NCBI GenBank assembly: GCA_947259495.1
Contig: CAMYLV010000002.1
Span: forward strand, 147,922-211,921
DNA from: an uncultured Desulfobacterales bacterium
GTDB lineage: Bacteria; Desulfobacterota; Desulfobacteria; Desulfobacterales; JAHEIW01
Reading direction: 5' to 3'
DNA length: 64,000 bases
A program made the position numbers and the translations under genes. Positions 1 through 64,000 of the stretch are shown piece after piece. The notes beneath the pieces were generated by a model. That model did not search any database, was not told the DNA's origin, and saw nothing but the letters and a program-made list of their open reading frames with translations. Each line of letters begins with the position of its first letter. Position 1 is the first letter of the stretch.

Positions 1-3000
1 GGAAAATATGACGGACAGTTTCCCAACCCGAACAGTACCGCAACACAGGGATACTGCTATGTGTTCGAGAGTATGGGTGATGAGTACAATTATAGTGAGT
101 CCTGGCGATATCTGGGCGAGGAGGGCCGCAAATACTGGCGTTCGCAGTTTTACGAAATCAATGTCGTTTACTACAACCCCAATGTTGTATACGAGCCCTG
201 GCCCGACTACAGTGGGAAAGCTTTTATGCCGGCTAATACGGCTAAACCCCTGGTTCATCCGTTACAAACCGAAACCCTCGATCTGGATAAAAAGGCCATA
301 GAGGTCGACGGCGTCACTATCTCCTGGGCTCATTATTATGTCCGGGCCAAGAATGGCAGCGTATATCTGGTTGTCCTGGACGGCAAAAAAGAAGAAAATC
401 AATATTATACCTTTAAAACCGACACCGGCAGTGATCCACATGATAAAATTCAATCGGTTACAGCCGTGGACCCCCCGGACGACATCAAGCGGTCTTACAG
501 TGACGATCGCCAGAATTTTGCCAACTGGTTTACCTATCATCGCCGGCGTGAGTTCGTGGCCAAGGCTGCAATTGCCCGGGTTCTTACGGATTTGGACCTG
601 ACAGATGTCCGGGTGGGGATACTGGGTATTAACAATAAGGTCAAAGTTCCGCTAAAACCGGTCAGGGCGGTTATCGGCGGTAAATTTAAGGATGAAACCG
701 ATTCGCTTCTCAAAAGCCTCTATGCCTACGTATCGAATGGGGGTACACCGCTAAAAAGGGGTCTGGAAAAAGTTGGTGAATATTATCAGACCAATGACGG
801 AAATCTACAGGGCGTGAAAGGAGATGCTCCCTATCCACCAGGCGGCGGGGCCTGCCAGCAGGCGTTTACCCTCGTGGTTACCGATGGCTATTACAGCGAT
901 CAGAAACATACCTTCGAAGGCAATACGGACGGCAGCAAATCCGATCCATACGGGAATTGGGGCGGCGGCAGTGAGCCGTATAGCGATAAATATAAGGACA
1001 CCCTAGCGGATACGGCCATGTATTTTTACGCCCAGGATCTTCTCCCGGATCTGGAAAATCAGGTGCCGGCTAACAAATGGGACCCGGCGGCCCATCAGCA
1101 CATGGTCACGTTTGCAGTGGCTTTCGGGGTGACCGGCACCCTCAATCACAAAGATTATGAAGACGATCGCACTAGTCCAAACTACATGAAATATATCACC
1201 AAAATGGACGAGCCGCGAGAATATGGTGATGCCGTGGTCTGGCCGGAGGTGACCGCTAACCGGCAGCCGGAGTCCATTGACGATTTGTGGCATGCCACCG
1301 TCAACGGCCGCGGAGTGTTCGTCAATGCCGGCGAGCCCAAGAAACTGGTTGAAGGGCTGCAGCAGATCATAAAAGATATTAAAAGCCGTCAACCGACCTC
1401 GGTTGCCTCGGTGTCTGTCAACGGAGACCGGCTGTTTGGCAAAATCGGACCGGACCTTTTCATTTTCCAGAGCAGTTACAGCTATATCGATTTTCAATGG
1501 GGCGGGGATGTCAAGGCTTATGGAATTGATCCGGTAACCGGCGCGGTGGACGCTGTGAAATGGTCGGCGGCCGAAAAATTGCAGGCCTTAGCCTGGAATG
1601 CCCGCAACATCCTAACCTTTGACGGTGATAAATCAGGTGCGCTATTTGTATTCGATGATTTGATGGACGACCCGAAGGACAAACTGGGACCGGATGCTGA
1701 AAATACTGTTAATTTCATAAGGGGCAAGGAGCTCGAAGGCGACGAAAACCGCTCCAATATGCTGGGCGATATTGTGCATTCGTCGCCGGTTTTTTTTGAA
1801 GATGTCGTCTATTTTGGGGCCAATGACGGTATGTTGCATGCGCTTAAGGCAAAGGATGGAACTGAACTGTTTGCTTACGTGCCCTATCTGGTATTTGATC
1901 ATCTCAAGGACCTTGCCGATCCCGGCTATGACCACAAATTTTATGTGGATTCGACCCCCTGCGTGCAAAAAGGCGAAAAACTACTGGGCAACATCGGAGA
2001 CCAGACGATTCTGGTAAGCGGGCTGGGAAAGGGCGGCAAGGGGTATTTTGCCCTTGATGTGACCCAGCCGGCCAGAATGACCGAAGACGATGTCCTCTGG
2101 GAATTTCCCAATAAGAACACCGCAGAGACCGATATGGATGATATGGGTTATTCTTACAGCAAACCCGTTGTGGTGAAATCCTATAGCACGACCTATCCCT
2201 GGGTCGTCATTTTCGGAAACGGCTATAACAGTCAAACCGGCAGCTCGGTTTTATTTATTCTGGATGCCATCAGCGGCGCCGTGATTCGCAAGATCGAAGC
2301 CGGATCCGGCCCGAACAACGGACTTTCCAGCCCCATCGCCGTTGACGTCGACTTTGATGACGTGGTGGATTTTGTTTACGCCGGCGATCTCCAGGGCAAC
2401 GTGTGGAAGTTTGATTTGATCAGCGACAGCGCGCTAAACTGGGAGGTAGCCTTCAAGGACGGCAGTCAACCGGCTGCGCTGTTCAGCGCCACCGATCCGG
2501 ACGGCAACCCCCAGCCCATCACCACCCGGCCGGATGTCATGTTTCATCCGGAAAAACACGGATTAATGGTGTGTTTCGGCACTGGAAAATTGCTTGCCGG
2601 CAGCGATTTAGCGCGCACTCAAACCCAGACCCTTTACGGGATTTGGGATTACGGCGACACCGTTTTTCAGGCCCCGGGCAGCTGGAGCCCGGATGACGAC
2701 AACGAGTTTGTGGGTGAATTCGAAAGCCGCAGCACAGCAGCGGACGTGAGAAAACTTTCCAATCCCTATCTTGCGGCGAAGGTCAAGCTTTTGAAGCAGG
2801 CCGCATCCGATGTTGTCGTCAATTCCGGGGTGGGTAAAATTACCGTTCGGATTCTGACAGCAGAAGAACCGTTCTGGGACACAAGAGCCGATCCGAACGG
2901 CGACGGCCAATTGCCGGACCCCTCTGACAGCAAGGTCAATGATGTTGGCTGGTACCTGGACCTGGATGTGATTGCCGGTGAGCGGGTCATCAGTGACGTT

Positions 3001-3372
3001 CTCTTACGGGATGGTATCCTGATTGCCATCAGCTTTATCCCTGCGCAGGGCAGCTGTGGCTCGGGCGGCGATTCTGTTTTCATGGAAATCAATGCTTTCA
3101 CCGGCGGGACGATCGGCGCCATTCAATTTGATCTGCATGAAGATGGTATCGTTGGTGAAGACGATCTGGTAGAAGTCGAAGTAGACGGAAAATTGGTAAA
3201 ACTCCCGCCGTCCGGCAAAAAACTGGCGGGCCTCCTACAGCCGCCGGCCATCATAAAATTGAATGATACCACCGAAAAGAAATATTTAAGCTCCTCGAGT
3301 GGCGGTATTGTGGAAATCGCTGAAAAGGCAGCTAAAACCGGAATCGCTTACTGGATGGAAATTCGGCGCTAG
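1..3372 (+). CDS. PilY1-type type IV pilus tip adhesin/assembly protein, 3' part (5' end outside window)
   Basis: The frame is open from base 1, so the N-terminus lies left of the window; the visible part is about 1,120 residues. A von Willebrand A domain is partly visible: a GGTPL motif near nt 745 and VTDGYYSD near nt 877-900 fit the MIDAS metal site. From about nt 1760 (LGDIVHSSPVFF) the C-terminal PilY1 beta-propeller domain follows, with GANDGMLHA and a Ca-binding-like loop DVDFDDVVDF near nt 2344. PilY1 proteins sit at the tip of type IV pili, promote extension and bind surfaces. Other pilus genes should lie to the left. It ends 48 bp from the convergent LysM gene. A GTG at 61 could pass for a start, but the residues before it read as ordinary PilY1 protein. 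Confidence 0.93.
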   Translation, partial: GKYDGQFPNPNSTATQGYCYVFESMGDEYNYSESWRYLGEEGRKYWRSQFYEINVVYYNPNVVYEPWPDYSGKAFMPANTAKPLVHPLQTETLDLDKKAIEVDGVTISWAHYYVRAKNGSVYLVVLDGKKEENQYYTFKTDTGSDPHDKIQSVTAVDPPDDIKRSYSDDRQNFANWFTYHRRREFVAKAAIARVLTDLDLTDVRVGILGINNKVKVPLKPVRAVIGGKFKDETDSLLKSLYAYVSNGGTPLKRGLEKVGEYYQTNDGNLQGVKGDAPYPPGGGACQQAFTLVVTDGYYSDQKHTFEGNTDGSKSDPYGNWGGGSEPYSDKYKDTLADTAMYFYAQDLLPDLENQVPANKWDPAAHQHMVTFAVAFGVTGTLNHKDYEDDRTSPNYMKYITKMDEPREYGDAVVWPEVTANRQPESIDDLWHATVNGRGVFVNAGEPKKLVEGLQQIIKDIKSRQPTSVASVSVNGDRLFGKIGPDLFIFQSSYSYIDFQWGGDVKAYGIDPVTGAVDAVKWSAAEKLQALAWNARNILTFDGDKSGALFVFDDLMDDPKDKLGPDAENTVNFIRGKELEGDENRSNMLGDIVHSSPVFFEDVVYFGANDGMLHALKAKDGTELFAYVPYLVFDHLKDLADPGYDHKFYVDSTPCVQKGEKLLGNIGDQTILVSGLGKGGKGYFALDVTQPARMTEDDVLWEFPNKNTAETDMDDMGYSYSKPVVVKSYSTTYPWVVIFGNGYNSQTGSSVLFILDAISGAVIRKIEAGSGPNNGLSSPIAVDVDFDDVVDFVYAGDLQGNVWKFDLISDSALNWEVAFKDGSQPAALFSATDPDGNPQPITTRPDVMFHPEKHGLMVCFGTGKLLAGSDLARTQTQTLYGIWDYGDTVFQAPGSWSPDDDNEFVGEFESRSTAADVRKLSNPYLAAKVKLLKQAASDVVVNSGVGKITVRILTAEEPFWDTRADPNGDGQLPDPSDSKVNDVGWYLDLDVIAGERVISDVLLRDGILIAISFIPAQGSCGSGGDSVFMEINAFTGGTIGAIQFDLHEDGIVGEDDLVEVEVDGKLVKLPPSGKKLAGLLQPPAIIKLNDTTEKKYLSSSSGGIVEIAEKAAKTGIAYWMEIRR

Positions 3373-3420
3373 CCCGGCCGAATTCTGAAAACCGATAAAA
3401 GCCATACCATACGTTTTATG

Positions 3421-4458
3421 TTATTCGATAGGAGAGCGCATTTTTGAGCCCGGCTCAAACTCTCTGTCTGCTTGGGTAACAATCACCGTAGCGGTCGTAT
3501 CTTCGGTATGAATGACCAGCAGCTCTGCAAAATCCACCGGCAACAGCAGCGTTCGTTCCTTCTTTTTGGGATGAATCCGTTCTGATAACCGGTAGTAGAC
3601 ATTGTAGAATTGCCCGCGTTGGACCCCGTCTTTCTTGCCTTTATCGATAAATGCGATCATATTGTCGCCAATTAGTCGATGGTGGTCTTCGGCTTCAACG
3701 ACTTGGCCCTCCAGGCCTTTGGGGCTTTCTTTTAAGATGACATCCGGCAGCCGCCGGAAGTACGGCATAAGCTTATCTTCAAGATGGATCGGACGATAGG
3801 CCTCGATTACCGTCGCGATGGCATAGTCGGGCTGCACCTGGGTAATTTCAACAACTCCTGTCAGCAAGTGTTGAATGCCGATATACGCATTAGTGTATCG
3901 ATCCCTGAGCGGCGGTAAGGTCCGATATACGGTGTAGCGTTTGCCGGGCGCCAGCTTAACGTTTCCTTCCGGCCGGATATAGACGATATCGTCTATGTTG
4001 ATCATCTCCTTTGTTTCCATTACTTTAAAAATGGCGCCATGGGGTGCCACCGCTTGCTTGCGAACAAAGCCGACACGGTCCAGGGCGGTGTAATTATAGT
4101 GCAGGAGATCCTCCAGAGAGGCCGGCACCACCACCTCTTTTTTGCCCGCCTCTTTTTTGCCGATGGGTTGCGCCCCGGCGCGACGATATAAACGGATGCG
4201 CTCGCCCGGATAAATACGGTGGGGATTGGCGATCTGACTGTTTTCCCGCCACATCTCCGGCCACAACCAGGCGGAATCGGAAAATTTACGGCTCAGGTCC
4301 CAGAGGGTATCTCCTTTTTGAACCGTGTAGTAAAATCCGGTTTCGTGATCAACAACGTTTTCGCCTTCGGCCGCATTGAGCGCAAACGGCATGACCAGAA
4401 GCATAACAACGAAGATCGACAGCCACATTTTGATTTTTGAAGTTAATTTAAAATTCAT
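3421..4458 (-). CDS. Exported LysM-domain protein
   Basis: This 345-residue protein begins with a signal-type hydrophobic stretch (about residues 11-29, ending ALNA-AEG) followed by one LysM domain at about residues 43-90 (YYTVQKGDTLWDLSRKF), which binds peptidoglycan. The rest has no motif I recognise, but PHRIYPGERIRLY closes the LysM unit as in the LysM proteins common in Desulfobacterota. The ATG at 4458 is preferred over the GTG at 4470 because GGAG lies at 4465-4468, six bases before the ATG, and the first residues then form a normal signal peptide. It is probably periplasmic and envelope-associated. It is transcribed away from groEL with an independent upstream region. Confidence 0.85.
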   Translation of the reverse strand: MNFKLTSKIKMWLSIFVVMLLVMPFALNAAEGENVVDHETGFYYTVQKGDTLWDLSRKFSDSAWLWPEMWRENSQIANPHRIYPGERIRLYRRAGAQPIGKKEAGKKEVVVPASLEDLLHYNYTALDRVGFVRKQAVAPHGAIFKVMETKEMINIDDIVYIRPEGNVKLAPGKRYTVYRTLPPLRDRYTNAYIGIQHLLTGVVEITQVQPDYAIATVIEAYRPIHLEDKLMPYFRRLPDVILKESPKGLEGQVVEAEDHHRLIGDNMIAFIDKGKKDGVQRGQFYNVYYRLSERIHPKKKERTLLLPVDFAELLVIHTEDTTATVIVTQADREFEPGSKMRSPIE

Positions 4459-4577
4459 CAGATGCTCCACGGGGTTTTAAGTTTACGGTCATATCAAAAA
4501 GTAACTTATTTATAATAAGATTACTTGTTTATGGCCGATTTGTCAAGTTTTGCGATTCTGATCTTTGTGAACCGGCA

Positions 4578-4620
4578 ATAAAAAAGCTCTCACAGCACGA
4601 TCGGGTGCCGTGAGAGCTTT
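4578..4620 (-). terminator. Rho-independent terminator of groESL
   Basis: On the minus strand an AAGCTCTCAC-type stem (arms at about 4585-4600 and 4606-4620, one bulge) is followed by a run of six Ts. It lies 39 bp after the groEL stop. Confidence 0.88.
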
Positions 4621-4658
4621 CAGTGTTGTTTTTTAGGATTGAATCGACGAATCGTCGG

Positions 4659-6347
<1,689 letters not shown>

Positions 6348-6355
6348 TTAAATCG

Positions 6356-6643
6356 TTAACCGACAATACCAAGCACATCATCTTCACGCATGATTAAATA
6401 TTCCTCGCCATCCATTTTAACCTCGGTGCCGGAATATTTGCCAAATAAGATTCGATCACCCTTTTTGACTTCGAGGGCAATGCGTTTGCCTTTTTCGTCA
6501 AGCTTGCCATTTCCCACGGCCACAACCTTGCCTTCTGCCGGCTTTTCCTTGGCGGTATCGGGAATAATGATACCCCCCTTGGTCGTTTCCTCTTCTTTAA
6601 CGCGTTGAACTAAAATTCGATCTTGCAATGGTCTCAGTTTCAT
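6356..6643 (-). CDS. groES: Co-chaperonin GroES (10 kDa)
   Basis: A 95-residue Gro[16 protein letters not shown] at the start, the mobile-loop region [18 protein letters not shown] that docks on GroEL, and [15 protein letters not shown] in the beta-barrel. Length and motifs are typical. AAGGAG lies eight bases before the ATG. It is the first gene of the groESL operon, with a long untranslated leader (see 6644-6953). Confidence 0.99.
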
Positions 6644-6953
6644 AGTCTTGAATCTCCTTGTCGAATATCATTAATCAGTAATTCAAAGTGTTGAAAGCTT
6701 ACCTACCATAACGCAGTTCCCCGCCTCTGTTTCGGGCTGAAACGTCACCTCCCTTCCAGTTCGTCTTATAATTCATATTTAAAATTAATGTAACTCTTAG
6801 AAAAGGTAATTATCTTAATGGATTCGAAGTCGGTTGTATCCAGTTTTTGTCATAATAAGCACCGATCTGTGTTTGTAAAGAGGTATTATCCTAAATTTAA
6901 TTTTTTTTTATAAAAATGTTCTAAAAACGGTTTTGAGTCTAATTTAAGGTACG
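6644..6953 (-). other. Leader/promoter region of groESL without genes
   Basis: About 310 bp without a credible gene. A sigma70-like promoter on the minus strand (see next entry) would give a leader of roughly 200 nt. The leader contains a short hairpin GTTTC-AGCCC-GAAAC near 6733-6754. I looked for the CIRCE operator (TTAGCACTC-N9-GAGTGCTAA) and did not see it, nor a clear sigma32 promoter. Confidence 0.6.
6852..6879 (-). promoter_or_regulatory. Candidate sigma70 promoter for groESL
   Basis: Reading the minus strand, TTTACA (6874-6879) and TATTAT (6852-6857) are separated by 16 bases; each hexamer matches the consensus at 5 of 6 positions. No other promoter in the gap is as good. Confidence 0.5.
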
Positions 6954-7250
6954 TCAGGGAACTGAGCTGTCAGTAGATGATTTAGAAACCTTGCTTGGAG
7001 GGGATGATTCTGAGGGCTGTGATTTTTTTGCGCCATTGGGCTTCTTTGCCACGTCGCTGTTGGATCTTGATTTACTTGCGTAATCGGTGACGTACCAGCC
7101 GGTGCCCTTCAAATGGAAGCTGCTGTGGGAAATAAGCTTATGCAGTTTCCCACCGCATTGCTGACATTTGGCCAAGGGTTTGTCCGAAAATTTCTGAAAA
7201 ATTTCCTCAACTTTACCGCACGTGGTACACTCATATTCATAAATCGGCAT
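6954..7250 (-). CDS. FmdB-family zinc ribbon protein
   Basis: A 98-residue protein starting MPIYEYECTTCGKVEEIFQ, the hallmark of the FmdB putative regulatory family. Two CxxC pairs (CTTC and CQQC) form a zinc ribbon in the first 40 residues, followed by the family's GTGWYVTDY motif. The last 35 residues are Ser/Lys/Pro-rich and probably disordered. The biochemical role of the family is not settled; it is often assigned to formamidase/amidase regulation on weak evidence. It stands alone between groES and the HExxH gene. Confidence 0.9.
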   Translation of the reverse strand: MPIYEYECTTCGKVEEIFQKFSDKPLAKCQQCGGKLHKLISHSSFHLKGTGWYVTDYASKSRSNSDVAKKPNGAKKSQPSESSPPSKVSKSSTDSSVP

Positions 7251-7392
7251 TTTCCCGCAACCTCCAGAATTTTATCTCATGTAGTCACTATCTTATTATA
7301 AGGACCGAATCCATCGCATGTCAACAGATCTGTCCGCCTATTGAGCGGATAAACATTTAAAATATGTCAATCATAATCACATCATTTCTGGC

Positions 7393-7932
7393 TCAGCACC
7401 TGCGCATGCCTTCAAGAGGCTGGCGCCATTTCCGATAAAATTCCAGAACAGGGAACAACCCGGCCACCTGCACCTGATTTAAGATTTGATGCGTGTTTGC
7501 ATGCACCCGTTTTTCTTCATTCAGTTTTTCGGCTGGCGAAGCATCAAAGTTCTGTAAAAATTTACTGAATCGTACGATGTGGATCAATTCGTGGGTGATA
7601 ATGTACAGACAAAAGGGATTCAGTTTGATTGAAGGCGTGTTTTCTAATACGGATTTGATGGCATGGTCCTGGAGGCATATTTTAAAGTAGTCAAATACGC
7701 CGGATCCCAGGGCGGTATCTTTGGGCTGGCCTTCATAACGGACAATTTGTGCAAACGGACCGTCGACAATTTCTTCAGGTGCAAGATCCACCAGGGTTTT
7801 GACGTCATATTTAGGGCGCAGCCATTCGTTAGCAGACATCTTATAGTGATTGCTGACGAGCTCCTCGGACATCGACACAACATTGTTGACGATGGCAATC
7901 TCCGCTGAGGAAAAGATCTTGAGGTGTCGCAT
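7393..7932 (-). CDS. Uncharacterised protein with a zincin-like HExxH motif
   Basis: About 179 residues from the ATG at 7932 (MRHLKIFSSAEI); a longer form from the ATG at 7974 is possible, but its GGAAGG is only two bases from that ATG. The centre carries YIITHELIHIVRFSKF, an HExxH motif in a helix as in zinc metallopeptidases, with further His residues downstream (RVHANTH) that could complete a metal site. I do not recognise a characterised family; proteins of this pattern seem to occur in other sulfate reducers. There is no signal peptide, so it is probably cytoplasmic. It lies 126 bp from the PilZ gene in the same direction. Confidence 0.75.
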   Translation of the reverse strand: MRHLKIFSSAEIAIVNNVVSMSEELVSNHYKMSANEWLRPKYDVKTLVDLAPEEIVDGPFAQIVRYEGQPKDTALGSGVFDYFKICLQDHAIKSVLENTPSIKLNPFCLYIITHELIHIVRFSKFLQNFDASPAEKLNEEKRVHANTHQILNQVQVAGLFPVLEFYRKWRQPLEGMRRC

Positions 7933-8057
7933 TTTATTTGTTTCCGCCAAACCGAATTCGTCTCTTTGGGTCATTGCCTTCCAGTGGGTTATCAAGAAAC
8001 AAATTTTACCGGTGGTGAGCAACGAACGTTATTTGCGGGGGGAGGTGATCATTGGCC

Positions 8058-8561
8058 TCAGTCGGCGGCGATGCCCGCTTCCAGCGACTGGTGGGCGATG
8101 GCATCTTCTAAACGATTGCGCGCGGCATCCGTGTTTTGGACGAATTTGATTCCCAGCCCCCGATAAATGACCTTTTCTTGCGGCACATTCATGTTCGACC
8201 AGACCACTTCAGCATTTAGCGCAAAGGTATCCTGATCGGGCACCTCTATATAAAGCCGCAGTTTCCCGTTTAAAGGTACCGGCTCCTGGCAGATGACAAA
8301 TGCCCCCCCGAGGCTGATATCTTTTAGCCGAACGTTGAAAGAAACCCGGCCTATTTCCATTGCCGCCGGCCAGGAAATCGCTATCCTCGGGTGTCGGCGC
8401 TTTTCTTTTCCGATCCGTTTTTGAGTATTGCTCGCCACTTGCGTGGATTGATCGGCACCCAGTTTTCGTTTGATAACCGTATGAAAAAACCAAAATATAA
8501 TCAGGCCGGCAAACAGCGCCGCCCCGATGCCAATGCTTGGTATGATGATGTTGCTATCCAT
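8058..8561 (-). CDS. Membrane-anchored PilZ-domain protein (c-di-GMP receptor)
   Basis: A 167-residue protein from the ATG at 8561 (MDSNIIIPSIG), with one transmembrane helix at about residues 8-27 and a cytoplasmic PilZ domain. The c-di-GMP-binding signature is intact: RRHPRI for the RxxxR part and DISLGGAF for the (D/N)xSxxG part. Such proteins couple c-di-GMP levels to motility, pili or envelope functions. A longer reading from 8633 would add 24 residues with no clear ribosome site, so the shorter start with AGG five bases upstream is preferred. Being near a PilY1 gene fits a surface-attachment theme, but no operon link is visible. Confidence 0.86.
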   Translation of the reverse strand: MDSNIIIPSIGIGAALFAGLIIFWFFHTVIKRKLGADQSTQVASNTQKRIGKEKRRHPRIAISWPAAMEIGRVSFNVRLKDISLGGAFVICQEPVPLNGKLRLYIEVPDQDTFALNAEVVWSNMNVPQEKVIYRGLGIKFVQNTDAARNRLEDAIAHQSLEAGIAAD

Positions 8562-8699
8562 AGCGCCTGATTTTTCACTATAGCATAAGCCGGCTTTATT
8601 TTCCATTTCTAAAAAAGTGTAGACAGCAAGCAAGCGGGTATGGTATGAACTGCACTTATTGTTTTGTCGCTAAAAAAACCTTGAGAGGGAGGTGAACCA

Positions 8700-8798
8700 T
8701 TGGGTAGTGTCGTAAAAAAACGCAGAAAGAAAATGAGAAAACATAAACATCGCAAACTTTTAGCCAAGACGCGCCACCAGAGACGGAAGGGTAAATAA
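8700..8798 (+). CDS. AURKAIP1/COX24-domain small basic protein (32 aa)
   Basis: A very short gene starting at TTG (8700) with an excellent ribosome site, GGGAGGTGA, four bases upstream. The 32-residue product is almost entirely Lys, Arg and His (MGSVVKKRRKKMRKHKHRK...) and matches the bacterial AURKAIP1/COX24-domain family, related to the mitochondrial small-subunit ribosomal protein mS38. A ribosome-associated role is likely but inferred from the family. It is followed by its own terminator. Its size makes it easy for gene callers to miss. Confidence 0.85.
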   Translation: MGSVVKKRRKKMRKHKHRKLLAKTRHQRRKGK

Positions 8799-8830
8799 TT
8801 ATACCTGGCGTTTCTTATCGTTATGTTCAG

Positions 8831-8864
8831 AAAAGCACCGCGCTGCAAGACGGTGCTTTTTTTA
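8831..8864. terminator. Bidirectional terminator between the COX24-like gene and hflC
   Basis: A perfect 9-bp stem AAAGCACCG / CGGTGCTTT with an 11-base loop has a T-run on the plus strand and a shorter one on the minus strand. It can end transcription from both convergent genes. Confidence 0.88.
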
Positions 8865-8869
8865 TGCCT

Positions 8870-9814
8870 TTAGTTTGAATACCCTTTCAGATATTTTAAA
8901 AATTCCGAATCGGTTGACAAAACCAGCGAATTTTTTTCATCTAATACCGTACTGTATATTGCAAGGGTTTCAACAAACGAGTAAAATTCAGGGTCCCTGC
9001 CGTAAGCACTGGCGTAAATATTGGTTGCCTCGGCATCGGCTTTTCCTTTTATTTCCTGGGCGGTCTTATAGGCCTCGGAAGTGATCCGCTGCAAATCTCT
9101 TTCTTTTTCACCTAATATTTTTTGGGCTTCTCCTTTGCCCTCGGAGCGAAATTTTTCCGCGATTTGATTTCGCTCGGAGATCATCCGGCTGTACACGGAT
9201 TTTCTGACATCTTCAATATAGTTGATGCGCTTTATTTTGACATCTACCAGTTCAATGCCGAACTGGGCCAGTTTCGGCTGGGCCTGCTTTAAAATTCCCT
9301 GGGTGATCATATCTCGACCGACCGAAATTGCATATGATTCGACAAAATCCTTCTCATAATCTTCAAGATCAGTTTCAGCGCGCTCCAGTTCGCGGTTGGA
9401 TTTTCGGACCGCCTCAATGAGGGTATTTGAGGTGATAAAATTGCGAACGGCAGGGTCGATAATATCATTGAGCTTGCCGACGGCATTAAAGCGATTGTTG
9501 ACCGTTTGGAAAAATTTAACCGGGTCCACAATTTTCCAGCGGGCCCACGCATCCACCCATATAAACCGCTTGTCCAGGGTTGGTATCTGTCCCGGGTCGC
9601 CGTCCCACTCCAGCAAATTTTTATTAAAGTAGTTGGCGTTCTGGATAAAAGGGAGTTTAAAATGAATACCCGGGTCTTTTTTGGGGTCACCGATAATTTT
9701 TCCGAACTGGGTGACGACCACCTGTTCGGTTTCATCGACGGTATAGGCGGCATTATAAATGACAAAGGCAATGACTGCCAATAGAATGAAATAAATACTT
9801 TTGGGTTTCATCAT
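8870..9814 (-). CDS. hflC: HflC, SPFH-domain membrane protease modulator
   Basis: A 314-residue protein with an N-terminal membrane anchor (residues 5-22) and a periplasmic SPFH/band-7 domain (TEQVVVTQFGKIIGDPKKDPG, then VDAWARWKIVDPVKFFQTV). HflC pairs with HflK to form a large cage around the AAA protease FtsH and restricts its access to membrane substrates. It follows hflK with an ATGA overlap, the sign of translational coupling. The second Met (9811) is an equally possible start. Length is close to the usual 330 residues. Confidence 0.96.
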   Translation of the reverse strand: MMKPKSIYFILLAVIAFVIYNAAYTVDETEQVVVTQFGKIIGDPKKDPGIHFKLPFIQNANYFNKNLLEWDGDPGQIPTLDKRFIWVDAWARWKIVDPVKFFQTVNNRFNAVGKLNDIIDPAVRNFITSNTLIEAVRKSNRELERAETDLEDYEKDFVESYAISVGRDMITQGILKQAQPKLAQFGIELVDVKIKRINYIEDVRKSVYSRMISERNQIAEKFRSEGKGEAQKILGEKERDLQRITSEAYKTAQEIKGKADAEATNIYASAYGRDPEFYSFVETLAIYSTVLDEKNSLVLSTDSEFLKYLKGYSN

Positions 9815-10860
9815 TCACCACTGCTCTGCGTTCCAAGGTTTAGGGGTTGGCCCAGGTTTAACAGCGGCAACAGATTTTTTTGCTCGGAATCGATAATATA
9901 TTTCGGTCCTAACCTGGGAAACATTTCCTTGAGGGTTTCTAAATAAAGCCTTCTTTTGGTGACATCTTTTGCCGTGACGTAGGCGTTGTAACGATCCACA
10001 AACCTGGCGGCGTCACCTTTGGCGCGGTTTACCCGATTTAATGCATATCCTTCGGCGGCCTTGATGGTTCTTTCGGCTTCACCCACGGCCGCCGGGATGG
10101 CTTTGTTATAGCCTTCTTTGGCCTGAAGAATCATTTGTTCCTTTTCCTGTTCGGCCTGGTTGACTTCGTTCCACGATGGCTGAACCGGTGCCGGAACGCT
10201 GGTTTTTTTCATTTCAATTGTCACAATATGGATGCCGCTTTCAGCCAGATCAAGCTCGGCCTGCAACAGACCGCTGGCCTCCACCGCAATTTCGTCCCTT
10301 CTGTTGATCACTTCATCGACACTTCTATCACCCACCACCAGGCGCATCGTCGATTCGGACATATCGCGCAGCATCCTGCGGATATCTCTGACTTTGAAAA
10401 GGAAATCATATGGATTTTTGATCCGGAATTGAACGATCCACGGCACAACAGCGACATTTAAATCTCCGGTCAGCATCAGCGCTTCCCCTGTATTTTCTGT
10501 GCCGGATCTAAAGCGGGAGGGTCGTACCTGGGTTCCGGAGGTTGTAAAGCCGAATTCTTCCGTTTGGATCTCGCGCACGTTGACCTTGGTCACTTTTTCG
10601 ATCCCAAGGGGCATTTTGAAATTAAGGCCCGGCTGCGCCGTGCGCGTATAGCGGCCGAACAACTGAACCACACCGACTTCGTTCTGTTTAACGGTAAAAA
10701 CCGACGTAATGGCCAGAGCGACAAGAAAAATACCAACAATAAACAGAGGACCGCCCGGGAATTTGATCTTTTTGATTTTTTCGAAAAATTCATCCATCTG
10801 CGGCGGCACGCCGCCTTTGCCCTGTTGTTGCTGTTTTAACTTTTCCCAATCCCAGCTCAT
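9811..10860 (-). CDS. hflK: HflK, SPFH-domain membrane protease modulator
   Basis: A 349-residue HflK: MSWDWEKL at the start, a Gln-rich cytoplasmic tail, one transmembrane helix at about residues 36-56 (GGPLFIVGIFLVALA), then the SPFH domain and a coiled coil with the family motif RAKGDAARF. It forms the HflKC complex that regulates FtsH. I place the start at the second ATG (10860) because AAAGGA lies eight bases before it but only two before the first ATG (10866), and because family members begin with M(A/S)WDW. It is the first gene of hflKC. Confidence 0.95.
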   Translation of the reverse strand: MSWDWEKLKQQQQGKGGVPPQMDEFFEKIKKIKFPGGPLFIVGIFLVALAITSVFTVKQNEVGVVQLFGRYTRTAQPGLNFKMPLGIEKVTKVNVREIQTEEFGFTTSGTQVRPSRFRSGTENTGEALMLTGDLNVAVVPWIVQFRIKNPYDFLFKVRDIRRMLRDMSESTMRLVVGDRSVDEVINRRDEIAVEASGLLQAELDLAESGIHIVTIEMKKTSVPAPVQPSWNEVNQAEQEKEQMILQAKEGYNKAIPAAVGEAERTIKAAEGYALNRVNRAKGDAARFVDRYNAYVTAKDVTKRRLYLETLKEMFPRLGPKYIIDSEQKNLLPLLNLGQPLNLGTQSSGE

Positions 10861-11235
10861 ATCCATATTCCTTTGGTTGTTTTTTAGGGTGCTACGCGGA
10901 TCATCAGGTCAGAAAAAAACCAATCACATATTCTCCCCGAATGCGGCAGCATGCCGGATATAAGTTCTTTCTCCGGCTGGGTAAGCAGTTGCAAATTTCG
11001 AGAGTCATTAGTAAAATAAGTTACCCGATCAGCCAAGTCAAGCAAAAAGCAAAATGAGGAGAACAACTGATGCGAAGACAATCCCCCTTCTTACTTTAGC
11101 GAACCTGCGTTTTGAAGCAACGTGCCAACCATCTATCGGAATACCGCGGGAAGCAATTTTTAGCATTTCCACACCTTAGATCCGTATCTGTTTGTGGTTC
11201 AACTATGGGGAAAATTTTGCTATAGTCTGAACACG
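10861..11235. other. Divergent intergenic region hflK/dciA
   Basis: About 375 bp without a gene I can support. It must hold the promoters of hflKC (minus) and dciA (plus). A plus-strand AGGAGAA at 11057 followed by an ATG at 11069 opens only a nine-codon frame. Confidence 0.5.
11198..11226 (+). promoter_or_regulatory. Weak candidate promoter for dciA
   Basis: TATAGT (11221-11226) has a poor -35 (TTCAAC, 11198-11203) at 17 bases. Transcription would start only a few bases before the dciA ATG at 11236, so the message would be nearly leaderless, in line with the absence of a ribosome site. Confidence 0.35.
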
Positions 11236-11553
11236 ATGAAAGACCAAGACAAGCGATCTGATTTTGTTCATATTGGAAACATCCTTGAAAATGTCTTAAA
11301 GTCCTACCGCACCGAAGCTGATTTAGGGCTGAAGGAAGTTTGGCGGCTGTGGGATGCGGCTGTGGGAGAAACAATCGCCCAAAATGCCCGACCGGCAGCT
11401 TTTAAAGGACATCTTCTGATTGTGCATGTCAGCAACTCGACATGGATCCACCAGCTGCAATTTTTAAAAAATGACTTAATATCCGCGCTAAATGCTGCTC
11501 TCGGACAACCGCTTTTAGCAGACATAAAATTTAAAATCGGACCGTTAAAGTAG
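11236..11553 (+). CDS. dciA: DciA/DUF721 family protein (replicative helicase loader/operator)
   Basis: A 105-residue protein with the DUF721 pattern: LKEVWRLWDAAVGETIAQNARPAAFKGHLLIVHVSNSTWIHQL (quoted in part from about residues 34-76), ending QPLLADIKFKIG. In characterised bacteria DciA is the ancestral partner that helps load the DnaB helicase. The start at 11236 (MKDQDKRSDF) is chosen because upstream residues look unlike the family, although no Shine-Dalgarno site is visible. It is followed after about 60 bp by a methyltransferase gene in the same direction. Confidence 0.85.
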   Translation: MKDQDKRSDFVHIGNILENVLKSYRTEADLGLKEVWRLWDAAVGETIAQNARPAAFKGHLLIVHVSNSTWIHQLQFLKNDLISALNAALGQPLLADIKFKIGPLK

Positions 11554-11615
11554 CTGAAAGCTGAAACCTGAAATTGATCAGCAGCCGGTTGGCCAGACAG
11601 AGGCTTAATGTTTTG

Positions 11616-12338
11616 ATGCACAAGCTAACAGCAGGTACCTTTTTTAACGGCAAACTGCGCATAAAACAGGACCCAGCGGGTTACCGTTTTTCGATTGACG
11701 CCGTTTTGCTGGCTTTTCATACCAAGCCGCGCTCAGATGAACGCGTGCTGGATTTGGGGACCGGCTGCGGCATCATCCCGCTGATTTTAGCTTACCGCCA
11801 TCCGGATATTACCGCATTCGGCGTTGAAATTCAGGAAGAATTGGCCCGTATGGCGACCTCAAATGTAAATGCGAACAAGCTGCAAGATCAAATTACGGTG
11901 CTTTGCCGGGATATGCGTGAATTGAAACCGGATTTGATCGGCGGGCCGGTGGATCTGGTTGTTTGCAATCCGCCCTACCACCCGCCGAGTTCCGGTCGGT
12001 TAAATCCAGACCCGCAACGGGCCATCGCCCGGCACGAATTAAAAGTCAACCTGAACGATGTGCTGCAGACGGCCAAGCGCATGCTGCGGACAGCCGGCCG
12101 TTTTGTTACCATCTATACGGCTGAACGCATTGCCGAATTATTTATTCAGATGCGGTCGCATGGTATCGAACCGAAGTTTATGCGGACGATTCATGCGCAG
12201 TTGGCGGCCGAGGCAAAACTCATTCTGGTTGCCGGGACAAAGGGCGCGCAGCCCGGTACCCGAGTTGATCCACCGTTGATCATCTATGATTCGAGCGGAG
12301 CATATTCCCAAGAAGTCAAGGGGATGTTCATGCCTTGA
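11616..12338 (+). CDS. tRNA1(Val) A37 N6-methyltransferase-like protein (TrmN6 family)
   Basis: About 240 residues from the ATG at 11616 (MHKLTAGTFFNGKLRIKQ); a TTG at 11574 would add 14. It has the class I SAM-binding motif LDLGTGCGIIPL and the N6-adenine catalytic motif NPPYH, preceded by the family's typical YRFSIDAVLLA region. Members methylate A37 of tRNA1(Val) or related substrates. The substrate here is inferred from family only. It lies immediately upstream of two tRNA genes, which is suggestive but may be coincidence. Confidence 0.87.
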   Translation: MHKLTAGTFFNGKLRIKQDPAGYRFSIDAVLLAFHTKPRSDERVLDLGTGCGIIPLILAYRHPDITAFGVEIQEELARMATSNVNANKLQDQITVLCRDMRELKPDLIGGPVDLVVCNPPYHPPSSGRLNPDPQRAIARHELKVNLNDVLQTAKRMLRTAGRFVTIYTAERIAELFIQMRSHGIEPKFMRTIHAQLAAEAKLILVAGTKGAQPGTRVDPPLIIYDSSGAYSQEVKGMFMP

Positions 12339-12395
12339 CAGCGTGTTTTAAAGGGGTTATTCAGTACTACCCATTAAACGCTGAATCTTTACGCC

Positions 12396-12487
12396 GGAAG
12401 GGTGGCCGAGCGGTTTAAGGCGGCGGCCTCGAAAGCCGTTGAGGGTCTTCAGGTCCTCCGTGAGTTCGAATCTCACCCCTTCCGCCA
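12396..12487 (+). tRNA. tRNA-Ser (anticodon CGA)
   Basis: Acceptor stem GGAAGGG pairs with CCCTTCC, followed by discriminator G and an encoded CCA. The anticodon loop CTCGAAA gives CGA (reads UCG). A long variable arm and the GTTCGAATC T-loop are present, as expected for tRNA-Ser. Confidence 0.95.
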
Positions 12488-12593
12488 ATAAAATTACGGC
12501 CTAATTTTATTTATCTGCCGCAACTACTGCTGCGGCCAAAATCGGCTTATCCTTTTTTAATAATTAAAAAGCTTTGAGTATCAAAGGTTTTTA

Positions 12594-12687
12594 GGAGAGA
12601 TGTCCGAGCTGGCTGAAGGAGCACGACTGGAAATCGTGTGTGCTGTCAAAAGCGGCACCGAGGGTTCGAATCCCTCTCTCTCCGCCA
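12594..12687 (+). tRNA. tRNA-Ser (anticodon GGA)
   Basis: Acceptor stem GGAGAGA pairs with TCTCTCC, then G and encoded CCA. The anticodon stem CACGA/TCGTG holds the loop CTGGAAA, so the anticodon is GGA (reads UCC/UCU). It has a long variable arm and GGTTCGAATCC T-arm. It is 106 bp after the first tRNA-Ser; nothing notable lies between them. Confidence 0.95.
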
Positions 12688-12768
12688 ATTTATTTCGCAA
12701 AGCCCTTAGGTACGTTATCATTTCTAAATGATTGCCCTGGGTATTTCAGCTTTATATGGCAGTCAACT

Positions 12769-12910
12769 GGTTCAAAGGTTCAGTGTTCGAAGGTTCAGAG
12801 GTTAGATAATATAAGGTCTCAACGGTTCAGCGTTGCAGGTTATCCCAACCCAAGACTTCTGAACTCAGGACCCAGAACGGGGAACCTTGAACCTCTGAAC
12901 CTTGGAACCC
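12769..12910. repeat. Palindrome of short tandem GGTTCA units (copy 1)
   Basis: The left part carries imperfect tandem GGTTCAAA/GGTTCAGA units; the right part carries the complement (GAACCTTGAACCTCTGAACC). The two arms can pair into a long imperfect hairpin with about 60 bases between them. A second copy with the same layout and the same left-hand flank (AGTCA-(A/G)C...CTGGTTCA) lies at 24184-24332. It occupies the leader between tRNA-Ser and dnaX. Confidence 0.8.
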
Positions 12911-12927
12911 GATACAGGCATTTCATT

Positions 12928-14604
12928 ATGTCCTATCTTGTGCTTGCGCGCAAATACCGTCCCCAGACGTTTGATCAGGTTATCGAGCAGGGTCATGTTA
13001 CCCGCACCCTGGGCAATGCGATTTCGTCCAATCGCGTTGCCCATGCAGTGCTTTTTTCCGGGCCCCGCGGAACCGGCAAGACCACTGTTGCCCGCATTCT
13101 GGCCAAAGCGATGAATTGTAAGGCAGGGCCGCATCCTGCACCCTGTAATGAATGCCGGTCGTGCCGTGAAATTACCTTGGGCAATGCGGTAGACGTGTTT
13201 GAAATTGACGGGGCGTCGAATAACAGCGTCGACCAGATCAGAGAGTTGCGCGACCATATCAAGTACATGCCCGCCCACAGCTCCTACAAGATCTACATCA
13301 TTGATGAGGTCCATATGCTCAGCATGCAGGCCTTCAACGCCCTGCTCAAAACCCTTGAAGAGCCGCCGCCCCACGTCATGTTTATATTTGCAACGACTGA
13401 GCCACAAAAGATCCCGATAACGATTTTATCGCGCTGCCAGCGGCACGATTTTCGGCGTATCAGTCTAAAATCGATCATTTCCCATATGACAACCGTCTGC
13501 CAGGAAGAACAATTCCAGATACCTGAAGAGAGCTTGGTTCTGATTGCACGCGAAGCCACCGGCAGTATGCGGGATGCCTTAAGTTTACTGGATCAGGTCC
13601 TGTCGTATTTTAAAGATGCGGTCAGCCATGACCAGGTGTTGGATATATTAGGCGTCCTGGATCGAAAATATGTGTTCGACCTGTGCGACACCATCTTGCA
13701 GGGTGATGTTGGCGCCATACTGAACACCCTTGATGATTGTTATAACCGCGGTCATGATCTGAAAAAGCTTTACGAAGATGTGCTCGAACACTTCCGAAAC
13801 CTGCTGATCGTTAAAATAGGGCAAAATATTGAAAAGCTGGTTGATCTGCCCGCCGGTGAAATCGATCAGATGGTCGCCCAAACGGATGGGATATCCGCTC
13901 TTGCTTTGAACCAAATTCTGGATGATCTCTTCCGGGAGGAAGCGTCTATCCGGCTCGCCACAGATCCCAAGCTCGCCCTTGAGATGGCCATTATCCGGAT
14001 GAATCAGATGAAACCGGCCTTGCCGATTGATGTGCTGATCGATAAATTGGATTTGCTCAGAGAGGAGATTTACAGCCAGCCGAGCAGCGAGGTCCCGGCA
14101 CTCAAACCGAGTGAAAAACCGGCAATACCCGACGCCGGACCACAAACGAATGATCAGGATCTGGATTCAGTGCCGGGTCAGCGGCAGCCCGAACCGGAAC
14201 AGCTGCCGGTCACCGCCGACCCGGCGTCTGATCTTGAGGCAACATGGCGACAACTCTATGAAATTATTGGTAAAGAAAATCCATCGTTGGGGGCCAGTCT
14301 GGCAAACTGTCGCCTGAAACAGGTGTCCGTCGATGCGATCGAAATTGAGGTGTTTGACAACGGCTTTACGTTGAATATGCTCGAGCGCGAAAAAAACAAG
14401 GCCATCTTAAAAAAAAATTGCATGACGCATTTTGGCGCAGAAAAAAATGTTGTCCTGACGACGTCCGCTGAATCCGAAACGGAGAGCCCAAAAAAAAAAT
14501 CCCAAAATGAACAGCACTTAAAGCAAAAAGCATTAAGGCATCCGCTGGTGGCAGATGCCATAGAAATTTTCAATGGTAAACTAATCGATGTCAAACTTCG
14601 TTGA
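12928..14604 (+). CDS. dnaX: DNA polymerase III subunits gamma/tau
   Basis: A 558-residue clamp-loader ATPase. Walker A GPRGTGKT is at residues 45-52, the zinc-binding cysteines are at about 64, 73, 76 and 79, and Walker B IIDEVH is near 124-129. Domain III and a Pro/Glu-rich linker follow, then a C-terminal domain. The ATG at 12928 (MSYLVLARKYRPQTF) matches the family; the frame runs open further upstream through the repeat and tRNA, but those residues are not DnaX-like. The order dnaX-ybaB-recR is conserved widely. Runs of 7, 9, 7 and 10 adenines near the 3' end (14390-14499) are possible slippage sites (see findings). Confidence 0.97.
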   Translation: MSYLVLARKYRPQTFDQVIEQGHVTRTLGNAISSNRVAHAVLFSGPRGTGKTTVARILAKAMNCKAGPHPAPCNECRSCREITLGNAVDVFEIDGASNNSVDQIRELRDHIKYMPAHSSYKIYIIDEVHMLSMQAFNALLKTLEEPPPHVMFIFATTEPQKIPITILSRCQRHDFRRISLKSIISHMTTVCQEEQFQIPEESLVLIAREATGSMRDALSLLDQVLSYFKDAVSHDQVLDILGVLDRKYVFDLCDTILQGDVGAILNTLDDCYNRGHDLKKLYEDVLEHFRNLLIVKIGQNIEKLVDLPAGEIDQMVAQTDGISALALNQILDDLFREEASIRLATDPKLALEMAIIRMNQMKPALPIDVLIDKLDLLREEIYSQPSSEVPALKPSEKPAIPDAGPQTNDQDLDSVPGQRQPEPEQLPVTADPASDLEATWRQLYEIIGKENPSLGASLANCRLKQVSVDAIEIEVFDNGFTLNMLEREKNKAILKKNCMTHFGAEKNVVLTTSAESETESPKKKSQNEQHLKQKALRHPLVADAIEIFNGKLIDVKLR

Positions 14605-14613
14605 ATACGAATT

Positions 14614-14717
14614 TATACCGTTTTCCATAACAATGTTCCGGAATACGGAAGTACGGCATAAAGGGTTGTAGAAAAAAACGTTTGAATATCGGAACGTTTT
14701 TTTGACAACCCCTATAT
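14614..14717 (+). repeat. Structured 104-bp repeat, copy A
   Basis: It starts TATACCG and ends CTATAT. It has a small hairpin (TTCCG/CGGAA) and a long one whose arms GGTTGTAGAAAAAAACGTT and AACGTTTTTTTGACAACC pair. Related copies are at 34747-34849 (same strand) and 63211-63314 (opposite strand); copy C is about 85-90% identical by eye. It starts 10 bases after the dnaX stop and ends nine bases before the ybaB ribosome site. Confidence 0.9.
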
Positions 14718-14738
14718 CTGGTATTAGGAGGTAACGTG

Positions 14739-15050
14739 ATGAAAGGTATGGGCAATATGATGAAACAGGCCCAGAAGCTTCAATCGCAAATGTTGAAGCT
14801 GCAGGATGAGATGGCTGAAAAGACCGTGGAGACCACCGCCGGCGGCGGCATGGTGAGGGTCATCGCCAACGGAAAGCAGCAAATCGTTTCCATCCAGATC
14901 GAAAAAGAGGTCGTCGATCCTGAAGATGTTGAGATGCTCCAGGATCTGATCCTGGCCGCTGTTAATGAGGCCCTGACCAAGTCTCAGGAAATGGTTGCCG
15001 CTGAAATGAGCAAATTAACCGGCGGTTTGAATATTCCGGGGATCATGTAG
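14739..15050 (+). CDS. YbaB/EbfC nucleoid-associated protein
   Basis: A 103-residue protein starting [15 protein letters not shown], with the YbaB pattern: an N-terminal helix rich in Met and Gln, then [40 protein letters not shown] (part). YbaB dimers bind DNA and shape the nucleoid. AGGAGG lies seven bases before the ATG at 14739; a GTG three bases upstream is less favoured. It sits in the conserved dnaX-ybaB-recR order, but here a structured repeat separates it from dnaX. Confidence 0.95.
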
Positions 15051-15060
15051 TACGATTAGC

Positions 15061-15110
15061 GCGTGTCGTGTTCCGCCTTGCGGGTTGCTCTCATTGCGAC
15101 ACGCAACCCG
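15061..15110 (+). other. Crossing stems (pseudoknot-like or alternative hairpins) in the ybaB-recR gap
   Basis: GCGTGTCG (15061-15068) pairs with CGACACGC (15097-15104), and CGGGTTGC (15081-15088) pairs with GCAACCCG (15103-15110). The stems interleave and share two bases, so they form either an H-type pseudoknot or two competing hairpins. It sits 100 bases before recR. Confidence 0.5.
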
Positions 15111-15208
15111 TAAGCTGCAAAATGCGCGCTCAGACAATGGGCCTCGGATTTCAAAAGATTTTAAGTGAAAATAAAAAGCCACAGATTTTTTTAAGGTGAA
15201 TACGAACT

Positions 15209-15808
15209 ATGGGCCATTACCCGCCATCGATTCTAAATCTCATCAAGCGCATTGCAAAACTGCCTGGAATCGGCGAAAAAACCGCCGAGCGGCTGGCCAT
15301 GCACATACTGCGCTCACCCCGCACAGAAGTCCAACAACTCTCGAACAGTATCATCACAGCCAAAGAAAATATTCGCTTGTGCAAACACTGTTTTGGCTTC
15401 AGTGACGACGAAGTCTGCCAGATCTGTTCGAATCCTGCCAGAGATGCCGCCCTTTTATGTGTTGTCGAACAGCCAGCAGACATGGTTGCCATGGAAAAAT
15501 CAGGCGCCTTTAACGGCCGCTATCATATTTTATCGGGTGTGCTCTCTCCCATGAACGGTGTAGGGCCTGAAGATATCCGCTTGGACGAACTGACTGCAAA
15601 AATTGAACGGGGCCAGGTCAAGGAAGTTGTGCTGGCGACCAGTACAACGGTCGAGGGTGATGCCACGGCTGCTTATATCAAAGAGCGCCTGGTTAAATAT
15701 ACGCTAAAGGTGACCCGTATCGCGTCCGGCGTGCCGATCGGTGGCGATTTGAAATATGTGGATCAGGTGACCCTTCAAAAAGCCATGGAGAAGCGCCATG
15801 ATCTCTGA
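15209..15808 (+). CDS. recR: Recombination mediator RecR
   Basis: A 199-residue RecR: an N-terminal helix-hairpin-helix (LPGIGEKTAERLAMHIL), a four-Cys zinc finger (CKHC and CQIC), and a Toprim domain (CVVEQPADMVAMEKSGAFNGRYHILSG, part), then the C-terminal EGDATAAYI and GVPIGGDLKYVDQ motifs. RecR works with RecO/RecF to load RecA at gaps. It overlaps the following Cys-cluster gene by 11 bases, so the two are probably cotranscribed. Confidence 0.98.
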   Translation: MGHYPPSILNLIKRIAKLPGIGEKTAERLAMHILRSPRTEVQQLSNSIITAKENIRLCKHCFGFSDDEVCQICSNPARDAALLCVVEQPADMVAMEKSGAFNGRYHILSGVLSPMNGVGPEDIRLDELTAKIERGQVKEVVLATSTTVEGDATAAYIKERLVKYTLKVTRIASGVPIGGDLKYVDQVTLQKAMEKRHDL

Positions 15809-16193
15809 TGACCTCGCACCGGATGATCTGTTTTCCTGCCAGCACTGCGGGGACTGCTGTAAAGGTTATGGCGGCACTTACCTCACTGAAGCAGAGATTG
15901 ACCGCATTCGTCGGTATCTGGGAATGAAACGTGAGCGTTTCATGCGGGAGGCCTGTCAGATGTCCGGCGGCAAACCCTTGATTGCTCAGGCCGAAAACGG
16001 CTATTGCATATTATGGGATCAGCAGTGCACGATTCATTCGGTTAAGCCGCAAATGTGTCGACGCTGGCCTTTTATCGAAAGCATCCTGGTCGATGCCGGC
16101 AATTGGCGCGTCATGGCAGCCGCTTGTCCCGGCATGCGTGTCGATGTCAGCGACTATCAGATACTCAATTGCGTCCAGAAGATTCTTACCTGA
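15798..16193 (+). CDS. YkgJ-family Cys-cluster protein
   Basis: A 131-residue protein with an N-terminal CQHCGDCC cluster and further cysteines at CILW, CTIH, CRRWPF, CPGM and C-terminal NC. This pattern is the CxxCxxCC family thought to bind zinc or an iron-sulfur cluster; no member has a firm function that I can name. The frame overlaps the end of recR by 11 bases, which supports coexpression. No signal peptide is seen. Confidence 0.88.
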   Translation: MISDDLAPDDLFSCQHCGDCCKGYGGTYLTEAEIDRIRRYLGMKRERFMREACQMSGGKPLIAQAENGYCILWDQQCTIHSVKPQMCRRWPFIESILVDAGNWRVMAAACPGMRVDVSDYQILNCVQKILT

Positions 16194-16201
16194 ATTTTTA
16201 A

Positions 16202-16323
16202 TGAAAATAGATGAGAATCATTTTGGAAATCAATTACAGCCGGTTCGCACTAAAATATCTTACAATACTGTCAGCATAAAAGTAAATCGGATGAGGATCT
16301 TTTTTATTACTCATCTATTTTCA
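16202..16323. mobile_element. MITE-like element with 14-bp terminal inverted repeats
   Basis: TGAAAATAGATGAG (16202-16215) is repeated perfectly inverted at 16310-16323, bounding 122 bp with no coding capacity. It starts eight bases after the stop of the Cys-cluster gene. No transposase is nearby; mobility is inferred from shape only. Confidence 0.5.
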
Positions 16324-16332
16324 CCCGAAGGG

Positions 16333-16429
16333 CGAGCCGGAGGCTCCCATATGCTGCGTCATTAAGGGCTCGAAGTAGTCTACTACGACTTCACCCTTAA
16401 GTGCCTTGCCAATGGAAACCTCCGACTCG
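16333..16429. repeat. 97-bp imperfect palindrome upstream of murI
   Basis: Arms CGAGCCGGAGG... and ...CCTCCGACTCG fold back over about 45 bases each with scattered mismatches, around the centre GAAGTAGTCTACTACGACTTC. It directly follows the 122-bp element and fills the gap before murI, so it may act as a terminator or a recombination hot spot. It could be a single larger element together with 16202-16323. Confidence 0.75.
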
Positions 16430-16476
16430 TTAAAAATTCAGTAAGTTAAAAAAATCCAGCTAAATCACCCTTAATT

Positions 16477-17262
16477 ATGATAGGCATATTTGATTCAGGC
16501 GTCGGCGGTTTAACCGTTGTCAGGGCAATCTTGGAAAAAATCCCGGGATATGACATTGTCTATTTTGGCGATACGGCCCATACGCCTTACGGCACCAAAA
16601 GTGGCCAAACGGTGATCGGTTACAGCATCAACAATATTGAATTTCTTCTGCGTCAGGGGGCCAAGGTTATTGTCATTGCCTGCAATACCGCATCCAGTGT
16701 TGCCACCGCGCAGGTTCTCGAACAATATGCAGTTCCCATTTTCGAAGTGATTACCCCTGCAGTTGCACATGCCCTTGACGCATCGGCGAATCTCAATTTC
16801 GGCATCATTGGCACCCGTGCAACGGTATCCAGCGGTATCTATGAAAAAAAAATTATCGAAAACCAGCCCAAAGCCCGGATTTACTCCGTTGCCTGTCCAC
16901 TGCTGGTCCCTTTGGTCGAGGAGGGGTGGCTGAACAAGCGCGAAACGGCGATGATTGTAAAAAAATATCTTCAGCCGCTTAAAACCCGCCGGATCGACAC
17001 GCTGATACTGGGCTGTACCCATTATCCGCTTCTGAAAACCATCATCCAGAGAAAGATTGGAAAGCGAGTTCAATTGATCGATTCCTCAATCTGCATATCC
17101 GAGACGATTGAAACCTTTCTGGCCGATAACCCTGACGTCGACCGGCAGCTGGGTCAGAGCGGCAATCTGTCACTTTTTGTTTCTGATGTGACCGATCAGT
17201 TTAAAAAAATTGCTAAAATGACCTTGAAAACAAATATAAAATTTGAATGCGTCAGAATTTAG
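16477..17262 (+). CDS. murI: Glutamate racemase
   Basis: A 261-residue MurI that makes D-glutamate for peptidoglycan. The start MIGIFDSGVGGLTVV carries the family motif. The two catalytic cysteines are in ACNTASS and GCTHYPLL, and YFGDTAHTPYG is conserved. It is cytoplasmic and essential in most bacteria. It is followed 39 bp later by a histidine kinase gene in the same direction. Confidence 0.97.
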   Translation: MIGIFDSGVGGLTVVRAILEKIPGYDIVYFGDTAHTPYGTKSGQTVIGYSINNIEFLLRQGAKVIVIACNTASSVATAQVLEQYAVPIFEVITPAVAHALDASANLNFGIIGTRATVSSGIYEKKIIENQPKARIYSVACPLLVPLVEEGWLNKRETAMIVKKYLQPLKTRRIDTLILGCTHYPLLKTIIQRKIGKRVQLIDSSICISETIETFLADNPDVDRQLGQSGNLSLFVSDVTDQFKKIAKMTLKTNIKFECVRI

Positions 17263-17301
17263 ATGCGCTCAAAACGAAGGCATTGATCGAAAAAACCGAC
17301 G

Positions 17302-18576
17302 ATGAAGGATCAGGAAAAAACAAGGCAGCAGCTTATCCGGGAAATCATGGAACTGCGTGAACAGACGTGGCAATTAGAATCACGGCATCGGCGCGCCAAA
17401 CAAGCATTAAGAGAGAGCCAGCAGCAGCTGCAGCAAGCTCAAAAAATGGAGACACTGGGTACCCTGGTAGCCGGGGTTGCCCATGAAATTAACAATCCGA
17501 TCAATCTGATTATGTACAACTTGCCGCTGATTCAGAAAATCTGGTCCGATTTTTTACCGCTTATGATCGAACGCAAAAAAAATTTCCCGGATCAGAAATT
17601 TGGTGGTTTTACCTATGACTTCCTGGAAGATAATTTGCCCCAGCTGCTTGCGGATATGGACATGGCCGCGAATCGGGTGGCCAAAATCGTTTCCGATCTC
17701 AAAAATTTTTCGAAGCAATCCAATGTTGCCGAAAAATCTACCCTGCGGGTGAATACAGCGGTTAAAAATGCCCTGCGCCTGGCGCAGGCCACTTTGCGAA
17801 AATCCGGCGTTAAGATTGAATTGGAGCTGGATGAAGATCTGCCGGAAATTGAAGGGAACCTGCAAAGTATCGAACAAATTATTTTAAATATTATCATCAA
17901 CGCCATTCAAGCGATCGATCACGGCAGCGGCATTATCCGGCTGCGCACCGGATTTGAAATAAAAAATGGACGCATCCTGATTGCCATCAGCGATAACGGC
18001 CGCGGAATATCACCGGCGATTGTCGATAAATTATTTTTGCCGTTTGTCACCGATAAACAGGCGCAGGGGGGGACCGGCCTGGGGCTATCGGTCACTTACG
18101 GTCTGGTGCAGGCGCACGGCGGCGATATTGCGTTTGATACCCGGCAGGCCAAAGGGACCACGTTTACGATTTCGCTACCGACCCTGTTAAAGGATGAAGC
18201 GGCCAAAATCCTGATTGTCGATGATGATCAAACGATTCGGGCGATGCTCACCGAGGCGCTCGTGCTAAATCGACGCCGGCCTTTTTTGATTGAAGAAGCG
18301 GCCAACGGCATCGAAGCCTCCATAAAATTGGGTACCTACCGTCCGGACCTTCTGATACTGGACATCTTTATGCCGGAAATGGACGGGCTCGAAGTATGTC
18401 GGATCATCAAAAATGAACCCGAGCTGTCCAATATGAAAGTGCTTATTTCAACAGGTTACCCGGATCACACCAAGCTGGATATCATCGCCAAGCTGGGTTT
18501 TGACAACATTATTTATAAACCGTTTGATCTGGCAGAATTTGTGAAAAGAGTTGAAACCATCCTGGCGACAGACTGA
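17302..18576 (+). CDS. Cytoplasmic hybrid sensor histidine kinase with C-terminal receiver
   Basis: A 424-residue protein with no membrane segment. It starts with a coiled coil (about residues 1-52, rich in Gln and Glu), then a HisKA domain with the phospho-accepting His61 in VAHEINNPINL, an HATPase domain (N box IINAIQAID, G boxes DNGRGIS and GGTGLGLSV), and a receiver domain from about residue 300 (ILIVDDD; phospho-Asp in LILDIFMPEMDG; the conserved Lys in IYKPFDL). No sensory domain is visible, so the signal or a partner protein is unknown. It probably phosphorylates its own receiver and passes the signal on through a partner not in the window. Confidence 0.93.
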   Translation: MKDQEKTRQQLIREIMELREQTWQLESRHRRAKQALRESQQQLQQAQKMETLGTLVAGVAHEINNPINLIMYNLPLIQKIWSDFLPLMIERKKNFPDQKFGGFTYDFLEDNLPQLLADMDMAANRVAKIVSDLKNFSKQSNVAEKSTLRVNTAVKNALRLAQATLRKSGVKIELELDEDLPEIEGNLQSIEQIILNIIINAIQAIDHGSGIIRLRTGFEIKNGRILIAISDNGRGISPAIVDKLFLPFVTDKQAQGGTGLGLSVTYGLVQAHGGDIAFDTRQAKGTTFTISLPTLLKDEAAKILIVDDDQTIRAMLTEALVLNRRRPFLIEEAANGIEASIKLGTYRPDLLILDIFMPEMDGLEVCRIIKNEPELSNMKVLISTGYPDHTKLDIIAKLGFDNIIYKPFDLAEFVKRVETILATD

Positions 18577-18591
18577 AGGAGGTGAAGCACT

Positions 18592-18650
18592 TACGCCTGA
18601 AAGCGCTGCCCTGCTTGTCGCGGGACAGCAGGGTGCCGCATTACGGCGTT
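18592..18650. terminator. Convergent hairpin terminator kinase/MscS
   Basis: An extended imperfect hairpin (ACGCC...GCCCTGCTTGTC paired with GACAGCAGGG...GGCGT) lies between two convergent genes, and its right arm is followed by a short T-rich run. It probably stops transcription from both sides. Confidence 0.6.
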
Positions 18651-19738
18651 TAAGCATTTTTGTTGATGATATGAATATCGCGTTTGGGATACGGGATTTC
18701 GACCCCCTCGGCATCAAATGATTCTTTGATTTTGTCGGTGATATAATCGATTGCATCCATCCGTTTGCGGGCATCATAGATCCATGCCCGCAGCTGTAAG
18801 TCCACCGAAGACTCCCCGAAATTGCGCACCACCACTTTGGGCGGTGGATCATCCGCCACCCACTCGGTTGCCGCTGCTGCCTGCAGAATAAGCTTTTTGG
18901 CCTTTCGCAAATCCGCATCATAAGCAACGCCGATATTGACGCGTACCCGGATTTTTTCGGAAATGTGGGTGTAATTGATGATATCCCGCAGCATGATTTC
19001 ATTGTTGGGAATGATGATAATGATATTGTCGGTGGTTTTTATTTTAGTCGCCCGCAGACCGATATCGATCACATCACCCCAGGTGGCACTGCCGGCCGGC
19101 GCACTCCAGACCTCAATGCGGTCACCCACTTCAAAAGGTCGGTCGATGATCAACAAAACACCCGCGATCAGGTTTGAGAGCGTATCCTTAGATGCAAAAC
19201 CGACGGCCACGCCGGCTATGCCTGCGCCGGCAATAAACGGCACAACATTGACCCCGAGCATATCGAGGGCGATAATGATCGCCACTGTGTAAACGATGAA
19301 GTCCGAAAACCGAATGAGTAAATCAAAGACAATGTCATCAATTTTACTCTTGGTTTTATGGGCCACCTGTTTTTGCAGATATCGAATCGTGACGATCAGG
19401 AAATTTTTTACGGGCCCGGCAAACAGGATGATAAACAGGGCATAAAGTATTTTTCCCACAAACGGAATGTTAAATACGATAATGAGATAGATTCCGGTTA
19501 GCAATACCAGGGCGTACAAAAGCGCTTGGCGAAAAATTTTAAAAAGCGGTTCCTGAATTTCAATCAGTTTGAATTTTTGCATGCGCTTTTCAATGAATGC
19601 CAAAACCTGCCTCAGGGTGAGCCACACGACAAAGAAAGCGATCAGTGTCAGGATCACCTTGAATGCCATCTTCAGATAGGGGGCCTCTAATCCGATTGAG
19701 GTTTCAAGTTTGGCAAATAATGTATTCAGTTGCTCCAT
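18650..19738 (-). CDS. MscS-family small-conductance mechanosensitive channel
   Basis: A 362-residue inner-membrane protein. There are about four to five hydrophobic segments, and the pore-lining helix and beta domain are recognisable: GAGIAGVAVGFASKDTLSN followed by LLIIDRPFEVGDRIEV. The cytoplasmic part ends with RAWIYDARKRMDAIDYITDKI (part) and EGVEIPYPKRDI, both typical. MscS channels release osmolytes after hypo-osmotic shock. It is longer than E. coli MscS (286 residues) because of an additional N-terminal membrane region. It is single and convergent with the kinase. Confidence 0.94.
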   Translation of the reverse strand: MEQLNTLFAKLETSIGLEAPYLKMAFKVILTLIAFFVVWLTLRQVLAFIEKRMQKFKLIEIQEPLFKIFRQALLYALVLLTGIYLIIVFNIPFVGKILYALFIILFAGPVKNFLIVTIRYLQKQVAHKTKSKIDDIVFDLLIRFSDFIVYTVAIIIALDMLGVNVVPFIAGAGIAGVAVGFASKDTLSNLIAGVLLIIDRPFEVGDRIEVWSAPAGSATWGDVIDIGLRATKIKTTDNIIIIIPNNEIMLRDIINYTHISEKIRVRVNIGVAYDADLRKAKKLILQAAAATEWVADDPPPKVVVRNFGESSVDLQLRAWIYDARKRMDAIDYITDKIKESFDAEGVEIPYPKRDIHIINKNA

Positions 19739-19931
19739 GAAGCACCTCTCTTGGTCATATTACATTGTCCCACCCGTTGAAAGGGTTGAATAGGTCCGCC
19801 TGTTGTGCGAATTCGATAGTCTGACAAAAGAAAACGGCAAAGCGTCGCAGCGGTTACCAATGTCCAGAAATAGCGCAACCGCCTTAACCGGGCCATTGTT
19901 TCTTTATTGGATGTGAAATTGAAATTGTCGG

Positions 19932-20705
19932 TCAGGTTTCATCCGAGAAAAAGCTGGCCTTAAAGAACTCGCGGTTTAACCGCGCAATATTAACGATGGA
20001 CAGCTCTTTGGGGCATGCGTTTTCACATTCACGGTGATTGGAGCAATTTCCAAAGCCGCAGACATCCATGGTTTTTACTATGTTCAGCGCCCGCCTGGCT
20101 GCCTCCGGTTTGCCTTGGGGCAGCAGGGCCAGTTGCGAAATTTTGCCGCTGACAAAAAGCATTGCCGAGGCGCTGGGGCATGCGGCGACACAGGCGCCGC
20201 AGCCAATGCAGGCGGCGGCATCCATTGCTTTTTCGGCAATTTCCTGGGCAATCGGAAGCGCATTGCCATCCGGTGCGCCTCCGGTATTTACGGATATAAA
20301 CCCGCCGGCCGTCATGATTTTATCAAGCGGGCTGCGGTCTACCACCAGATCCTTGAGCACTTTAAACGCCCTGGCGCGAAAAGGTTCCACCACGATCGTA
20401 TCTCCGTCTGAAAACTGTCGCATGTGAAGCTGGCATAAAGTGGTCGCTTTTTGCGGGCCATGCGCTCTGCCGTCGACCACCGCACCGCAGGTGCCGCAGA
20501 TTCCTTCGCGGCAATCATTGTCGAAGGCAATCGGATCTTTGCCTTCCATTGCCAGTTGTTCGTTGACTGAATCGAGCATTTCGATAAAGGACATATGAAC
20601 CGATATATCGCGGGCGGCAACGGTCTCAAAATGACCTTTTTTTTCTGACCCTTGCTGGCGCCAGATCTTAAGGGTCAGATTAATCCTTTTCGGCAGTTTT
20701 TTCAC
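19932..20705 (-). CDS. sdhB: Succinate dehydrogenase/fumarate reductase iron-sulfur subunit
   Basis: A 257-residue electron-transfer subunit. The [2Fe-2S] ligands are in CREGICGTC and the later C of TTLCQ; the [4Fe-4S] cluster is in [12 protein letters not shown]; the third cluster uses [17 protein letters not shown]. It passes electrons between the flavoprotein and the b558 haem subunit at the cytoplasmic side of the membrane. It is the last gene of the operon C-A-B and overlaps sdhA by four bases. The direction (succinate oxidation or fumarate reduction) cannot be told from sequence. Confidence 0.97.
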
Positions 20706-22615
20706 TTATAACTCCTTTGGCTCAGCTCTACGTTTTCAAACACCAGGGGTTCTTTGTGCAATTTTGGCGCCTTGTCATATCCATCATATTCCCAGACCGA
20801 AACGCAGGAAAAATTCTCATCATCGCGTTTGGCTTCGCCTTCTTCAGTTTGAGATTCTTCGCGAAAATGGCCGCCGCATGACTCGGTGCGATATAGAGCG
20901 TCGTGAATCATGATTTCAGCAAATTCAAGGCTATCAGCCAGACGTCCGGTTTTTTCCAGGCTCTTGTTATAATCTTTGTCTATGCCAGGCACCAGCACAT
21001 TTTGCCAGAATTCGGCGCGCAGCTCTCGAATCAGTGTGAGGGCCTTGTTGAGCCCCTGTTCATCGCGGGACATGCCGCAATACCCCCACATGATTTTACC
21101 CAGCTCTCGGGCGAAATTGTCAGCGGTGCGCTTGCCATTGATGGACATCAGTTTGGCGATACCGTCGTTTATTGTCTGGGTGGCTTCCTTGAATGCTGTA
21201 TGGTCGGTGTTTACCGGGGCAAGTGTCGTGCCGGCAAAGTACCCGCCGATCGTATAGGGAATGACAAAATAGCCGTCCGCCAGTCCCTGCATCAGGGCAC
21301 TGGCCCCCAAGCGGTTGGCACCGTGGTCGGAAAAATTGGCCTCTCCGAGGACAAATAATCCCGGAATGGTGCTCATCAGATTGTAGTCGACCCATAAACC
21401 GCCCATGGTGTAATGTGATGCCGGATATATCATCATGGGCTTTTGATAGGGAGAATCATCGGTGATGAGCTCATACATGTCAAAAAGATTGCCGTATTTT
21501 TTGGCGATATTTTCGCGGCCATCTCTTTTGATGGCATCGGCAAAGTCCAGATATACTGAACAGCGCGTAAGGCCCACCCCTTTACCGGCATCGCACTGAG
21601 CTTTGGCCGCACGCGAGGCTACGTCCCGGGGTACCAGATTTCCGAAGCTGGGATATTTTTGTTCAAGATAATAATCGCGATCTTTGTCGGGAATATCCTG
21701 CGGATCCCGAATGTCACCGCCATTTTTCGGTACCCAGACGCGGCCGTCGTTTCGGAGGCTCTCACTCATCAGGGTCAGCTTGGACTGATGATCGCCGGTA
21801 TGGGGAATACAGGTTGGATGAATCTGGGTAAAACAGGGGTTGGCAAACAGGGCCCCTTTGCGGTAGGCCCGAAATCCAGCGCCGACATTGGAAGATTCGG
21901 CATTGGTGGAAAGGTAATACACGTTACCGTATCCGCCTGTGCAAAGCACCACCGCATCGGCCGCATGGCTTTCCAGCACACCATTGATCAAATTACGCAC
22001 CACAATGCCGCGGGCCTGGCCGTTTACGAGCACCAGATCCATCATTTCACGCCGTGCCAATAACGTAACCATGCCGGTACTGATCTGGCGCACTAATGCG
22101 CTGTAGGCGCCCAACAGCAGCTGTTGACCGGTTTGCCCGCGCGCATAAAATGTGCGCGCGACCTGGGCCCCCCCAAAGGACCGGTTGGCCAACAAGCCAC
22201 CGTAATCCCTGGCAAACGGAACGCCCTGGGCCACGCATTGATCAATGATATTGTTGCTCAGCTGGGCAAGGCGGTAGACGTTGGCTTCGCGCGCCCGGAA
22301 GTCACCGCCTTTGACGGTATCATAAAACAGACGCCAGATGCTGTCGCCCTCATTGGTGTAATTTTTGGCAGCATTGATTCCCCCCTGGGCCGCAATACTG
22401 TGTGCCCGCCGTGGTGAATCCTGAATGCAAAAGGTTTTGACATGATATCCCAGCTCAGCGAGGCTGGCGGAGGCCGAGGCGCCGGCCAGACCGGTACCGA
22501 CCACTATGATCTCAAATTTGCGCTTGTTAGCCGGGTTGACCAGCTTCAATTCAAAGCGGTGGCGGTCCCATTTTTCAGTCAGCGGACCGGCCGGTATGTG
22601 CGCATCGAGTTGCAT
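20702..22615 (-). CDS. sdhA: Succinate dehydrogenase/fumarate reductase flavoprotein subunit
   Basis: A 637-residue flavoprotein from the ATG at 22615 ([12 protein letters not shown]); a TTG at 22633 would add six residues, but the purine-rich AAAGGGAAAA there better serves as ribosome site. FAD-binding motif [19 protein letters not shown], and [11 protein letters not shown] with the His that carries covalent FAD. It is the long type of SdhA/FrdA found with single-subunit b558 anchors. It oxidises succinate or reduces fumarate. A palindromic repeat (22689-22771) separates it from sdhC, which could adjust the ratio of subunits. Confidence 0.97.
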
Positions 22616-22688
22616 TTTGCTTTTCCCTTTCAAGCGATTTTTGACTTTTTATTTCAATCGACATAAATGTTTATCTATTTTGAATCCT

Positions 22689-22771
22689 ACCACGAAGTTA
22701 ACGAAGACCACGAAGTGAAGAATTCAACAGATTTTGCATTAATCTTCGTGCCACTTCGTGCTCTTTGTGGT
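22689..22771. repeat. Palindrome of CACGAAG units inside the sdh operon
   Basis: The left arm contains ACCACGAAG-type units and the right arm their complement (CTTCGTGCCACTTCGTG...TTTGTGGT), giving a long imperfect hairpin in the sdhC-sdhA gap. Such CTTCGTG/CACGAAG palindromes recur in many bacterial genomes, from memory. Confidence 0.75.
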
Positions 22772-22807
22772 GAAAAGGAAACAATCAGCGTTTCGGAGGA
22801 CAACAGC

Positions 22808-23449
22808 CTACCTTACAGTCCATAGATAAATCGGCAACAGGCCAAAACCGAAACCAATCATCAGGCCGACAATTACACTCAGCACCATCAGAGCCGGCAT
22901 ATACTTGGGGTGGTTGGCCCCGAGAGTTTGAAATGCACTCCAAAAACCATGGCGCACGTGCAAGGCAACAATAATCATAACCACAACATAAATGATCATG
23001 TAGACCGGGTTGGCAAAGGCTGAGCGGACAATTTCAAAAATCGTTCGATCAGACTTGTCCACGAAGCTGAAGTTAATCAGATGAAAAACCACAAACCCCA
23101 GAATGATAATCCCCGTGTAGGGCATCGTCACGGAGCTCAGCGTGCGCCCGCCGGCAGACCGGTCCTTTTCATAGGGCACAGATCTTGCTTTGAAGTTTTG
23201 AACGAAAAGCGTGATGCCGGTGATTACGTGAAGCAAGGCAAACACCAGCAGGCCCAATTCGAAAACCGTCAGAATCGGACCCAACGCGTGAAGTTTTTCA
23301 GCGTAAGTGTTGAAGGCCGCACCCCCCGCATAGATGGTCAGGTTACCGGCCAGGTGGGCAGCCAGAAAACCGATGAAACTCAGGCCGGTAACGGCCATCA
23401 ACAGCTTTTTGCCTATCGACGAGCTAAAGGTTTGGATCAGCCAGCTCAA
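22808..23449 (-). CDS. sdhC: Succinate dehydrogenase cytochrome b558 subunit
   Basis: A membrane anchor of about 213 residues with five hydrophobic helices and His residues in the helices (AAHLAGNL, ALLHVITG, VVFHLINF, ALHVRHGFW) fitting two haem b groups. It is the single-subunit b558 type that reacts with menaquinone. The likely start is TTG at 23449 because GGAGG lies five bases before it; the frame can be read from a TTG at 23470, but that would place the ribosome site inside the gene. First gene of the C-A-B operon. Confidence 0.92.
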   Translation of the reverse strand: MSWLIQTFSSSIGKKLLMAVTGLSFIGFLAAHLAGNLTIYAGGAAFNTYAEKLHALGPILTVFELGLLVFALLHVITGITLFVQNFKARSVPYEKDRSAGGRTLSSVTMPYTGIIILGFVVFHLINFSFVDKSDRTIFEIVRSAFANPVYMIIYVVVMIIVALHVRHGFWSAFQTLGANHPKYMPALMVLSVIVGLMIGFGFGLLPIYLWTVR

Positions 23450-23528
23450 TTTTACCTCCAATGTACACAATTAAGGACATAAGTGTATACTTTTACACAC
23501 AAAATGAAACACGACAAAAATTTAATCT

Positions 23529-24098
23529 TTAATCGTTTCTACAATCGGTGTCAACAACATTATTGAGCCACCAATCATCGCGATTGGTTTCCATTATGCT
23601 CCGGGTTATTTCTTGGGCGATTTTTGTTTGAACGCGCCCGAGCACGTGCGGCAGCCACGTATCCGGGGGGGTATACCCGATATCAGAAAGATGTTTTAGC
23701 TCAAGGATGAGCGCGATTTGGTCGGCGTCATGCGCCAATTTGGCTTCCACGGAGCTGTTCTGGTTGAACTCTTCAATCAGATCGGTAATGGCTGAACCAA
23801 ATGGAAGGCCGGCAGTTGCGTCTTCAAGGGCTTTGGCCTCATCGGCGGTGACGTAGGCTTTTTGCACCGTATTCAGATCGCCGGTTCTGGCCTCGGGCAA
23901 GTCGTGTACCAAACACATGCTGATCAATTTAAGGGCATCGACGCCGGGCTGTAACTGCGCCAATACATATGCAATAAAGGTTGTACTGAAGGTGTGTTCG
24001 GCGATGGATTCTCTGCCGGATCCGAGAAAATGAAATCCCGATCGCGAAATTTCCTTGAGCATTTTTGCTTCAAACAGCAAATTCGCAACATTTTTCAT
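23529..24098 (-). CDS. HD-domain hydrolase, YfbR/5'-nucleotidase-like
   Basis: A 189-residue HD-domain phosphohydrolase: metal ligands in SIAEHTFS, LVHDLPEA and LAHDADQ. The closest characterised group is YfbR-type 5'-deoxynucleotidases and related HDDC2 proteins, which dephosphorylate nucleoside monophosphates. The substrate is inferred from family. It lies 79 bp upstream of sdhC in the same direction, but no functional link is evident. Confidence 0.88.
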   Translation of the reverse strand: MKNVANLLFEAKMLKEISRSGFHFLGSGRESIAEHTFSTTFIAYVLAQLQPGVDALKLISMCLVHDLPEARTGDLNTVQKAYVTADEAKALEDATAGLPFGSAITDLIEEFNQNSSVEAKLAHDADQIALILELKHLSDIGYTPPDTWLPHVLGRVQTKIAQEITRSIMETNRDDWWLNNVVDTDCRND

Positions 24099-24183
24099 AG
24101 CAGCTCCTTAATTATCGTATTTTGGCCGTGCAATTGTGGATACCGATTGCTTCTAACATTCAGATTTCAGTAGTCAGCCACCT

Positions 24184-24332
24184 GGTTCAGAGGTTCACGG
24201 TTCAAAGGTTCAAAGGTTAGATAAACAGCAGACAGATTGCATGGGTCAGAGGATACAGCAAAACAGCCAAGGCATTTGATCCTGAAGTATTGAACCCTGA
24301 ACCCCGGAACCTCTGAACCCTGAACCTTGAAA
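24184..24332. repeat. Palindrome of short tandem GGTTCA units (copy 2)
   Basis: The left arm has four imperfect GGTTCA(A/G)A units ending in AGGTTAGATAA, as in copy 1 at 12769-12910; the right arm has the complement (GAACCTCTGAACCCTGAACC). Loop sequences differ between the copies, the arms and flank are shared. Confidence 0.8.
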
Positions 24333-24402
24333 CTGACACCATATTGAGGGAACTCACCAAACGCAACCCTAAATTTGAGCCCGAACGCAGCGTTCAAACC
24401 TG

Positions 24403-24430
24403 TTGACACTTTACTTATATTCATTATACT
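24403..24430 (+). promoter_or_regulatory. Strong sigma70 promoter of the tol-pal operon
   Basis: A perfect TTGACA (24403-24408), 16-base spacer and TATACT (24425-24430). Transcription would start near 24437, giving a leader of about 115 bases before tolQ. Confidence 0.75.
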
Positions 24431-24552
24431 TTAAAGTGTTTATCTGGATAAAATGACATTCTAACGAAATTGTTGCTTCAACCGCCTGGCCGCTGCTAAA
24501 TGTTTTTTGTTCCCGAAATTCTAAATCCAAACGATTAAGGGGAGAACAGTAT

Positions 24553-25302
24553 ATGGGTATAGCTCAGCTTGATATCGTCCATATGGTCAGTAATGCCGGA
24601 CCCATGGTTCAATTTGTGATGCTTTTGCTGCTGTTTTTTTCAATCATGTCCTGGGCCATCATTCTGATAAAGTACCGTTACATCCGAAGAGCCTTTAAGG
24701 AATCGGCTGATTTTAGCGAATTTTTTTGGAAAAGCCGTGATCTGTCCAATGCGTTTGCCAAAGCAAAACAGCTCCCCGGCAGTCCCCAGGCACGCATTTT
24801 CCGAATCGGATATGTGGAGCTCAAGAAGACGAGCCAATCTGCGGCACCAAGCGTTTCCCCCGATCCTTCGGCCGCTAAACAAGCGGGCAGCCAGGGCATG
24901 TCGCTGGATGCCAGGTTCACCGGCACGGATAACATCAAACGGGCGTTGCGCCGCGCGATTACCACCGAAATGACAAGGATGACCCAGATGGTGCCCTTTT
25001 TGGCCACCACCGGCAATACGGCACCTTTCATCGGTCTGTTTGGCACGGTCTGGGGAATTATGAACTCTTTTGTCGGCATCGGGCAGAAAGGCTCAGCCAG
25101 TCTAGCCGTTGTGGCACCGGGTATTTCTGAGGCGCTGGTGGCAACTGCAGCCGGCCTGGCCGCGGCAATCCCGGCAGTGATCGCATTTAATTTTTTTATG
25201 AGCAAGATACGCGTGATCGAGTCTGAACTCGATAGCTTCTCGGCGGATTTATTGAACATCATCGAGCGTGATATTCTGCGGACAGAGAGGAGAGGGACAT
25301 GA
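24553..25302 (+). CDS. tolQ: TolQ proton-channel subunit (MotA/TolQ/ExbB family)
   Basis: A 249-residue inner-membrane protein with helices at about residues 18-37, 160-185 and 195-215; the family motif is TGNTAPFIGLFGTVWGIM and VATAAGLAAAIPAVIAFNFF (in part). TolQ and TolR form the proton-driven motor that energises TolA. It contains a Ser/Ala-rich insertion at about residues 93-115. GGGGAG lies before the ATG. It starts the operon tolQ-tolR-tolA-tolB-pal-cpoB and overlaps tolR by four bases. Confidence 0.96.
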   Translation: MGIAQLDIVHMVSNAGPMVQFVMLLLLFFSIMSWAIILIKYRYIRRAFKESADFSEFFWKSRDLSNAFAKAKQLPGSPQARIFRIGYVELKKTSQSAAPSVSPDPSAAKQAGSQGMSLDARFTGTDNIKRALRRAITTEMTRMTQMVPFLATTGNTAPFIGLFGTVWGIMNSFVGIGQKGSASLAVVAPGISEALVATAAGLAAAIPAVIAFNFFMSKIRVIESELDSFSADLLNIIERDILRTERRGT

Positions 25303-25736
25303 CAGCCGGAGATAAAAGCGGTCAATTGATGTCCGACATCAACGTCACGCCGTTTGTTGATGTCATGCTGGTGTTGTTGATCATTTTTATGGTGACGGCG
25401 CCGATGATGATGCAGGGCATGGGTGTCTCACTGCCGGAAGCCACCGCCGAGCCGCTGGAATCCGAAAAAGAGCATCTGATCATCACCCTCAACACCCAAA
25501 ATGAAGTCTTTATCAATGATTTTAAGGTTACGGTCGACGGTCTTGGAGAAAAACTGACAAAAATACTGGAAGGGCGCGCCGAACGAGAGGTATTTCTCAA
25601 AGCTGATAAAGACATTTCCTGGGGTACTGTAGCTCAGGTCATGGCGGAAATTAAAGGGGCCGGTGTGGAAAAATTGGGTATGGTCACCGAACCCGAAAAG
25701 TTCGAAAAAGAAAGCAAAAAGTCCAAATCCAAATAG
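25299..25736 (+). CDS. tolR: TolR (ExbD/TolR family)
   Basis: A 145-residue protein with one helix at about residues 16-38, including the proton-carrying Asp in NVTPFVDVMLVLLIIFMVTAP (part), and a periplasmic domain. Together with TolQ it converts the proton gradient into movement of TolA during outer-membrane constriction. The C-terminus is Lys/Ser-rich. A start at ATG 25299 overlaps the tolQ stop and has GAGGAGAGGG upstream. Confidence 0.96.
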   Translation: MTAGDKSGQLMSDINVTPFVDVMLVLLIIFMVTAPMMMQGMGVSLPEATAEPLESEKEHLIITLNTQNEVFINDFKVTVDGLGEKLTKILEGRAEREVFLKADKDISWGTVAQVMAEIKGAGVEKLGMVTEPEKFEKESKKSKSK

Positions 25737-25738
25737 CC

Positions 25739-26647
25739 ATGAAGGATACCAAACATGCTTATACCCGACAATACCACGGGAAACAGCCTGCTTCCCAATC
25801 GATGGTATTGCCAGTCGGCGTTTCATTTATTTTTCATCTGATCATTATCGGAGCGCTGATTTTTATGCCCGAAATCGGCTCGGGGCCGCGGTTTCGATCC
25901 GGGGTGGTCAATGTCAGTCTTGTTTCGCTGCCGTCGGCCGGTCCTCCAGCCGGCGGACCGGCCCCTGCGCCCGCTAAGCCACAACCGGTTGTAAAAAAGC
26001 CTCCGGAAAAACCAGCGGTTAAGATACCGGAATCCAAGCCTGTTCCGGTGGTCAAAAAGCCGCCCAAAGCCGTATCGCTGAAGCCCAAAACACAAAAACC
26101 CAAAAAATCGCTGAAAAAAAAGACCCTTGACCGGTCAAAGATAATTGATTCGGCCATCGACCGGATTGAAAAAAAAGTGGAGAAATCCGAAACCGATTCA
26201 GTTACATCGGCCATAGAGCAGTTAAAACGCAAAGTCGCCGAATCCGAGGACCGGGCTGGCAGCGGTTCTGTTGGTACTTCCACCAAAGCCCGGACAGGCG
26301 CAGTCGGTCCGGCCGGCGGATCCGGTACCGGCGGTGCACGCGTGCAAGAATCCATATTGATTTACCAGGCTGAAATTCAGTATCAAATCCAAAAAAATTG
26401 GGCGTATTCACAGCAGCTCGCCGATGAGAGTACCGAACTGGAGGCGATTTTGGCCATTAAAGTTCTGCGGAATGGAGAAATAGAGGATATTTGGTTTGAC
26501 AAAAAATCCGGCAACGCGTACTTGGATGATTCGGCATATAGGGCTCTGGTCAAATCAAACCCATTACCACAGCTCCCAAGCGACTACATGCGACCTTTTT
26601 ACAAAATCGGTTTGCGATTTGGTCCGAAAGGCTTAAAACAAAAATAA
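25739..26647 (+). CDS. tolA: TolA-like energy transducer with TonB-type C-terminus
   Basis: A 302-residue protein: one transmembrane helix at about residues 25-44, a Pro/Lys-rich periplasmic spacer (about 65-120), a coiled part and a C-terminal TolA/TonB domain (IQYQIQKNWAYSQQL, part; then LAIKVLRNGEIEDIWFDKKSG). It spans the periplasm to Pal and TolB. It begins three bases after tolR. It is shorter than E. coli TolA (421), mainly in the spacer. Confidence 0.93.
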   Translation: MKDTKHAYTRQYHGKQPASQSMVLPVGVSFIFHLIIIGALIFMPEIGSGPRFRSGVVNVSLVSLPSAGPPAGGPAPAPAKPQPVVKKPPEKPAVKIPESKPVPVVKKPPKAVSLKPKTQKPKKSLKKKTLDRSKIIDSAIDRIEKKVEKSETDSVTSAIEQLKRKVAESEDRAGSGSVGTSTKARTGAVGPAGGSGTGGARVQESILIYQAEIQYQIQKNWAYSQQLADESTELEAILAIKVLRNGEIEDIWFDKKSGNAYLDDSAYRALVKSNPLPQLPSDYMRPFYKIGLRFGPKGLKQK

Positions 26648-26764
26648 CAGCGACCTTCTGGCAATAATTGATGCTCCCTTATGAAGCTAAACGGGGTCCG
26701 GGCGCTACGGGGTGCGCGCTATTTCAGATACGGGCTTTGATGATTTAAGCGACAAGGATCTGCA

Positions 26765-28087
26765 ATGAGAAGAAGTACAATAAGTCTTTACATCCTGATT
26801 CTGAGCGTTATCTTATTCGCACCGGCCGTCTGCCGGGCTGAATACGATGTCATTGACATCACCAAGCCGTTCTTACGGAAAATCCCACTGGCCGTACCGT
26901 CATTTAAAAGCGCGATCGGATCTGGCGAAGAAAAACAGTCTTCGCAAACAGCAGCCGATTTTCTTTCCGAATCCTTGGACTTCACCGGCTATTTTAAAAT
27001 TTTGGATCGTGGGTCCTTTCTGTTTGACCCGGCAAGAAACGGCGTCACGCTGACAGATTTAAATTTTCAAAACTGGACGGTTGTTGGCGCTGAACTTTTA
27101 GTCACCGGTTATTATTCGCTCAACGGCGACAACATTACCATTGAGTTGCGTCTGTTCGATACGTTTAAGGCCCGACGCGTACTCGGTAAAAAATACACGG
27201 GAAAGCTTTCAAATCAGCGCAGTATTATTCTACGTTTTTGCACCGATGTGATCAAATACCTGACGGGAAGTGCGGGAATATTTGGCAGCCAGATTGCATT
27301 TGTTTCCAATGGTACCGGCAACAAAGAGATTTATATTTGCGCTTTTGACGGATATAACCCCCGACGTTTGACGACCAACAACGCCATCACACTTTTTCCG
27401 GCCTGGTCAAGTGACAGCAAGTGGTTGGCATTTACTTCTTACAAGGACGGCAATCCGGACCTATATATAAGAGATCTGGCAAACGCCCGGGAATCAAAAC
27501 TCTCAAAACAAGGCATTAATATCACCCCTGCCTGGGCTCCGGGAAAATTTGAACTGGCGGCAACACTTTCGTTTTCCGGAGACCAGGAAATTTATCTGTT
27601 GACTGGGTCTGGGAAAATTATTAAAAGATTAACAAAGAGTCGCGGAATCGATGTAACCCCGACCTGGTCACCTGACGGCAAAAAAATTGCCTTTGTTTCC
27701 AATCGTGCTGGCAGCGCCCAGGTTTACATCAAGGAGCTAGCTTCCGGTAGGGTAAATAGACTGACCTACGAGGGGCAAAAGAATACACAGCCCAGTTGGT
27801 CCCCGCGAGGTGATAAAATTGCTTACACCTCCCAAATTGGCGGGGAGCATCACATTTTCACCATTGGATCAGACGGTCAAAATCCGGTGCAATTAACCTA
27901 TGAGCCCAGGGACAATGAAGCGCCGACCTGGTCTCCGGATGGCAGTTTAATTGCTTTTAGCTCAGATCGTGAAGGACCGACCCGTATTTACGTTATGACT
28001 GCTTTTGGAACCGACCAGCGGCGTTTACTGGCTCTGGCCGGTAAGCAGACGAACCCCAAGTGGTCAATGAACCATCTAAATAATTAA
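26765..28087 (+). CDS. tolB: TolB periplasmic beta-propeller
   Basis: A 440-residue exported protein with a signal peptide (residues 1-25, ending CRA). The N-terminal domain is followed by WD40-like PD40 repeats that are easy to see: FPAWSSDSKWLAFTS, PTWSPDGKKIAFVS, PSWSPRGDKIAYTS and PTWSPDGSLIAFSS. TolB binds Pal and is released by TolA. A 117-base gap precedes it, so an internal promoter is possible but I did not recognise one. Confidence 0.97.
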   Translation: MRRSTISLYILILSVILFAPAVCRAEYDVIDITKPFLRKIPLAVPSFKSAIGSGEEKQSSQTAADFLSESLDFTGYFKILDRGSFLFDPARNGVTLTDLNFQNWTVVGAELLVTGYYSLNGDNITIELRLFDTFKARRVLGKKYTGKLSNQRSIILRFCTDVIKYLTGSAGIFGSQIAFVSNGTGNKEIYICAFDGYNPRRLTTNNAITLFPAWSSDSKWLAFTSYKDGNPDLYIRDLANARESKLSKQGINITPAWAPGKFELAATLSFSGDQEIYLLTGSGKIIKRLTKSRGIDVTPTWSPDGKKIAFVSNRAGSAQVYIKELASGRVNRLTYEGQKNTQPSWSPRGDKIAYTSQIGGEHHIFTIGSDGQNPVQLTYEPRDNEAPTWSPDGSLIAFSSDREGPTRIYVMTAFGTDQRRLLALAGKQTNPKWSMNHLNN

Positions 28088-28117
28088 GTGATGTTTGAAT
28101 GTGAAAGGAGGAGAAAA

Positions 28118-28630
28118 ATGCAAAAGAAGACTTGGTTGGTGATAGCCCTGTTGCTGGTGATTGCCGGACTGCTGTTCACCGTTGGCTGTCAAAAGAAAGC
28201 GGTGTCTCAGACAAAAGCGCCCGGACCGGCTCCGGCAACAACAGCACCTGCACCGAAAGCGGGCCAGGCACCAGTGACGACGGCACCTTCAGGCTGGAAT
28301 CTTGCGCAGAACGACATTTATTTTGAATTCGACAAATCGACCCTGACACCGATGGCACAGGATACGCTGATGCGGCATGCGGCCTGGTTGCGAGAGAACA
28401 CCAATGCCTCCGTCACAATCGCAGGTCATGCCGATGATCGGGGCACCAATGAGTACAACCTCGCTCTGGGGGACAGGCGTGCAGACAGTGCCAAAGCCTT
28501 TTTAGTGGATCTTGGCATCTCAGCCTCGCGCCTGACGACCATCAGCTACGGTGAAGAACGCCCGCTTTGTATGGAGCAAACAGAGGAATGCTGGGCCAAA
28601 AACAGGCGGGATCATTTTGTCGTAAACTAG
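28118..28630 (+). CDS. pal: Peptidoglycan-associated lipoprotein Pal
   Basis: A 170-residue lipoprotein from the ATG at 28118, which is preceded by AAAGGAGGAG. The signal peptide ends in a lipobox (FTVGC), a Pro/Ala/Thr-rich linker follows, and the OmpA-like domain has IYFEFDKSTLTPMAQ, AGHADDRGTNEYN and RADSAKAFL, which bind peptidoglycan. It anchors the outer membrane to the wall through Tol. An ATG at 28088 in the same frame lacks a ribosome site and would spoil the signal peptide. Confidence 0.97.
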   Translation: MQKKTWLVIALLLVIAGLLFTVGCQKKAVSQTKAPGPAPATTAPAPKAGQAPVTTAPSGWNLAQNDIYFEFDKSTLTPMAQDTLMRHAAWLRENTNASVTIAGHADDRGTNEYNLALGDRRADSAKAFLVDLGISASRLTTISYGEERPLCMEQTEECWAKNRRDHFVVN

Positions 28631-28711
28631 TGTAATTGGTATCCCCCAAATGGATATCTGCCGCAAGGTGGATAGAATCCGGTGATGATACCTGCAGTTA
28701 AAGAAATCACG

Positions 28712-28753
28712 ATAAACAGCAAGCGCAAGGATTATTCTGCGCTTGCTGTTTAT
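28712..28753. terminator. Perfect 16-bp hairpin between pal and cpoB
   Basis: ATAAACAGCAAGCGCA (28712-28727) and its exact complement at 28738-28753 flank a 10-base loop. There is no T-run on either strand, so it is either an attenuator, an mRNA-stabilising hairpin or a repeat. Confidence 0.55.
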
Positions 28754-28828
28754 GGTGCGGACGACCTTTCGAGCGGCGGGTACTTTTTCAGGTAAACCAA
28801 CCCGAACGCTAACCAACACCGAATTTCC

Positions 28829-29677
28829 ATGAAAAGAATTCCTATGAAAAGACGAATTATCGTTAGTGCTATTTTAGGCGGCTTGATGGCTGCCTGGGGA
28901 TGTGCCACCCAGTCCGACGTGAACACAATCGACAATCGCCTTGCTGAGATGGAAATGCGTGACGCCCAACTGCGCCAGAACAGAAATGCGCTCAAATCCG
29001 ATCTCGAACAACGGAATCAGGAATTGAGAAAACAATCAGCCGGTTTGCGGGCGATACTTGAGGAAATGAACGAAGACATCCGGATTCTAAGTGGCCGTCT
29101 GGAAGAAATGGAATATTCCATCAAAAAGCAGCAACAGAATGCAGCAGATTTAGAAAGCAAAAGAGAAGCAAAGCTGGACAGTTTAGCAGAGCGCACCGAG
29201 GAAAATTCGGTTCGGCTCAACCGCATGGAACAATATCTCAATTTGGAATCATCCAAAAAACAGGCGGCTGTGATTACGCCGGCCGTTCCTGCCAAAAAGC
29301 CGTCATCGGAAGATGAAATCTATCGATCCGCCAAGCAAGCATTTGATCAGGGTGATTTTGATGCCGCCCGCCAAGGGTTTCAGGAATTTATCAAACGCTA
29401 TCCAAATTCAAATAATGCGGATAATGCCCAGTTCTGGATCGGCGAAATTTATTATCGCGAAAAATGGTATGAAAAGGCGATCCTGGAATATCAAAATGTG
29501 ATCGAAAAATACCCGAAGGGCAACAAAGCGCCGGCTGCGCTCTTGAAACAGGGGTTGGCATTCTCCAATATCGGCGATACGGCCAATGCGAGGCTTATTT
29601 TGCAAGAATTAAGTCGCAAGTATCCTAAATCCAATGAAGCCAGGGTTGCCGCTGAAAAATTAAAGACGTTGAAATGA
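28829..29677 (+). CDS. cpoB: CpoB/YbgF, Tol-associated TPR protein
   Basis: A 282-residue exported protein. A signal/lipoprotein-like start (AAWGC near residue 25), a long coiled coil (about residues 40-145), then tetratricopeptide-type repeats (AKQAFDQGDFDAARQGFQEF, IYYREKWYEKAILEYQ, AFSNIGDTANARLIL). In E. coli CpoB links Tol to penicillin-binding protein activity in division. The second Met (28844) is an alternative start. It is the last gene of the tol group and is followed 13 bases later by ruvC. Confidence 0.94.
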   Translation: MKRIPMKRRIIVSAILGGLMAAWGCATQSDVNTIDNRLAEMEMRDAQLRQNRNALKSDLEQRNQELRKQSAGLRAILEEMNEDIRILSGRLEEMEYSIKKQQQNAADLESKREAKLDSLAERTEENSVRLNRMEQYLNLESSKKQAAVITPAVPAKKPSSEDEIYRSAKQAFDQGDFDAARQGFQEFIKRYPNSNNADNAQFWIGEIYYREKWYEKAILEYQNVIEKYPKGNKAPAALLKQGLAFSNIGDTANARLILQELSRKYPKSNEARVAAEKLKTLK

Positions 29678-29690
29678 GCCAGACGCGAGT

Positions 29691-30188
29691 ATGGTTAAGA
29701 TTATTGGCATAGATCCCGGCCTGTCGGCAACAGGGATCGGAATTGTCAGCGGGCTAGGACCCAAAATCGTTAGCTACTCTCTTGGCTGTATTCATACTGC
29801 CAAATCCACCCCCTTACCCGATCGTCTCGATAAAATCTTTTCAAAGCTTCACCAACTGCTGATAAGTGAAAATCCAGATTTGATGGTCATTGAAGATGTT
29901 TATTCATTGAACCGATATCCGAAGTCGGGTATTATTCTGGGGCAGGTGACCGGCGTTATCCAGCTGGCCGGATTTCACGCGGCCGTACCCGCCATTGAAG
30001 TACCGGTCAGAGAGGCCAAACAAATTCTGACAGGCAACGGCAACGCCAGCAAAGCCCAGCTTGAAAAAGCGGTGCGGCATCGCCTGAATCATAAAACACG
30101 CATCAAACCCGTGCATGCATCCGATGCGGTGGGTCTGGCGCTAATCGGGTTGTATCGCTATCAGGATAGCTTGCGTGCCGTTAAGTAG
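29691..30188 (+). CDS. ruvC: Holliday junction endonuclease RuvC
   Basis: A 165-residue nuclease. The acidic catalytic residues are seen as Asp8 in IIGIDPGLSATG, Glu68 in VIEDVYSLNR and the C-terminal Asp in HASDAVGLA. It resolves Holliday junctions that RuvAB have moved. Starts 13 bases after cpoB; ruvA follows after about 110 bases. Confidence 0.97.
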   Translation: MVKIIGIDPGLSATGIGIVSGLGPKIVSYSLGCIHTAKSTPLPDRLDKIFSKLHQLLISENPDLMVIEDVYSLNRYPKSGIILGQVTGVIQLAGFHAAVPAIEVPVREAKQILTGNGNASKAQLEKAVRHRLNHKTRIKPVHASDAVGLALIGLYRYQDSLRAVK

Positions 30189-30299
30189 TTGTTATGCGTT
30201 ATTTGCTGTTTGTTTTTCGATAGGTCATGCAAGACGAATCAGTCACAATAACAAATAGCGCAGAACCGATGAGATACGGAGTTGGAGCGAAGCGACAAC

Positions 30300-30923
30300 A
30301 TGATCGGTTACATCGAAGGTAAAATTTTAAAAAAGGAAGATGAACGGGTGCTGGTGCTGGCCAATCAGGTGGGGTATGAAATTTTGCTTCCGGCCTTTGT
30401 GATGGAAACCATAAAACCCCAAAAAGCCGGTGATGAAATCGCCCTTTATGTATTTTATCAACAGACCGAACGGCAACCCAAACCGATTTTAATCGGGTTT
30501 AATCTGGAAGCCGAAAAAGAGTTTTTCCAGTCTTTCATTTCGGTGGAGGATATCGGGCCACTAAAGGCTGTCAAAGCCTTAAGCGTTCCGGTCAGTGAGG
30601 TCGCCCGGGCAATTGAGAATCGTGACGTTCACAGCCTCACCCGGCTCAAAGGCATTGGCACACGAACGGCTCAGAAAATCATCGCCACCCTTGAAGGCAA
30701 GATGGGCAAATTTGCGCTGATTCGTAAAGCAGACAAACGGGAAACGAATGTTGCGGAGGATTTTACAGAGCAGGTATTTGAAGTACTCGTCAAACAGCTC
30801 GGCCATAAGACGTCTGATGCCAAGCGTATGATTGCCGATGCATTTGGACGCAAACAGGCGATAAGTTCGCCCGAGGAACTATTGGATGAAATCTACCGCG
30901 GCGAACAAAAATATAACAGATAA
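30300..30923 (+). CDS. ruvA: Holliday junction branch-migration protein RuvA
   Basis: A 207-residue protein from the ATG at 30300 (MIGYIEGKILKK), the canonical start of the family; a TTG at 30282 is less likely. An OB-fold N-terminal domain, two helix-hairpin-helix motifs (LKGIGTRTAQKII is the second) and a C-terminal RuvB-binding domain are seen. It binds the four-way junction as a tetramer and recruits RuvB, whose gene follows 20 bases later. Confidence 0.97.
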   Translation: MIGYIEGKILKKEDERVLVLANQVGYEILLPAFVMETIKPQKAGDEIALYVFYQQTERQPKPILIGFNLEAEKEFFQSFISVEDIGPLKAVKALSVPVSEVARAIENRDVHSLTRLKGIGTRTAQKIIATLEGKMGKFALIRKADKRETNVAEDFTEQVFEVLVKQLGHKTSDAKRMIADAFGRKQAISSPEELLDEIYRGEQKYNR

Positions 30924-30943
30924 CGAATTAGGTGGAGTGACAC

Positions 30944-31987
30944 ATGTCTGATGATGTCATTAAATATTCTTCTGAAAGTCAAGGGCTGATTTCCGGTGTA
31001 GTTTTGACCGAAGATCAGGAGTCCGATATTCTATCGTTGCGGCCGGAGCGGCTTTCAGATTATGTCGGCCAGGAAGAAGTTGTCGAAACCTTAAAAATTG
31101 CAATTCAGGCAGCCACTCAACGCGATGAACCCATGGATCATGTTTTATTTCACGGCCCGCCGGGTCTCGGGAAAACAACTTTGGCCCACATTATTGCTAA
31201 TGAAATGCAAGGCAAACTCACGGTGACTTCCGGTCCGGCCCTTGAAAAAGGCGGCGATCTGGTCGGTATTCTCACCCATCTTGAAGTCGGTGACATTTTA
31301 TTTATCGACGAAATTCATCGGACCCCCAAAGCGGTTGAGGAATTTATGTATCCGGCCATGGAGGACTTTGCCATTGACTTTATTTTCGACAAAGGCGTTC
31401 ATGCGCGCAGCCATCGCTACCGGCTGAACCGTTTTACGCTGGTGGGAGCCACCACGCGCGTGGGGCTGTTAACAGCGCCGTTGCGGGATCGCTTTGTCAT
31501 TTTTCGCAGTCTTGATTTTTACCATGACGATGATCTCGTAAAAATTGCCAGACGTTCAGCCAAATTACTGAATGTCAAAATCGATACCGCCGGCGCTGCG
31601 GAACTGGCGCAGCGCTCCAGAGGGACACCCCGAATCGTGAATCGACTGCTTAAACGGGTGCGGGATTTCAGCCAGGTCAAAGCCGATGGTGTCATTACAC
31701 AAGCGACGGTTGAAGGCGCCCTTGAGTTGGAGGGGGTCGACAAAAGAGGCCTTACAGATCTGGATCGCCGCTATTTGAAAACAATAATTGAATTTTATAC
31801 CGGCGGCCCTGTTGGAATTGAAGCAATTGCGGCCACTTTACAGGAAGAATCCGATACGCTGGTGGATATTGTCGAACCCTATCTGCTGAAGATTGGGTTT
31901 GTTCTGCGGACCTCATCCGGTAGAAAAGCGACTGAGGCGGCTTACAAACATTTAGGGTTTCGGGTGCAAAGCAAACTGTTTCGTTAA
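30944..31987 (+). CDS. ruvB: Holliday junction helicase RuvB
   Basis: A 347-residue AAA+ motor: [11 protein letters not shown] at residues 33-43, Walker [11 protein letters not shown] at 71-80, Walker [10 protein letters not shown], sensor GATTRVGLL and arginine finger in APLRDRF. The C-terminal winged helix has [17 protein letters not shown] (part). It drives branch migration together with RuvA. Length is usual. Confidence 0.98.
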
Positions 31988-32011
31988 GGGCATTCTTTTA
32001 AATTGATAATT

Positions 32012-32120
32012 CCCTGTAGCTCGCTACAGGGTCACCCACCGATTCTCTTTCCTTGGGGAGAGGGTTAGGGTGAGGGGAAAAGATTAAATCAAATTTGATA
32101 CCCTGCAGCAAGCTGCAGGG
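32012..32120. repeat. Two similar 20-bp hairpins flanking a REP-like sequence
   Basis: CCCTGTAGCTCGCTACAGGG (32012-32031) and CCCTGCAGCAAGCTGCAGGG (32101-32120) are the same hairpin with compensatory changes. Between them is GGGGAGAGGGTTAGGGTGAG, a sequence that recurs in many genomes as a repetitive extragenic element. The group fills the gap between ruvB and the DUF62 gene. Confidence 0.8.
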
Positions 32121-32132
32121 AAGTTCATTACC

Positions 32133-32936
32133 ATGGCAGTCATTACGATTCTAACGGATTTTGGCACCGCTGACGAATACGTCGGGGTGATGAAAGGCGT
32201 ATTGCTCTCGATTTGCCCCTCGGTATCGGTAATCGACATCACGCATCAGATCGAACCGCAGGATATCACCCAGGCCGCCTATCTGATACCCGCTTATTTT
32301 CATTTTTTCCCAGAAGGGACGGTCCACATCGTGGTTGTTGATCCGGGTGTTGGAAGCCAACGCGCTGTTCTGGCAGTTCACCTTCGCCAGCATTTTTTTA
32401 TCGCGCCGGACAATGGTGTCTTAAGCCTTTTGCTGAGTGATCAAAAATCTGATAAGATTATTCGTGTAAGCAATTCGGATTATTTTCTTGAGCCGCTGAG
32501 CGCGACATTCCACGGGCGAGATATTTTCGCTGCTTTGGGCGCCCATGTGGCGTGTGGCACGAAACTTGACGCGCTTGGTGCCAGAATCAGGGTCCAGGAC
32601 ATCGTGCATCTGACCGATCTGACGTGTCAGGTATCTGAAAAGGGCGAGCTGGTCGGAAAAATCGTATCGATTGATCGTTTCGGTAATCTGATAACCAATA
32701 TTGCTGCGATTCACCTGAGCGCTTTTTGTCGATCCGGGGCCTCCGAGCAGCTCCGAATTCGCATCGGATCGCTGGCAATTTGCGGTCTGGCGAATACTTA
32801 CGCGGATGCAGCACCGGCGTCGCCACTGGCGCTGATCGGCAGTCGCGGGTATTTGGAAATTGCCGTAAACTGTGGTAGTGCTCAAAAGCAGTTGAAAGTC
32901 TGCAAGGGCGATCTTGTACGCATAACGTTATTATGA
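32133..32936 (+). CDS. DUF62 SAM hydroxide adenosyltransferase (SAM hydrolase)
   Basis: A 267-residue protein of the fluorinase/chlorinase superfamily. LTDFGTADEYVGVMKG and VVVDPGVGSQR give the Asp and Arg of the catalytic group, and TFHGRDIFAALGAH the His. In characterised DUF62 members these three residues mark enzymes that split S-adenosylmethionine to adenosine and methionine using hydroxide, rather than halogenases. The cellular purpose is unclear. It overlaps the next gene by four bases (ATGA). Confidence 0.93.
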   Translation: MAVITILTDFGTADEYVGVMKGVLLSICPSVSVIDITHQIEPQDITQAAYLIPAYFHFFPEGTVHIVVVDPGVGSQRAVLAVHLRQHFFIAPDNGVLSLLLSDQKSDKIIRVSNSDYFLEPLSATFHGRDIFAALGAHVACGTKLDALGARIRVQDIVHLTDLTCQVSEKGELVGKIVSIDRFGNLITNIAAIHLSAFCRSGASEQLRIRIGSLAICGLANTYADAAPASPLALIGSRGYLEIAVNCGSAQKQLKVCKGDLVRITLL

Positions 32937-33982
32937 ACCTTGATGAGTTTAAGAAAACAATTCGTCGTGGAGCTGATAGACGCTGGACGCTATTATTTAT
33001 CGGCGATCACGGCAATGTCATCACCTTAAAGCGATTTAAAACCATTATTGCTGCGGCGGGGTGTTTGTTTTGCCTGGCGTTTGTATTCGTGGGTGTCCTT
33101 TTTTTTAGCAACCAAAAAATTCTAAAAGAAAATAAAGACCTGCAAATACGGTCTCAGAATTCACAACAGCAAATTGAGACCTTGCGCCATGAAAAAGAAA
33201 TTTTGATGGCCCGTCTGGTGATAGCTGAATCCAGGGCCAAAGAAAACATTGCTGAAAATCGACTGTCCCGAAAAAGTGTAACAGCTGCCAAACCGGCCAA
33301 CGCTCAGCCTCAGGCGGTGGCCAAATCCAGGTTGGTCCGAGAACGCCAAAAAGAACCGCCTGTTGCCCGGGCGCGCCGGTCCCAACCTGTAGACAATCAG
33401 ACGCTTGATGCAGAAGCAGTTATGGGAGTGGCAGTTGAAAACTTTAAGGTCTCACGTGAATCTGACAATGCGAACTTAATGGCCCAGTTCAAAATAAAAA
33501 ATACCAGCCAGGGATACCAGCGGGTAGCTGGTAATGCCGTTGTCGTACTAAAGAGTGCTGATCTTGAGAAAAAACAATGGCTGGTGATGCCGGTCGTAGA
33601 GCTTGCCGGCAATAAACCTGCCGGAAAGCGCGGCAAGCGTTTTTCAATCAAGCGCTTTCGCACCATGAATTTTACCTCCCGAGCGCCAAATTATGCAGAT
33701 CAGTTTCAAACAGCTGCGGTCTACGTGTTTAGCGAAACCGGAAAATTGCTGTTGGAGCAGAACTTTGCAATAAAATTGCTTCCCCTGCCGGTTGTTTCAT
33801 CGGAGTCGCCAGCCGAGGATACCCCACCCCGTGAAGCGCAGCCTGCTGAAATATCTCCCCGACAACCACCCGCTCGGCAAAAGCCCCCTCAGGAAGCGCC
33901 CGCCAGTGCGCCGACCCCCGGAGAAGTGCCCGCCGGCGATGATATTCTTGATGCCTTAGATGACGCCCCGCCGGTATTTTGA
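32933..33982 (+). CDS. Membrane protein with coiled coil and Pro-rich tail, unknown function
   Basis: A 349-residue protein with a cytoplasmic basic N-terminus, one transmembrane helix (about residues 39-60), a coiled coil (about 63-110), a Lys/Arg/Pro-rich linker, a beta-rich domain (AVENFKVSRESDNANLMAQF, part) and a Pro-rich tail after about residue 290. I do not recognise a characterised family; a scaffold or envelope role is possible. It is translationally coupled to the DUF62 gene by an ATGA overlap. It is followed by a palindromic repeat. Confidence 0.8.
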   Translation: MNLDEFKKTIRRGADRRWTLLFIGDHGNVITLKRFKTIIAAAGCLFCLAFVFVGVLFFSNQKILKENKDLQIRSQNSQQQIETLRHEKEILMARLVIAESRAKENIAENRLSRKSVTAAKPANAQPQAVAKSRLVRERQKEPPVARARRSQPVDNQTLDAEAVMGVAVENFKVSRESDNANLMAQFKIKNTSQGYQRVAGNAVVVLKSADLEKKQWLVMPVVELAGNKPAGKRGKRFSIKRFRTMNFTSRAPNYADQFQTAAVYVFSETGKLLLEQNFAIKLLPLPVVSSESPAEDTPPREAQPAEISPRQPPARQKPPQEAPASAPTPGEVPAGDDILDALDDAPPVF

Positions 33983-33985
33983 TTA

Positions 33986-34096
33986 TTAGGTTTCAGGTGT
34001 CGGGTGTCAGTAAAAGGTGACATCACGCGAAATTGATAGTTTTTAACATCATAAGTTCTTCATTCTGACACCTGAAAACTGACACCTGACATCTAA
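33986..34096. repeat. Palindrome of AGGTGTCAG units between convergent genes
   Basis: The left arm has TTAGGTTTCAGGTGTCGGG and the right arm ends in CTGACACCTGACATCTAA, so the ends pair over about 30 bases with interruptions. The unit AGGTGTCAG and its complement are each repeated at least twice. It fills the space between the stop codons at 33982 and 34099. Confidence 0.8.
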
Positions 34097-34098
34097 TT

Positions 34099-34710
34099 TT
34101 ATTCATCGCCGGCTTCCAGCTGATCCACAAAAGCGCCCACCTTTAAGTCGCCGCTTTCAAAGTTTTCAAATGTGAGGTCCTGAAAGGCAACGTGTCGCTT
34201 TTTTCTGAGGATTTCAAATATTTCAAGATAATTTAAAATAATACGTCTGCGCCAGCTTAAATTGAGCCGGGCAGCATAGTGCCGGATGTCGGTTTCCTGA
34301 CCCTCGATTTCCAAAAACGTGCCATAGGGCATGGTATCCAGGAAAAATGCTGTTTGGCCCAGAATCATGGTTTCGCGCCATTTTTCGTAGCGCTGAACAG
34401 ATTGCAGGCCCACGCTGTTCAGAATCTGATTCATGGTCTTAAAATCGGAAACCTCGACTTCCAGTTCATTGAAGATTTTAAAATCCCGGCTGGCCGCCGC
34501 CGGTTTGGATTTAAACGTTAAAATCGCCTTTTTGTCCTGGCGCAGGCGCAACAGAGAATGCTTCTTGATCAGGTTATGGCCGTCATCTTCATAACGAATA
34601 TTGTTCTCATAGACACGCCCCATCGATCTGGCCCCCAGGCCTGTTATACGGTGCTGCATGCGTTCGATGTCGTCCAGAAAAAATTTGACCTCTACTTCAC
34701 GTTTTTCCAT
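34099..34710 (-). CDS. CYTH-domain protein, class IV adenylate cyclase-like (CyaB)
   Basis: A 203-residue protein with the CYTH signature EVEVKF (residues 5-10, ExExK) and further charged strand motifs LLRLRQDKKAILTFKSK (part), FNELEVEV and FLEIEGQE. CYTH enzymes bind triphosphates and divalent metals; the bacterial CyaB type can act as adenylate cyclase, while related proteins hydrolyse thiamine triphosphate or tripolyphosphate. Which applies here cannot be told. A C-terminal extension of about 35 residues is present. It is transcribed away from rplM. Confidence 0.87.
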   Translation of the reverse strand: MEKREVEVKFFLDDIERMQHRITGLGARSMGRVYENNIRYEDDGHNLIKKHSLLRLRQDKKAILTFKSKPAAASRDFKIFNELEVEVSDFKTMNQILNSVGLQSVQRYEKWRETMILGQTAFFLDTMPYGTFLEIEGQETDIRHYAARLNLSWRRRIILNYLEIFEILRKKRHVAFQDLTFENFESGDLKVGAFVDQLEAGDE

Positions 34711-34746
34711 TTTAGGTATACCTAATTTTTTTATACATATTCAAAT

Positions 34747-34849
34747 TATACTGCATTTCATAATAATGTTCCGGATTACGGAATTGGGGTATAAGTGGTT
34801 GTAGGAAAAATTTTGGCATAACAGAACGTTTTTTTGACAACCACTATAT
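34747..34849 (+). repeat. Structured 104-bp repeat, copy B
   Basis: The same layout as copy A (14614-14717): starts TATACTG, small TTCCG hairpin, long stem AGTGGTTGT...ACAACCACT and end CTATAT. The stem pair before GGTTGT is T-A here and G-C in copy A, a compensatory change. The inner arms are more diverged than in A and C. It lies between the CYTH gene and the rplM promoter. Confidence 0.88.
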
Positions 34850-34905
34850 GCTGGACAATAAAATCAAAATTAAAGGATTGTAAAGGGCCAATTTCATTTT
34901 TTTTC

Positions 34906-34934
34906 TTGACATCACACGATATTTTGCTTAGGTT
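34906..34934 (+). promoter_or_regulatory. Candidate promoter of rplM-rpsI
   Basis: TTGACA (34906-34911), a 17-base spacer and TAGGTT (34929-34934) lie 33 bases before the GTG start of rplM. Confidence 0.55.
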
Positions 34935-34966
34935 TGCCGGATTATTTAATTTGAGGAGCCCTAAAG

Positions 34967-35404
34967 GTGAAAAAATATTCATTCAGTGCCAAGCGTTCGG
35001 ATAACCCGCAAAAGTGGTATGTCATTGATGCAAATGGAGCTGTGCTGGGCAGGCTTGCTTCACAGGTGGCGCAGCGATTGCGCGGCAAACATAACCCGCG
35101 GTTCACGCCCCACGTAGACAGCGGCGATTGGGTGATTGTGGTTAATGCCGCTAAAATCACTCTGAGCGGCCGCAAAATGGATCAAAAGATTTATTATCGT
35201 CATAGTGGATACATCGGCGGTTTAAAGGAAATAACCGCAAAGGATCTTCTGGAAAAGCAGCCGGAGGCGCTGGTGCGATCAGCCGTCAAAGGGATGTTGC
35301 CCAAGAATAAACTCGGACGGCAGCTTTTTAAAAAACTGAAAGTGTATGCCGGCGACGCGCATCCACATGAGGCCCAGCAGCCTGAAACCCTAATCGTCTC
35401 TTAA
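34967..35404 (+). CDS. rplM: Ribosomal protein uL13
   Basis: A 145-residue L13 starting at GTG (34967) with GAGGAG about eight bases upstream. Conserved segments [39 protein letters not shown]-like and [19 protein letters not shown] are present. L13 is an early assembly protein of the large subunit. It forms the usual two-gene operon with rpsI. Confidence 0.98.
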
Positions 35405-35442
35405 AACAACGAAACCGAATAACCCGTTTGTCGAGGAACCCA

Positions 35443-35838
35443 ATGCCAAAAGAAAACATCTATTACGCTACCGGTAAACGCAAAAACGCTATTGCCAAAA
35501 CGTGGCTGACACCCGGAAGCGGCAAAATCATCATCAATAAGCGTCCTTTAGAGGACTATTTTCCGCTCGAAACATTGCGAACCGATTTGCAGGAACCCTT
35601 TAAGTTAACCAACACAGCCGGTTCCTTTGACGTGAATGTCAGCGTTAGAGGCGGCGGTATTGCCGGTCAGGCCGGAGCGGTTCGTCACGGAATTACCAAA
35701 GCGCTCATATTGACAGACGCGGGGCTGAGGACATCCTTGAAAAAGGCCGGATTTGTCAAACGCGATCCCCGGGTCAAAGAAAGAAAAAAATACGGCCAGA
35801 AGGGTGCCCGGGCGCGGTTTCAATTTTCCAAACGTTAA
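35443..35838 (+). CDS. rpsI: Ribosomal protein uS9
   Basis: A 131-residue S9 from the ATG at 35443 ([18 protein letters not shown]), which has GAGGAA at the correct spacing. The C-terminus ends [10 protein letters not shown], with the basic tail that reaches the P-site tRNA. A TTG at 35428 in frame would contain the ribosome site inside the gene and is rejected. Followed by a terminator. Confidence 0.98.
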
Positions 35839-35859
35839 AATACTTTTTTTGCCAGGTTG

Positions 35860-35893
35860 AAAAGGGGACAGGCAAAAGCCTAGCCCCTTTTTT
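35860..35893 (+). terminator. Terminator of rplM-rpsI
   Basis: The stem AAAAGGGG...AGGC / GCCT...CCCCTTTT with a short loop is followed by a T-run, 22 bases after rpsI. Confidence 0.88.
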
Positions 35894-35994
35894 ATTGCCA
35901 GCGGTTGGGCGATTATTGTCATCGGCAACGGCATTGCGTTCATATTTTTCAAGGATTGCAGAACGCTTAACCGCAAATCGTCTCAACAGGGGGA

Positions 35995-36780
35995 ATGACA
36001 TTGGAAAAAGAAGTTTGGTTGCAGAACCTGACCTGGGAGGATGTTAAACAGAAAACCACCGCAAGCCAGGGAACCATTATCCTGCCCATCGGCAGTACCG
36101 AACAGCATGGAGCGCATCTGCCGGTCGGAACCGATACAATGGTGGCCAATGCGATTGCCGAAGCGGCGGCCCTGAAAGCCGGGATCCTGGTCGCCCCACC
36201 GCTGTGGTTTGGTTGGAGCCCCCATCATCTGGTTCTTCCCGGTACCATTACGATAAGGGCCGAGGTGCTGATCGAGGTTGCTTTTGACGTGATCAAATCC
36301 CTGTCTAACCATAATTTCGACAAATTTATTCTGCTCAACGGTCATCGGATTGTCAACGTAGCCTGGATGCAAATCGCAGCCGAAAGAGCGAAAAGGGAGT
36401 TGGGCGTTAAGGTGATTATATTCGACCCGGCTTACATGTCGAAAGAATTCACGGGCGATATGGAATGGGGAGAAGTGGGCCATGCCGAAGAGATTGAGGG
36501 TTCGCACATGTGGTATTGTCACCCGGATCTGGTGAAGATGGAAAGAGCCCGGGATAACCCCCACCAGCATGATCGCATTTATCATGTTGACCCAAGGTAT
36601 TCCGGTGATACCCTTTGTTATGTGCCCAGCAGCCCGGCCGAAATGGAAAGATTGGCAGAAAAATCAGGCGGAACCTCAGGCGAGTCAACAAAGGCTTCTC
36701 AAGAGCTTGGACAGAAATATCACCAACATCTGGTTGATCGCATGCTGGAGGCTATCGCGTTTTTACAGAAACTGGCCTAA
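35995..36780 (+). CDS. Creatininase-family amidohydrolase
   Basis: A 261-residue protein with LPIGSTEQHGAHLPVGTDT, whose Glu, His and Asp are metal ligands in creatininase, followed by GWSPHH and AEEIEGS. The usual NGHGGN motif reads NGHRIVN, a change next to a metal-ligand His. Family members open cyclic amides (creatinine) or act on related C-N bonds, and the substrate here is unknown. The start may be the ATG at 35995 or the TTG at 36001, which is better spaced from the AGGGGG site. It is convergent with the biotin carboxylase gene, 49 bp away. Confidence 0.87.
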   Translation: MTLEKEVWLQNLTWEDVKQKTTASQGTIILPIGSTEQHGAHLPVGTDTMVANAIAEAAALKAGILVAPPLWFGWSPHHLVLPGTITIRAEVLIEVAFDVIKSLSNHNFDKFILLNGHRIVNVAWMQIAAERAKRELGVKVIIFDPAYMSKEFTGDMEWGEVGHAEEIEGSHMWYCHPDLVKMERARDNPHQHDRIYHVDPRYSGDTLCYVPSSPAEMERLAEKSGGTSGESTKASQELGQKYHQHLVDRMLEAIAFLQKLA

Positions 36781-36829
36781 CCCATAGCGGATGATTTGAA
36801 ATCAAAAACCGATTTTGTTAAAGTAGGCG

Positions 36830-38188
36830 TCAGTGCAGATCAGCAAATTTTTCCAGAAAATGGGTATCGATATCTCCTCTGATGAAATCCTCATCCTGAA
36901 ACACGCGTTGATGAAAGGGAATTGTGCTTTTAATACCCTCTATCTGGAATTCAGAAAGCGCTCTTTGCATTCTTTTAATCGCCATGTCTCTATCCTTAGC
37001 CCACACCACTAATTTACCGATCAGGGAATCATAAAACGGCGATATTACATAGTGGTTATAAATATGCGTATCCACCCTGACTCCCGGCCCATTCGGTAGA
37101 ATCAGTTTTTGGATTTCGCCGGGAGAAGGCATAAAATTATCTGCCGGATCGGCCGCATTAATGCGGCATTCCAGCGACCATCCGTTCAGGCGAATTTCAT
37201 CCTGTCGCAGCGGTAACTTTTCACCTTGTGCCAGAAGAATCTGCTGCTGTACGATATCGAGGCCGGTGACCAGCTCGGTTACCGGATGTTCAACTTGAAT
37301 CCGGGCGTTTACTTCCATAAAATAAAAGTTCTTGTTTTTATCCACCAGGAACTCCATGGTGCCGGCATTGGTGTATCCAATCAAACGGGCCACCTGAATG
37401 GCGGTCTCTCCCAATTTGTTTCGCAGGGCTTCATCGACAAATGGCGAAGGCGACTCTTCAATCAGTTTCTGGTATCGCATCTGGATACTGCATTCTCTCT
37501 CACCGAGGTGAACATAATTGCCGAAATGATCCCCTATAATCTGGATTTCGATATGCCGGGGTTTTTCTATGTATTTTTCGAGATAGAGGTCCGGATTGCC
37601 AAAGGCCGCCCGGGCCTCTCCGGAAGCCACCGCAAGTGCATCTGCCAGTTCATTTTGATCATTGGCGATGCGCATGCCCCTTCCACCCCCACCGCCTGAA
37701 GCCTTAAGGATAACGGGATAGCCGACATCCATGGCAACTTCAAAGGCCTCCTCCGGTGAGGAAATGATGTCATCACTGCCGGGTATTATTGAAATGCCCA
37801 ACGCCATTAAGGTTTTGCGGGCAGCCGATTTGTTGCCGGATGCGGCAATGCACTCAGCCGAAGGGCCGATAAATACCAGGTTGTTATCGACACAGGCTTT
37901 GGCAAAATCAGCGTTTTCAGACAAAAAACCATACCCGGGGTGAACGGCATCGACCTTTGTCCCCGTTGCCGCTTGAATAATGCTGTCCATGTTCAGATAA
38001 CTTTTGCGGCTTAAAGCCGGACCAATATTGACCGCTTCATCGGCATATTTGACCTGCAGGGCGTCTGCATCCGCATCCGAAAAAACAGCGACTGTTTTGA
38101 TTCCCATTTCTTTGCAGGCGCGTATAATCCGGACGGCAATTTCACCTCTGTTGGCGATCAAGATTTTGTTAAATTTACTTTCTGTCAT
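36830..38188 (-). CDS. accC: Biotin carboxylase (AccC family)
   Basis: A 452-residue ATP-grasp enzyme: KILIANRGEIAVRIIRACKE at the N-terminus, GGGGRGMRI for ATP binding and MEVNARIQVEHPVTE for catalysis and biotin binding. It carboxylates biotin on a carrier protein using bicarbonate and ATP. Length and motifs fit AccC. The gene follows the carrier gene by 37 bp and, being divergent from a TRAP-pxp operon, may serve a dedicated carboxylase rather than fatty-acid synthesis. GAGG lies before the ATG. Confidence 0.96.
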   Translation of the reverse strand: MTESKFNKILIANRGEIAVRIIRACKEMGIKTVAVFSDADADALQVKYADEAVNIGPALSRKSYLNMDSIIQAATGTKVDAVHPGYGFLSENADFAKACVDNNLVFIGPSAECIAASGNKSAARKTLMALGISIIPGSDDIISSPEEAFEVAMDVGYPVILKASGGGGGRGMRIANDQNELADALAVASGEARAAFGNPDLYLEKYIEKPRHIEIQIIGDHFGNYVHLGERECSIQMRYQKLIEESPSPFVDEALRNKLGETAIQVARLIGYTNAGTMEFLVDKNKNFYFMEVNARIQVEHPVTELVTGLDIVQQQILLAQGEKLPLRQDEIRLNGWSLECRINAADPADNFMPSPGEIQKLILPNGPGVRVDTHIYNHYVISPFYDSLIGKLVVWAKDRDMAIKRMQRALSEFQIEGIKSTIPFHQRVFQDEDFIRGDIDTHFLEKFADLH

Positions 38189-38225
38189 TCAGAACCTCGT
38201 GGTGATCAATTAAAAAGATATTGGG

Positions 38226-38477
38226 TTACGCGATCTCGATTTCGATAAGTTCCTGGTTTTTCATGACCGGTTCTTCATTCTCGACCAAAATCTTTTTCAC
38301 CGTTCCGGGCTGATCCGCCCTCAGCTCGGTGAATATTTTCATGGATTCGATCATACAGACAACCTCTGCAGCATTGACCTTTTGTCCAACTTCCACCAGG
38401 GGCTTTTCTCCCGGGGCTGAGGCACGGTAAAAGGTACCCATCACCGGTGATGTGACTTTGTATGTTTTGGATCCCAT
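38226..38477 (-). CDS. Biotin carboxyl carrier (biotinyl domain protein, 83 aa)
   Basis: A carrier reduced to the biotinyl domain: VTSPVMGTFYRASAPGEKP and the biotinylation site ESMKI (Lys is the attachment residue; AMKM is the more common form, ESMKI is seen in BCCPs). The 83 residues are about half the length of AccB from fatty-acid synthesis, which has a long N-terminal part. It is transcribed together with biotin carboxylase; AAGGAG precedes the ATG. The divergent operon carries pxpABC. Confidence 0.94.
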   Translation of the reverse strand: MGSKTYKVTSPVMGTFYRASAPGEKPLVEVGQKVNAAEVVCMIESMKIFTELRADQPGTVKKILVENEEPVMKNQELIEIEIA

Positions 38478-38631
38478 TCAGCGATCTCCTTTCAACACTA
38501 AGAAATTATTATTAATTTTGCTGGAATTTTTTCTAATTTGAATTCGACTGCCACTTCAGCAGCAACGGCATTGACACCTAACTGTTCTAAAAGACAGAAG
38601 ATATATATTGCCGTTTTTAAATAAAACACGC

Positions 38632-38658
38632 TTGACACATATTCAGAATATATGTCAA
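38632..38658. promoter_or_regulatory. 27-bp palindromic operator in the BCCP/dctP divergent region
   Basis: TTGACACATATTC - A - GAATATATGTCAA is a near-perfect palindrome (12 of 13 pairs). A TATAAT (38660-38665) follows directly, so a bound protein would cover the dctP promoter and possibly that of the carrier gene. The regulator is not in the window; a GntR-type dimer would fit the spacing but this is a guess. Confidence 0.7.
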
Positions 38659-38715
38659 CTATAATTTCAAATTGTTAAGCATCCCACCACACCACAGTAA
38701 AAGGAGGAAACATTA

Positions 38716-39711
38716 ATGAAAAAACTTATGATTGTGTTGTTCTGTCTCATTTTTAGCCTGGTATCTTTTTCGGGTGCTTTGGCAAAAACCAAATGGGATC
38801 TCCATTTGAACTATCCCGCAGGCAACTTTCATTCCAAAGGTGCCCAGCAATTTGCTGACAAGGTAAAGGAAGCAACCAACGGGGAGCTTAATATCGTTTT
38901 GCATCCCGGTGCCGCCCTCGGGTTCAAAGGACCCGAACTGTTGCGTGCCGTAGCTGAAGGACAGCTCGTTATTGCCGAAGTTCCCACTGGCATGGTGGAG
39001 GGTGATGCCCCAACGCTGGCCCTGACGGCCCAGCCCTTCATTTCCAGCAACGCTTTTGAGCAGCGCCTTCTTTATCAACTGGCCAAACCGACTTATGCCA
39101 AAATTCTTAAAAAATTTAACCAGTTCACCCTGTACTCGTCGGTATGGCCATTTTCCGGCATTTACACCCAGCGGGCTGTCAATGCCGAGGCGGATCTCAA
39201 GGGTCTGAAAATGCGGGTCTATGACGGCACCGGTCTCGCCTTTGGCAAAGCGACCGGTATTGCGGCGCGCAAAATGCCCTTCAGCGAAGTCTATCCCGCG
39301 ATGAAGGCCGGGCTGTTGGATTCCATGTACACATCGTCTGTTTCCGGCGTCGATGCCAAGGCTTGGGAAGTTCTCAAATATTTTACGCCCATCAATATCG
39401 TCGGCCCTGTCAATATGATCAACGTCAACCTGGATGCCTGGAACAAGCTGCCCCTAAACATCCAGCAGACGGTGCTTGAAATTGCCGCTCAAATGGAAGA
39501 CGATATGTGGAACCTGGCCGGCGACATGGACCGCAAAAGCCGGTCTACCCTGGTTGAAAAAGGCATGGCTATCAAACCTGTCAGCAATGAATTCCGCGCT
39601 CAACTGAATGCCATCGGCCAGCAGCTGCGCACCGCATGGGCCAAAAAGGCGGGTGCCGAAGCCCAAAAAATCCTGAATGAGTATGATCGAATCACCGGTC
39701 GTATGAAGTAA
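38716..39711 (+). CDS. dctP: TRAP transporter substrate-binding protein (DctP family)
   Basis: A 331-residue periplasmic binding protein with a signal peptide of about 23 residues (ending ALA). HSKGAQQFADKVKEATNGEL and MKMRVYDGTGLAFGKATG-like segments (GLKMRVYDG; the Arg contacts the substrate carboxylate in DctP proteins) are typical. It captures an organic acid, possibly 5-oxoproline, for the TRAP permease. AAAGGAGG lies upstream of the ATG. A hairpin follows the gene before dctQ. Confidence 0.95.
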   Translation: MKKLMIVLFCLIFSLVSFSGALAKTKWDLHLNYPAGNFHSKGAQQFADKVKEATNGELNIVLHPGAALGFKGPELLRAVAEGQLVIAEVPTGMVEGDAPTLALTAQPFISSNAFEQRLLYQLAKPTYAKILKKFNQFTLYSSVWPFSGIYTQRAVNAEADLKGLKMRVYDGTGLAFGKATGIAARKMPFSEVYPAMKAGLLDSMYTSSVSGVDAKAWEVLKYFTPINIVGPVNMINVNLDAWNKLPLNIQQTVLEIAAQMEDDMWNLAGDMDRKSRSTLVEKGMAIKPVSNEFRAQLNAIGQQLRTAWAKKAGAEAQKILNEYDRITGRMK

Positions 39712-39730
39712 AATACGAAACGCTGCAAAT

Positions 39731-39770
39731 GAGCGGGTTCGCGGTTTCAATTCGCCGGACCCGCTCTTTT
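39731..39770 (+). terminator. Attenuator hairpin between dctP and dctQ
   Basis: GAGCGGGT and ACCCGCTC pair across a 20-base loop with further inner pairs and are followed by TTTT. As a weak terminator it could reduce transcription of the membrane subunits relative to the abundant binding protein. Confidence 0.65.
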
Positions 39771-39796
39771 CCGTTTAACGGATTGATGGTGCCAAG

Positions 39797-40300
39797 ATGA
39801 ACTTCCTTGTGCGGTTGATCGAAAACCTGAACAACTGGGTGGCCAGAATTTCGGCGGTAATGCTGGGGCTGATGACCCTATTGATCCTGGTTGAAATCTT
39901 TCTCTGGAATATATTTTCAAAGACGACCCTCATTGCCGATGAGTACTGCGCTTATGGGCTGGCGGCTATTATTTTTCTTGGTGCCGGCTATTGCCTTAAG
40001 GAGCGGGGACACATCCGGATCACCCTCGTGCTGGGCTTTCTCCCGGAAAAATTATCCAGAAGCATCACCTTTGTGGCGACCGCCATCACCACACTTTTTA
40101 TGGGGTATCTGTGGTGGTATCTTTTAAAAATGGTGCGGGCGGCGATACATTATCATTCGACCTCGGGGACACTGACAAATACCCCTCTGTGGATCCCACA
40201 GGTCGTGATGCTCGTCGGAGCGGCTTGTTTTTTGCTGCAACTGTTTGCAACCACCCTTAAAACCTATGAGGCTATCGGGACCGGGGAGGAAGTCGTCTAA
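39797..40300 (+). CDS. dctQ: TRAP transporter small permease (DctQ family)
   Basis: A 167-residue membrane protein with four hydrophobic helices (about residues 17-37, 50-68, 83-110 and 130-150) and the family pattern NIFSKTTLIADEYCAYGLAA (part). The small subunit supports the large permease DctM in sodium-driven uptake. It overlaps dctM by one base (ATGG...TAATGG junction). Confidence 0.93.
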   Translation: MNFLVRLIENLNNWVARISAVMLGLMTLLILVEIFLWNIFSKTTLIADEYCAYGLAAIIFLGAGYCLKERGHIRITLVLGFLPEKLSRSITFVATAITTLFMGYLWWYLLKMVRAAIHYHSTSGTLTNTPLWIPQVVMLVGAACFLLQLFATTLKTYEAIGTGEEVV

Positions 40301-41607
40301 TGGAAGCAAACCTGATGATGGCTCTGGTTGTGTTCGGGATTTTGTTCCTGACTTTGGCTGCCGGTATCTGGGTCGGATTTTCGCTTTTCATCGTCGGTTT
40401 TATGGGCATGGTTATTTTCAGCCCTTTGCCGGCCGGCAACAACATGGCATCGTCAGTGTGGGCGACCATCGAAAAATGGGAATATGTGGCCCTGCCGCTC
40501 TTTATTCTCATGGGTGAAATCCTGTATCGCTCCGGGATTTCCGAAAAGCTTTTCAAATCCCTGGTTCCCTGGCTTTACCGCCTTCCCGGCGGACTATTGC
40601 TGATGAACATCGTATCCTGTACGCTTTTTGCGGCGGTATCGGGCTCAAGTGCCGCCACAACCGCCACCGTCGGCCGGATCACGCTGGCCGAGTTCGACAA
40701 GCTGGGGTATGATCGGCGTCTGGCCATGGGATCCCTGGCCGGAGCCGGCACCCTGGGATTTCTGATTCCGCCATCTTTGATCATGATCGTTTATGCCATT
40801 CTAGCCGAAGTGTCCATCGGCAAAATGTTCATGGCCGGCATCCTCCCGGGTCTGCTCCTGTCGGGAATTTACTCCTGCTACATTATCTATCGCGGCATCC
40901 GTAATCCTGCAATTGCACCCCGAACCCAGGAAAGCTACAGCTGGAAAGAGCGATTGGTGGGCCTCAAAGACCTGGCGCCGACCTTGATTTTAATTCTGAT
41001 GGTTTTAGGGAGTATTTACGGCGGTGTCGCCACGCCGACAGAGGCGGCGGCTTTGGGGGTTTTAGGCGCTGCCGTGTTTGCGTTTCTCAACCGTCAGATG
41101 AATTTTAAAATTTTATTTGAATGTCTGATAGGCGCGGTTAAAACCAATGCCATGATTATGATGATCGTGGTGGGGGCCGGTTTTCTGTCCCGGGTCATGG
41201 GATTTTTAGGCATCCCGGCGGCCATCACCCGGGCAATCACCGAATTGGGTCTTTCCCCTTACATGCTCATGATTCTGCTGGGGGTCTTTTATGTCATATT
41301 GGGCTGTCTGCTCGATGGGTTTTCCATTGTGGTCATGACGCTGCCGATTGCCCTGCCCATGGTGACGGCCGCCGGTTTTGATCCCATCTGGTTTGGTATA
41401 TATTTGATCCTGATGGTGGAAGTCAGCCAGATTACGCCTCCGGTCGGTTTTAACCTGTTTGTTATTCAGGGCCTGACCGGCGAGCCGATTGTGAAGGTTG
41501 CCAGATACGCTTTGCCCTTTTTCTTTTTGATGCTGCTGACCACTGCCATCCTGACGATTTTTCCTCAAATCGCGCTGTTTCTTCCCAATTTGATGACCAT
41601 CAAATAG
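40300..41607 (+). CDS. dctM: TRAP transporter large permease (DctM family)
   Basis: A 435-residue protein with about 12 hydrophobic segments and the DctM motifs GSSAATTATVGRI, AGAGTLGFLIPPSLIMI and GVATPTEAAALGV. It forms the transport path of the sodium/organic-acid TRAP system. The next gene pxpA starts 45 bp later, so the transporter and the oxoprolinase genes are probably one transcript. Confidence 0.96.
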   Translation: MEANLMMALVVFGILFLTLAAGIWVGFSLFIVGFMGMVIFSPLPAGNNMASSVWATIEKWEYVALPLFILMGEILYRSGISEKLFKSLVPWLYRLPGGLLLMNIVSCTLFAAVSGSSAATTATVGRITLAEFDKLGYDRRLAMGSLAGAGTLGFLIPPSLIMIVYAILAEVSIGKMFMAGILPGLLLSGIYSCYIIYRGIRNPAIAPRTQESYSWKERLVGLKDLAPTLILILMVLGSIYGGVATPTEAAALGVLGAAVFAFLNRQMNFKILFECLIGAVKTNAMIMMIVVGAGFLSRVMGFLGIPAAITRAITELGLSPYMLMILLGVFYVILGCLLDGFSIVVMTLPIALPMVTAAGFDPIWFGIYLILMVEVSQITPPVGFNLFVIQGLTGEPIVKVARYALPFFFLMLLTTAILTIFPQIALFLPNLMTIK

Positions 41608-41652
41608 GCGGCCTTCAGGATTGAACAGCTTCTTTTTGAAAGGAGACATGCG

Positions 41653-42429
41653 GTGAAAAGAATTGACCTCAACTGCGATATGGGTGAAAGCTTCGGTGCC
41701 TACAAACTGGGGATGGATGAGGCGGTTATCCGATATATCACCTCTGCCAACATCGCCTGCGCATGGCATGCCGGAGACCCTGCCGTGATGAACCACACGG
41801 TCGCCATCGCCGTCGAAAACAGTGTAGGTGTGGGCGCACACCCGGGGTATCCCGATTTGATGGGTTTCGGACGCCGCAACATGGATTGCACCATGGAAGA
41901 GCTGTGCAATTATGTGATTTATCAAGTCGGTGCCCTGCAGGCGTTTTGCACCGTCCACGGGACTCAGCTGCAACACGTAAAACCTCACGGTGCGCTGTAT
42001 TTGACAGCTGTCGAAAATGAAAACGTTGCGCGGGTTGTCGCCGAAGCAATTGTCCGTGTGAATCCTGAGCTGCTGTACGTTGCGCTGGCCGGTGCCAAAG
42101 GACAACTCATGACACGCATCGGACAAGAAGTAGGGCTTAAAGTGGTCTACGAAGCATTTCCGGACCGGGCGTACAGCCCCGAGGGAACTTTAGTGTCCCG
42201 TCGTCAACCCGGTGCCGTTATCAAAGATCCCCAGGCGGTTTCAGAAAGAGCGCTGCGGATGGTTAAAGAAGGGGTTGTGATTGCGGTGGACGGCACAACC
42301 ATTCCGCTTGAAGCCCAAACATTGTGTGTGCACGGAGATAATCCTAAAGCGGTGGACCTTGTCAGAAGCATTCGTGAAACGCTTGAAGCAGATGGAGTGA
42401 CTGTAACCCCGATGGGAAAGGAATATTGA
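41653..42429 (+). CDS. pxpA: 5-oxoprolinase subunit PxpA (LamB/YcsF family)
   Basis: A 258-residue protein opening with IDLNCDMGESFGAYKLGMDE, the LamB/YcsF signature, followed by ANIACAWHAGDP and VGAHPGYPDLMGFGRR. PxpA acts with PxpB and PxpC to hydrolyse 5-oxoproline to glutamate with ATP. AAAGGAGA precedes the GTG start. It overlaps pxpB by four bases. The three subunits are all present and in standard order. Confidence 0.95.
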   Translation: MKRIDLNCDMGESFGAYKLGMDEAVIRYITSANIACAWHAGDPAVMNHTVAIAVENSVGVGAHPGYPDLMGFGRRNMDCTMEELCNYVIYQVGALQAFCTVHGTQLQHVKPHGALYLTAVENENVARVVAEAIVRVNPELLYVALAGAKGQLMTRIGQEVGLKVVYEAFPDRAYSPEGTLVSRRQPGAVIKDPQAVSERALRMVKEGVVIAVDGTTIPLEAQTLCVHGDNPKAVDLVRSIRETLEADGVTVTPMGKEY

Positions 42430-43142
42430 CCCGGATGCAAGCCGATCTGTTTGAAAAAGCCCGTTTTCGCACGGCAGGTGATCGCGGACTTCTGGTTGAA
42501 TACGGTGATGTCATTGATCCGGATGTAAACAACAAGGTCAGATCCATGGCCATCGTTATGGAAGACAATCCACCGCAGGGTGTGACCGAGATCATTCCAA
42601 CCTACCGTTCGCTGCTCATTATATACGATCCAGCAATCACCCATCCTGCCGAGCTTCAGAATATGCTTGCAACATTGGAGGCCCGACTCGGCGAAATAAA
42701 GATCCCGCCACCGCGCACCGTCGAAATTCCCGTCTGTTATGGCGGTGATTTCGGGCCGGATATTGACACGGTAGCCGGCCAGAACAATCTGACGGTTGCG
42801 GAAGTCATCAAACTGCATTGCGAACCGCAATACCTGATCTATATGGTGGGGTTCACCCCGGGCTTTCCCTTTCTGGGGGGACTTTCCGAAAAGCTGCACA
42901 CACCCCGGCTGGAGACCCCCCGCACCCTCGTTCCGGAAGGGTCCGTGGGGATTGCCAATAATCAGACCGGCATCTATCCGATTGCCAGTCCGGGCGGCTG
43001 GCAGCTCATCGGCCGCACCCCGGTTAAATTGTTTGCGCCCGCGCGACGCAACCCATTTCTTTACCAGGCGGGAGATCGCATCAAATTCAAAGCCATTTCC
43101 GCTGAAAAGTACGCTCGCTTGGTTAAAGAGGAGGCGCAATAA
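42426..43142 (+). CDS. pxpB: 5-oxoprolinase subunit PxpB (KipI family)
   Basis: A 238-residue protein (TTG start at 42426, or ATG at 42435) with the KipI/allophanate hydrolase subunit 1 pattern: GDRGLLVEYGD, YRSLLIIYDP and the strongly conserved YMVGFTPGFPFLGGL, then PRLETPRTLVPEGSVGIAN (part). TTG has AAAGGA at a good distance and overlaps the pxpA stop, which suggests coupling. It forms a complex with PxpC. Confidence 0.94.
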   Translation: MTRMQADLFEKARFRTAGDRGLLVEYGDVIDPDVNNKVRSMAIVMEDNPPQGVTEIIPTYRSLLIIYDPAITHPAELQNMLATLEARLGEIKIPPPRTVEIPVCYGGDFGPDIDTVAGQNNLTVAEVIKLHCEPQYLIYMVGFTPGFPFLGGLSEKLHTPRLETPRTLVPEGSVGIANNQTGIYPIASPGGWQLIGRTPVKLFAPARRNPFLYQAGDRIKFKAISAEKYARLVKEEAQ

Positions 43143-44089
43143 TGGAGGTATTTTCGGTACTGACACCGGGTGGCTACACAACGATTCAGGATGAAGGGCG
43201 CTTTGGTTATCAGCAAATGGGTATTCCCGTGTCCGGTGCTCTGGACGCATTTGCCTTCCATTGCGCCAACTTGCTGGTGTCCAATACGAAGAACACCGCT
43301 GTTATGGAAATCACGGTGATGGGTCCACGGCTTGAAATTATGGCGGCAGCTGACCTGGCGGTGGCCGGAGCTGGAATCGGAATGACATTGAATGCTCAAC
43401 CCGTAGAAACCTGGACGTCATTTAGCGTAAAACCGGGCGATATACTCGACATTCAACAGGTGCAAAGCGGTTGCCGGGCTTACCTGGCTGTAAACGGCGG
43501 AATCGATGTGCCCGAAGTGATGGGCAGCCGTTCCACCTATGTCGGCGGAAACATCGGTGGTTATCATGGGCGGTTGCTAAAAGCCGGTGATGTCATAAAT
43601 TGCGGTCGGGGCAAACGCCTGAGCGGCAGACGGAAAATGCCTTCAGACATGATCCCCGCATATCCTCCGGAACTCTTAATCCGCGCGATCCCCGGACCAC
43701 AGGATGACTTTTTCCAGGAAGGCCTTGAGGTTATATTTCAATCGGATTTTATGGTCAGCACTAAAGCCGACCGCATGGGCTACCGGCTCCAGGGCCCGGA
43801 AGTCAGGCTTCACAAGGGGATGCCGAAAAGCATTATATCCGAGCCCACCATGCCGGGTGGGGTTCAAATCCCCGCTGATGAACAACCCATCATTCTATTC
43901 GTCGAGCAAACGGTGGGCGGCTATACCAAGATTGTAACCGTTATCTCTGTGGATCTTTCCAAGGTTGCGCAGGCCACCCCCGGCGATACCATCCGTTTTG
44001 AGAGGGTCTCGCTTGAAACGGCCCATAAACTTTATCAAGAGCAGCAAAAAAAAATGCAACGCTTGGAAACAAAGCTATCGGATGCTTAA
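43142..44089 (+). CDS. pxpC: 5-oxoprolinase subunit PxpC (KipA/biotin-dependent carboxyltransferase family)
   Basis: A 315-residue protein: VLTPGGYTTIQDEGRFGYQQMG (part), GVPVSGALDAF-like GIPVSGALDAFAFHCANLL, YLAVNGGIDVPEVMGSRSTY and SEPTMPGGVQIPADEQPIIL (part), all KipA signatures. The family is annotated as biotin-dependent carboxyltransferase because the same fold occurs in urea carboxylase; with PxpB it is a subunit of 5-oxoprolinase. The start overlaps the pxpB stop by one base. Confidence 0.95.
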   Translation: MEVFSVLTPGGYTTIQDEGRFGYQQMGIPVSGALDAFAFHCANLLVSNTKNTAVMEITVMGPRLEIMAAADLAVAGAGIGMTLNAQPVETWTSFSVKPGDILDIQQVQSGCRAYLAVNGGIDVPEVMGSRSTYVGGNIGGYHGRLLKAGDVINCGRGKRLSGRRKMPSDMIPAYPPELLIRAIPGPQDDFFQEGLEVIFQSDFMVSTKADRMGYRLQGPEVRLHKGMPKSIISEPTMPGGVQIPADEQPIILFVEQTVGGYTKIVTVISVDLSKVAQATPGDTIRFERVSLETAHKLYQEQQKKMQRLETKLSDA

Positions 44090-44165
44090 AGACCCACCGG
44101 GGCCCGTGCGGATAGGTGTTTTTTATAGAACGTGGCGTTGATCTATATATTGAATGGAAAAAATT

Positions 44166-44191
44166 CCTGGCGTCTTTGCGCCTTTGCGTGA
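44166..44191. repeat. Short tandem CTTTGCG repeat at the end of the M24 gene
   Basis: GGCGTCTTTGCGCCTTTGCG holds three imperfect units of CTTTGCG(T/C). The same unit recurs in intergenic regions of many bacteria, from memory. It starts a few bases after the stop of the M24 peptidase gene (read on the minus strand). Confidence 0.6.
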
Positions 44192-44196
44192 AAAAT

Positions 44197-45396
44197 TCAA
44201 ACAATCACGATGTCGTCCTGAAACCGCCCGAATTGCGCCAGTCCGTTCTCGGTCACCAGGTGTGTATTTTCAATGCCAACCACGCCTTTTTCCGGAAAGA
44301 TAAGTTTGGGTTCCAGTGCCAGGGTCATGCCCGCCTGAAGCTCAAGCTTTTGCCCGGCTGCCAAAAACGGGTACTCATCCAGCTCGACACCGACCCCATG
44401 TCCGATAAACCGAATACGTTCCTTGCCGACACCCATAAAATGTTCTTCGTATCCCTTCGCGCGCGTCCACTCTAAGGCCAGATCGTAAATCGCGCCGCAC
44501 GCGACACCGGGTTTGGCTTCTTCTTTAATCAGGGCCTGCAATTCGACCATGGCTGCTTGCGCCGCCATCAAATCCTCCGGCAGTTCACCGATGGAAAAAA
44601 TGCGGGCATGGTCTGAATAATAGCCGTTTAAAGCAAAGACATAGTCGACCAGCACCGGTTCGTGCCGCTGAATGGGTCGAAATCCCGGGCCCTGGGCAAC
44701 CGCCGGGCTGGCACCCGTGCCGCCGGTGGGCGAGGACAGAAAGCTGGGCACGGCAGCGGAGGGGCCGGCCATCAAGTGCCCGTAAAACATTTCGCTGCCC
44801 CACAGCCGCATGCGGACAACCCCCTGATGGCCTCGTTTGCGGGCTTCGGCTTCAACCTGACCGGCCAGTTCAAGCTCGGTCATCCCTGCGTGCAAAAGTG
44901 CGGGGACCTGCTCGGCCACCTCATCGGACAGCCTGGCCGCCCGGCGCATCAGGTCGATCTCATAGGGAGATTTTAGCGCCCGTACCAGGCGAATCAGATG
45001 GGAAATGTCGACCAGATGACGGTCTTCAAACGTTCGCTGGTAATTAACGTACAGATTGACGGGTAATACATCGAGTTCCATTCCGATGGTTTGCGGTAAG
45101 GCATAGCCATAGTGATTCAGGATCTCCGGGATGGCACGCGGCGATTCCAAAGCCACGATACGGCTTAAGGACGATTCGGCAATGGCCCGATCAAGGCTTT
45201 TAAAAACCATCAAAACCGGCTCGGCGTTAAGCGGGACGAAAAGGTGCGCTTCCTGGATGGTGCCGCTAAAATAAAACAGGTCCGCCCGCTGAACGAGAAG
45301 CGCCGCTTCGATATGGTTATTCTCCAGCAGTTTTTTGAGATTGGCGATGCGCTGGTCAATTTCCGACTTGGGGGTATTGTTACTCGTATTGTACAC
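44197..45396 (-). CDS. M24-family Xaa-Pro peptidase
   Basis: A 399-residue protein with a creatinase-type N-terminal domain and a C-terminal pita-bread catalytic domain. All five metal ligands of the dipeptidase type are visible: Asp in VLVDYVF, Asp in YYSDHAR, His in GHGVGVELDE, Glu in LALEPKL and Glu in GIENTHLV. That favours a proline peptidase over creatinase, which lacks some of them. It is the last gene of the opp operon, 49 bp after oppF, so it probably processes imported peptides. It starts at GTG with AAGGAA upstream. Confidence 0.92.
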   Translation of the reverse strand: MYNTSNNTPKSEIDQRIANLKKLLENNHIEAALLVQRADLFYFSGTIQEAHLFVPLNAEPVLMVFKSLDRAIAESSLSRIVALESPRAIPEILNHYGYALPQTIGMELDVLPVNLYVNYQRTFEDRHLVDISHLIRLVRALKSPYEIDLMRRAARLSDEVAEQVPALLHAGMTELELAGQVEAEARKRGHQGVVRMRLWGSEMFYGHLMAGPSAAVPSFLSSPTGGTGASPAVAQGPGFRPIQRHEPVLVDYVFALNGYYSDHARIFSIGELPEDLMAAQAAMVELQALIKEEAKPGVACGAIYDLALEWTRAKGYEEHFMGVGKERIRFIGHGVGVELDEYPFLAAGQKLELQAGMTLALEPKLIFPEKGVVGIENTHLVTENGLAQFGRFQDDIVIV

Positions 45397-45445
45397 AGGC
45401 TGTTTCCTTTTTGTATTTAGAGATCCTCAGGGGCACCCAAAAAAA

Positions 45446-46447
45446 TCAGTAGGAACCGTTGCGGGCCACTTTCCAGCAGCGCACCAGATGGTCCGGGCCC
45501 ATTTTTTCGAATTCAATCGGGTTGTGCTTGCAGCGCTCTTCGTTCAGCGGGCATCGCTCCTGAAAGCTACACCCGGAAGGCGGATTTAAAGTGTTGCTCA
45601 CTTCATCTGCGGTTGCATTCAGCTCAGCGTCTATCTTGTGTTCAGTGTCCGGAATGGCGGAAAGCAACAGATGGGTATAGGGGTGGAAGGGGTGATCAAA
45701 GAGCGCATCGGCGGGCGCGTATTCCATAATATGCCCCTTGTACATCACCGCCACTTTGTCGCAAAGATAACCGACTACATTCAGATCGTGGGAGATAAAC
45801 AGATAGCTCAGCTCAAGCTGGCTCTGTAGATCTTTCAAAAGGTTGATAATCTGGGCCTGGATCGAGACATCCAGGGCTGAAACGGGCTCGTCGCAAATAA
45901 TCAAGGCGGGCTCAACACTTAAGGCGCGTGCAATGCCGATGCGCTGGCGCTGGCCGCCGCTGAATTCATGCGGGAAACGATCACTGCTGGCCGGTGACAT
46001 GCCGACCATCTTTAATAGTTTTTCAAGGCGTTGGTTTTGTTTTGAGCGGTTGTGAATCCCGGAAATTTTGAGGCCCTCGGCAATGGATTGCCCGACGGTC
46101 ATACGTGGATTCAAAGAACCGTAAGGGTCCTGGAAAATGATCTGCATTTCTTTGCGCAAGGGCTTCATTTCTTTTTCGTCAAGCTGCGTAATATCCTGCG
46201 CGTCAAACAGAATTTGACCTTCATCGGCGTCTAAGAGTTTTAATATCAGTCTGGCGACAGTGGTTTTGCCGCACCCGCTTTCACCCACCAGGCCCAGTGT
46301 TTTACCCCTTTTGATCTTAAAGGATACGTTCTCCACCGCCCGGACCCAGCCCGTGATTTTTTGAAAAAACCCCCTGCGAATGGGAAAGTATTTTTTTAAG
46401 TTGTCCACCTGCAGAATGGTGGCGTTACGTGAACCCATTTCATTCAT
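45446..46447 (-). CDS. oppF: Oligopeptide/dipeptide ABC transporter ATPase (OppF/DppF)
   Basis: A 333-residue ATPase: Walker A GESGCGKTT, Q-loop, signature LSGGQRQRIG-type HEFSGGQRQRIGIARAL, Walker B LIICDEPVSALD and the C-terminal oligopeptide/dipeptide (oligo_HPY) domain with CSFQERCPLNEERC, four Cys that in OppD/OppF-type proteins bind a [4Fe-4S] cluster or zinc. It drives import together with oppD. Gene order on this strand is oppA-B-C-D-F. Confidence 0.95.
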   Translation of the reverse strand: MNEMGSRNATILQVDNLKKYFPIRRGFFQKITGWVRAVENVSFKIKRGKTLGLVGESGCGKTTVARLILKLLDADEGQILFDAQDITQLDEKEMKPLRKEMQIIFQDPYGSLNPRMTVGQSIAEGLKISGIHNRSKQNQRLEKLLKMVGMSPASSDRFPHEFSGGQRQRIGIARALSVEPALIICDEPVSALDVSIQAQIINLLKDLQSQLELSYLFISHDLNVVGYLCDKVAVMYKGHIMEYAPADALFDHPFHPYTHLLLSAIPDTEHKIDAELNATADEVSNTLNPPSGCSFQERCPLNEERCKHNPIEFEKMGPDHLVRCWKVARNGSY

Positions 46448-46569
46448 ACGATAATCACATCCATTTCTTTACCAAGTTGGGGCCTCGCCTCATTATTCTA
46501 TGATTAAGACAAAAACTGTGCCTCATAAATTATCTGTATTTTCATCTAGCTAAATAAACTCTCAGACCT

Positions 46570-47571
46570 TTAATCGCACCAGTTTCCCTTACCGCCCTCG
46601 AATAGCACCGGACAGCGAGCGTGGTGTCCGTCTCCATAATCGCACATTCCTGGATATTGTTCACTGCAGTTTTGGATTGTGTGCTGGCAGCGCGGATGAA
46701 ACGGGCAGCCATCGGGCTTGTAGGCCGGATTAGGGACCGTGCCCGGTATGCTGTAGAGCCGCTGGCCTCTCTTTTCGCGATTGGGAAGCGATGCCAGCAG
46801 CGCCTGGGTATAGGGATGTTTGGGTGTCTTCAAAACAGCATCCTTGTTGCCCTGCTCGGCAATGATGCCGGCATACATGACACAGATACGATCGGCTATC
46901 TTTGAGACGACCCCTAGGTCGTGGGTAATATATAAAACAGACATGGAACGCATTTTTTGGATGGTGTCCAGCAAGCGTAAAATCTGGGCCTGCACGGTGA
47001 CATCCAGAGCGGTGGTGGGTTCATCGGCGATGACCAGATCCGGATCACAGGCCAGCGCCATGGCAATCATCACCCGTTGGCGTTGGCCACCGCTCAATTG
47101 ATGCGGGTAGTCTCTCAGGCGTTGCGCGGGATCGGCAATGCCGACATCTTTTAAAAGCTGTTGACTGCGTTCGACGACCTCGCTTTGGGTGGCCGTCTGG
47201 TGAATCTGAATGGCCTCGCCGATTTGATCGCCGATGGTAAAGACCGGATTTAATGATGTCAGGGGTTCCTGGAATATCATGGCGATTTGATTACCGCGGA
47301 CCTTTTGCATGTCGCTATCATTGAAATCCAGCAGATTTTTAGCGCGAAATAAAATCTTGCCGCCGGCAATTTCACCGGGCGGGATGGGGACAAGCCCCAT
47401 GACGCTGAGCGCAGTTACCGTCTTGCCGCAACCCGATTCGCCTACCAGACAGACCGTTTCTTCGCGACCGACATCGAAACTGACACCGTCCACCGCCCGG
47501 GCGACCTCATCCTCGCTGCGAAAGTAGACTTTCAGCTCTTCCACCGAAAGCAACGCTTTGTTATCTGCCAT
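46570..47571 (-). CDS. oppD: Oligopeptide/dipeptide ABC transporter ATPase (OppD/DppD)
   Basis: A 333-residue ATPase with Walker A GESGCGKTVTALSVMGL, LTSLNPVFTIGDQI, signature LSGGQRQRVMIAMALA and Walker B LVIADEPTTALDVT. The C-terminal oligo_HPY domain holds the cysteines CPFHPRCQHTIQNC. It is the partner of OppF. 179 bp separates it from oppC, a gap that contains a hairpin element. Confidence 0.95.
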   Translation of the reverse strand: MADNKALLSVEELKVYFRSEDEVARAVDGVSFDVGREETVCLVGESGCGKTVTALSVMGLVPIPPGEIAGGKILFRAKNLLDFNDSDMQKVRGNQIAMIFQEPLTSLNPVFTIGDQIGEAIQIHQTATQSEVVERSQQLLKDVGIADPAQRLRDYPHQLSGGQRQRVMIAMALACDPDLVIADEPTTALDVTVQAQILRLLDTIQKMRSMSVLYITHDLGVVSKIADRICVMYAGIIAEQGNKDAVLKTPKHPYTQALLASLPNREKRGQRLYSIPGTVPNPAYKPDGCPFHPRCQHTIQNCSEQYPGMCDYGDGHHARCPVLFEGGKGNWCD

Positions 47572-47659
47572 CTTTATATCTCGTGAATACCAGCATTATT
47601 AAAAAATACCGCATAGATTAACTAGCAAGATTGTCGAAGACATCGAATATGAAAGTACC

Positions 47660-47751
47660 GAACTGGCTTTAAAACCATTAGATTTTGTTCGACGACAAAA
47701 CGGTTTATAACACAGTCATCGGGCAAAAGATGAGGGTTTTAAAGTCAGTTC
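47660..47751. mobile_element. Small element with 17-bp inverted ends between oppC and oppD
   Basis: GAACTGGCTTTAAAACC (47660-47676) and GGTTTTAAAGTCAGTTC (47735-47751) are inverted repeats with one mismatch. An inner TTTTGT/ACAAAA hairpin lies at 47683-47700. The right end coincides with the last base of the oppC stop codon. It carries no gene. Confidence 0.55.
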
Positions 47752-48923
47752 TAGTTTCTCTCTCTGAGCTTAGGATTCAGCACATCGCGTAGGCCTTCCC
47801 CGAAAAGATTGAACGACAACACCACAATTAAAATGGCGATTCCCGGCACGAAGGTCAGCCAGGGCGCATCAAATATAAAGCGTTGACCGTCCGATAAAAT
47901 ATTGCCCCAGGTGGCATGCGGCGGCGGCACACCGAAGCCGAGGAAACTCAGGCCGGCTTCGGTCAGAATGGCTGTTGCGATGCCGATCGTTGCCGAAACC
48001 AGCACCGGAGCCACCGCATTGGGTACCATGTGACGAAAAATGATTCGAAAATTGCTGAGACCCAGTGCCCGGGCCGCGGCCACAAAGTCCTGTTCACGTA
48101 AAGACAGAAATTCGGCGCGCACAAACCGGGTGGTGCCCATCCAGCTGGTCAATCCAATCACGATCATAATGTTGTAGATGCTGGCCGGCAGCAGCGCGAC
48201 AACCGTCAGAATCAGGAAAAAACTTGGAAAGCACAGCATAATGTCGACAAAGCGCATGACCACCGTATCGATTGAAATGGTATTAAAATACCAGAAGCGC
48301 GTCCCGGCGGACTTGGTTTTAGCTTTAGCTGCTTTTTTCATTAGAATCGAAATAAAAATACAACCGGCGCCGCCAATTAAAAGCGCAGATCCCGACCATA
48401 TCAGTTTGCCGACCAGCAACAGGGCGCCAACAATGAAGAAAGCCGCGGCAAGCAGCTGTCCGACGCGAATATGCCGGTTTCCGTAGTAGCCGGCAATGCC
48501 GCCTAAAAATATGCCGATCAGCACCGCTATGCCCACCGCAACAAAACCGACGGTCAGCGAGACCCAGGACCCTTGCAGCATTCGGGCAAAGACATCGCGT
48601 CCCAGGTCATCGGTTCCAAATATATAAACTCCCAGTCTGGGGATTTCATTGGCCTGTAACCTTTCCAGATTGGGTTTGGCCAGCGGAGGGCGCAATTTAT
48701 CCTGCAAGCGGACCATGGCAGGATCCAAAAGAGGGTTGTCTCCGCGTGTTAATCCAAAGCCGGCAATCGCCAGGAAGAAAAAGAGAATGAAAAAAACCAT
48801 TCCGGCAATTGCCAACTTGTTTTTCCTGAAAAGGCGCCAGAACTCCTCCAGGCGAGTGCGTTTGGGAGCCAGCGGTGCATCCAGCTGGATATCTTGAGCG
48901 TCTGTTTCCGTATTTTGCATCAC
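47751..48923 (-). CDS. oppC: Peptide ABC transporter permease (OppC/DppC) with extra membrane segment pair
   Basis: A 390-residue permease, about 90 longer than usual. The normal parts are present: the N-terminal helix, GTDDLGRDVFARMLQGSW and the EAA-type loop ARALGLSNFRIIFRHMVPN (part). Between GGIAGYYG and MRFVDIMLCFPSF, where family members go straight on, there is an insertion of about 70 residues with two hydrophobic helices and a basic linker (KKAAKAKTKSAG). It overlaps oppB by four bases. Function is otherwise standard import. Confidence 0.93.
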   Translation of the reverse strand: MMQNTETDAQDIQLDAPLAPKRTRLEEFWRLFRKNKLAIAGMVFFILFFFLAIAGFGLTRGDNPLLDPAMVRLQDKLRPPLAKPNLERLQANEIPRLGVYIFGTDDLGRDVFARMLQGSWVSLTVGFVAVGIAVLIGIFLGGIAGYYGNRHIRVGQLLAAAFFIVGALLLVGKLIWSGSALLIGGAGCIFISILMKKAAKAKTKSAGTRFWYFNTISIDTVVMRFVDIMLCFPSFFLILTVVALLPASIYNIMIVIGLTSWMGTTRFVRAEFLSLREQDFVAAARALGLSNFRIIFRHMVPNAVAPVLVSATIGIATAILTEAGLSFLGFGVPPPHATWGNILSDGQRFIFDAPWLTFVPGIAILIVVLSFNLFGEGLRDVLNPKLRERN

Positions 48924-49879
48924 AACCGAATTCTGGGGTCTACCACTAGGTAAAGCAGGTCTGAGATAAAGGTCCCGATCAGCACCAGCACCGCGGAGAC
49001 AAAGTTAAGGGTTAATATGATCGGATAGTCGCGTGCCAGAATCGCTTCATAAGCCATTCTGCCCATACCGGGCCATGCAAATATCGATTCGATAATTACC
49101 GATCCGCCGATCAGACCGGGTAAGATCAGGCCGAACATGGTGACAAAGGGCAGTAATGCGTTGCGCAGAGCGTGCTTATAATGAACCTGGTCGGGCGTCA
49201 GCCCTTTGGCTTTGGCCGTGCGGACATAATCCTGGCCTTCGACCTCGAGCATCTGGCTGCGAACGTAGCGGGAAAGCACGGCAATACCACCGGTTGCCCC
49301 CAGCAGGGAAGGCAACAAAAGGTGCCAGATGCGATCCATGGCCCTGTTCATCCAGGCGGTGTCTCCAATTCCAAATGTTTCCATGCCGATGACCGGAACA
49401 TGAAATTGATTGACCACGAAAATGATCAGGATATAGGCGAAAAAAAATCCGGGGATTGATATTAACAGATATGCGAAAAAAGTTGAGCTGCGGTCATAAA
49501 TTCCCCCTCTGAAGATGGCCGAACGGATACCCACCGGGAATGAAATCGTCCAGGTCAGAATCGTTCCGACAATAAACAGCGGCAGGCTGTTGAGAAACCG
49601 TTCCCATATCTTTTTAAAGACGGGCTGATTATCTTTCCAGGAAATGGTCTTGCCGCTGAACAGGTCGCGGAAAAAATAGAGATACTGCCGGTAAAGCGGT
49701 TTATCCAGATGAAATTCCGTGCGAAATCGTTCAACCATTTCGCGCGTGAATTTAGGATTCATGGGATCCACCTGGCTGGGTTCACCGGGTGCCAGGTGGA
49801 TAATCAAAAAAGATACGATCGAAACAAAAAACAGTGTAATAATTTTTTGTACAATACTGCGGCCGATAAATGAGATCAT
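48920..49879 (-). CDS. oppB: Peptide ABC transporter permease (OppB/DppB)
   Basis: A 319-residue inner-membrane protein with about six helices: MISFIGRSIVQKIITLFFVS at the N-terminus, HLAPGEPSQVDP and the EAA loop YVRTAKAKGLTPDQVHYKHAL (part), followed by GGSVIIESIFAWPGMGRM. Standard length and motifs. It starts 25 bases after oppA on the same strand. Confidence 0.95.
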   Translation of the reverse strand: MISFIGRSIVQKIITLFFVSIVSFLIIHLAPGEPSQVDPMNPKFTREMVERFRTEFHLDKPLYRQYLYFFRDLFSGKTISWKDNQPVFKKIWERFLNSLPLFIVGTILTWTISFPVGIRSAIFRGGIYDRSSTFFAYLLISIPGFFFAYILIIFVVNQFHVPVIGMETFGIGDTAWMNRAMDRIWHLLLPSLLGATGGIAVLSRYVRSQMLEVEGQDYVRTAKAKGLTPDQVHYKHALRNALLPFVTMFGLILPGLIGGSVIIESIFAWPGMGRMAYEAILARDYPIILTLNFVSAVLVLIGTFISDLLYLVVDPRIRL

Positions 49880-49903
49880 TTTTTCTACCGATGCTTATGG
49901 TTT

Positions 49904-52033
49904 TTAAGGCGCGATTTCAGGCACTTTTGCCAGTTTGATCCAGCGGTTGAAATGAAAGGTATAGTCACCCGTTTTCGTCGGGGTGATCTTTCGGTAAACG
50001 ATATTAGCCGTATCATCGACTTCTTTGAGGACGATGCGTTTGTCTAAAATCGCAGTCCACTTGCCGACGTAAAGAAACGTGTAAGGTTGTTCATGCGCGA
50101 TGATCTCATGTAATCGGTGGCAGTATTCGACCTGCTGGTCGTGATTGTACTCCTGCCTGATTTTTATAATCAAATCATCTGCTCCTTTGTTTTTAAAACC
50201 AACAAAGTTCAGCTGATGGGGGCCGGTCTGGCTGGAATGCCAGATCTGGTAAAGATCGGGATCGATTCCCATGGACCAGCCCAGAACCAGGGCGTCAAAG
50301 TCCAATTTGTTGACTCGTTCCTGAATAAAGACGGCCCATTCCACGAGATCGGTGCGCACATCGATGCCGATTTGTTTCCATGAATCCTGGGCAATGGCCA
50401 GGATGGCCTTGCGGATATCGTTGCCGTTGTTGGTGATGAGCTTAAATTGCATGCGTTTGCCATTTTTTTCGAGCCACCCCTGGGCGTTGCGCTGCCACCC
50501 GGCCTCAGCCAATAATTTTAATGCGCCTTGAGGATCATACTGAACGGGTTTGATATTGTGGTTGTAAAAATCGGTCTGTTTGGGGAATGGGCCGGTAATG
50601 CGCTCTCCCTGATTATACAGGACGTATTCGATAATTTTGTTTACATCGATCGCCATACTCAAGGCCTGACGGACCCGGCGATCATCAAAAGGTTCCCGTC
50701 GCATATTGTACCCGATATACGAGTAGCCGAATGACGTACCGGAAAAACTCTGAAAATTCGGATCTTCCTTCAAGCGTTTGACCTGGTGGGGCTGAACCCC
50801 GTAGCTGTCGATGGTGCCGGCGTAAAATTCCATTTCCTGGGTCAGTGAATTCGGGATGACCCGAAAAACATACTTGTTATAATGGGGCGGCCCTTCCCAG
50901 TAATCGTTAAAGCGATTGAGGATGATAAATTGGTCCGACACCCATTCCTGAAATACAAAAGGCCCGCATCCGATGGGGTGGCGGTTGAAGCCGCTTTGCC
51001 GCATCGAAAAGGACTGCGGATCTTTGCCAAGTGCCAGCGCTTCATTTTTCAGTATGGCATCATTGAGAAGGTGCTCGGGCAGGATGCCCATGCCCCAGGT
51101 TCCGATGGCCGGTGAATACAGTCTTTTATAAACAATGCGCACGGTGAGCGGATCGATTACCTCTACCTTTTTAACCGGTTCATAGTCGGCGATGCGGGGC
51201 GAGAGGTTTCGGGGGTCCATGATGGCATCGTAGGTGAATTTGACGTCCTGGGCATCGAACTCATGGCCATCATGAAATTTTACATCGGGCCTCAGGTGAA
51301 ATTCAATGATAGGGTTATGCTCCACGGACGGCAGGAATTTTTTGGCGTAAGAATTCAGCAGTCCCGTTTCAATCGGTGGCGTGCCAGCCAGATATTTTGC
51401 GCCTTGAAAACTGCTGAAATAATTTTTTCCAAGGATCTGGCTGAGGTTTACAAACAGATTTTGGTCGACTGTTTTTAAATCAAGCTTGATTCGGGCCGGT
51501 GCCGACACCGTGATTTCTATTGCGTCTGTCTTTTGGTCATCATTGGAATGCTTTTTTTGCGCGGTAACACGATAGGAGCGTGCCGGGATCATTGAAACCG
51601 CTGCGATGTTGTCCAGCGTTTTTTGAAGTTTAGTAGAAGATGAGAATTTATTTTTGCTGGCATTTAGGAGAAGATCGATGATCGCCCGGGGATCGGCTTG
51701 GCCGAGACCGGGAACATCTGCCGCTGCATTCACATAAAAAAAGGCTTCCTCGTAAATTTCCCAGCCGGTTGCCAGTCGCCCCCTGAACCGCAGTTCCTCA
51801 TCCCGGTCAAGCAGGCCTTCAAATACCTTGCCCTCGATATCGCTGCTGGCGCTGTCCGCCGATAAAATCGGATTGAGAATGGCGGCGTCTCCAATCGATG
51901 CATTGATATACTGATTCAAACGCTGGGGGTTGCCTTTGGCCTGTTGTTCATAGGTGGGCACCCAGAAATAAGACTGTAGCAGGATCAAGGTGATCAGAAG
52001 GGGGGCTAGGATTAGAATGCGTTTGGTGGTCAT
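49904..52033 (-). CDS. oppA: Peptide ABC transporter substrate-binding protein (OppA family, long form)
   Basis: A 709-residue extracytoplasmic binding protein with an N-terminal hydrophobic signal/anchor (residues 5-22). SBP_bac_5 features: INASIGDAAILNPILSADS, FHLRPDVKFHDGHEFDAQDV (part), GIDVRTDLVEWAVF and a C-terminal lobe. It is about 170 residues longer than E. coli OppA; the extra material lies at about residues 85-240 between the first two segments of lobe 1, with Asp/Lys-rich and beta-like stretches. No lipobox Cys is seen, so it may stay membrane-anchored through the N-terminal helix. Confidence 0.93.
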   Translation of the reverse strand: MTTKRILILAPLLITLILLQSYFWVPTYEQQAKGNPQRLNQYINASIGDAAILNPILSADSASSDIEGKVFEGLLDRDEELRFRGRLATGWEIYEEAFFYVNAAADVPGLGQADPRAIIDLLLNASKNKFSSSTKLQKTLDNIAAVSMIPARSYRVTAQKKHSNDDQKTDAIEITVSAPARIKLDLKTVDQNLFVNLSQILGKNYFSSFQGAKYLAGTPPIETGLLNSYAKKFLPSVEHNPIIEFHLRPDVKFHDGHEFDAQDVKFTYDAIMDPRNLSPRIADYEPVKKVEVIDPLTVRIVYKRLYSPAIGTWGMGILPEHLLNDAILKNEALALGKDPQSFSMRQSGFNRHPIGCGPFVFQEWVSDQFIILNRFNDYWEGPPHYNKYVFRVIPNSLTQEMEFYAGTIDSYGVQPHQVKRLKEDPNFQSFSGTSFGYSYIGYNMRREPFDDRRVRQALSMAIDVNKIIEYVLYNQGERITGPFPKQTDFYNHNIKPVQYDPQGALKLLAEAGWQRNAQGWLEKNGKRMQFKLITNNGNDIRKAILAIAQDSWKQIGIDVRTDLVEWAVFIQERVNKLDFDALVLGWSMGIDPDLYQIWHSSQTGPHQLNFVGFKNKGADDLIIKIRQEYNHDQQVEYCHRLHEIIAHEQPYTFLYVGKWTAILDKRIVLKEVDDTANIVYRKITPTKTGDYTFHFNRWIKLAKVPEIAP

Positions 52034-52043
52034 TTCAGCTTTT

Positions 52044-52805
52044 CTATAGCGTTTCTAATAATTTACGAATCGATGCCTTTTTCTTTTTTATGAGTTCGGT
52101 TTCAATATCATCGGGATCTAATTTGGCCGCCTGGTCAAGATAATCCAGAGCCGCTTCAAGCCCGGTACGGGTCCCCTTGGTGGTCGCCACATCGGCTTTG
52201 TAAAACAGGATCATACGGTCAATTTGGATGATGCGTGCATGTGTTGTTTGACGACGCTCCCTGGTGGTGGCAAAAGACAGGGCTCTATTTAGATAGGACT
52301 TGATGCCCACAAAATCCGGCATGCCCGTTACCTCCATTAAGGCATCTGCCTTGCTGACATAGAAATTAAATGCCAGCGGGTAAACCGCCTCCCTGGCATA
52401 CACTTCTTTAATTTCGGTCGGTTTTTGCACACCGGGCATTATCAGTATACGCTTTTTTCCACCGGGCGAAAAGGTTCCCTGCCAGATTTCCACCGCGCCG
52501 GCTGCGGATCTCAGGTAATATTTGTCCGTATTACGATAGCTTGCGTGAACCACCAGCCCCATCAGAATTGCAATGATAAGGCCTGTCATGATCAGGAGCA
52601 CTGTGCGCCGGGAGAACCGGAATGGAAAAAAACGCCTTGGTGCTGGCGAAAAAGCGGTTTGAGAGGCGGTCGGAATTTGCTCCTGCTTTGATGGCTCTGA
52701 TTCTGTTTTGACATCCGTTGTGCTGCCGATCCTTTCACTTTCTGCCGCCGCGGTCGTGTCTGCTGGCGCTTTCCTGTTAAAATCATTGGAGTTTGCGTTT
52801 TGCAT
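52044..52805 (-). CDS. Membrane-anchored protein of unknown function preceding oppA
   Basis: A 253-residue protein with a Ser/Thr/Glu-rich cytoplasmic N-terminus (about residues 1-65), one transmembrane helix (about 69-90) and a helical extracytoplasmic part ending in a repeat-like AALDYLDQAAKLDPDDIETELIKKK, reminiscent of a tetratricopeptide unit. I do not recognise a family. It ends 10 bases before oppA, so it is the first gene of the opp operon and probably works with the binding protein or its cargo. Confidence 0.78.
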   Translation of the reverse strand: MQNANSNDFNRKAPADTTAAAESERIGSTTDVKTESEPSKQEQIPTASQTAFSPAPRRFFPFRFSRRTVLLIMTGLIIAILMGLVVHASYRNTDKYYLRSAAGAVEIWQGTFSPGGKKRILIMPGVQKPTEIKEVYAREAVYPLAFNFYVSKADALMEVTGMPDFVGIKSYLNRALSFATTRERRQTTHARIIQIDRMILFYKADVATTKGTRTGLEAALDYLDQAAKLDPDDIETELIKKKKASIRKLLETL

Positions 52806-53036
52806 GAAAAAGCCCTTTGAATTCTCTGTTTGCTCGCCTATAATACGTTTTTAGATCTGGCGATGTAATCCCGACGGACGCCGACAAAAAGCCTGGTGCA
52901 GCCAAACGTAAATTGCTTCTAATGCGTAATTATTTCACTTCGTTGTCAATTCGTCAACCTGTGACTGTGATCATCAACCGATGCTTGACCCATAGGGGTC
53001 TGCCTGCTAGTAGCCCGGCCAAAGAAACGATACCCC

Positions 53037-54467
53037 ATGAGCGGTGAAATCACCATATCGATCTGGCTTTTCATCTTTCTAATGGCAATATCTGCCTGGG
53101 CCATATTGGACCGGGTGCTCATTCCCGGTTCGCGATGGTTTATCCGGCGACGGATCAACCGCCTGATCGATGATATCAGTACGCGTCTGGATATCCAGAT
53201 TAAACCGTTCCAGCTCACCAAACGGCAAGTTTTGATTGACCGTTTGGTTTACGATCCAAAAATCGTCGAAGCCATCCAGGTGATTGCCCGGGAACGCAAT
53301 TGCCCCCGGGAAATTGTTCAAAGAGAGGTGATGGCCTACGCCCGGGAGATCGTGCCATCCTTTAATGCTTATCTTTATTTTCGGATTGGCTACTGGATGG
53401 CCAAAAAAATCGCCCGGCTTCTATACCGCGTACGCATCGGTGTTGCCGATGAGCAACAGTTTGCGTCAATCGATCCCGAATCCACTGTTATATTTGTCAT
53501 TAACCACCGCAGCAACATGGATTATGTGCTGGTGGCCTTTCTGGCAGCCGAGAAAACAACGCTGTCTTATGCGGTCGGGGAATGGGCTAAAATTTGGCCC
53601 CTGCAAACGCTTATCCGGGCCATGGGTGCTTTTTTCGTGCGGCGTAATTCCAGTGACCCGTTGTATCGGCGCGTTCTGGAACGCTATGTACATATGGCGA
53701 CCAAAGAAGGTGTCTGCCAGGCCGTATTTTTGGAAGGGGGACTCAGTCGCGACGGACTGCTAAGACCGCCTAAACTTGGCTTTTTGGATTATATGCTCCG
53801 CGGTTATGACGCTCAAAATGACCGCGATATTGTATTTATTCCCGTGGGGGTGAATTATGATCGAACCCTGGAAGATCGAAGTCTTTTGCGTGAATTGGAT
53901 CCGGCTGCCGAGAAGCGCAGTAAATGGTTTATCATCAAAACCACTTGCGGGTTTATCTGGAAAAGCCTGATACTGATGATTTTAAGCCGCTGGCAGCGAT
54001 TTGGCTATGCATACGTTAATTTTGGAAATCCGGTTTCTGTCCGGCAATATTGTGAAAATACCGACGTGGATTTCGCCAAACTGGAGCGCCCGCAACGGTT
54101 TCAAGAAGTTGAAAAACTGGCGAATGGACTCATGGATGCCATCCGGCAGGTGGTGCCGGCATTGCCCGTTTCGCTGGTGGCCACCGTGATGCTCGAAGCC
54201 CAGCCCAAGGGCCTGCGTGCTGCAGAGGTGCAGGAGCGGGTCAATCGTTGCGTTGCTGAAATTCAGGACAGCGGGGCCCATGTTTATCTTTCACCCCAAA
54301 ATCGGGTGGAAAATATTCTAAGTGCTCTGAATATGTTACAATTAAGAAAGATGGTTTGGGAGTCAGGGGGCACTTACAGGGCGGTTCCAGATGAAGTGGG
54401 TGTCTTGACCTATTATGCCAATGCGATCGCTCATTGGCGCCGACTTGCAAACAATCAAAATGATTGA
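53037..54467 (+). CDS. PlsB-like glycerol-3-phosphate/lysophosphatidate acyltransferase
   Basis: A 476-residue protein with a hydrophobic N-terminus (about residues 4-24) and an acyltransferase domain: HRSNMD in VINHRSNMDYVLVA is the HxxxxD catalytic motif, AMGAFFVRR and FLEGGLSRDG correspond to motifs II and III, and VFIPVGVNYDRTLED to motif IV. It is related to PlsB but shorter than E. coli PlsB (807). It acylates glycerol-3-phosphate or a lysolipid at the inner membrane; the substrate is inferred. It is divergent from the opp operon. Confidence 0.9.
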   Translation: MSGEITISIWLFIFLMAISAWAILDRVLIPGSRWFIRRRINRLIDDISTRLDIQIKPFQLTKRQVLIDRLVYDPKIVEAIQVIARERNCPREIVQREVMAYAREIVPSFNAYLYFRIGYWMAKKIARLLYRVRIGVADEQQFASIDPESTVIFVINHRSNMDYVLVAFLAAEKTTLSYAVGEWAKIWPLQTLIRAMGAFFVRRNSSDPLYRRVLERYVHMATKEGVCQAVFLEGGLSRDGLLRPPKLGFLDYMLRGYDAQNDRDIVFIPVGVNYDRTLEDRSLLRELDPAAEKRSKWFIIKTTCGFIWKSLILMILSRWQRFGYAYVNFGNPVSVRQYCENTDVDFAKLERPQRFQEVEKLANGLMDAIRQVVPALPVSLVATVMLEAQPKGLRAAEVQERVNRCVAEIQDSGAHVYLSPQNRVENILSALNMLQLRKMVWESGGTYRAVPDEVGVLTYYANAIAHWRRLANNQND

Positions 54468-54530
54468 TATTTTTAGAGTCGAGAGGAAAGAATCTTACAT
54501 CTGATATCATGTCGTTTAGGGTTAGATGAG

Positions 54531-55274
54531 ATGCAAAAGATAAAAACGTTCTGCACCCCTATATTTTTCATTTTGCTCATTTTGAATTATGCGCTCAATC
54601 TGCAGGCGGAGTTTTACAAATATGTCGATAAGGAAGGCCGCACCTTTTATGTCGACGATCTGAGCCGGGTTCCTCCGGAATACAGGGATCAGGTGAACGT
54701 TTACAAGGAGAAGTATGACCATTTGCCGGATGCGCAAAAAAAATCCAAACTCGAAGACGATCAGCAGCAGCAACAAACGTTAGAGCTAGAAAGACAGCGC
54801 CAGATGGAGCTTGAACTGCAACAGACAGCTGAACAAGAAGAAGCGGAAAGAAAGCGTCAGGAGCAATTGGCCAAGCAAAAAGGCGAGGAGACACCAGTAG
54901 TCATTAACGGCAACCGGGTTTTTGTGCCGGTAGCAATCGGAAACAATGGAATTGAAGTGCAGATCCTGATGTTGCTGGATACCGGCGCATCGCAGACAGT
55001 CATTCACCGCGATATTGCCGGTCAACTCAATATTATAGCGCTTAAAAAGGGATTGTCCCAGGTCGCCGGCGGTCAGAAAATTTATACTGAGATGGGCAAA
55101 GTGGACTACATCAAAATTGGACCGCATAAATTAAAAGGCGCCAACATTCTTATTATTAACCACGAAGGGGCAGCGGTAACGCATAATGGACTGCTGGGTA
55201 TGAATATCCTCAGAAATTTCGATTACAATATCGACTTTGAAAACCAGATGATTGTGTGGCTGCCCGCTGAATAA
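54531..55274 (+). CDS. Exported retropepsin-like aspartic protease with DUF4124
   Basis: A 247-residue protein: signal peptide (about residues 1-27), a DUF4124 segment FYKYVDKEGRTFYVDDLSRVP (part), a Gln/Glu-rich coiled coil (about 75-120) and a clan AA aspartic protease domain with LLDTGASQTVIHRDIA and LGMNILRNFDYNID. The single DTGAS implies a homodimeric, retropepsin-like enzyme; it belongs with the periplasmic TIGR02281-type proteases whose targets are poorly known. It starts 64 bp after the acyltransferase. Confidence 0.9.
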   Translation: MQKIKTFCTPIFFILLILNYALNLQAEFYKYVDKEGRTFYVDDLSRVPPEYRDQVNVYKEKYDHLPDAQKKSKLEDDQQQQQTLELERQRQMELELQQTAEQEEAERKRQEQLAKQKGEETPVVINGNRVFVPVAIGNNGIEVQILMLLDTGASQTVIHRDIAGQLNIIALKKGLSQVAGGQKIYTEMGKVDYIKIGPHKLKGANILIINHEGAAVTHNGLLGMNILRNFDYNIDFENQMIVWLPAE

Positions 55275-55406
55275 ATCAATTCAGCATTAGATGCCGTCAT
55301 CCGTCCATGTTTCAAAATTTTGTGCAACGAACCGCTGACGAAAAACAACGGCTGCATCTAACTGTATGAATTTGTTTGATTCTAACGATCTTATGAAACA
55401 GCACAC

Positions 55407-56303
55407 ATGTCGAAGTCGGGAGATATTTTAGATTGGGGCATCGAGGTTGTACGGTGGTTTCAGCAATTCAGTCCATCTTTAGATCTACCGTTTAAAGGCC
55501 TGACCTCTCTGGGCAATCCGGAGTTTTTTCTTTTTTGCATGCCCTTCTTTTACTGGTGTTTTAACCGCCGCAGCGGTGCCAGACTGCTTGTTCTTTTTTT
55601 AATCTCTGCTTATATTAATTCTGTCGCCAAGGTGTTGGTTTCTCAGCCCCGTCCTTTCCAATATAATCCCGGGATCAAACCGCTGGTTCATGCAGGCGGC
55701 GGCGGATTGCCGAGCGGTCACACCCAGAGCGCGGTTGTGGTGTGGGGGTATATTGCTGCACAGGTTAGAAAAGCGAAAATGTGGATGCTTGCCGGCTTTC
55801 TGATGATTGCCATCCCGTTGTCGCGTCTATATCTGGGCGTTCATTTCCCGACGGATCTTCTCGGCGGATACCTTTTAGGTGCGGCCTTGCTGATGTTATA
55901 TCTGCGGTTCGCCGTTAAGATCGAAGCTTGGCTGGTTGAAAAGGGAACCATCTGGCAAATTGCAGCATCAATTGTACTGCCGCTGGGGCTCATTGTTCTG
56001 AATCCAGAGGGCACGCGATACGCCTTAAACGCCGGCAGTGTCCTGCTGGGATTTGCCCCGGGAATAATTCTGGAACGTCGCTGGGTTCGATTTCGTTCCG
56101 GTGGGAGCCTGTTAACGCAATCCCTGCGGTTTATTGTAGGCATGCTGGTTCTCATCGGCCTGTGGGCGGGACTCAGCCTTGCTTTGGCGGAGTTCTCGCC
56201 GGCAGCGTTTTTTCTCGTATTGCGGTATGCACTGGTGGGTCTTTGGTGCGCTTGGGGTGCGCCCTGGCTTTTTGTACGATTAAGACTCGCCGCAACCGAG
56301 TAA
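55407..56303 (+). CDS. PAP2-family membrane phosphatase
   Basis: A 298-residue protein with about seven to eight hydrophobic helices. The phosphatase motifs are visible in order: KVLVSQPRP (KxxxxxxRP), GLPSGHTQSA (PSGH) and SRLYLGVHFPTD (SRxxxxxHxxxD). The family removes phosphate from lipid phosphates such as phosphatidate or undecaprenyl diphosphate. The extended C-terminal membrane half (about residues 185-298) is an addition to the basic PAP2 unit. Substrate is unknown. Acyltransferase and PAP2 genes lie close together, suggesting envelope lipid metabolism. Confidence 0.92.
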   Translation: MSKSGDILDWGIEVVRWFQQFSPSLDLPFKGLTSLGNPEFFLFCMPFFYWCFNRRSGARLLVLFLISAYINSVAKVLVSQPRPFQYNPGIKPLVHAGGGGLPSGHTQSAVVVWGYIAAQVRKAKMWMLAGFLMIAIPLSRLYLGVHFPTDLLGGYLLGAALLMLYLRFAVKIEAWLVEKGTIWQIAASIVLPLGLIVLNPEGTRYALNAGSVLLGFAPGIILERRWVRFRSGGSLLTQSLRFIVGMLVLIGLWAGLSLALAEFSPAAFFLVLRYALVGLWCAWGAPWLFVRLRLAATE

Positions 56304-56322
56304 CAATGAATTTTGAAATCTA

Positions 56323-56697
56323 ATGGTTTATAATTTGCTCGCCGATCTGGTGCTCTGCGTTCATTTTTTGTTTGTTGTCTTTTCAGTGCTGGGGGCGCTG
56401 CTGGTGATCCGTTGGCCCAGGGTTGTATGGGGTCATCTTCCAGCGGCTGGCTGGGCGGCCTGGATCGAGTTTTCAGGAAAAATTTGTCCTCTGACGCCTC
56501 TGGAAAACGGGCTCCGAATCCGGGGCGGAGGCGCGGGCTACGCCGGTGACTTCGTGGGACATTATTTTCTCGGATTGCTCTACCCGGACGGTCTTACGCG
56601 CCAGGTCCAGATCATTTTAGGAGCGGTCGTGCTGGGAATGAACCTGATACTGTATGGTTATGTCTTCTTTTGGCGCAAAAGCAAAGCGAGCGATTGA
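56323..56697 (+). CDS. DUF2784 membrane protein
   Basis: A 124-residue protein with four hydrophobic segments and the DUF2784 pattern: LLADLVLCVHFLFVVFSVLG (part), ICPLTPLENGLR and DFVGHYFLGLLYPDGLTRQVQI (part). The function of this family is unknown. It starts 20 bases after PAP2. A repeat element begins three bases after its stop. Confidence 0.9.
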   Translation: MVYNLLADLVLCVHFLFVVFSVLGALLVIRWPRVVWGHLPAAGWAAWIEFSGKICPLTPLENGLRIRGGGAGYAGDFVGHYFLGLLYPDGLTRQVQIILGAVVLGMNLILYGYVFFWRKSKASD

Positions 56698-56700
56698 ATA

Positions 56701-56800
56701 GAAGCTGTTTCAAAACCGCTTTTAACTAAAACGGACGCTAAAGTGGTTTCGCAAGGCGCACGGATCATCTATCCGCACGCCAGAGTGCCATAATAGTCGG
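56701..56800. repeat. Solo element end GAAGCTGTTTCAAAA with hairpin
   Basis: GAAGCTGTTTCAAAA shares 14 of 15 bases with the end of the MITE-like element at 60390. It begins three bases after the DUF2784 stop. A hairpin GGCG-CA-CGGAT / ATCCG-CA-CGCC lies at 56755-56781. I do not see a matching inverted end, so it is a partial or different member; the right limit is approximate. Confidence 0.5.
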
Positions 56801-56842
56801 GTTACGTGCTGAAAAAATTGATCTATCGAAAGGAGTGCTGTT

Positions 56843-57241
56843 GTGAAGACGAATGCGGATACACATCGCAAGACCATCGGGTATATTTTGTGGATTTTTG
56901 GATTTACCGGCTCCCATCGCTTTTACTACGGTTATCCGCTTTTGGGGACCATTTATTTTTTTACGCTGGGAATACTATTTATCGGATGGATCATCGACTT
57001 GTTTTTGATTCCATCCATGGATCGCAAGGCCGACCTGCGGTTTACAGCCGGCAGGCTAGATTATAACGTAGCCTGGATCCTGCTGACGTTTCTGGGGATT
57101 TTCGGAATCCACCGTATGTATCAGGGCAAATGGTTGACCGGCATCCTGTACCTGCTCACCGTGGGGCTGGTGGGATTCGGGGTGATCTATGATTTCTGGA
57201 CCCTAAACGACCAGGTCACCCTGATCAACAGTAAGGCATGA
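56843..57241 (+). CDS. TM2-domain membrane protein, duplicated
   Basis: A 132-residue protein with a GTG start (GGAG upstream). It contains two TM2 units: IGYILWIFGFTGSHRFYYG with GWIIDLFLIP, and VAWILLTFLGIFGIHRMYQG with GVIYDFWTL. TM2 domains are short membrane hairpins of unclear role, often next to DnaJ-like or signalling domains; here there is no such partner. The duplication within one chain suggests four membrane helices. Confidence 0.88.
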   Translation: MKTNADTHRKTIGYILWIFGFTGSHRFYYGYPLLGTIYFFTLGILFIGWIIDLFLIPSMDRKADLRFTAGRLDYNVAWILLTFLGIFGIHRMYQGKWLTGILYLLTVGLVGFGVIYDFWTLNDQVTLINSKA

Positions 57242-57394
57242 CAGCAGCTTTTGGTTTTCAGGTTCATCATTACAATTGATCTGCCTTCAGCCCGGATGTC
57301 CTGCCAAAATTTTTTCATCCCCAGCAATATATTTTAACGGGCGGTTGCGGTCGCCCCCCGCAGCGCGGGTTTATCCTTTCAGTCGACTGACGGG

Positions 57395-57423
57395 TTGACA
57401 GGACCGCGCCCAGCCATTAGATT
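57395..57423 (+). promoter_or_regulatory. Candidate promoter of the DUF134-mrp operon
   Basis: TTGACA (57395-57400), a 17-base spacer and TAGATT (57418-57423), with predicted start near 57430. Confidence 0.6.
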
Positions 57424-57430
57424 GCGTTTT

Positions 57431-57444
57431 TGAGATAATTCTCA
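57431..57444. promoter_or_regulatory. Candidate operator TGAGA-TAAT-TCTCA
   Basis: A 5-bp-arm inverted repeat exactly at the predicted transcription start of the DUF134 gene. The gene encodes a DNA-binding protein, so autoregulation is a simple hypothesis; an iron-type repressor site is an alternative. Confidence 0.45.
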
Positions 57445-57461
57445 TAAAGGAGTGTGTTGCC

Positions 57462-57902
57462 ATGGTCAGACCCCAAAAGGACCGCATGGTCGCTTATAAT
57501 CCGGAAATCAGTTATTTTAAGCCCCGGGGTATTCCCATGATGCAGCTGGAAGAGGTGCGCCTGACAGTTGATGAACGTGAAGCCATGCGCTTATCAGATC
57601 TGCTGGGCATGTCGCACGAAGATGCCGGTCAGCGTATGGGCGTGTCACGGGCCACTTTCGGCCGCATCATCCAGCACGCCAGAGAGGTTGTTGCCGATGC
57701 GCTGATCAACGGCAAGGCGATTAATGTCGGGGGGGGGCATTATCGCATGGTTGATCAAGATCGAATATTTCGATGCAAAAACTGTGGCCATGTTTGGGAG
57801 GAAGCGAAAGGAACAGGCAGACCGCGTCATTGCCCGGCGTGTAAAAAAGATGATTTTCAGCGTTTGTTAAAAGACGAACAGTCAAACCTAAAGGACGTAT
57901 GA
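57462..57902 (+). CDS. DUF134 DNA-binding protein with C-terminal zinc ribbon
   Basis: A 146-residue protein starting MVRPQKDRMVAYNPEISYFKPRGI (part), with a helix-turn-helix of the sigma-70 region 4 kind (DEREAMRLSDLLGMSHEDAG..MGVSRATFGRII, in part) typical of DUF134, and an added zinc ribbon CKNC and CPAC at about residues 103-128. DUF134 genes often sit with Mrp or iron-molybdenum cofactor-like proteins in anaerobes; here mrp follows 16 bp later. Probably a metal- or cluster-responsive regulator, by inference. Confidence 0.93.
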   Translation: MVRPQKDRMVAYNPEISYFKPRGIPMMQLEEVRLTVDEREAMRLSDLLGMSHEDAGQRMGVSRATFGRIIQHAREVVADALINGKAINVGGGHYRMVDQDRIFRCKNCGHVWEEAKGTGRPRHCPACKKDDFQRLLKDEQSNLKDV

Positions 57903-57918
57903 ATAGGAGATAATCAAA

Positions 57919-58755
57919 ATGGTCGATATTCAGGAAAGCATGCCGCCCGATCCGAAAGGGGCAGAAGCGCAGAAAGATGCGGCCGTCAAAACGTCGCTGC
58001 AGAAAATCAAACATAAAATCATTGTCATGAGCGGTAAGGGCGGTGTCGGTAAAACCAGTACCGCGGTTAATTTATCTTTGGCCCTTGCCGAAGCAGGGCA
58101 CAGGGTCGGAATCATGGACGTCGACTTACACGGCCCGGACGTCCCGCATATGCTGGGAATAGAAGGAACGCCGGAGCTCATGTCGAATCAAAAGCTCAGC
58201 CCGATGAAGTACTCGCAGAATCTGAGCGCCATGTCGATTGAGTCGTTTATCCCCGGCAAAGACGACGCGATTATCTGGCGCGGACCGATGAAATATTCGG
58301 CAATCCGGCAATTTATCGGCGATGTCGATTGGGGCGCGCTGGATTTTCTGGTGATTGACAGTCCGCCGGGCACCGGCGATGAGCCGCTGACGGTGGCTCA
58401 AATTGTTACGGATGCCAGGGCCATAATCGTGACCACCCCTCAAGAGGTCGCTTTGGCCGACGTCCGCAAATCCATTAATTTCTGCAAAACAGTCAAAATG
58501 GAAATCTTCGGGCTGATAGAGAACATGAGTGGCCTGAATTGTCCCCATTGTGGTGAAATGATCGATCTCTTCGGATCCGGCGGCGGTGAAAGAACCGCCA
58601 AGCAAACCGGCATTCGCTTTCTCGGCAAAATCCCCTTCGATCCCAAAGTTGTTGCCTGTGGGGATTCAGGGGCCTGCTATCAGAAAGTGCATGCCGATAC
58701 AGCGGTTTCCCGGGCATATGCCGATGTAGCCCAGAAGCTGTCCCAGCTAGCTTGA
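57919..58755 (+). CDS. Mrp/NBP35-family iron-sulfur cluster carrier ATPase
   Basis: A 278-residue P-loop protein: deviant Walker A GKGGVGKTSTAVNLSLALAE (in part), DVDLHGPDVPHMLG, DFLVIDSPPGTGDEPL and the CxxC pair in LNCPHCGEMIDLFG that binds a [4Fe-4S] cluster between subunits. It hands clusters to target proteins. The stop codon TGA (58753-58755) overlaps the first two bases of a repeat element. GGAGA lies upstream of the ATG. Confidence 0.96.
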   Translation: MVDIQESMPPDPKGAEAQKDAAVKTSLQKIKHKIIVMSGKGGVGKTSTAVNLSLALAEAGHRVGIMDVDLHGPDVPHMLGIEGTPELMSNQKLSPMKYSQNLSAMSIESFIPGKDDAIIWRGPMKYSAIRQFIGDVDWGALDFLVIDSPPGTGDEPLTVAQIVTDARAIIVTTPQEVALADVRKSINFCKTVKMEIFGLIENMSGLNCPHCGEMIDLFGSGGGERTAKQTGIRFLGKIPFDPKVVACGDSGACYQKVHADTAVSRAYADVAQKLSQLA

Positions 58756-58938
58756 AGTCATCTCAAGAATGCATCTAACCCGCCTGCGGCGGACAGGCGC
58801 CCAGGGGCTTTGTTATTCCGGATAAACGGGATTACACATCTATTTCTATAAACACTAAGGAGTGCATAAAACAGATTCAAAATACTCGAATACTAACGTG
58901 TATGCTCCGTTTTTGAATCGGTTTTCGCCTCGCCCTTG
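58754..58938 (+). mobile_element. MITE-like element, copy 1 (diverged)
   Basis: It begins GAAGTCATCTCAAGAATGCATC and runs to about CGCCTCGCCCTTG. It matches the reverse complement of the element at 60390-60605 over most of its length (for example CCCGCCTGCGGCGG, GGGATTACACATCTATTTC, ACTAAGGAGTGCATAAAACAG). The second terminal repeat has decayed or was lost. Confidence 0.75.
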
Positions 58939-59021
58939 CAACTTATAATTCATAGCGCCTGGAAGAAAATGACATCACCGCACTAGCTCTTAAGAATTGT
59001 TTCTGAGAATACGCAAATAGA

Positions 59022-59858
59022 ATGAAGGTTAAGATTACCACTCTTGTTGAAAATTCAGTCGGCATCGGCGGCAGCCGTGGGCTCATCGGCGAGCACGGCC
59101 TGGCTATTTTGATTGAAACCGGAAAGCATCGCATTTTATTCGACACCGGGCAGTACCTGGCGCTGGAAAACAATGCCCGCGTCCTTGGCAGCGATCTGGC
59201 AAGTATCAATACGGTGGTACTCAGCCATGGTCATTATGATCATACCGGCGGCTTGAGCCATCTGCTGGCATGCAATTCAGATTTTTCATTTTATGCTCAC
59301 CCCGATGTCTTTGCCCGCAAACTGATCAAGCGCAAAGGTCGGTATAAGGGAATAGGCATCCCTGTTAGCAAAATGGATCTGGTCAAAAAAGGTGTCAAAT
59401 TAATCCTGGATACGGTCCCTGTGGAAATTGCCCCGCAAATTTTGACCTCCGGTGAAATACCCCTGGAATCCGATTTCGAATCTGTGGCGGAAGGATTTTT
59501 TGTCGAAAAAGACGGCCGCAGGGTCCCCGACATGCTGGCCGATGATCAGGCCTTAATTTTAAAAACCGGCAAGGGGCCGGTGGTCGTTGTTGGATGCAGC
59601 CACCGGGGTATTATTAACACCCTCAACCGGGTCCAAAAAATAATTGGCCGAAAAAGCATTTATGCGGTTATGGGAGGGCTGCATCTGGTCAAAACAACCG
59701 GTGCAAAGCTGGAAACTAGCATGCGTTATTTGCAGCGCTTTAACTTAGAAAAGATTGTTGTGGGGCATTGTACCGGCAGTCATGCCATTCAGGCACTTTA
59801 TGCCCGTTTTAAAGACAAAGTCGTTCTTAACACCGTCGGGAATACAATCACCTTTTAG
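59022..59858 (+). CDS. Metallo-beta-lactamase-fold hydrolase (beta-RFAP synthase-like)
   Basis: A 278-residue protein with metal ligands in SHGHYDHTGGL, the later His in VVGCSHRGIIN and GHCTGSH. The overall pattern (LVENSVGIGG at the start, HGLAILIETGKHRILFDTGQ) resembles the archaeal/bacterial family annotated as dihydropterin (beta-RFAP) synthase, but that annotation has little experimental support outside archaea. No ribosome site is evident. It lies between two inverted copies of a repeat element together with two small genes. Confidence 0.9.
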   Translation: MKVKITTLVENSVGIGGSRGLIGEHGLAILIETGKHRILFDTGQYLALENNARVLGSDLASINTVVLSHGHYDHTGGLSHLLACNSDFSFYAHPDVFARKLIKRKGRYKGIGIPVSKMDLVKKGVKLILDTVPVEIAPQILTSGEIPLESDFESVAEGFFVEKDGRRVPDMLADDQALILKTGKGPVVVVGCSHRGIINTLNRVQKIIGRKSIYAVMGGLHLVKTTGAKLETSMRYLQRFNLEKIVVGHCTGSHAIQALYARFKDKVVLNTVGNTITF

Positions 59859-59868
59859 CGCCCATTCG

Positions 59869-60075
59869 TTAAACTTTAAATCTACCGTCATCGAGTGTTT
59901 TGTTAAGGGCGGCGATAAAATTCTTTTGGGTTAAAAACCAAATCACACACGCCTCCCGGAATTTGCAGTAGATATCCGGATCCCGGCAATCCAGGCAGGC
60001 CTCGCACATGTAGACCTGGTACTTGCTGCATTCGTAGCGGGTTTCACGCTCTGGATGGTTCACACAATGTCCCAA
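59869..60075 (-). CDS. Small Cys-rich protein with B-box-like zinc motif (68 aa)
   Basis: A 68-residue protein: CVNHPERETRYECSKYQVYMC, then CEACLDCRDPDIYCKF. The spacing of Cys and His resembles a B-box zinc finger fold and similar small proteins seem common in sulfate reducers, from memory. No known function. It ends 11 bases from the convergent MBL gene. A role in protein binding is a guess. Confidence 0.8.
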   Translation of the reverse strand: MGHCVNHPERETRYECSKYQVYMCEACLDCRDPDIYCKFREACVIWFLTQKNFIAALNKTLDDGRFKV

Positions 60076-60129
60076 TTTCTATTCCTTTTAATTTTATTTT
60101 TTGACCCGATTATCAGAATCAACAGGATT

Positions 60130-60306
60130 TCATCTTTTCAGTGCTTCAATTTTTTTTACGATCGCCTCGCGTTCGTCTTCGAGTTCAAACAGCTGCACCA
60201 TGATGGGTGGCTTGACGGAATGGGCCGGCATGCGTTTATTGACTTCCGCGATTTTTTCATCCAACTCTTTTAGTTTCTTCTCTAAAGCTTTTAGATCCGG
60301 CTCCAT
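60130..60306 (-). CDS. Short coiled-coil protein (58 aa), unknown function
   Basis: An uninterrupted frame from ATG 60306 (MEPDLKALEKKLKELDEKIA...) to TGA 60130. The protein is a charged helical hairpin: helix 1 (about residues 3-24), a conserved-looking turn RMPAHSVKPPIM, helix 2 (about 38-57). Upstream AGAAGA is a weak ribosome site. Its codon pattern and strongly helical sequence argue for a real gene despite the length; I cannot name a family with certainty. Transcribed in line with the Cys-rich gene. Confidence 0.75.
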   Translation of the reverse strand: MEPDLKALEKKLKELDEKIAEVNKRMPAHSVKPPIMVQLFELEDEREAIVKKIEALKR

Positions 60307-60389
60307 TCATCTTCTCTTGTATGATTTTTATTCGCGCTATACGTGGAATCAGTTATTGATAAAATATAGGAAATTTTCTTCTAAAGTTT

Positions 60390-60605
60390 GAAGCTGTCTC
60401 AAAAATATTAGATCACGTCCAAGGGCAAGGCGAAAACCGATTAAAAAGTGGAGCATACAACGTTAGTATTCGAGCATTTTGAATCTGTTTTATGCACTCC
60501 TTAGTGTTTATAGAAATAGATGTGTAATCCCGTTTATCCGGAATAACGCAGCCCTTGGACGCCTGGCCGCCGCAGGCGGGTTAGATGCATTTTTGAGATA
60601 GCTTC
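60390..60605 (-). mobile_element. MITE-like element, copy 2 (complete, 216 bp)
   Basis: The ends GAAGCTGTCTCAAAAAT and ATTTTTGAGATAGCTTC are inverted repeats with one mismatch. Inside, CGTCCAAGGGC and GCCCTTGGACG form a second perfect 11-bp inverted pair near the ends. The rest matches copy 1 (58754-58938) in the opposite direction. The element ends on the first base of the neighbour's stop codon (60605-60607). No coding capacity. Confidence 0.78.
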
Positions 60606-60826
60606 TAATCGTTATGCGGCCACGGCTCCCCCTCACGTTTCTCGGCAAAATAGCAGAATCGATTCCACTCAAGCTCTTTGCGCGAAATCGGGCAGCGCAG
60701 TTTGACTTTGCGATCGCTAACGCCAATAACCTCCCAATCGCCTTTGCGGGGGCCGCCATCAATATAAATTTTCTGGCCAACAGCAAAAGGGTAGGGCTTA
60801 AAAAAAAGGACTGTATCTGTGTTCAT
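60605..60826 (-). CDS. Small SH3-like/beta-strand protein (73 aa), unknown function
   Basis: A 73-residue protein from ATG 60826 (MNTDTVLFFKPYPF) with GAGGAG seven bases upstream; a longer frame to 60913 is not supported. The sequence FAVGQKIYIDGGPRKGDWEV.. and VTDRKVKLRCPISRKE-like strands suggest a small beta barrel of the KOW/SH3 kind, sometimes found in RNA- or protein-binding proteins. No firm family. Its stop codon TAG overlaps by one base with the repeat element's end. Confidence 0.75.
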   Translation of the reverse strand: MNTDTVLFFKPYPFAVGQKIYIDGGPRKGDWEVIGVSDRKVKLRCPISRKELEWNRFCYFAEKREGEPWPHND

Positions 60827-61047
60827 AAAACAACTCCTCAAAAAAACCATATGTTTTGATATGCCATTGTGACAACCCCAGGAACGGCATATTGAGTAGC
60901 GGGCTGAAAACATAACACGCTATCAGAGGATCTGCCCGTCATACCGCTCCGTCTAAAATATCAAAATATACCCGGGAATTTGAAGTTTCAAGTTTATTAT
61001 GGCATCTTTTGGAGGAATCTGAGCCATCCATCGCCAGCCTTACCCTT

Positions 61048-61077
61048 TTGACATCACGGGCGACTTTAGCTTATAGT
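61048..61077 (+). promoter_or_regulatory. Strong sigma70 promoter upstream of the aldehyde oxidoreductase gene
   Basis: TTGACA (61048-61053), 18-base spacer and TATAGT (61072-61077); the start would be near 61084, about 50 bases before the ATG. The rest of the 306-bp gap (60827-61132) shows no other signal. Confidence 0.65.
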
Positions 61078-61132
61078 GCCTGTCACGTGAACTATGATTT
61101 TGGGGATGAACCTGTGTCAGAGGAGAATTGCC

Positions 61133-63043
61133 ATGCCGTTGGGCTATACCGGAAAAATTCTGCGAGTTGATCTAAGCTCGCAAAAGATCGCAGTTGATGA
61201 ACAGGATGAGGCTTTCTACCGCTCTTATCTGGGGGGGCGGGGTATCGGGTACCATTATCTGATGCAAGCGGTGCCGGCCGCGACAGACCCATTTTCAGCG
61301 GAGAACATTTTGGTTCTGGCCACCGGTGTGATGACCGGCGCGCCGCTGCCGGCGGCCTGCCGCTTTGCGGCGGTGGGCAAATCACCGCTGACCGCAACTG
61401 CCGGCGAATCTGAAGCGGCCGGGTTTTTTGGCCCCGAGCTGAAGATGGCCGGTTTTGATGCCGTGGTGTTCTGCGGTCGGGCTGAAAAGCCGGTCTATTT
61501 ATGGCTCAGTGAAGGAAAAGCCGAAATAAGAGACGCAACCGCACTTGCCGGTCTGGAGACAAAAGCAGTCGAAGACGCGATCCGCAATGAACTGGGCGGC
61601 CCTAAAATCCGGGTGGCCCAGACCGGACTGGCCGGCATGAACCGGGTGCGCTTTGCCAATATCACAAATAATCTTGGGCACTTCAATGGACGCGGTGGAT
61701 TCGGTGCCCTCATGGGATCGAAAAACCTGCGCGCTGTGGCGGCCTTGGGCACTGAAAAATTAAAGTTCAAAGCGCCGGACTTTTTGCGCGATACGGCTCA
61801 ACATTATGCCCGAACCTTTAAAGATAACCCTCTGGGAGAACAGCTGTTTGTTTACGGCACCACTGCTTTTCCGGAGATTTTATCGGCCGCCGGGGCGCTG
61901 CCGGTCAACAATTTCCGGCGCAGCCGCTTTGCCGAGGCGGCTGCCATCGGCGGGGATACTTACAATAAAGTGCTATTGCAGAAAAGAAAAGGCTGCTACG
62001 CCTGTCCGATCCGCTGCAAACGGGGCATCGCGCTGGATGATCCCAAATATGGCCTGGATTCGCGGTACGGCGGACCCGAGTATGAGACCATCGCCGCGCT
62101 GGGCAGCAATTTGAATATTTCCAACTTGAAAGCCATCGCCAAAGGCAACGAAATCTGCAATCGCTATTGCCTGGACACCATTTCAGCAGGGATGACGATC
62201 GCATTTGCATGTGAATGCTTCGAAGCGGGAATTATCACTTCCGCAGATACGGACGGCCTGGAGCTGCGTTTCGGGGATGCTGATTTAATGCTTCACCTGC
62301 TGGAGCTGATTGCCAGACGCGAAGGCTTTGGCGATGTATTGGCAGAAGGCTCCTCACGGCTGGCGGAACAATGGGGCCTTAAAGATGCCCCCGGTCATCT
62401 GGCGGTCAAGGGGCAGGAGATCTCCATGCACGATCCGCGCATTAAGGTCGGTGTGGGCATTGGTTTTGCGGTCAGCCCCTATGGGGCCGATCACATGACG
62501 GCCGCGCATGACACCGCTTTTGTCAATCCGGAATCCTTTCCGGTAAATTCTGTTCGACCGCTTGGCATCTATGCGGCCATGCCAGCCACTGAGATCAGCC
62601 CTGCAAAGGTGCGCAATTACAAAATTCTGGAGAACTTCTGGCGTGTGCTGGATGCCCTGGGCTTGTGCGTTTTCGGCTATGCGCCCAGAGGCGTGATGCC
62701 GATCAATACGATGGTCGCTTGCGTCAATGCGGTTACCGGCTGGGATGTGAGCCTGTTTGAATTGATGCGGTCTGCTGAGCGCGCTACATTGATTGCCCGG
62801 TCATTTAACAGCCGCGAAGAATTTTCCATTAAAAACGATCAATTACCCAAACGCTTGTTTGATCCCAAACCCGACGGCGCCCATGCCGGCCAGCAAATTT
62901 TCAAAGAAGCGGATTTCAACCAGGCCGTTGACCTGTATTATGATATGATAGGTTGCGACCCGGACACCGGCCGACCCCGGCGCGGCAAACTTTTAGAGTT
63001 TGGACTGGATTGGGTCGCAGAATCGTTAAACCGCAAAGGGTAA
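61133..63043 (+). CDS. Tungsten aldehyde:ferredoxin oxidoreductase
   Basis: A 636-residue AOR-family enzyme from ATG 61133 (MPLGYTGKILRVDLSSQ); GAGGAGAA lies upstream. The [4Fe-4S] ligands are in CYACPIRC with a further Cys in LGLCVFG, and the tungstopterin-binding parts (GRGGFGALMGSKNLRA, RYGGPEYETIAALGS) are present. It oxidises aldehydes to acids and reduces ferredoxin, or runs in reverse, in the cytoplasm. It stands alone with its own promoter. The substrate is unknown. An in-frame ATG at 61094 lacks a ribosome site. Confidence 0.95.
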   Translation: MPLGYTGKILRVDLSSQKIAVDEQDEAFYRSYLGGRGIGYHYLMQAVPAATDPFSAENILVLATGVMTGAPLPAACRFAAVGKSPLTATAGESEAAGFFGPELKMAGFDAVVFCGRAEKPVYLWLSEGKAEIRDATALAGLETKAVEDAIRNELGGPKIRVAQTGLAGMNRVRFANITNNLGHFNGRGGFGALMGSKNLRAVAALGTEKLKFKAPDFLRDTAQHYARTFKDNPLGEQLFVYGTTAFPEILSAAGALPVNNFRRSRFAEAAAIGGDTYNKVLLQKRKGCYACPIRCKRGIALDDPKYGLDSRYGGPEYETIAALGSNLNISNLKAIAKGNEICNRYCLDTISAGMTIAFACECFEAGIITSADTDGLELRFGDADLMLHLLELIARREGFGDVLAEGSSRLAEQWGLKDAPGHLAVKGQEISMHDPRIKVGVGIGFAVSPYGADHMTAAHDTAFVNPESFPVNSVRPLGIYAAMPATEISPAKVRNYKILENFWRVLDALGLCVFGYAPRGVMPINTMVACVNAVTGWDVSLFELMRSAERATLIARSFNSREEFSIKNDQLPKRLFDPKPDGAHAGQQIFKEADFNQAVDLYYDMIGCDPDTGRPRRGKLLEFGLDWVAESLNRKG

Positions 63044-63210
63044 TTGTAGAATGTAAAATCGCACCTTTAGCAATCTTTCCGGCCCCATTTTTGTTATCGG
63101 CAAACCCCAAAAGTTCAATTTCAACGCCACCCCTATTTATCAAAAAACAAAAAACTAAACTTAACTTTTTAATAACAGTACCGATAATAACCAAAAGGAA
63201 GAGACTGCAT
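63044..63210. other. AT-rich gap between the AOR gene and repeat copy C
   Basis: About 170 bp of A+T-rich DNA with long A-runs and no gene, promoter or terminator that I can support. Confidence 0.5.
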
Positions 63211-63314
63211 ATATAGCGGTTGTCAAAAAAACGTTCCGATATTCAAACGTTTTTTTCTACAACCACTTATGCCGCAATTCCGTGAATCGGAACACTATTA
63301 TGAAAAGCGGTATA
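63211..63314 (-). repeat. Structured 104-bp repeat, copy C
   Basis: The reverse complement matches copy A (14614-14717) closely, including an identical inner hairpin of 40-odd bases, with differences mainly at the outer parts. It lies 60 bases before the start of the FHA gene, in the opposite direction to that gene. Confidence 0.9.
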
Positions 63315-63373
63315 ATTTCGCAATGCACAATAAGCTTTTTAAAATACCTATTGAACATAGAGGATTATTAAGA

Positions 63374-64000
63374 TGGCAACGATAACGATTATGTTTGGAG
63401 ATAAAACCTTAGTTAATCATCAAATGAGCAAGGGGGATACCGTGCTCATTGGGCGCAACCGAATTAATGATATTGTTATCGACAACCTGGCAGTTTCGTC
63501 GCAGCATGCGAAGATAGAATCAAATGGGAGTGGATACTTATATGTCGATCTCAAGAGTGAAAACGGCTCTTTTGTGAGAGACCAGCTAATCAAATCTTAT
63601 TGGCTTAATGATGGCGATGAGATCATGATTGGGAAACACGTGCTAAAATTTTCGGATCCCAAAATCAATGAAAAAATAGAAAAATGCTCCTCCTTGGTCA
63701 ATAAAACGATGCAGATGGACACAAAACAGTTTCGAGACTTGATCAGGAAAAACAAGAAAAAAGCCGATGATGAGAATTTGCCAATATCCAATCGGAGTGC
63801 CAAACAAAGTGGTCCCTCAGGCGTGTTATCTTTTTTGTCTGAAGAACGAGAGGATTTAAGGCTCAACAAGAAAGCGGTTAGAATTGGAAAAGATCCGAAT
63901 TCTGATATTTTGATAAAAAGTTTTACAGTTGGAAAAACAGCAGCCGTTATCAATAAATTGCCCGATGGTTGGTATATTAGCCCTGTTGGCGGGATCTCTA
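63374..64000 (+). CDS. Double FHA-domain protein, 5' part (3' end outside window)
   Basis: The frame is open from ATG 63374 to the right edge (about 209 residues). The first FHA domain (about residues 1-95) has IGRNRINDIVIDN, SSQHAKIE and ENGSFVRD, the phosphothreonine-binding loops. A second FHA-like domain begins at about residue 155 (KAVRIGKDPNSDILIK) and continues past the edge; its His motif reads VGKTAAVI, so it may not bind phosphopeptides. A basic linker joins them. FHA proteins read Ser/Thr kinase signals. GAGG lies about nine bases upstream. Confidence 0.85.

Follow-up and report, generated by a model that had tools for sequence, protein, structure and literature searches.

Three copies of a structured repeat

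The window, by which we mean the whole 64,000-nucleotide stretch of DNA that was analysed, holds three copies of a 101-bp element running from TACCG to CTATA. They lie within 1-2 nt of where the sequence-only reading had placed them, and a profile search of the 64-kb window returned no fourth. Chance can be ruled out as their origin, since they belong to a family that numbers hundreds of copies. The genes named as lying downstream in plus-strand coordinates are confirmed by Pfam as YbaB/EbfC, ribosomal protein L13 and FHA; copy C, however, faces away from the FHA gene. The features are listed below, with the TTA target left out of the element coordinates of copies A-C.

14616-14716, plus strand: copy A of the element, TACCG...CTATA (profile search and flank statistics)
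14613-14615, plus strand: TTA target, flanking copy A and not part of it (flank statistics and nested insertions)
14614-14660, plus strand: left-end module of copy A (fold and pair counts)
14614-14621 / 14653-14660, plus strand: left-end outer stem of copy A, containing A.C and G.T irregularities
14636-14640 / 14646-14650, plus strand: left-end inner hairpin of copy A (fold and pair counts)
14662-14712, plus strand: right-end hairpin of copy A (fold, pair counts and nested insertions)
14662-14669 / 14705-14712, plus strand: right-end outer arms of copy A
14668-14671, plus strand: GTAG of the copy A right end
14672-14682 / 14693-14703, plus strand: right-end inner arms of copy A
14683-14692, plus strand: right-end 10-nt loop of copy A, in other copies the site of nested insertions
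34749-34848, plus strand: copy B of the element (TTA flank 34746-34748)
34795-34802 / 34837-34844, plus strand: right-end outer arms of copy B (fold)
63212-63312, minus strand: copy C of the element (TTA flank 63313-63315)
63259-63266 / 63216-63223, minus strand: right-end outer arms of copy C (fold)

The window contains other repeats besides. Long imperfect inverted repeats at 58754-58938 / 60420-60605 (146 nt at 94% complementarity plus 40 nt at 90%) bear no match to the element and enclose an open reading frame of 278 amino acids (59022-59858), whose putative product resembles, on visual inspection, a protein of the metallo-beta-lactamase fold. Arrays of GGTTCAGAGGTTC-like units, in both orientations, are common to positions 12760-12920 and 24175-24340.

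Copy number and distribution

The genome from which the window derives (hereafter, the home genome, G000) comprises 4.44 Mb in 69 contigs, in which a first look returned 325-341 candidate copies. Within the 1.58 Mb (36%) that was read there are 79 full copies and 70 fragments, the long forms described below being scored as two pieces. The sequence-only reading had suggested a search of the whole genome and of relatives, and this has turned three copies into a family of hundreds. Relatives carrying the element include three genomes of the same genus and three from other families, while two genomes of the same family as the home genome, G004 and G005, are devoid of it. Across a sample of the class, the element is present in 19 of 389 genomes, all from one order and distributed patchily over roughly 12 families. 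Named matches are to Desulfobacterales, Desulfobacteraceae and Deltaproteobacteria MAGs, including CSMAG_995, CSMAG_771, CSMAG_2445, CSMAG_2399 and Meg19. Plasmids, phages and viral contigs (IMG/VR) gave no match.

The element has expanded in genome-specific bursts. Mean identity is 97% among the 18 copies of CSMAG_995 (which is G312, as judged from identical flanks) and 95% among the 15 copies of CSMAG_771, and G021 and G030 each have a master sequence of their own. This similarity within genomes, together with the difference between them, indicates recent spread inside each host.

Fold and covariation

A subterminal hairpin is present at both ends, according to the folds and pair counts. A stem, TTATACCGC/GCGGYATAA, closes the left end; the right-end hairpin reads GTGGTTGT-AG-AAAAAAACGTT...AACGTTTTTTT-G-ACAACCAC-TATA. 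Folding of the element strand as RNA gave z-scores against shuffles of -4.5, -4.8 and -4.6 for copies A-C, and the consensus master folded as DNA gave z = -8.9. As DNA the two strands are equally stable, so the fold is no pointer to RNA.

The pair preceding GGTTGT is indeed G-C in copy A, T-A in copy B and T-G in copy C, as had been described, with the T-G of copy C representing a change on one side only and copy A carrying an A.C mismatch one pair outside its G-C. The compensatory change claimed on this basis is real but confined to a single stem pair, 50:98 of the model, which is the second pair of the right-end outer stem. Over 181 distinct copies (93 from the home genome and 88 from others), this pair is T-A in 105, G-C in 26 and C-G in 16, and none of 2000 shuffles paired equally well. 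Recurrent double changes occur only here, the remaining pairs being nearly invariant or decaying on one side. Copies of the G-C type form a home-genome subfamily and those of the C-G type are from G030, which implies at least two compensatory changes. The single covarying pair shows that pairing matters, but it reflects few independent events and is not decisive; the structure as a whole is backed mostly by sequence conservation.

Ends, target and mobility

The element is mobile, and its ends are exact: the 101-bp unit TACCG...CTATA is delimited by its flanks, by an empty site and by nested insertions. Insertion takes place in a fixed polarity immediately 3' of TTA, with target bases neither added nor removed. 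With the target written as TTW, the two positions ahead of W carry T in 92% and 99% of 84 left flanks, a set dominated by the home genome, and W itself is A in 83%; three bases of the target are fixed, and the fourth is mostly T. All copies in CSMAG_995 (18/18) have the TTA flank, with little constraint on the first base to the right (A 8, T 6, C 3, G 1). The right flank in the home genome shows a preference for A (73%), which counts against the IS200/IS605-like reading developed below.

An empty site is provided by the copy at C2:18748, which lies inside a dispersed repeat of ~250 bp; five copies of this repeat without the element join exactly at the insertion point. An automatic comparison of empty sites was dominated by matches among copies of the element, and this is the one case drawn from it. 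The host repeat, which starts ACCTGAATCTTGCATGAAAATTAATG, was seen in several copies, one of them hosting the element:

C2:18748 region; C13 (L092:2377-2622); C5 (L074:7693-7938); C3 (L237:16481-16741): ~250-bp dispersed repeat

Because TA is present in both element and target, the C2:18748 site alone cannot separate insertion without duplication from duplication of TA. This bears on whether the element might be a classical MITE of a DDE transposon of the IS630/Tc1 type, for which TA at both termini and a typical target of TTTAAA would speak, given that TA duplication would yield an identical final sequence. The distinction is made by copies inserted into the 10-nt right-end loop of older copies, in three independent registers: AACGTTTG|AATA, AACGTTT|GAATA and AACGTTG|GAATA. 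None of the junctions TG|AA, T|GA and G|GA contains TA, yet the inner element is complete at both ends, with both of its TAs, and the halves of the host loop sum to 10 nt with no base gained or lost. The inner copies of the TG|AA composites are of one subfamily, and these composites may not all be independent events. TA duplication is rejected by these insertions; moreover, the right end is still CTATA where the base to the left of the element is not A, and the termini are not inverted repeats (TACCGC versus TATAGTGG). We therefore regard a DDE-type MITE as very unlikely. The suggestion of a MITE, made from the sequence, holds in the broad sense of a MITE-like mobile element, to which the bursts, the many copies, the nested insertions and the empty site all point; lacking terminal inverted repeats and target duplication, the element is not a classical MITE.

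Abutted head-to-tail pairs, in which a right end meets a left end, were found in two genomes as CTATA|TACCG and CTACA|TACCG; an RE-LE junction reads CTATATACCG. With regard to incomplete copies, ~12 of 24 solo right-end fragments have their start in the hairpin loop, at model positions 65-75, with examples on home contigs at C10:46900, C10:247441, C2:98001, C5:124215 and C6:70176, and left-end fragments that follow RE-LE junctions terminate within the left loop. Such fragment ends would be accounted for if hairpins were broken at their tips, for instance by SbcCD.

Gene context

The element lies predominantly between genes: on a simple ORF call, 72 of the 79 full home copies are intergenic, compared with 25% of random positions. 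This placement is what remains once insertions in genes are purged. The full copies have no preferred orientation relative to genes, and the orientations of the neighbouring genes (++ 23, -- 19, -+ 16, +- 13) are like those at random intergenic sites, which argues against a role tied to one direction of transcription. The stable fold, the hairpin with a T run and the one covarying pair might have pointed to a functional RNA or a terminator, maintained by selection acting on host expression, and a transcribed motif had been among the initial suggestions. The unbiased orientation and the restriction of covariation to one pair leave that suggestion unsupported. The patchy occurrence in bursts, the insertion into other repeats and into the element itself and the lack of an Rfam family stand against it as well, and an RNA motif or terminator of this kind is very unlikely.

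Long forms and a related repeat

About 18 home copies are of a long form of ~227 bp, in which a GC-rich multi-hairpin module (CACCGACCACCCGC...CACCC) lies within the TTCCG/CGGAA hairpin. The module also stands alone elsewhere, as GTCAACGACC...ACCCAATC, so that either two repeat families have been joined in the long form or the short form arose from it by deletion. A separate dispersed family was observed, consisting of a stand-alone, GC-rich repeat with multiple hairpins (GTCAACGACCACCCGC...ACCCAATC) that is homologous to the interior of the long form:

L121:1501-1633; L122:1501-1631; C2:41514-41642; C13:21593-21697: stand-alone GC-rich repeat

Search for a mobilising enzyme

Y1 transposases were sought in 18 genomes, among which G021 is 95% complete and the drafts G312 and G216 are 70% and 88% complete, respectively. 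At the loci examined, drawn from the Y1 matches of these genomes, no Y1 transposase is accompanied by the ends of the element. A tree of 33 Y1 proteins contains no clade that is common to the hosts examined yet absent from G004 and G005. The IS200 TnpA genes of G007, G021 and G030 were considered as parents and rejected, not being flanked by element ends. Neither the 1.58 Mb of the home genome nor the candidates in G021 include a gene-bearing LE...RE element, only truncated ends being seen. The paired copies of G375 and G216 were considered as possible composite transposons and discarded, there being no transposase among the ORFs listed.

A repeat of the REP type, moved by a RAYT (TnpA-REP), merits comparison. 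REPs are palindromes of 20-50 nt preceded by GTAG (PMC8266576), and the element shares with REPs and BIMEs a GTAG directly before its right-end palindrome, an intergenic location and a high copy number; to this extent the REP-type suggestion of the sequence-only reading holds. RAYT-like Y1 proteins occur in most hosts examined, three of them in the home genome. RAYT genes are often flanked by REPs. The home RAYT loci have no flanking copies; a RAYT with matching ends, for which a search had been suggested, was not found there, and RAYTs are also encoded by the element-free G004 and G005. No RAYT-like protein was found in G021, which has near-identical copies; its single Y1 protein is an IS200 TnpA with ends unlike those of the element. 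Furthermore, the element is a fixed 101-bp unit with defined ends, a distinct left end and a TTA target, rather than a single hairpin or an inverted pair. Mobilisation by a RAYT is accordingly judged quite unlikely.

The mobiliser might instead not be a Y1 enzyme, but a tyrosine recombinase or an uncharacterised transposase acting on the two-hairpin fold. Recently expanded hosts in which a candidate Y1 is missing favour this, namely G021, with its other-ended IS200, and G312 and G216, in which no Y1 was matched. These last two are incomplete drafts, so that a missing gene is no proof of absence. Copies show no bias with respect to GC skew (45 of 79, p = 0.26), and the lack of a replication-strand preference also favours a non-Y1 enzyme. 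Elements of the IS608 type have a lagging-strand bias, and its absence here is a weak point for a lagging-strand mechanism. Reverse transcriptase (PF00078) was not detected in five of eight hosts (G001, G007, G021, G216 and G312) and serine recombinase (PF00239) is present in one of the eight; neither is common to the hosts, contrary to what retrotransposition of an RNA or an IS607-type element, respectively, would require, and we count this too in favour of a tyrosine recombinase or uncharacterised transposase. No positive candidate has emerged, and the target, the absent duplication and the hairpins agree with HUH logic. Overall, a non-Y1 mobiliser of this kind seems rather unlikely. It is likewise unlikely that the enzyme moving this widespread family of the Desulfobacterales lies outside the recognised Y1, DDE-MITE, serine and reverse-transcriptase systems altogether, in which case a host or other recombinase might read the folded single strand, with an internal TAA as its guide to TTA targets.

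Relation to known systems and a proposed mechanism

Members of IS200/IS605 have no terminal inverted repeats or target duplications and insert on the 3' side of a particular tetra- or pentanucleotide; they need a hairpin at each end, and derivatives that consist of the ends only (PATEs, palindrome-associated transposable elements) are often moved in trans (PMC7290912). The element resembles PATEs in lacking terminal inverted repeats and target duplication, in going in 3' of a fixed short sequence outside itself, in having a hairpin at both ends and in being noncoding, with presumed action in trans. It differs in that no parental IS with its ends was found, in its hundreds of copies, in a target of three bases (TTA) and in the Y1 content of its hosts, of which two incomplete ones have no detectable Y1 and a third has only the other-ended IS200 TnpA. 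Its outer stems are closed at both ends, which is not a known feature of IS200/IS605.

Among other small repeats, Correia/NEMIS, RUP, ERIC/RU-1, RU-2 and RU-3 are likewise structured, ~100-170 bp long and dispersed between genes. Correia and RUP duplicate TA and have terminal inverted repeats; they are set apart by this description, the sequence comparison being with Rfam only. The multi-branched 227-bp long form recalls HEARO and similar transposon-associated RNAs, from which the element differs in having no ORF, in its restriction to one order and in matching no such family in Rfam even at E 5. Nothing relevant was returned by Rfam at the gathering threshold either, and no published description was found, in keeping with the initial impression that no named family matches.

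We favour, at a probability of about 0.5, a short non-autonomous mobile DNA element with two structured ends, spread in trans by an IS200/IS605-like (HUH/Y1) system. Single-strand machinery of this type is suggested by the fixed polarity, the absence of duplication and of inverted termini, the target outside the element, the fixed right terminus and the end hairpins. By this likeness of anatomy the element would be a candidate member of IS200/IS605, although no Y1 carries its ends. An enzyme encoded elsewhere would act on the element in trans, binding both hairpins and making one cut at the end of the TTA flank and another behind the terminal TATA. Joining of the ends would then generate RE-LE junctions like those of the head-to-tail pairs. 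In IS200/IS605 elements a guide located at the base of the hairpin pairs with the site of cleavage. Here, the TAA of the internal GGTATAA can pair with TTA and may extend the left-end stem into the target, making it a candidate guide; no copy with both guide and target altered was found. The transposase may have been lost from several hosts.

The element defines a new family of small non-autonomous repeats, and would be more than that only if its mobiliser proves new. It is a high-copy, recently active repeat of important sediment bacteria; both its ends and its target are defined exactly, and it could serve as a strain-typing marker and as a warning of assembly trouble. With fresh copies in several hosts and no obvious transposase, it offers a clean case for finding the mobiliser.
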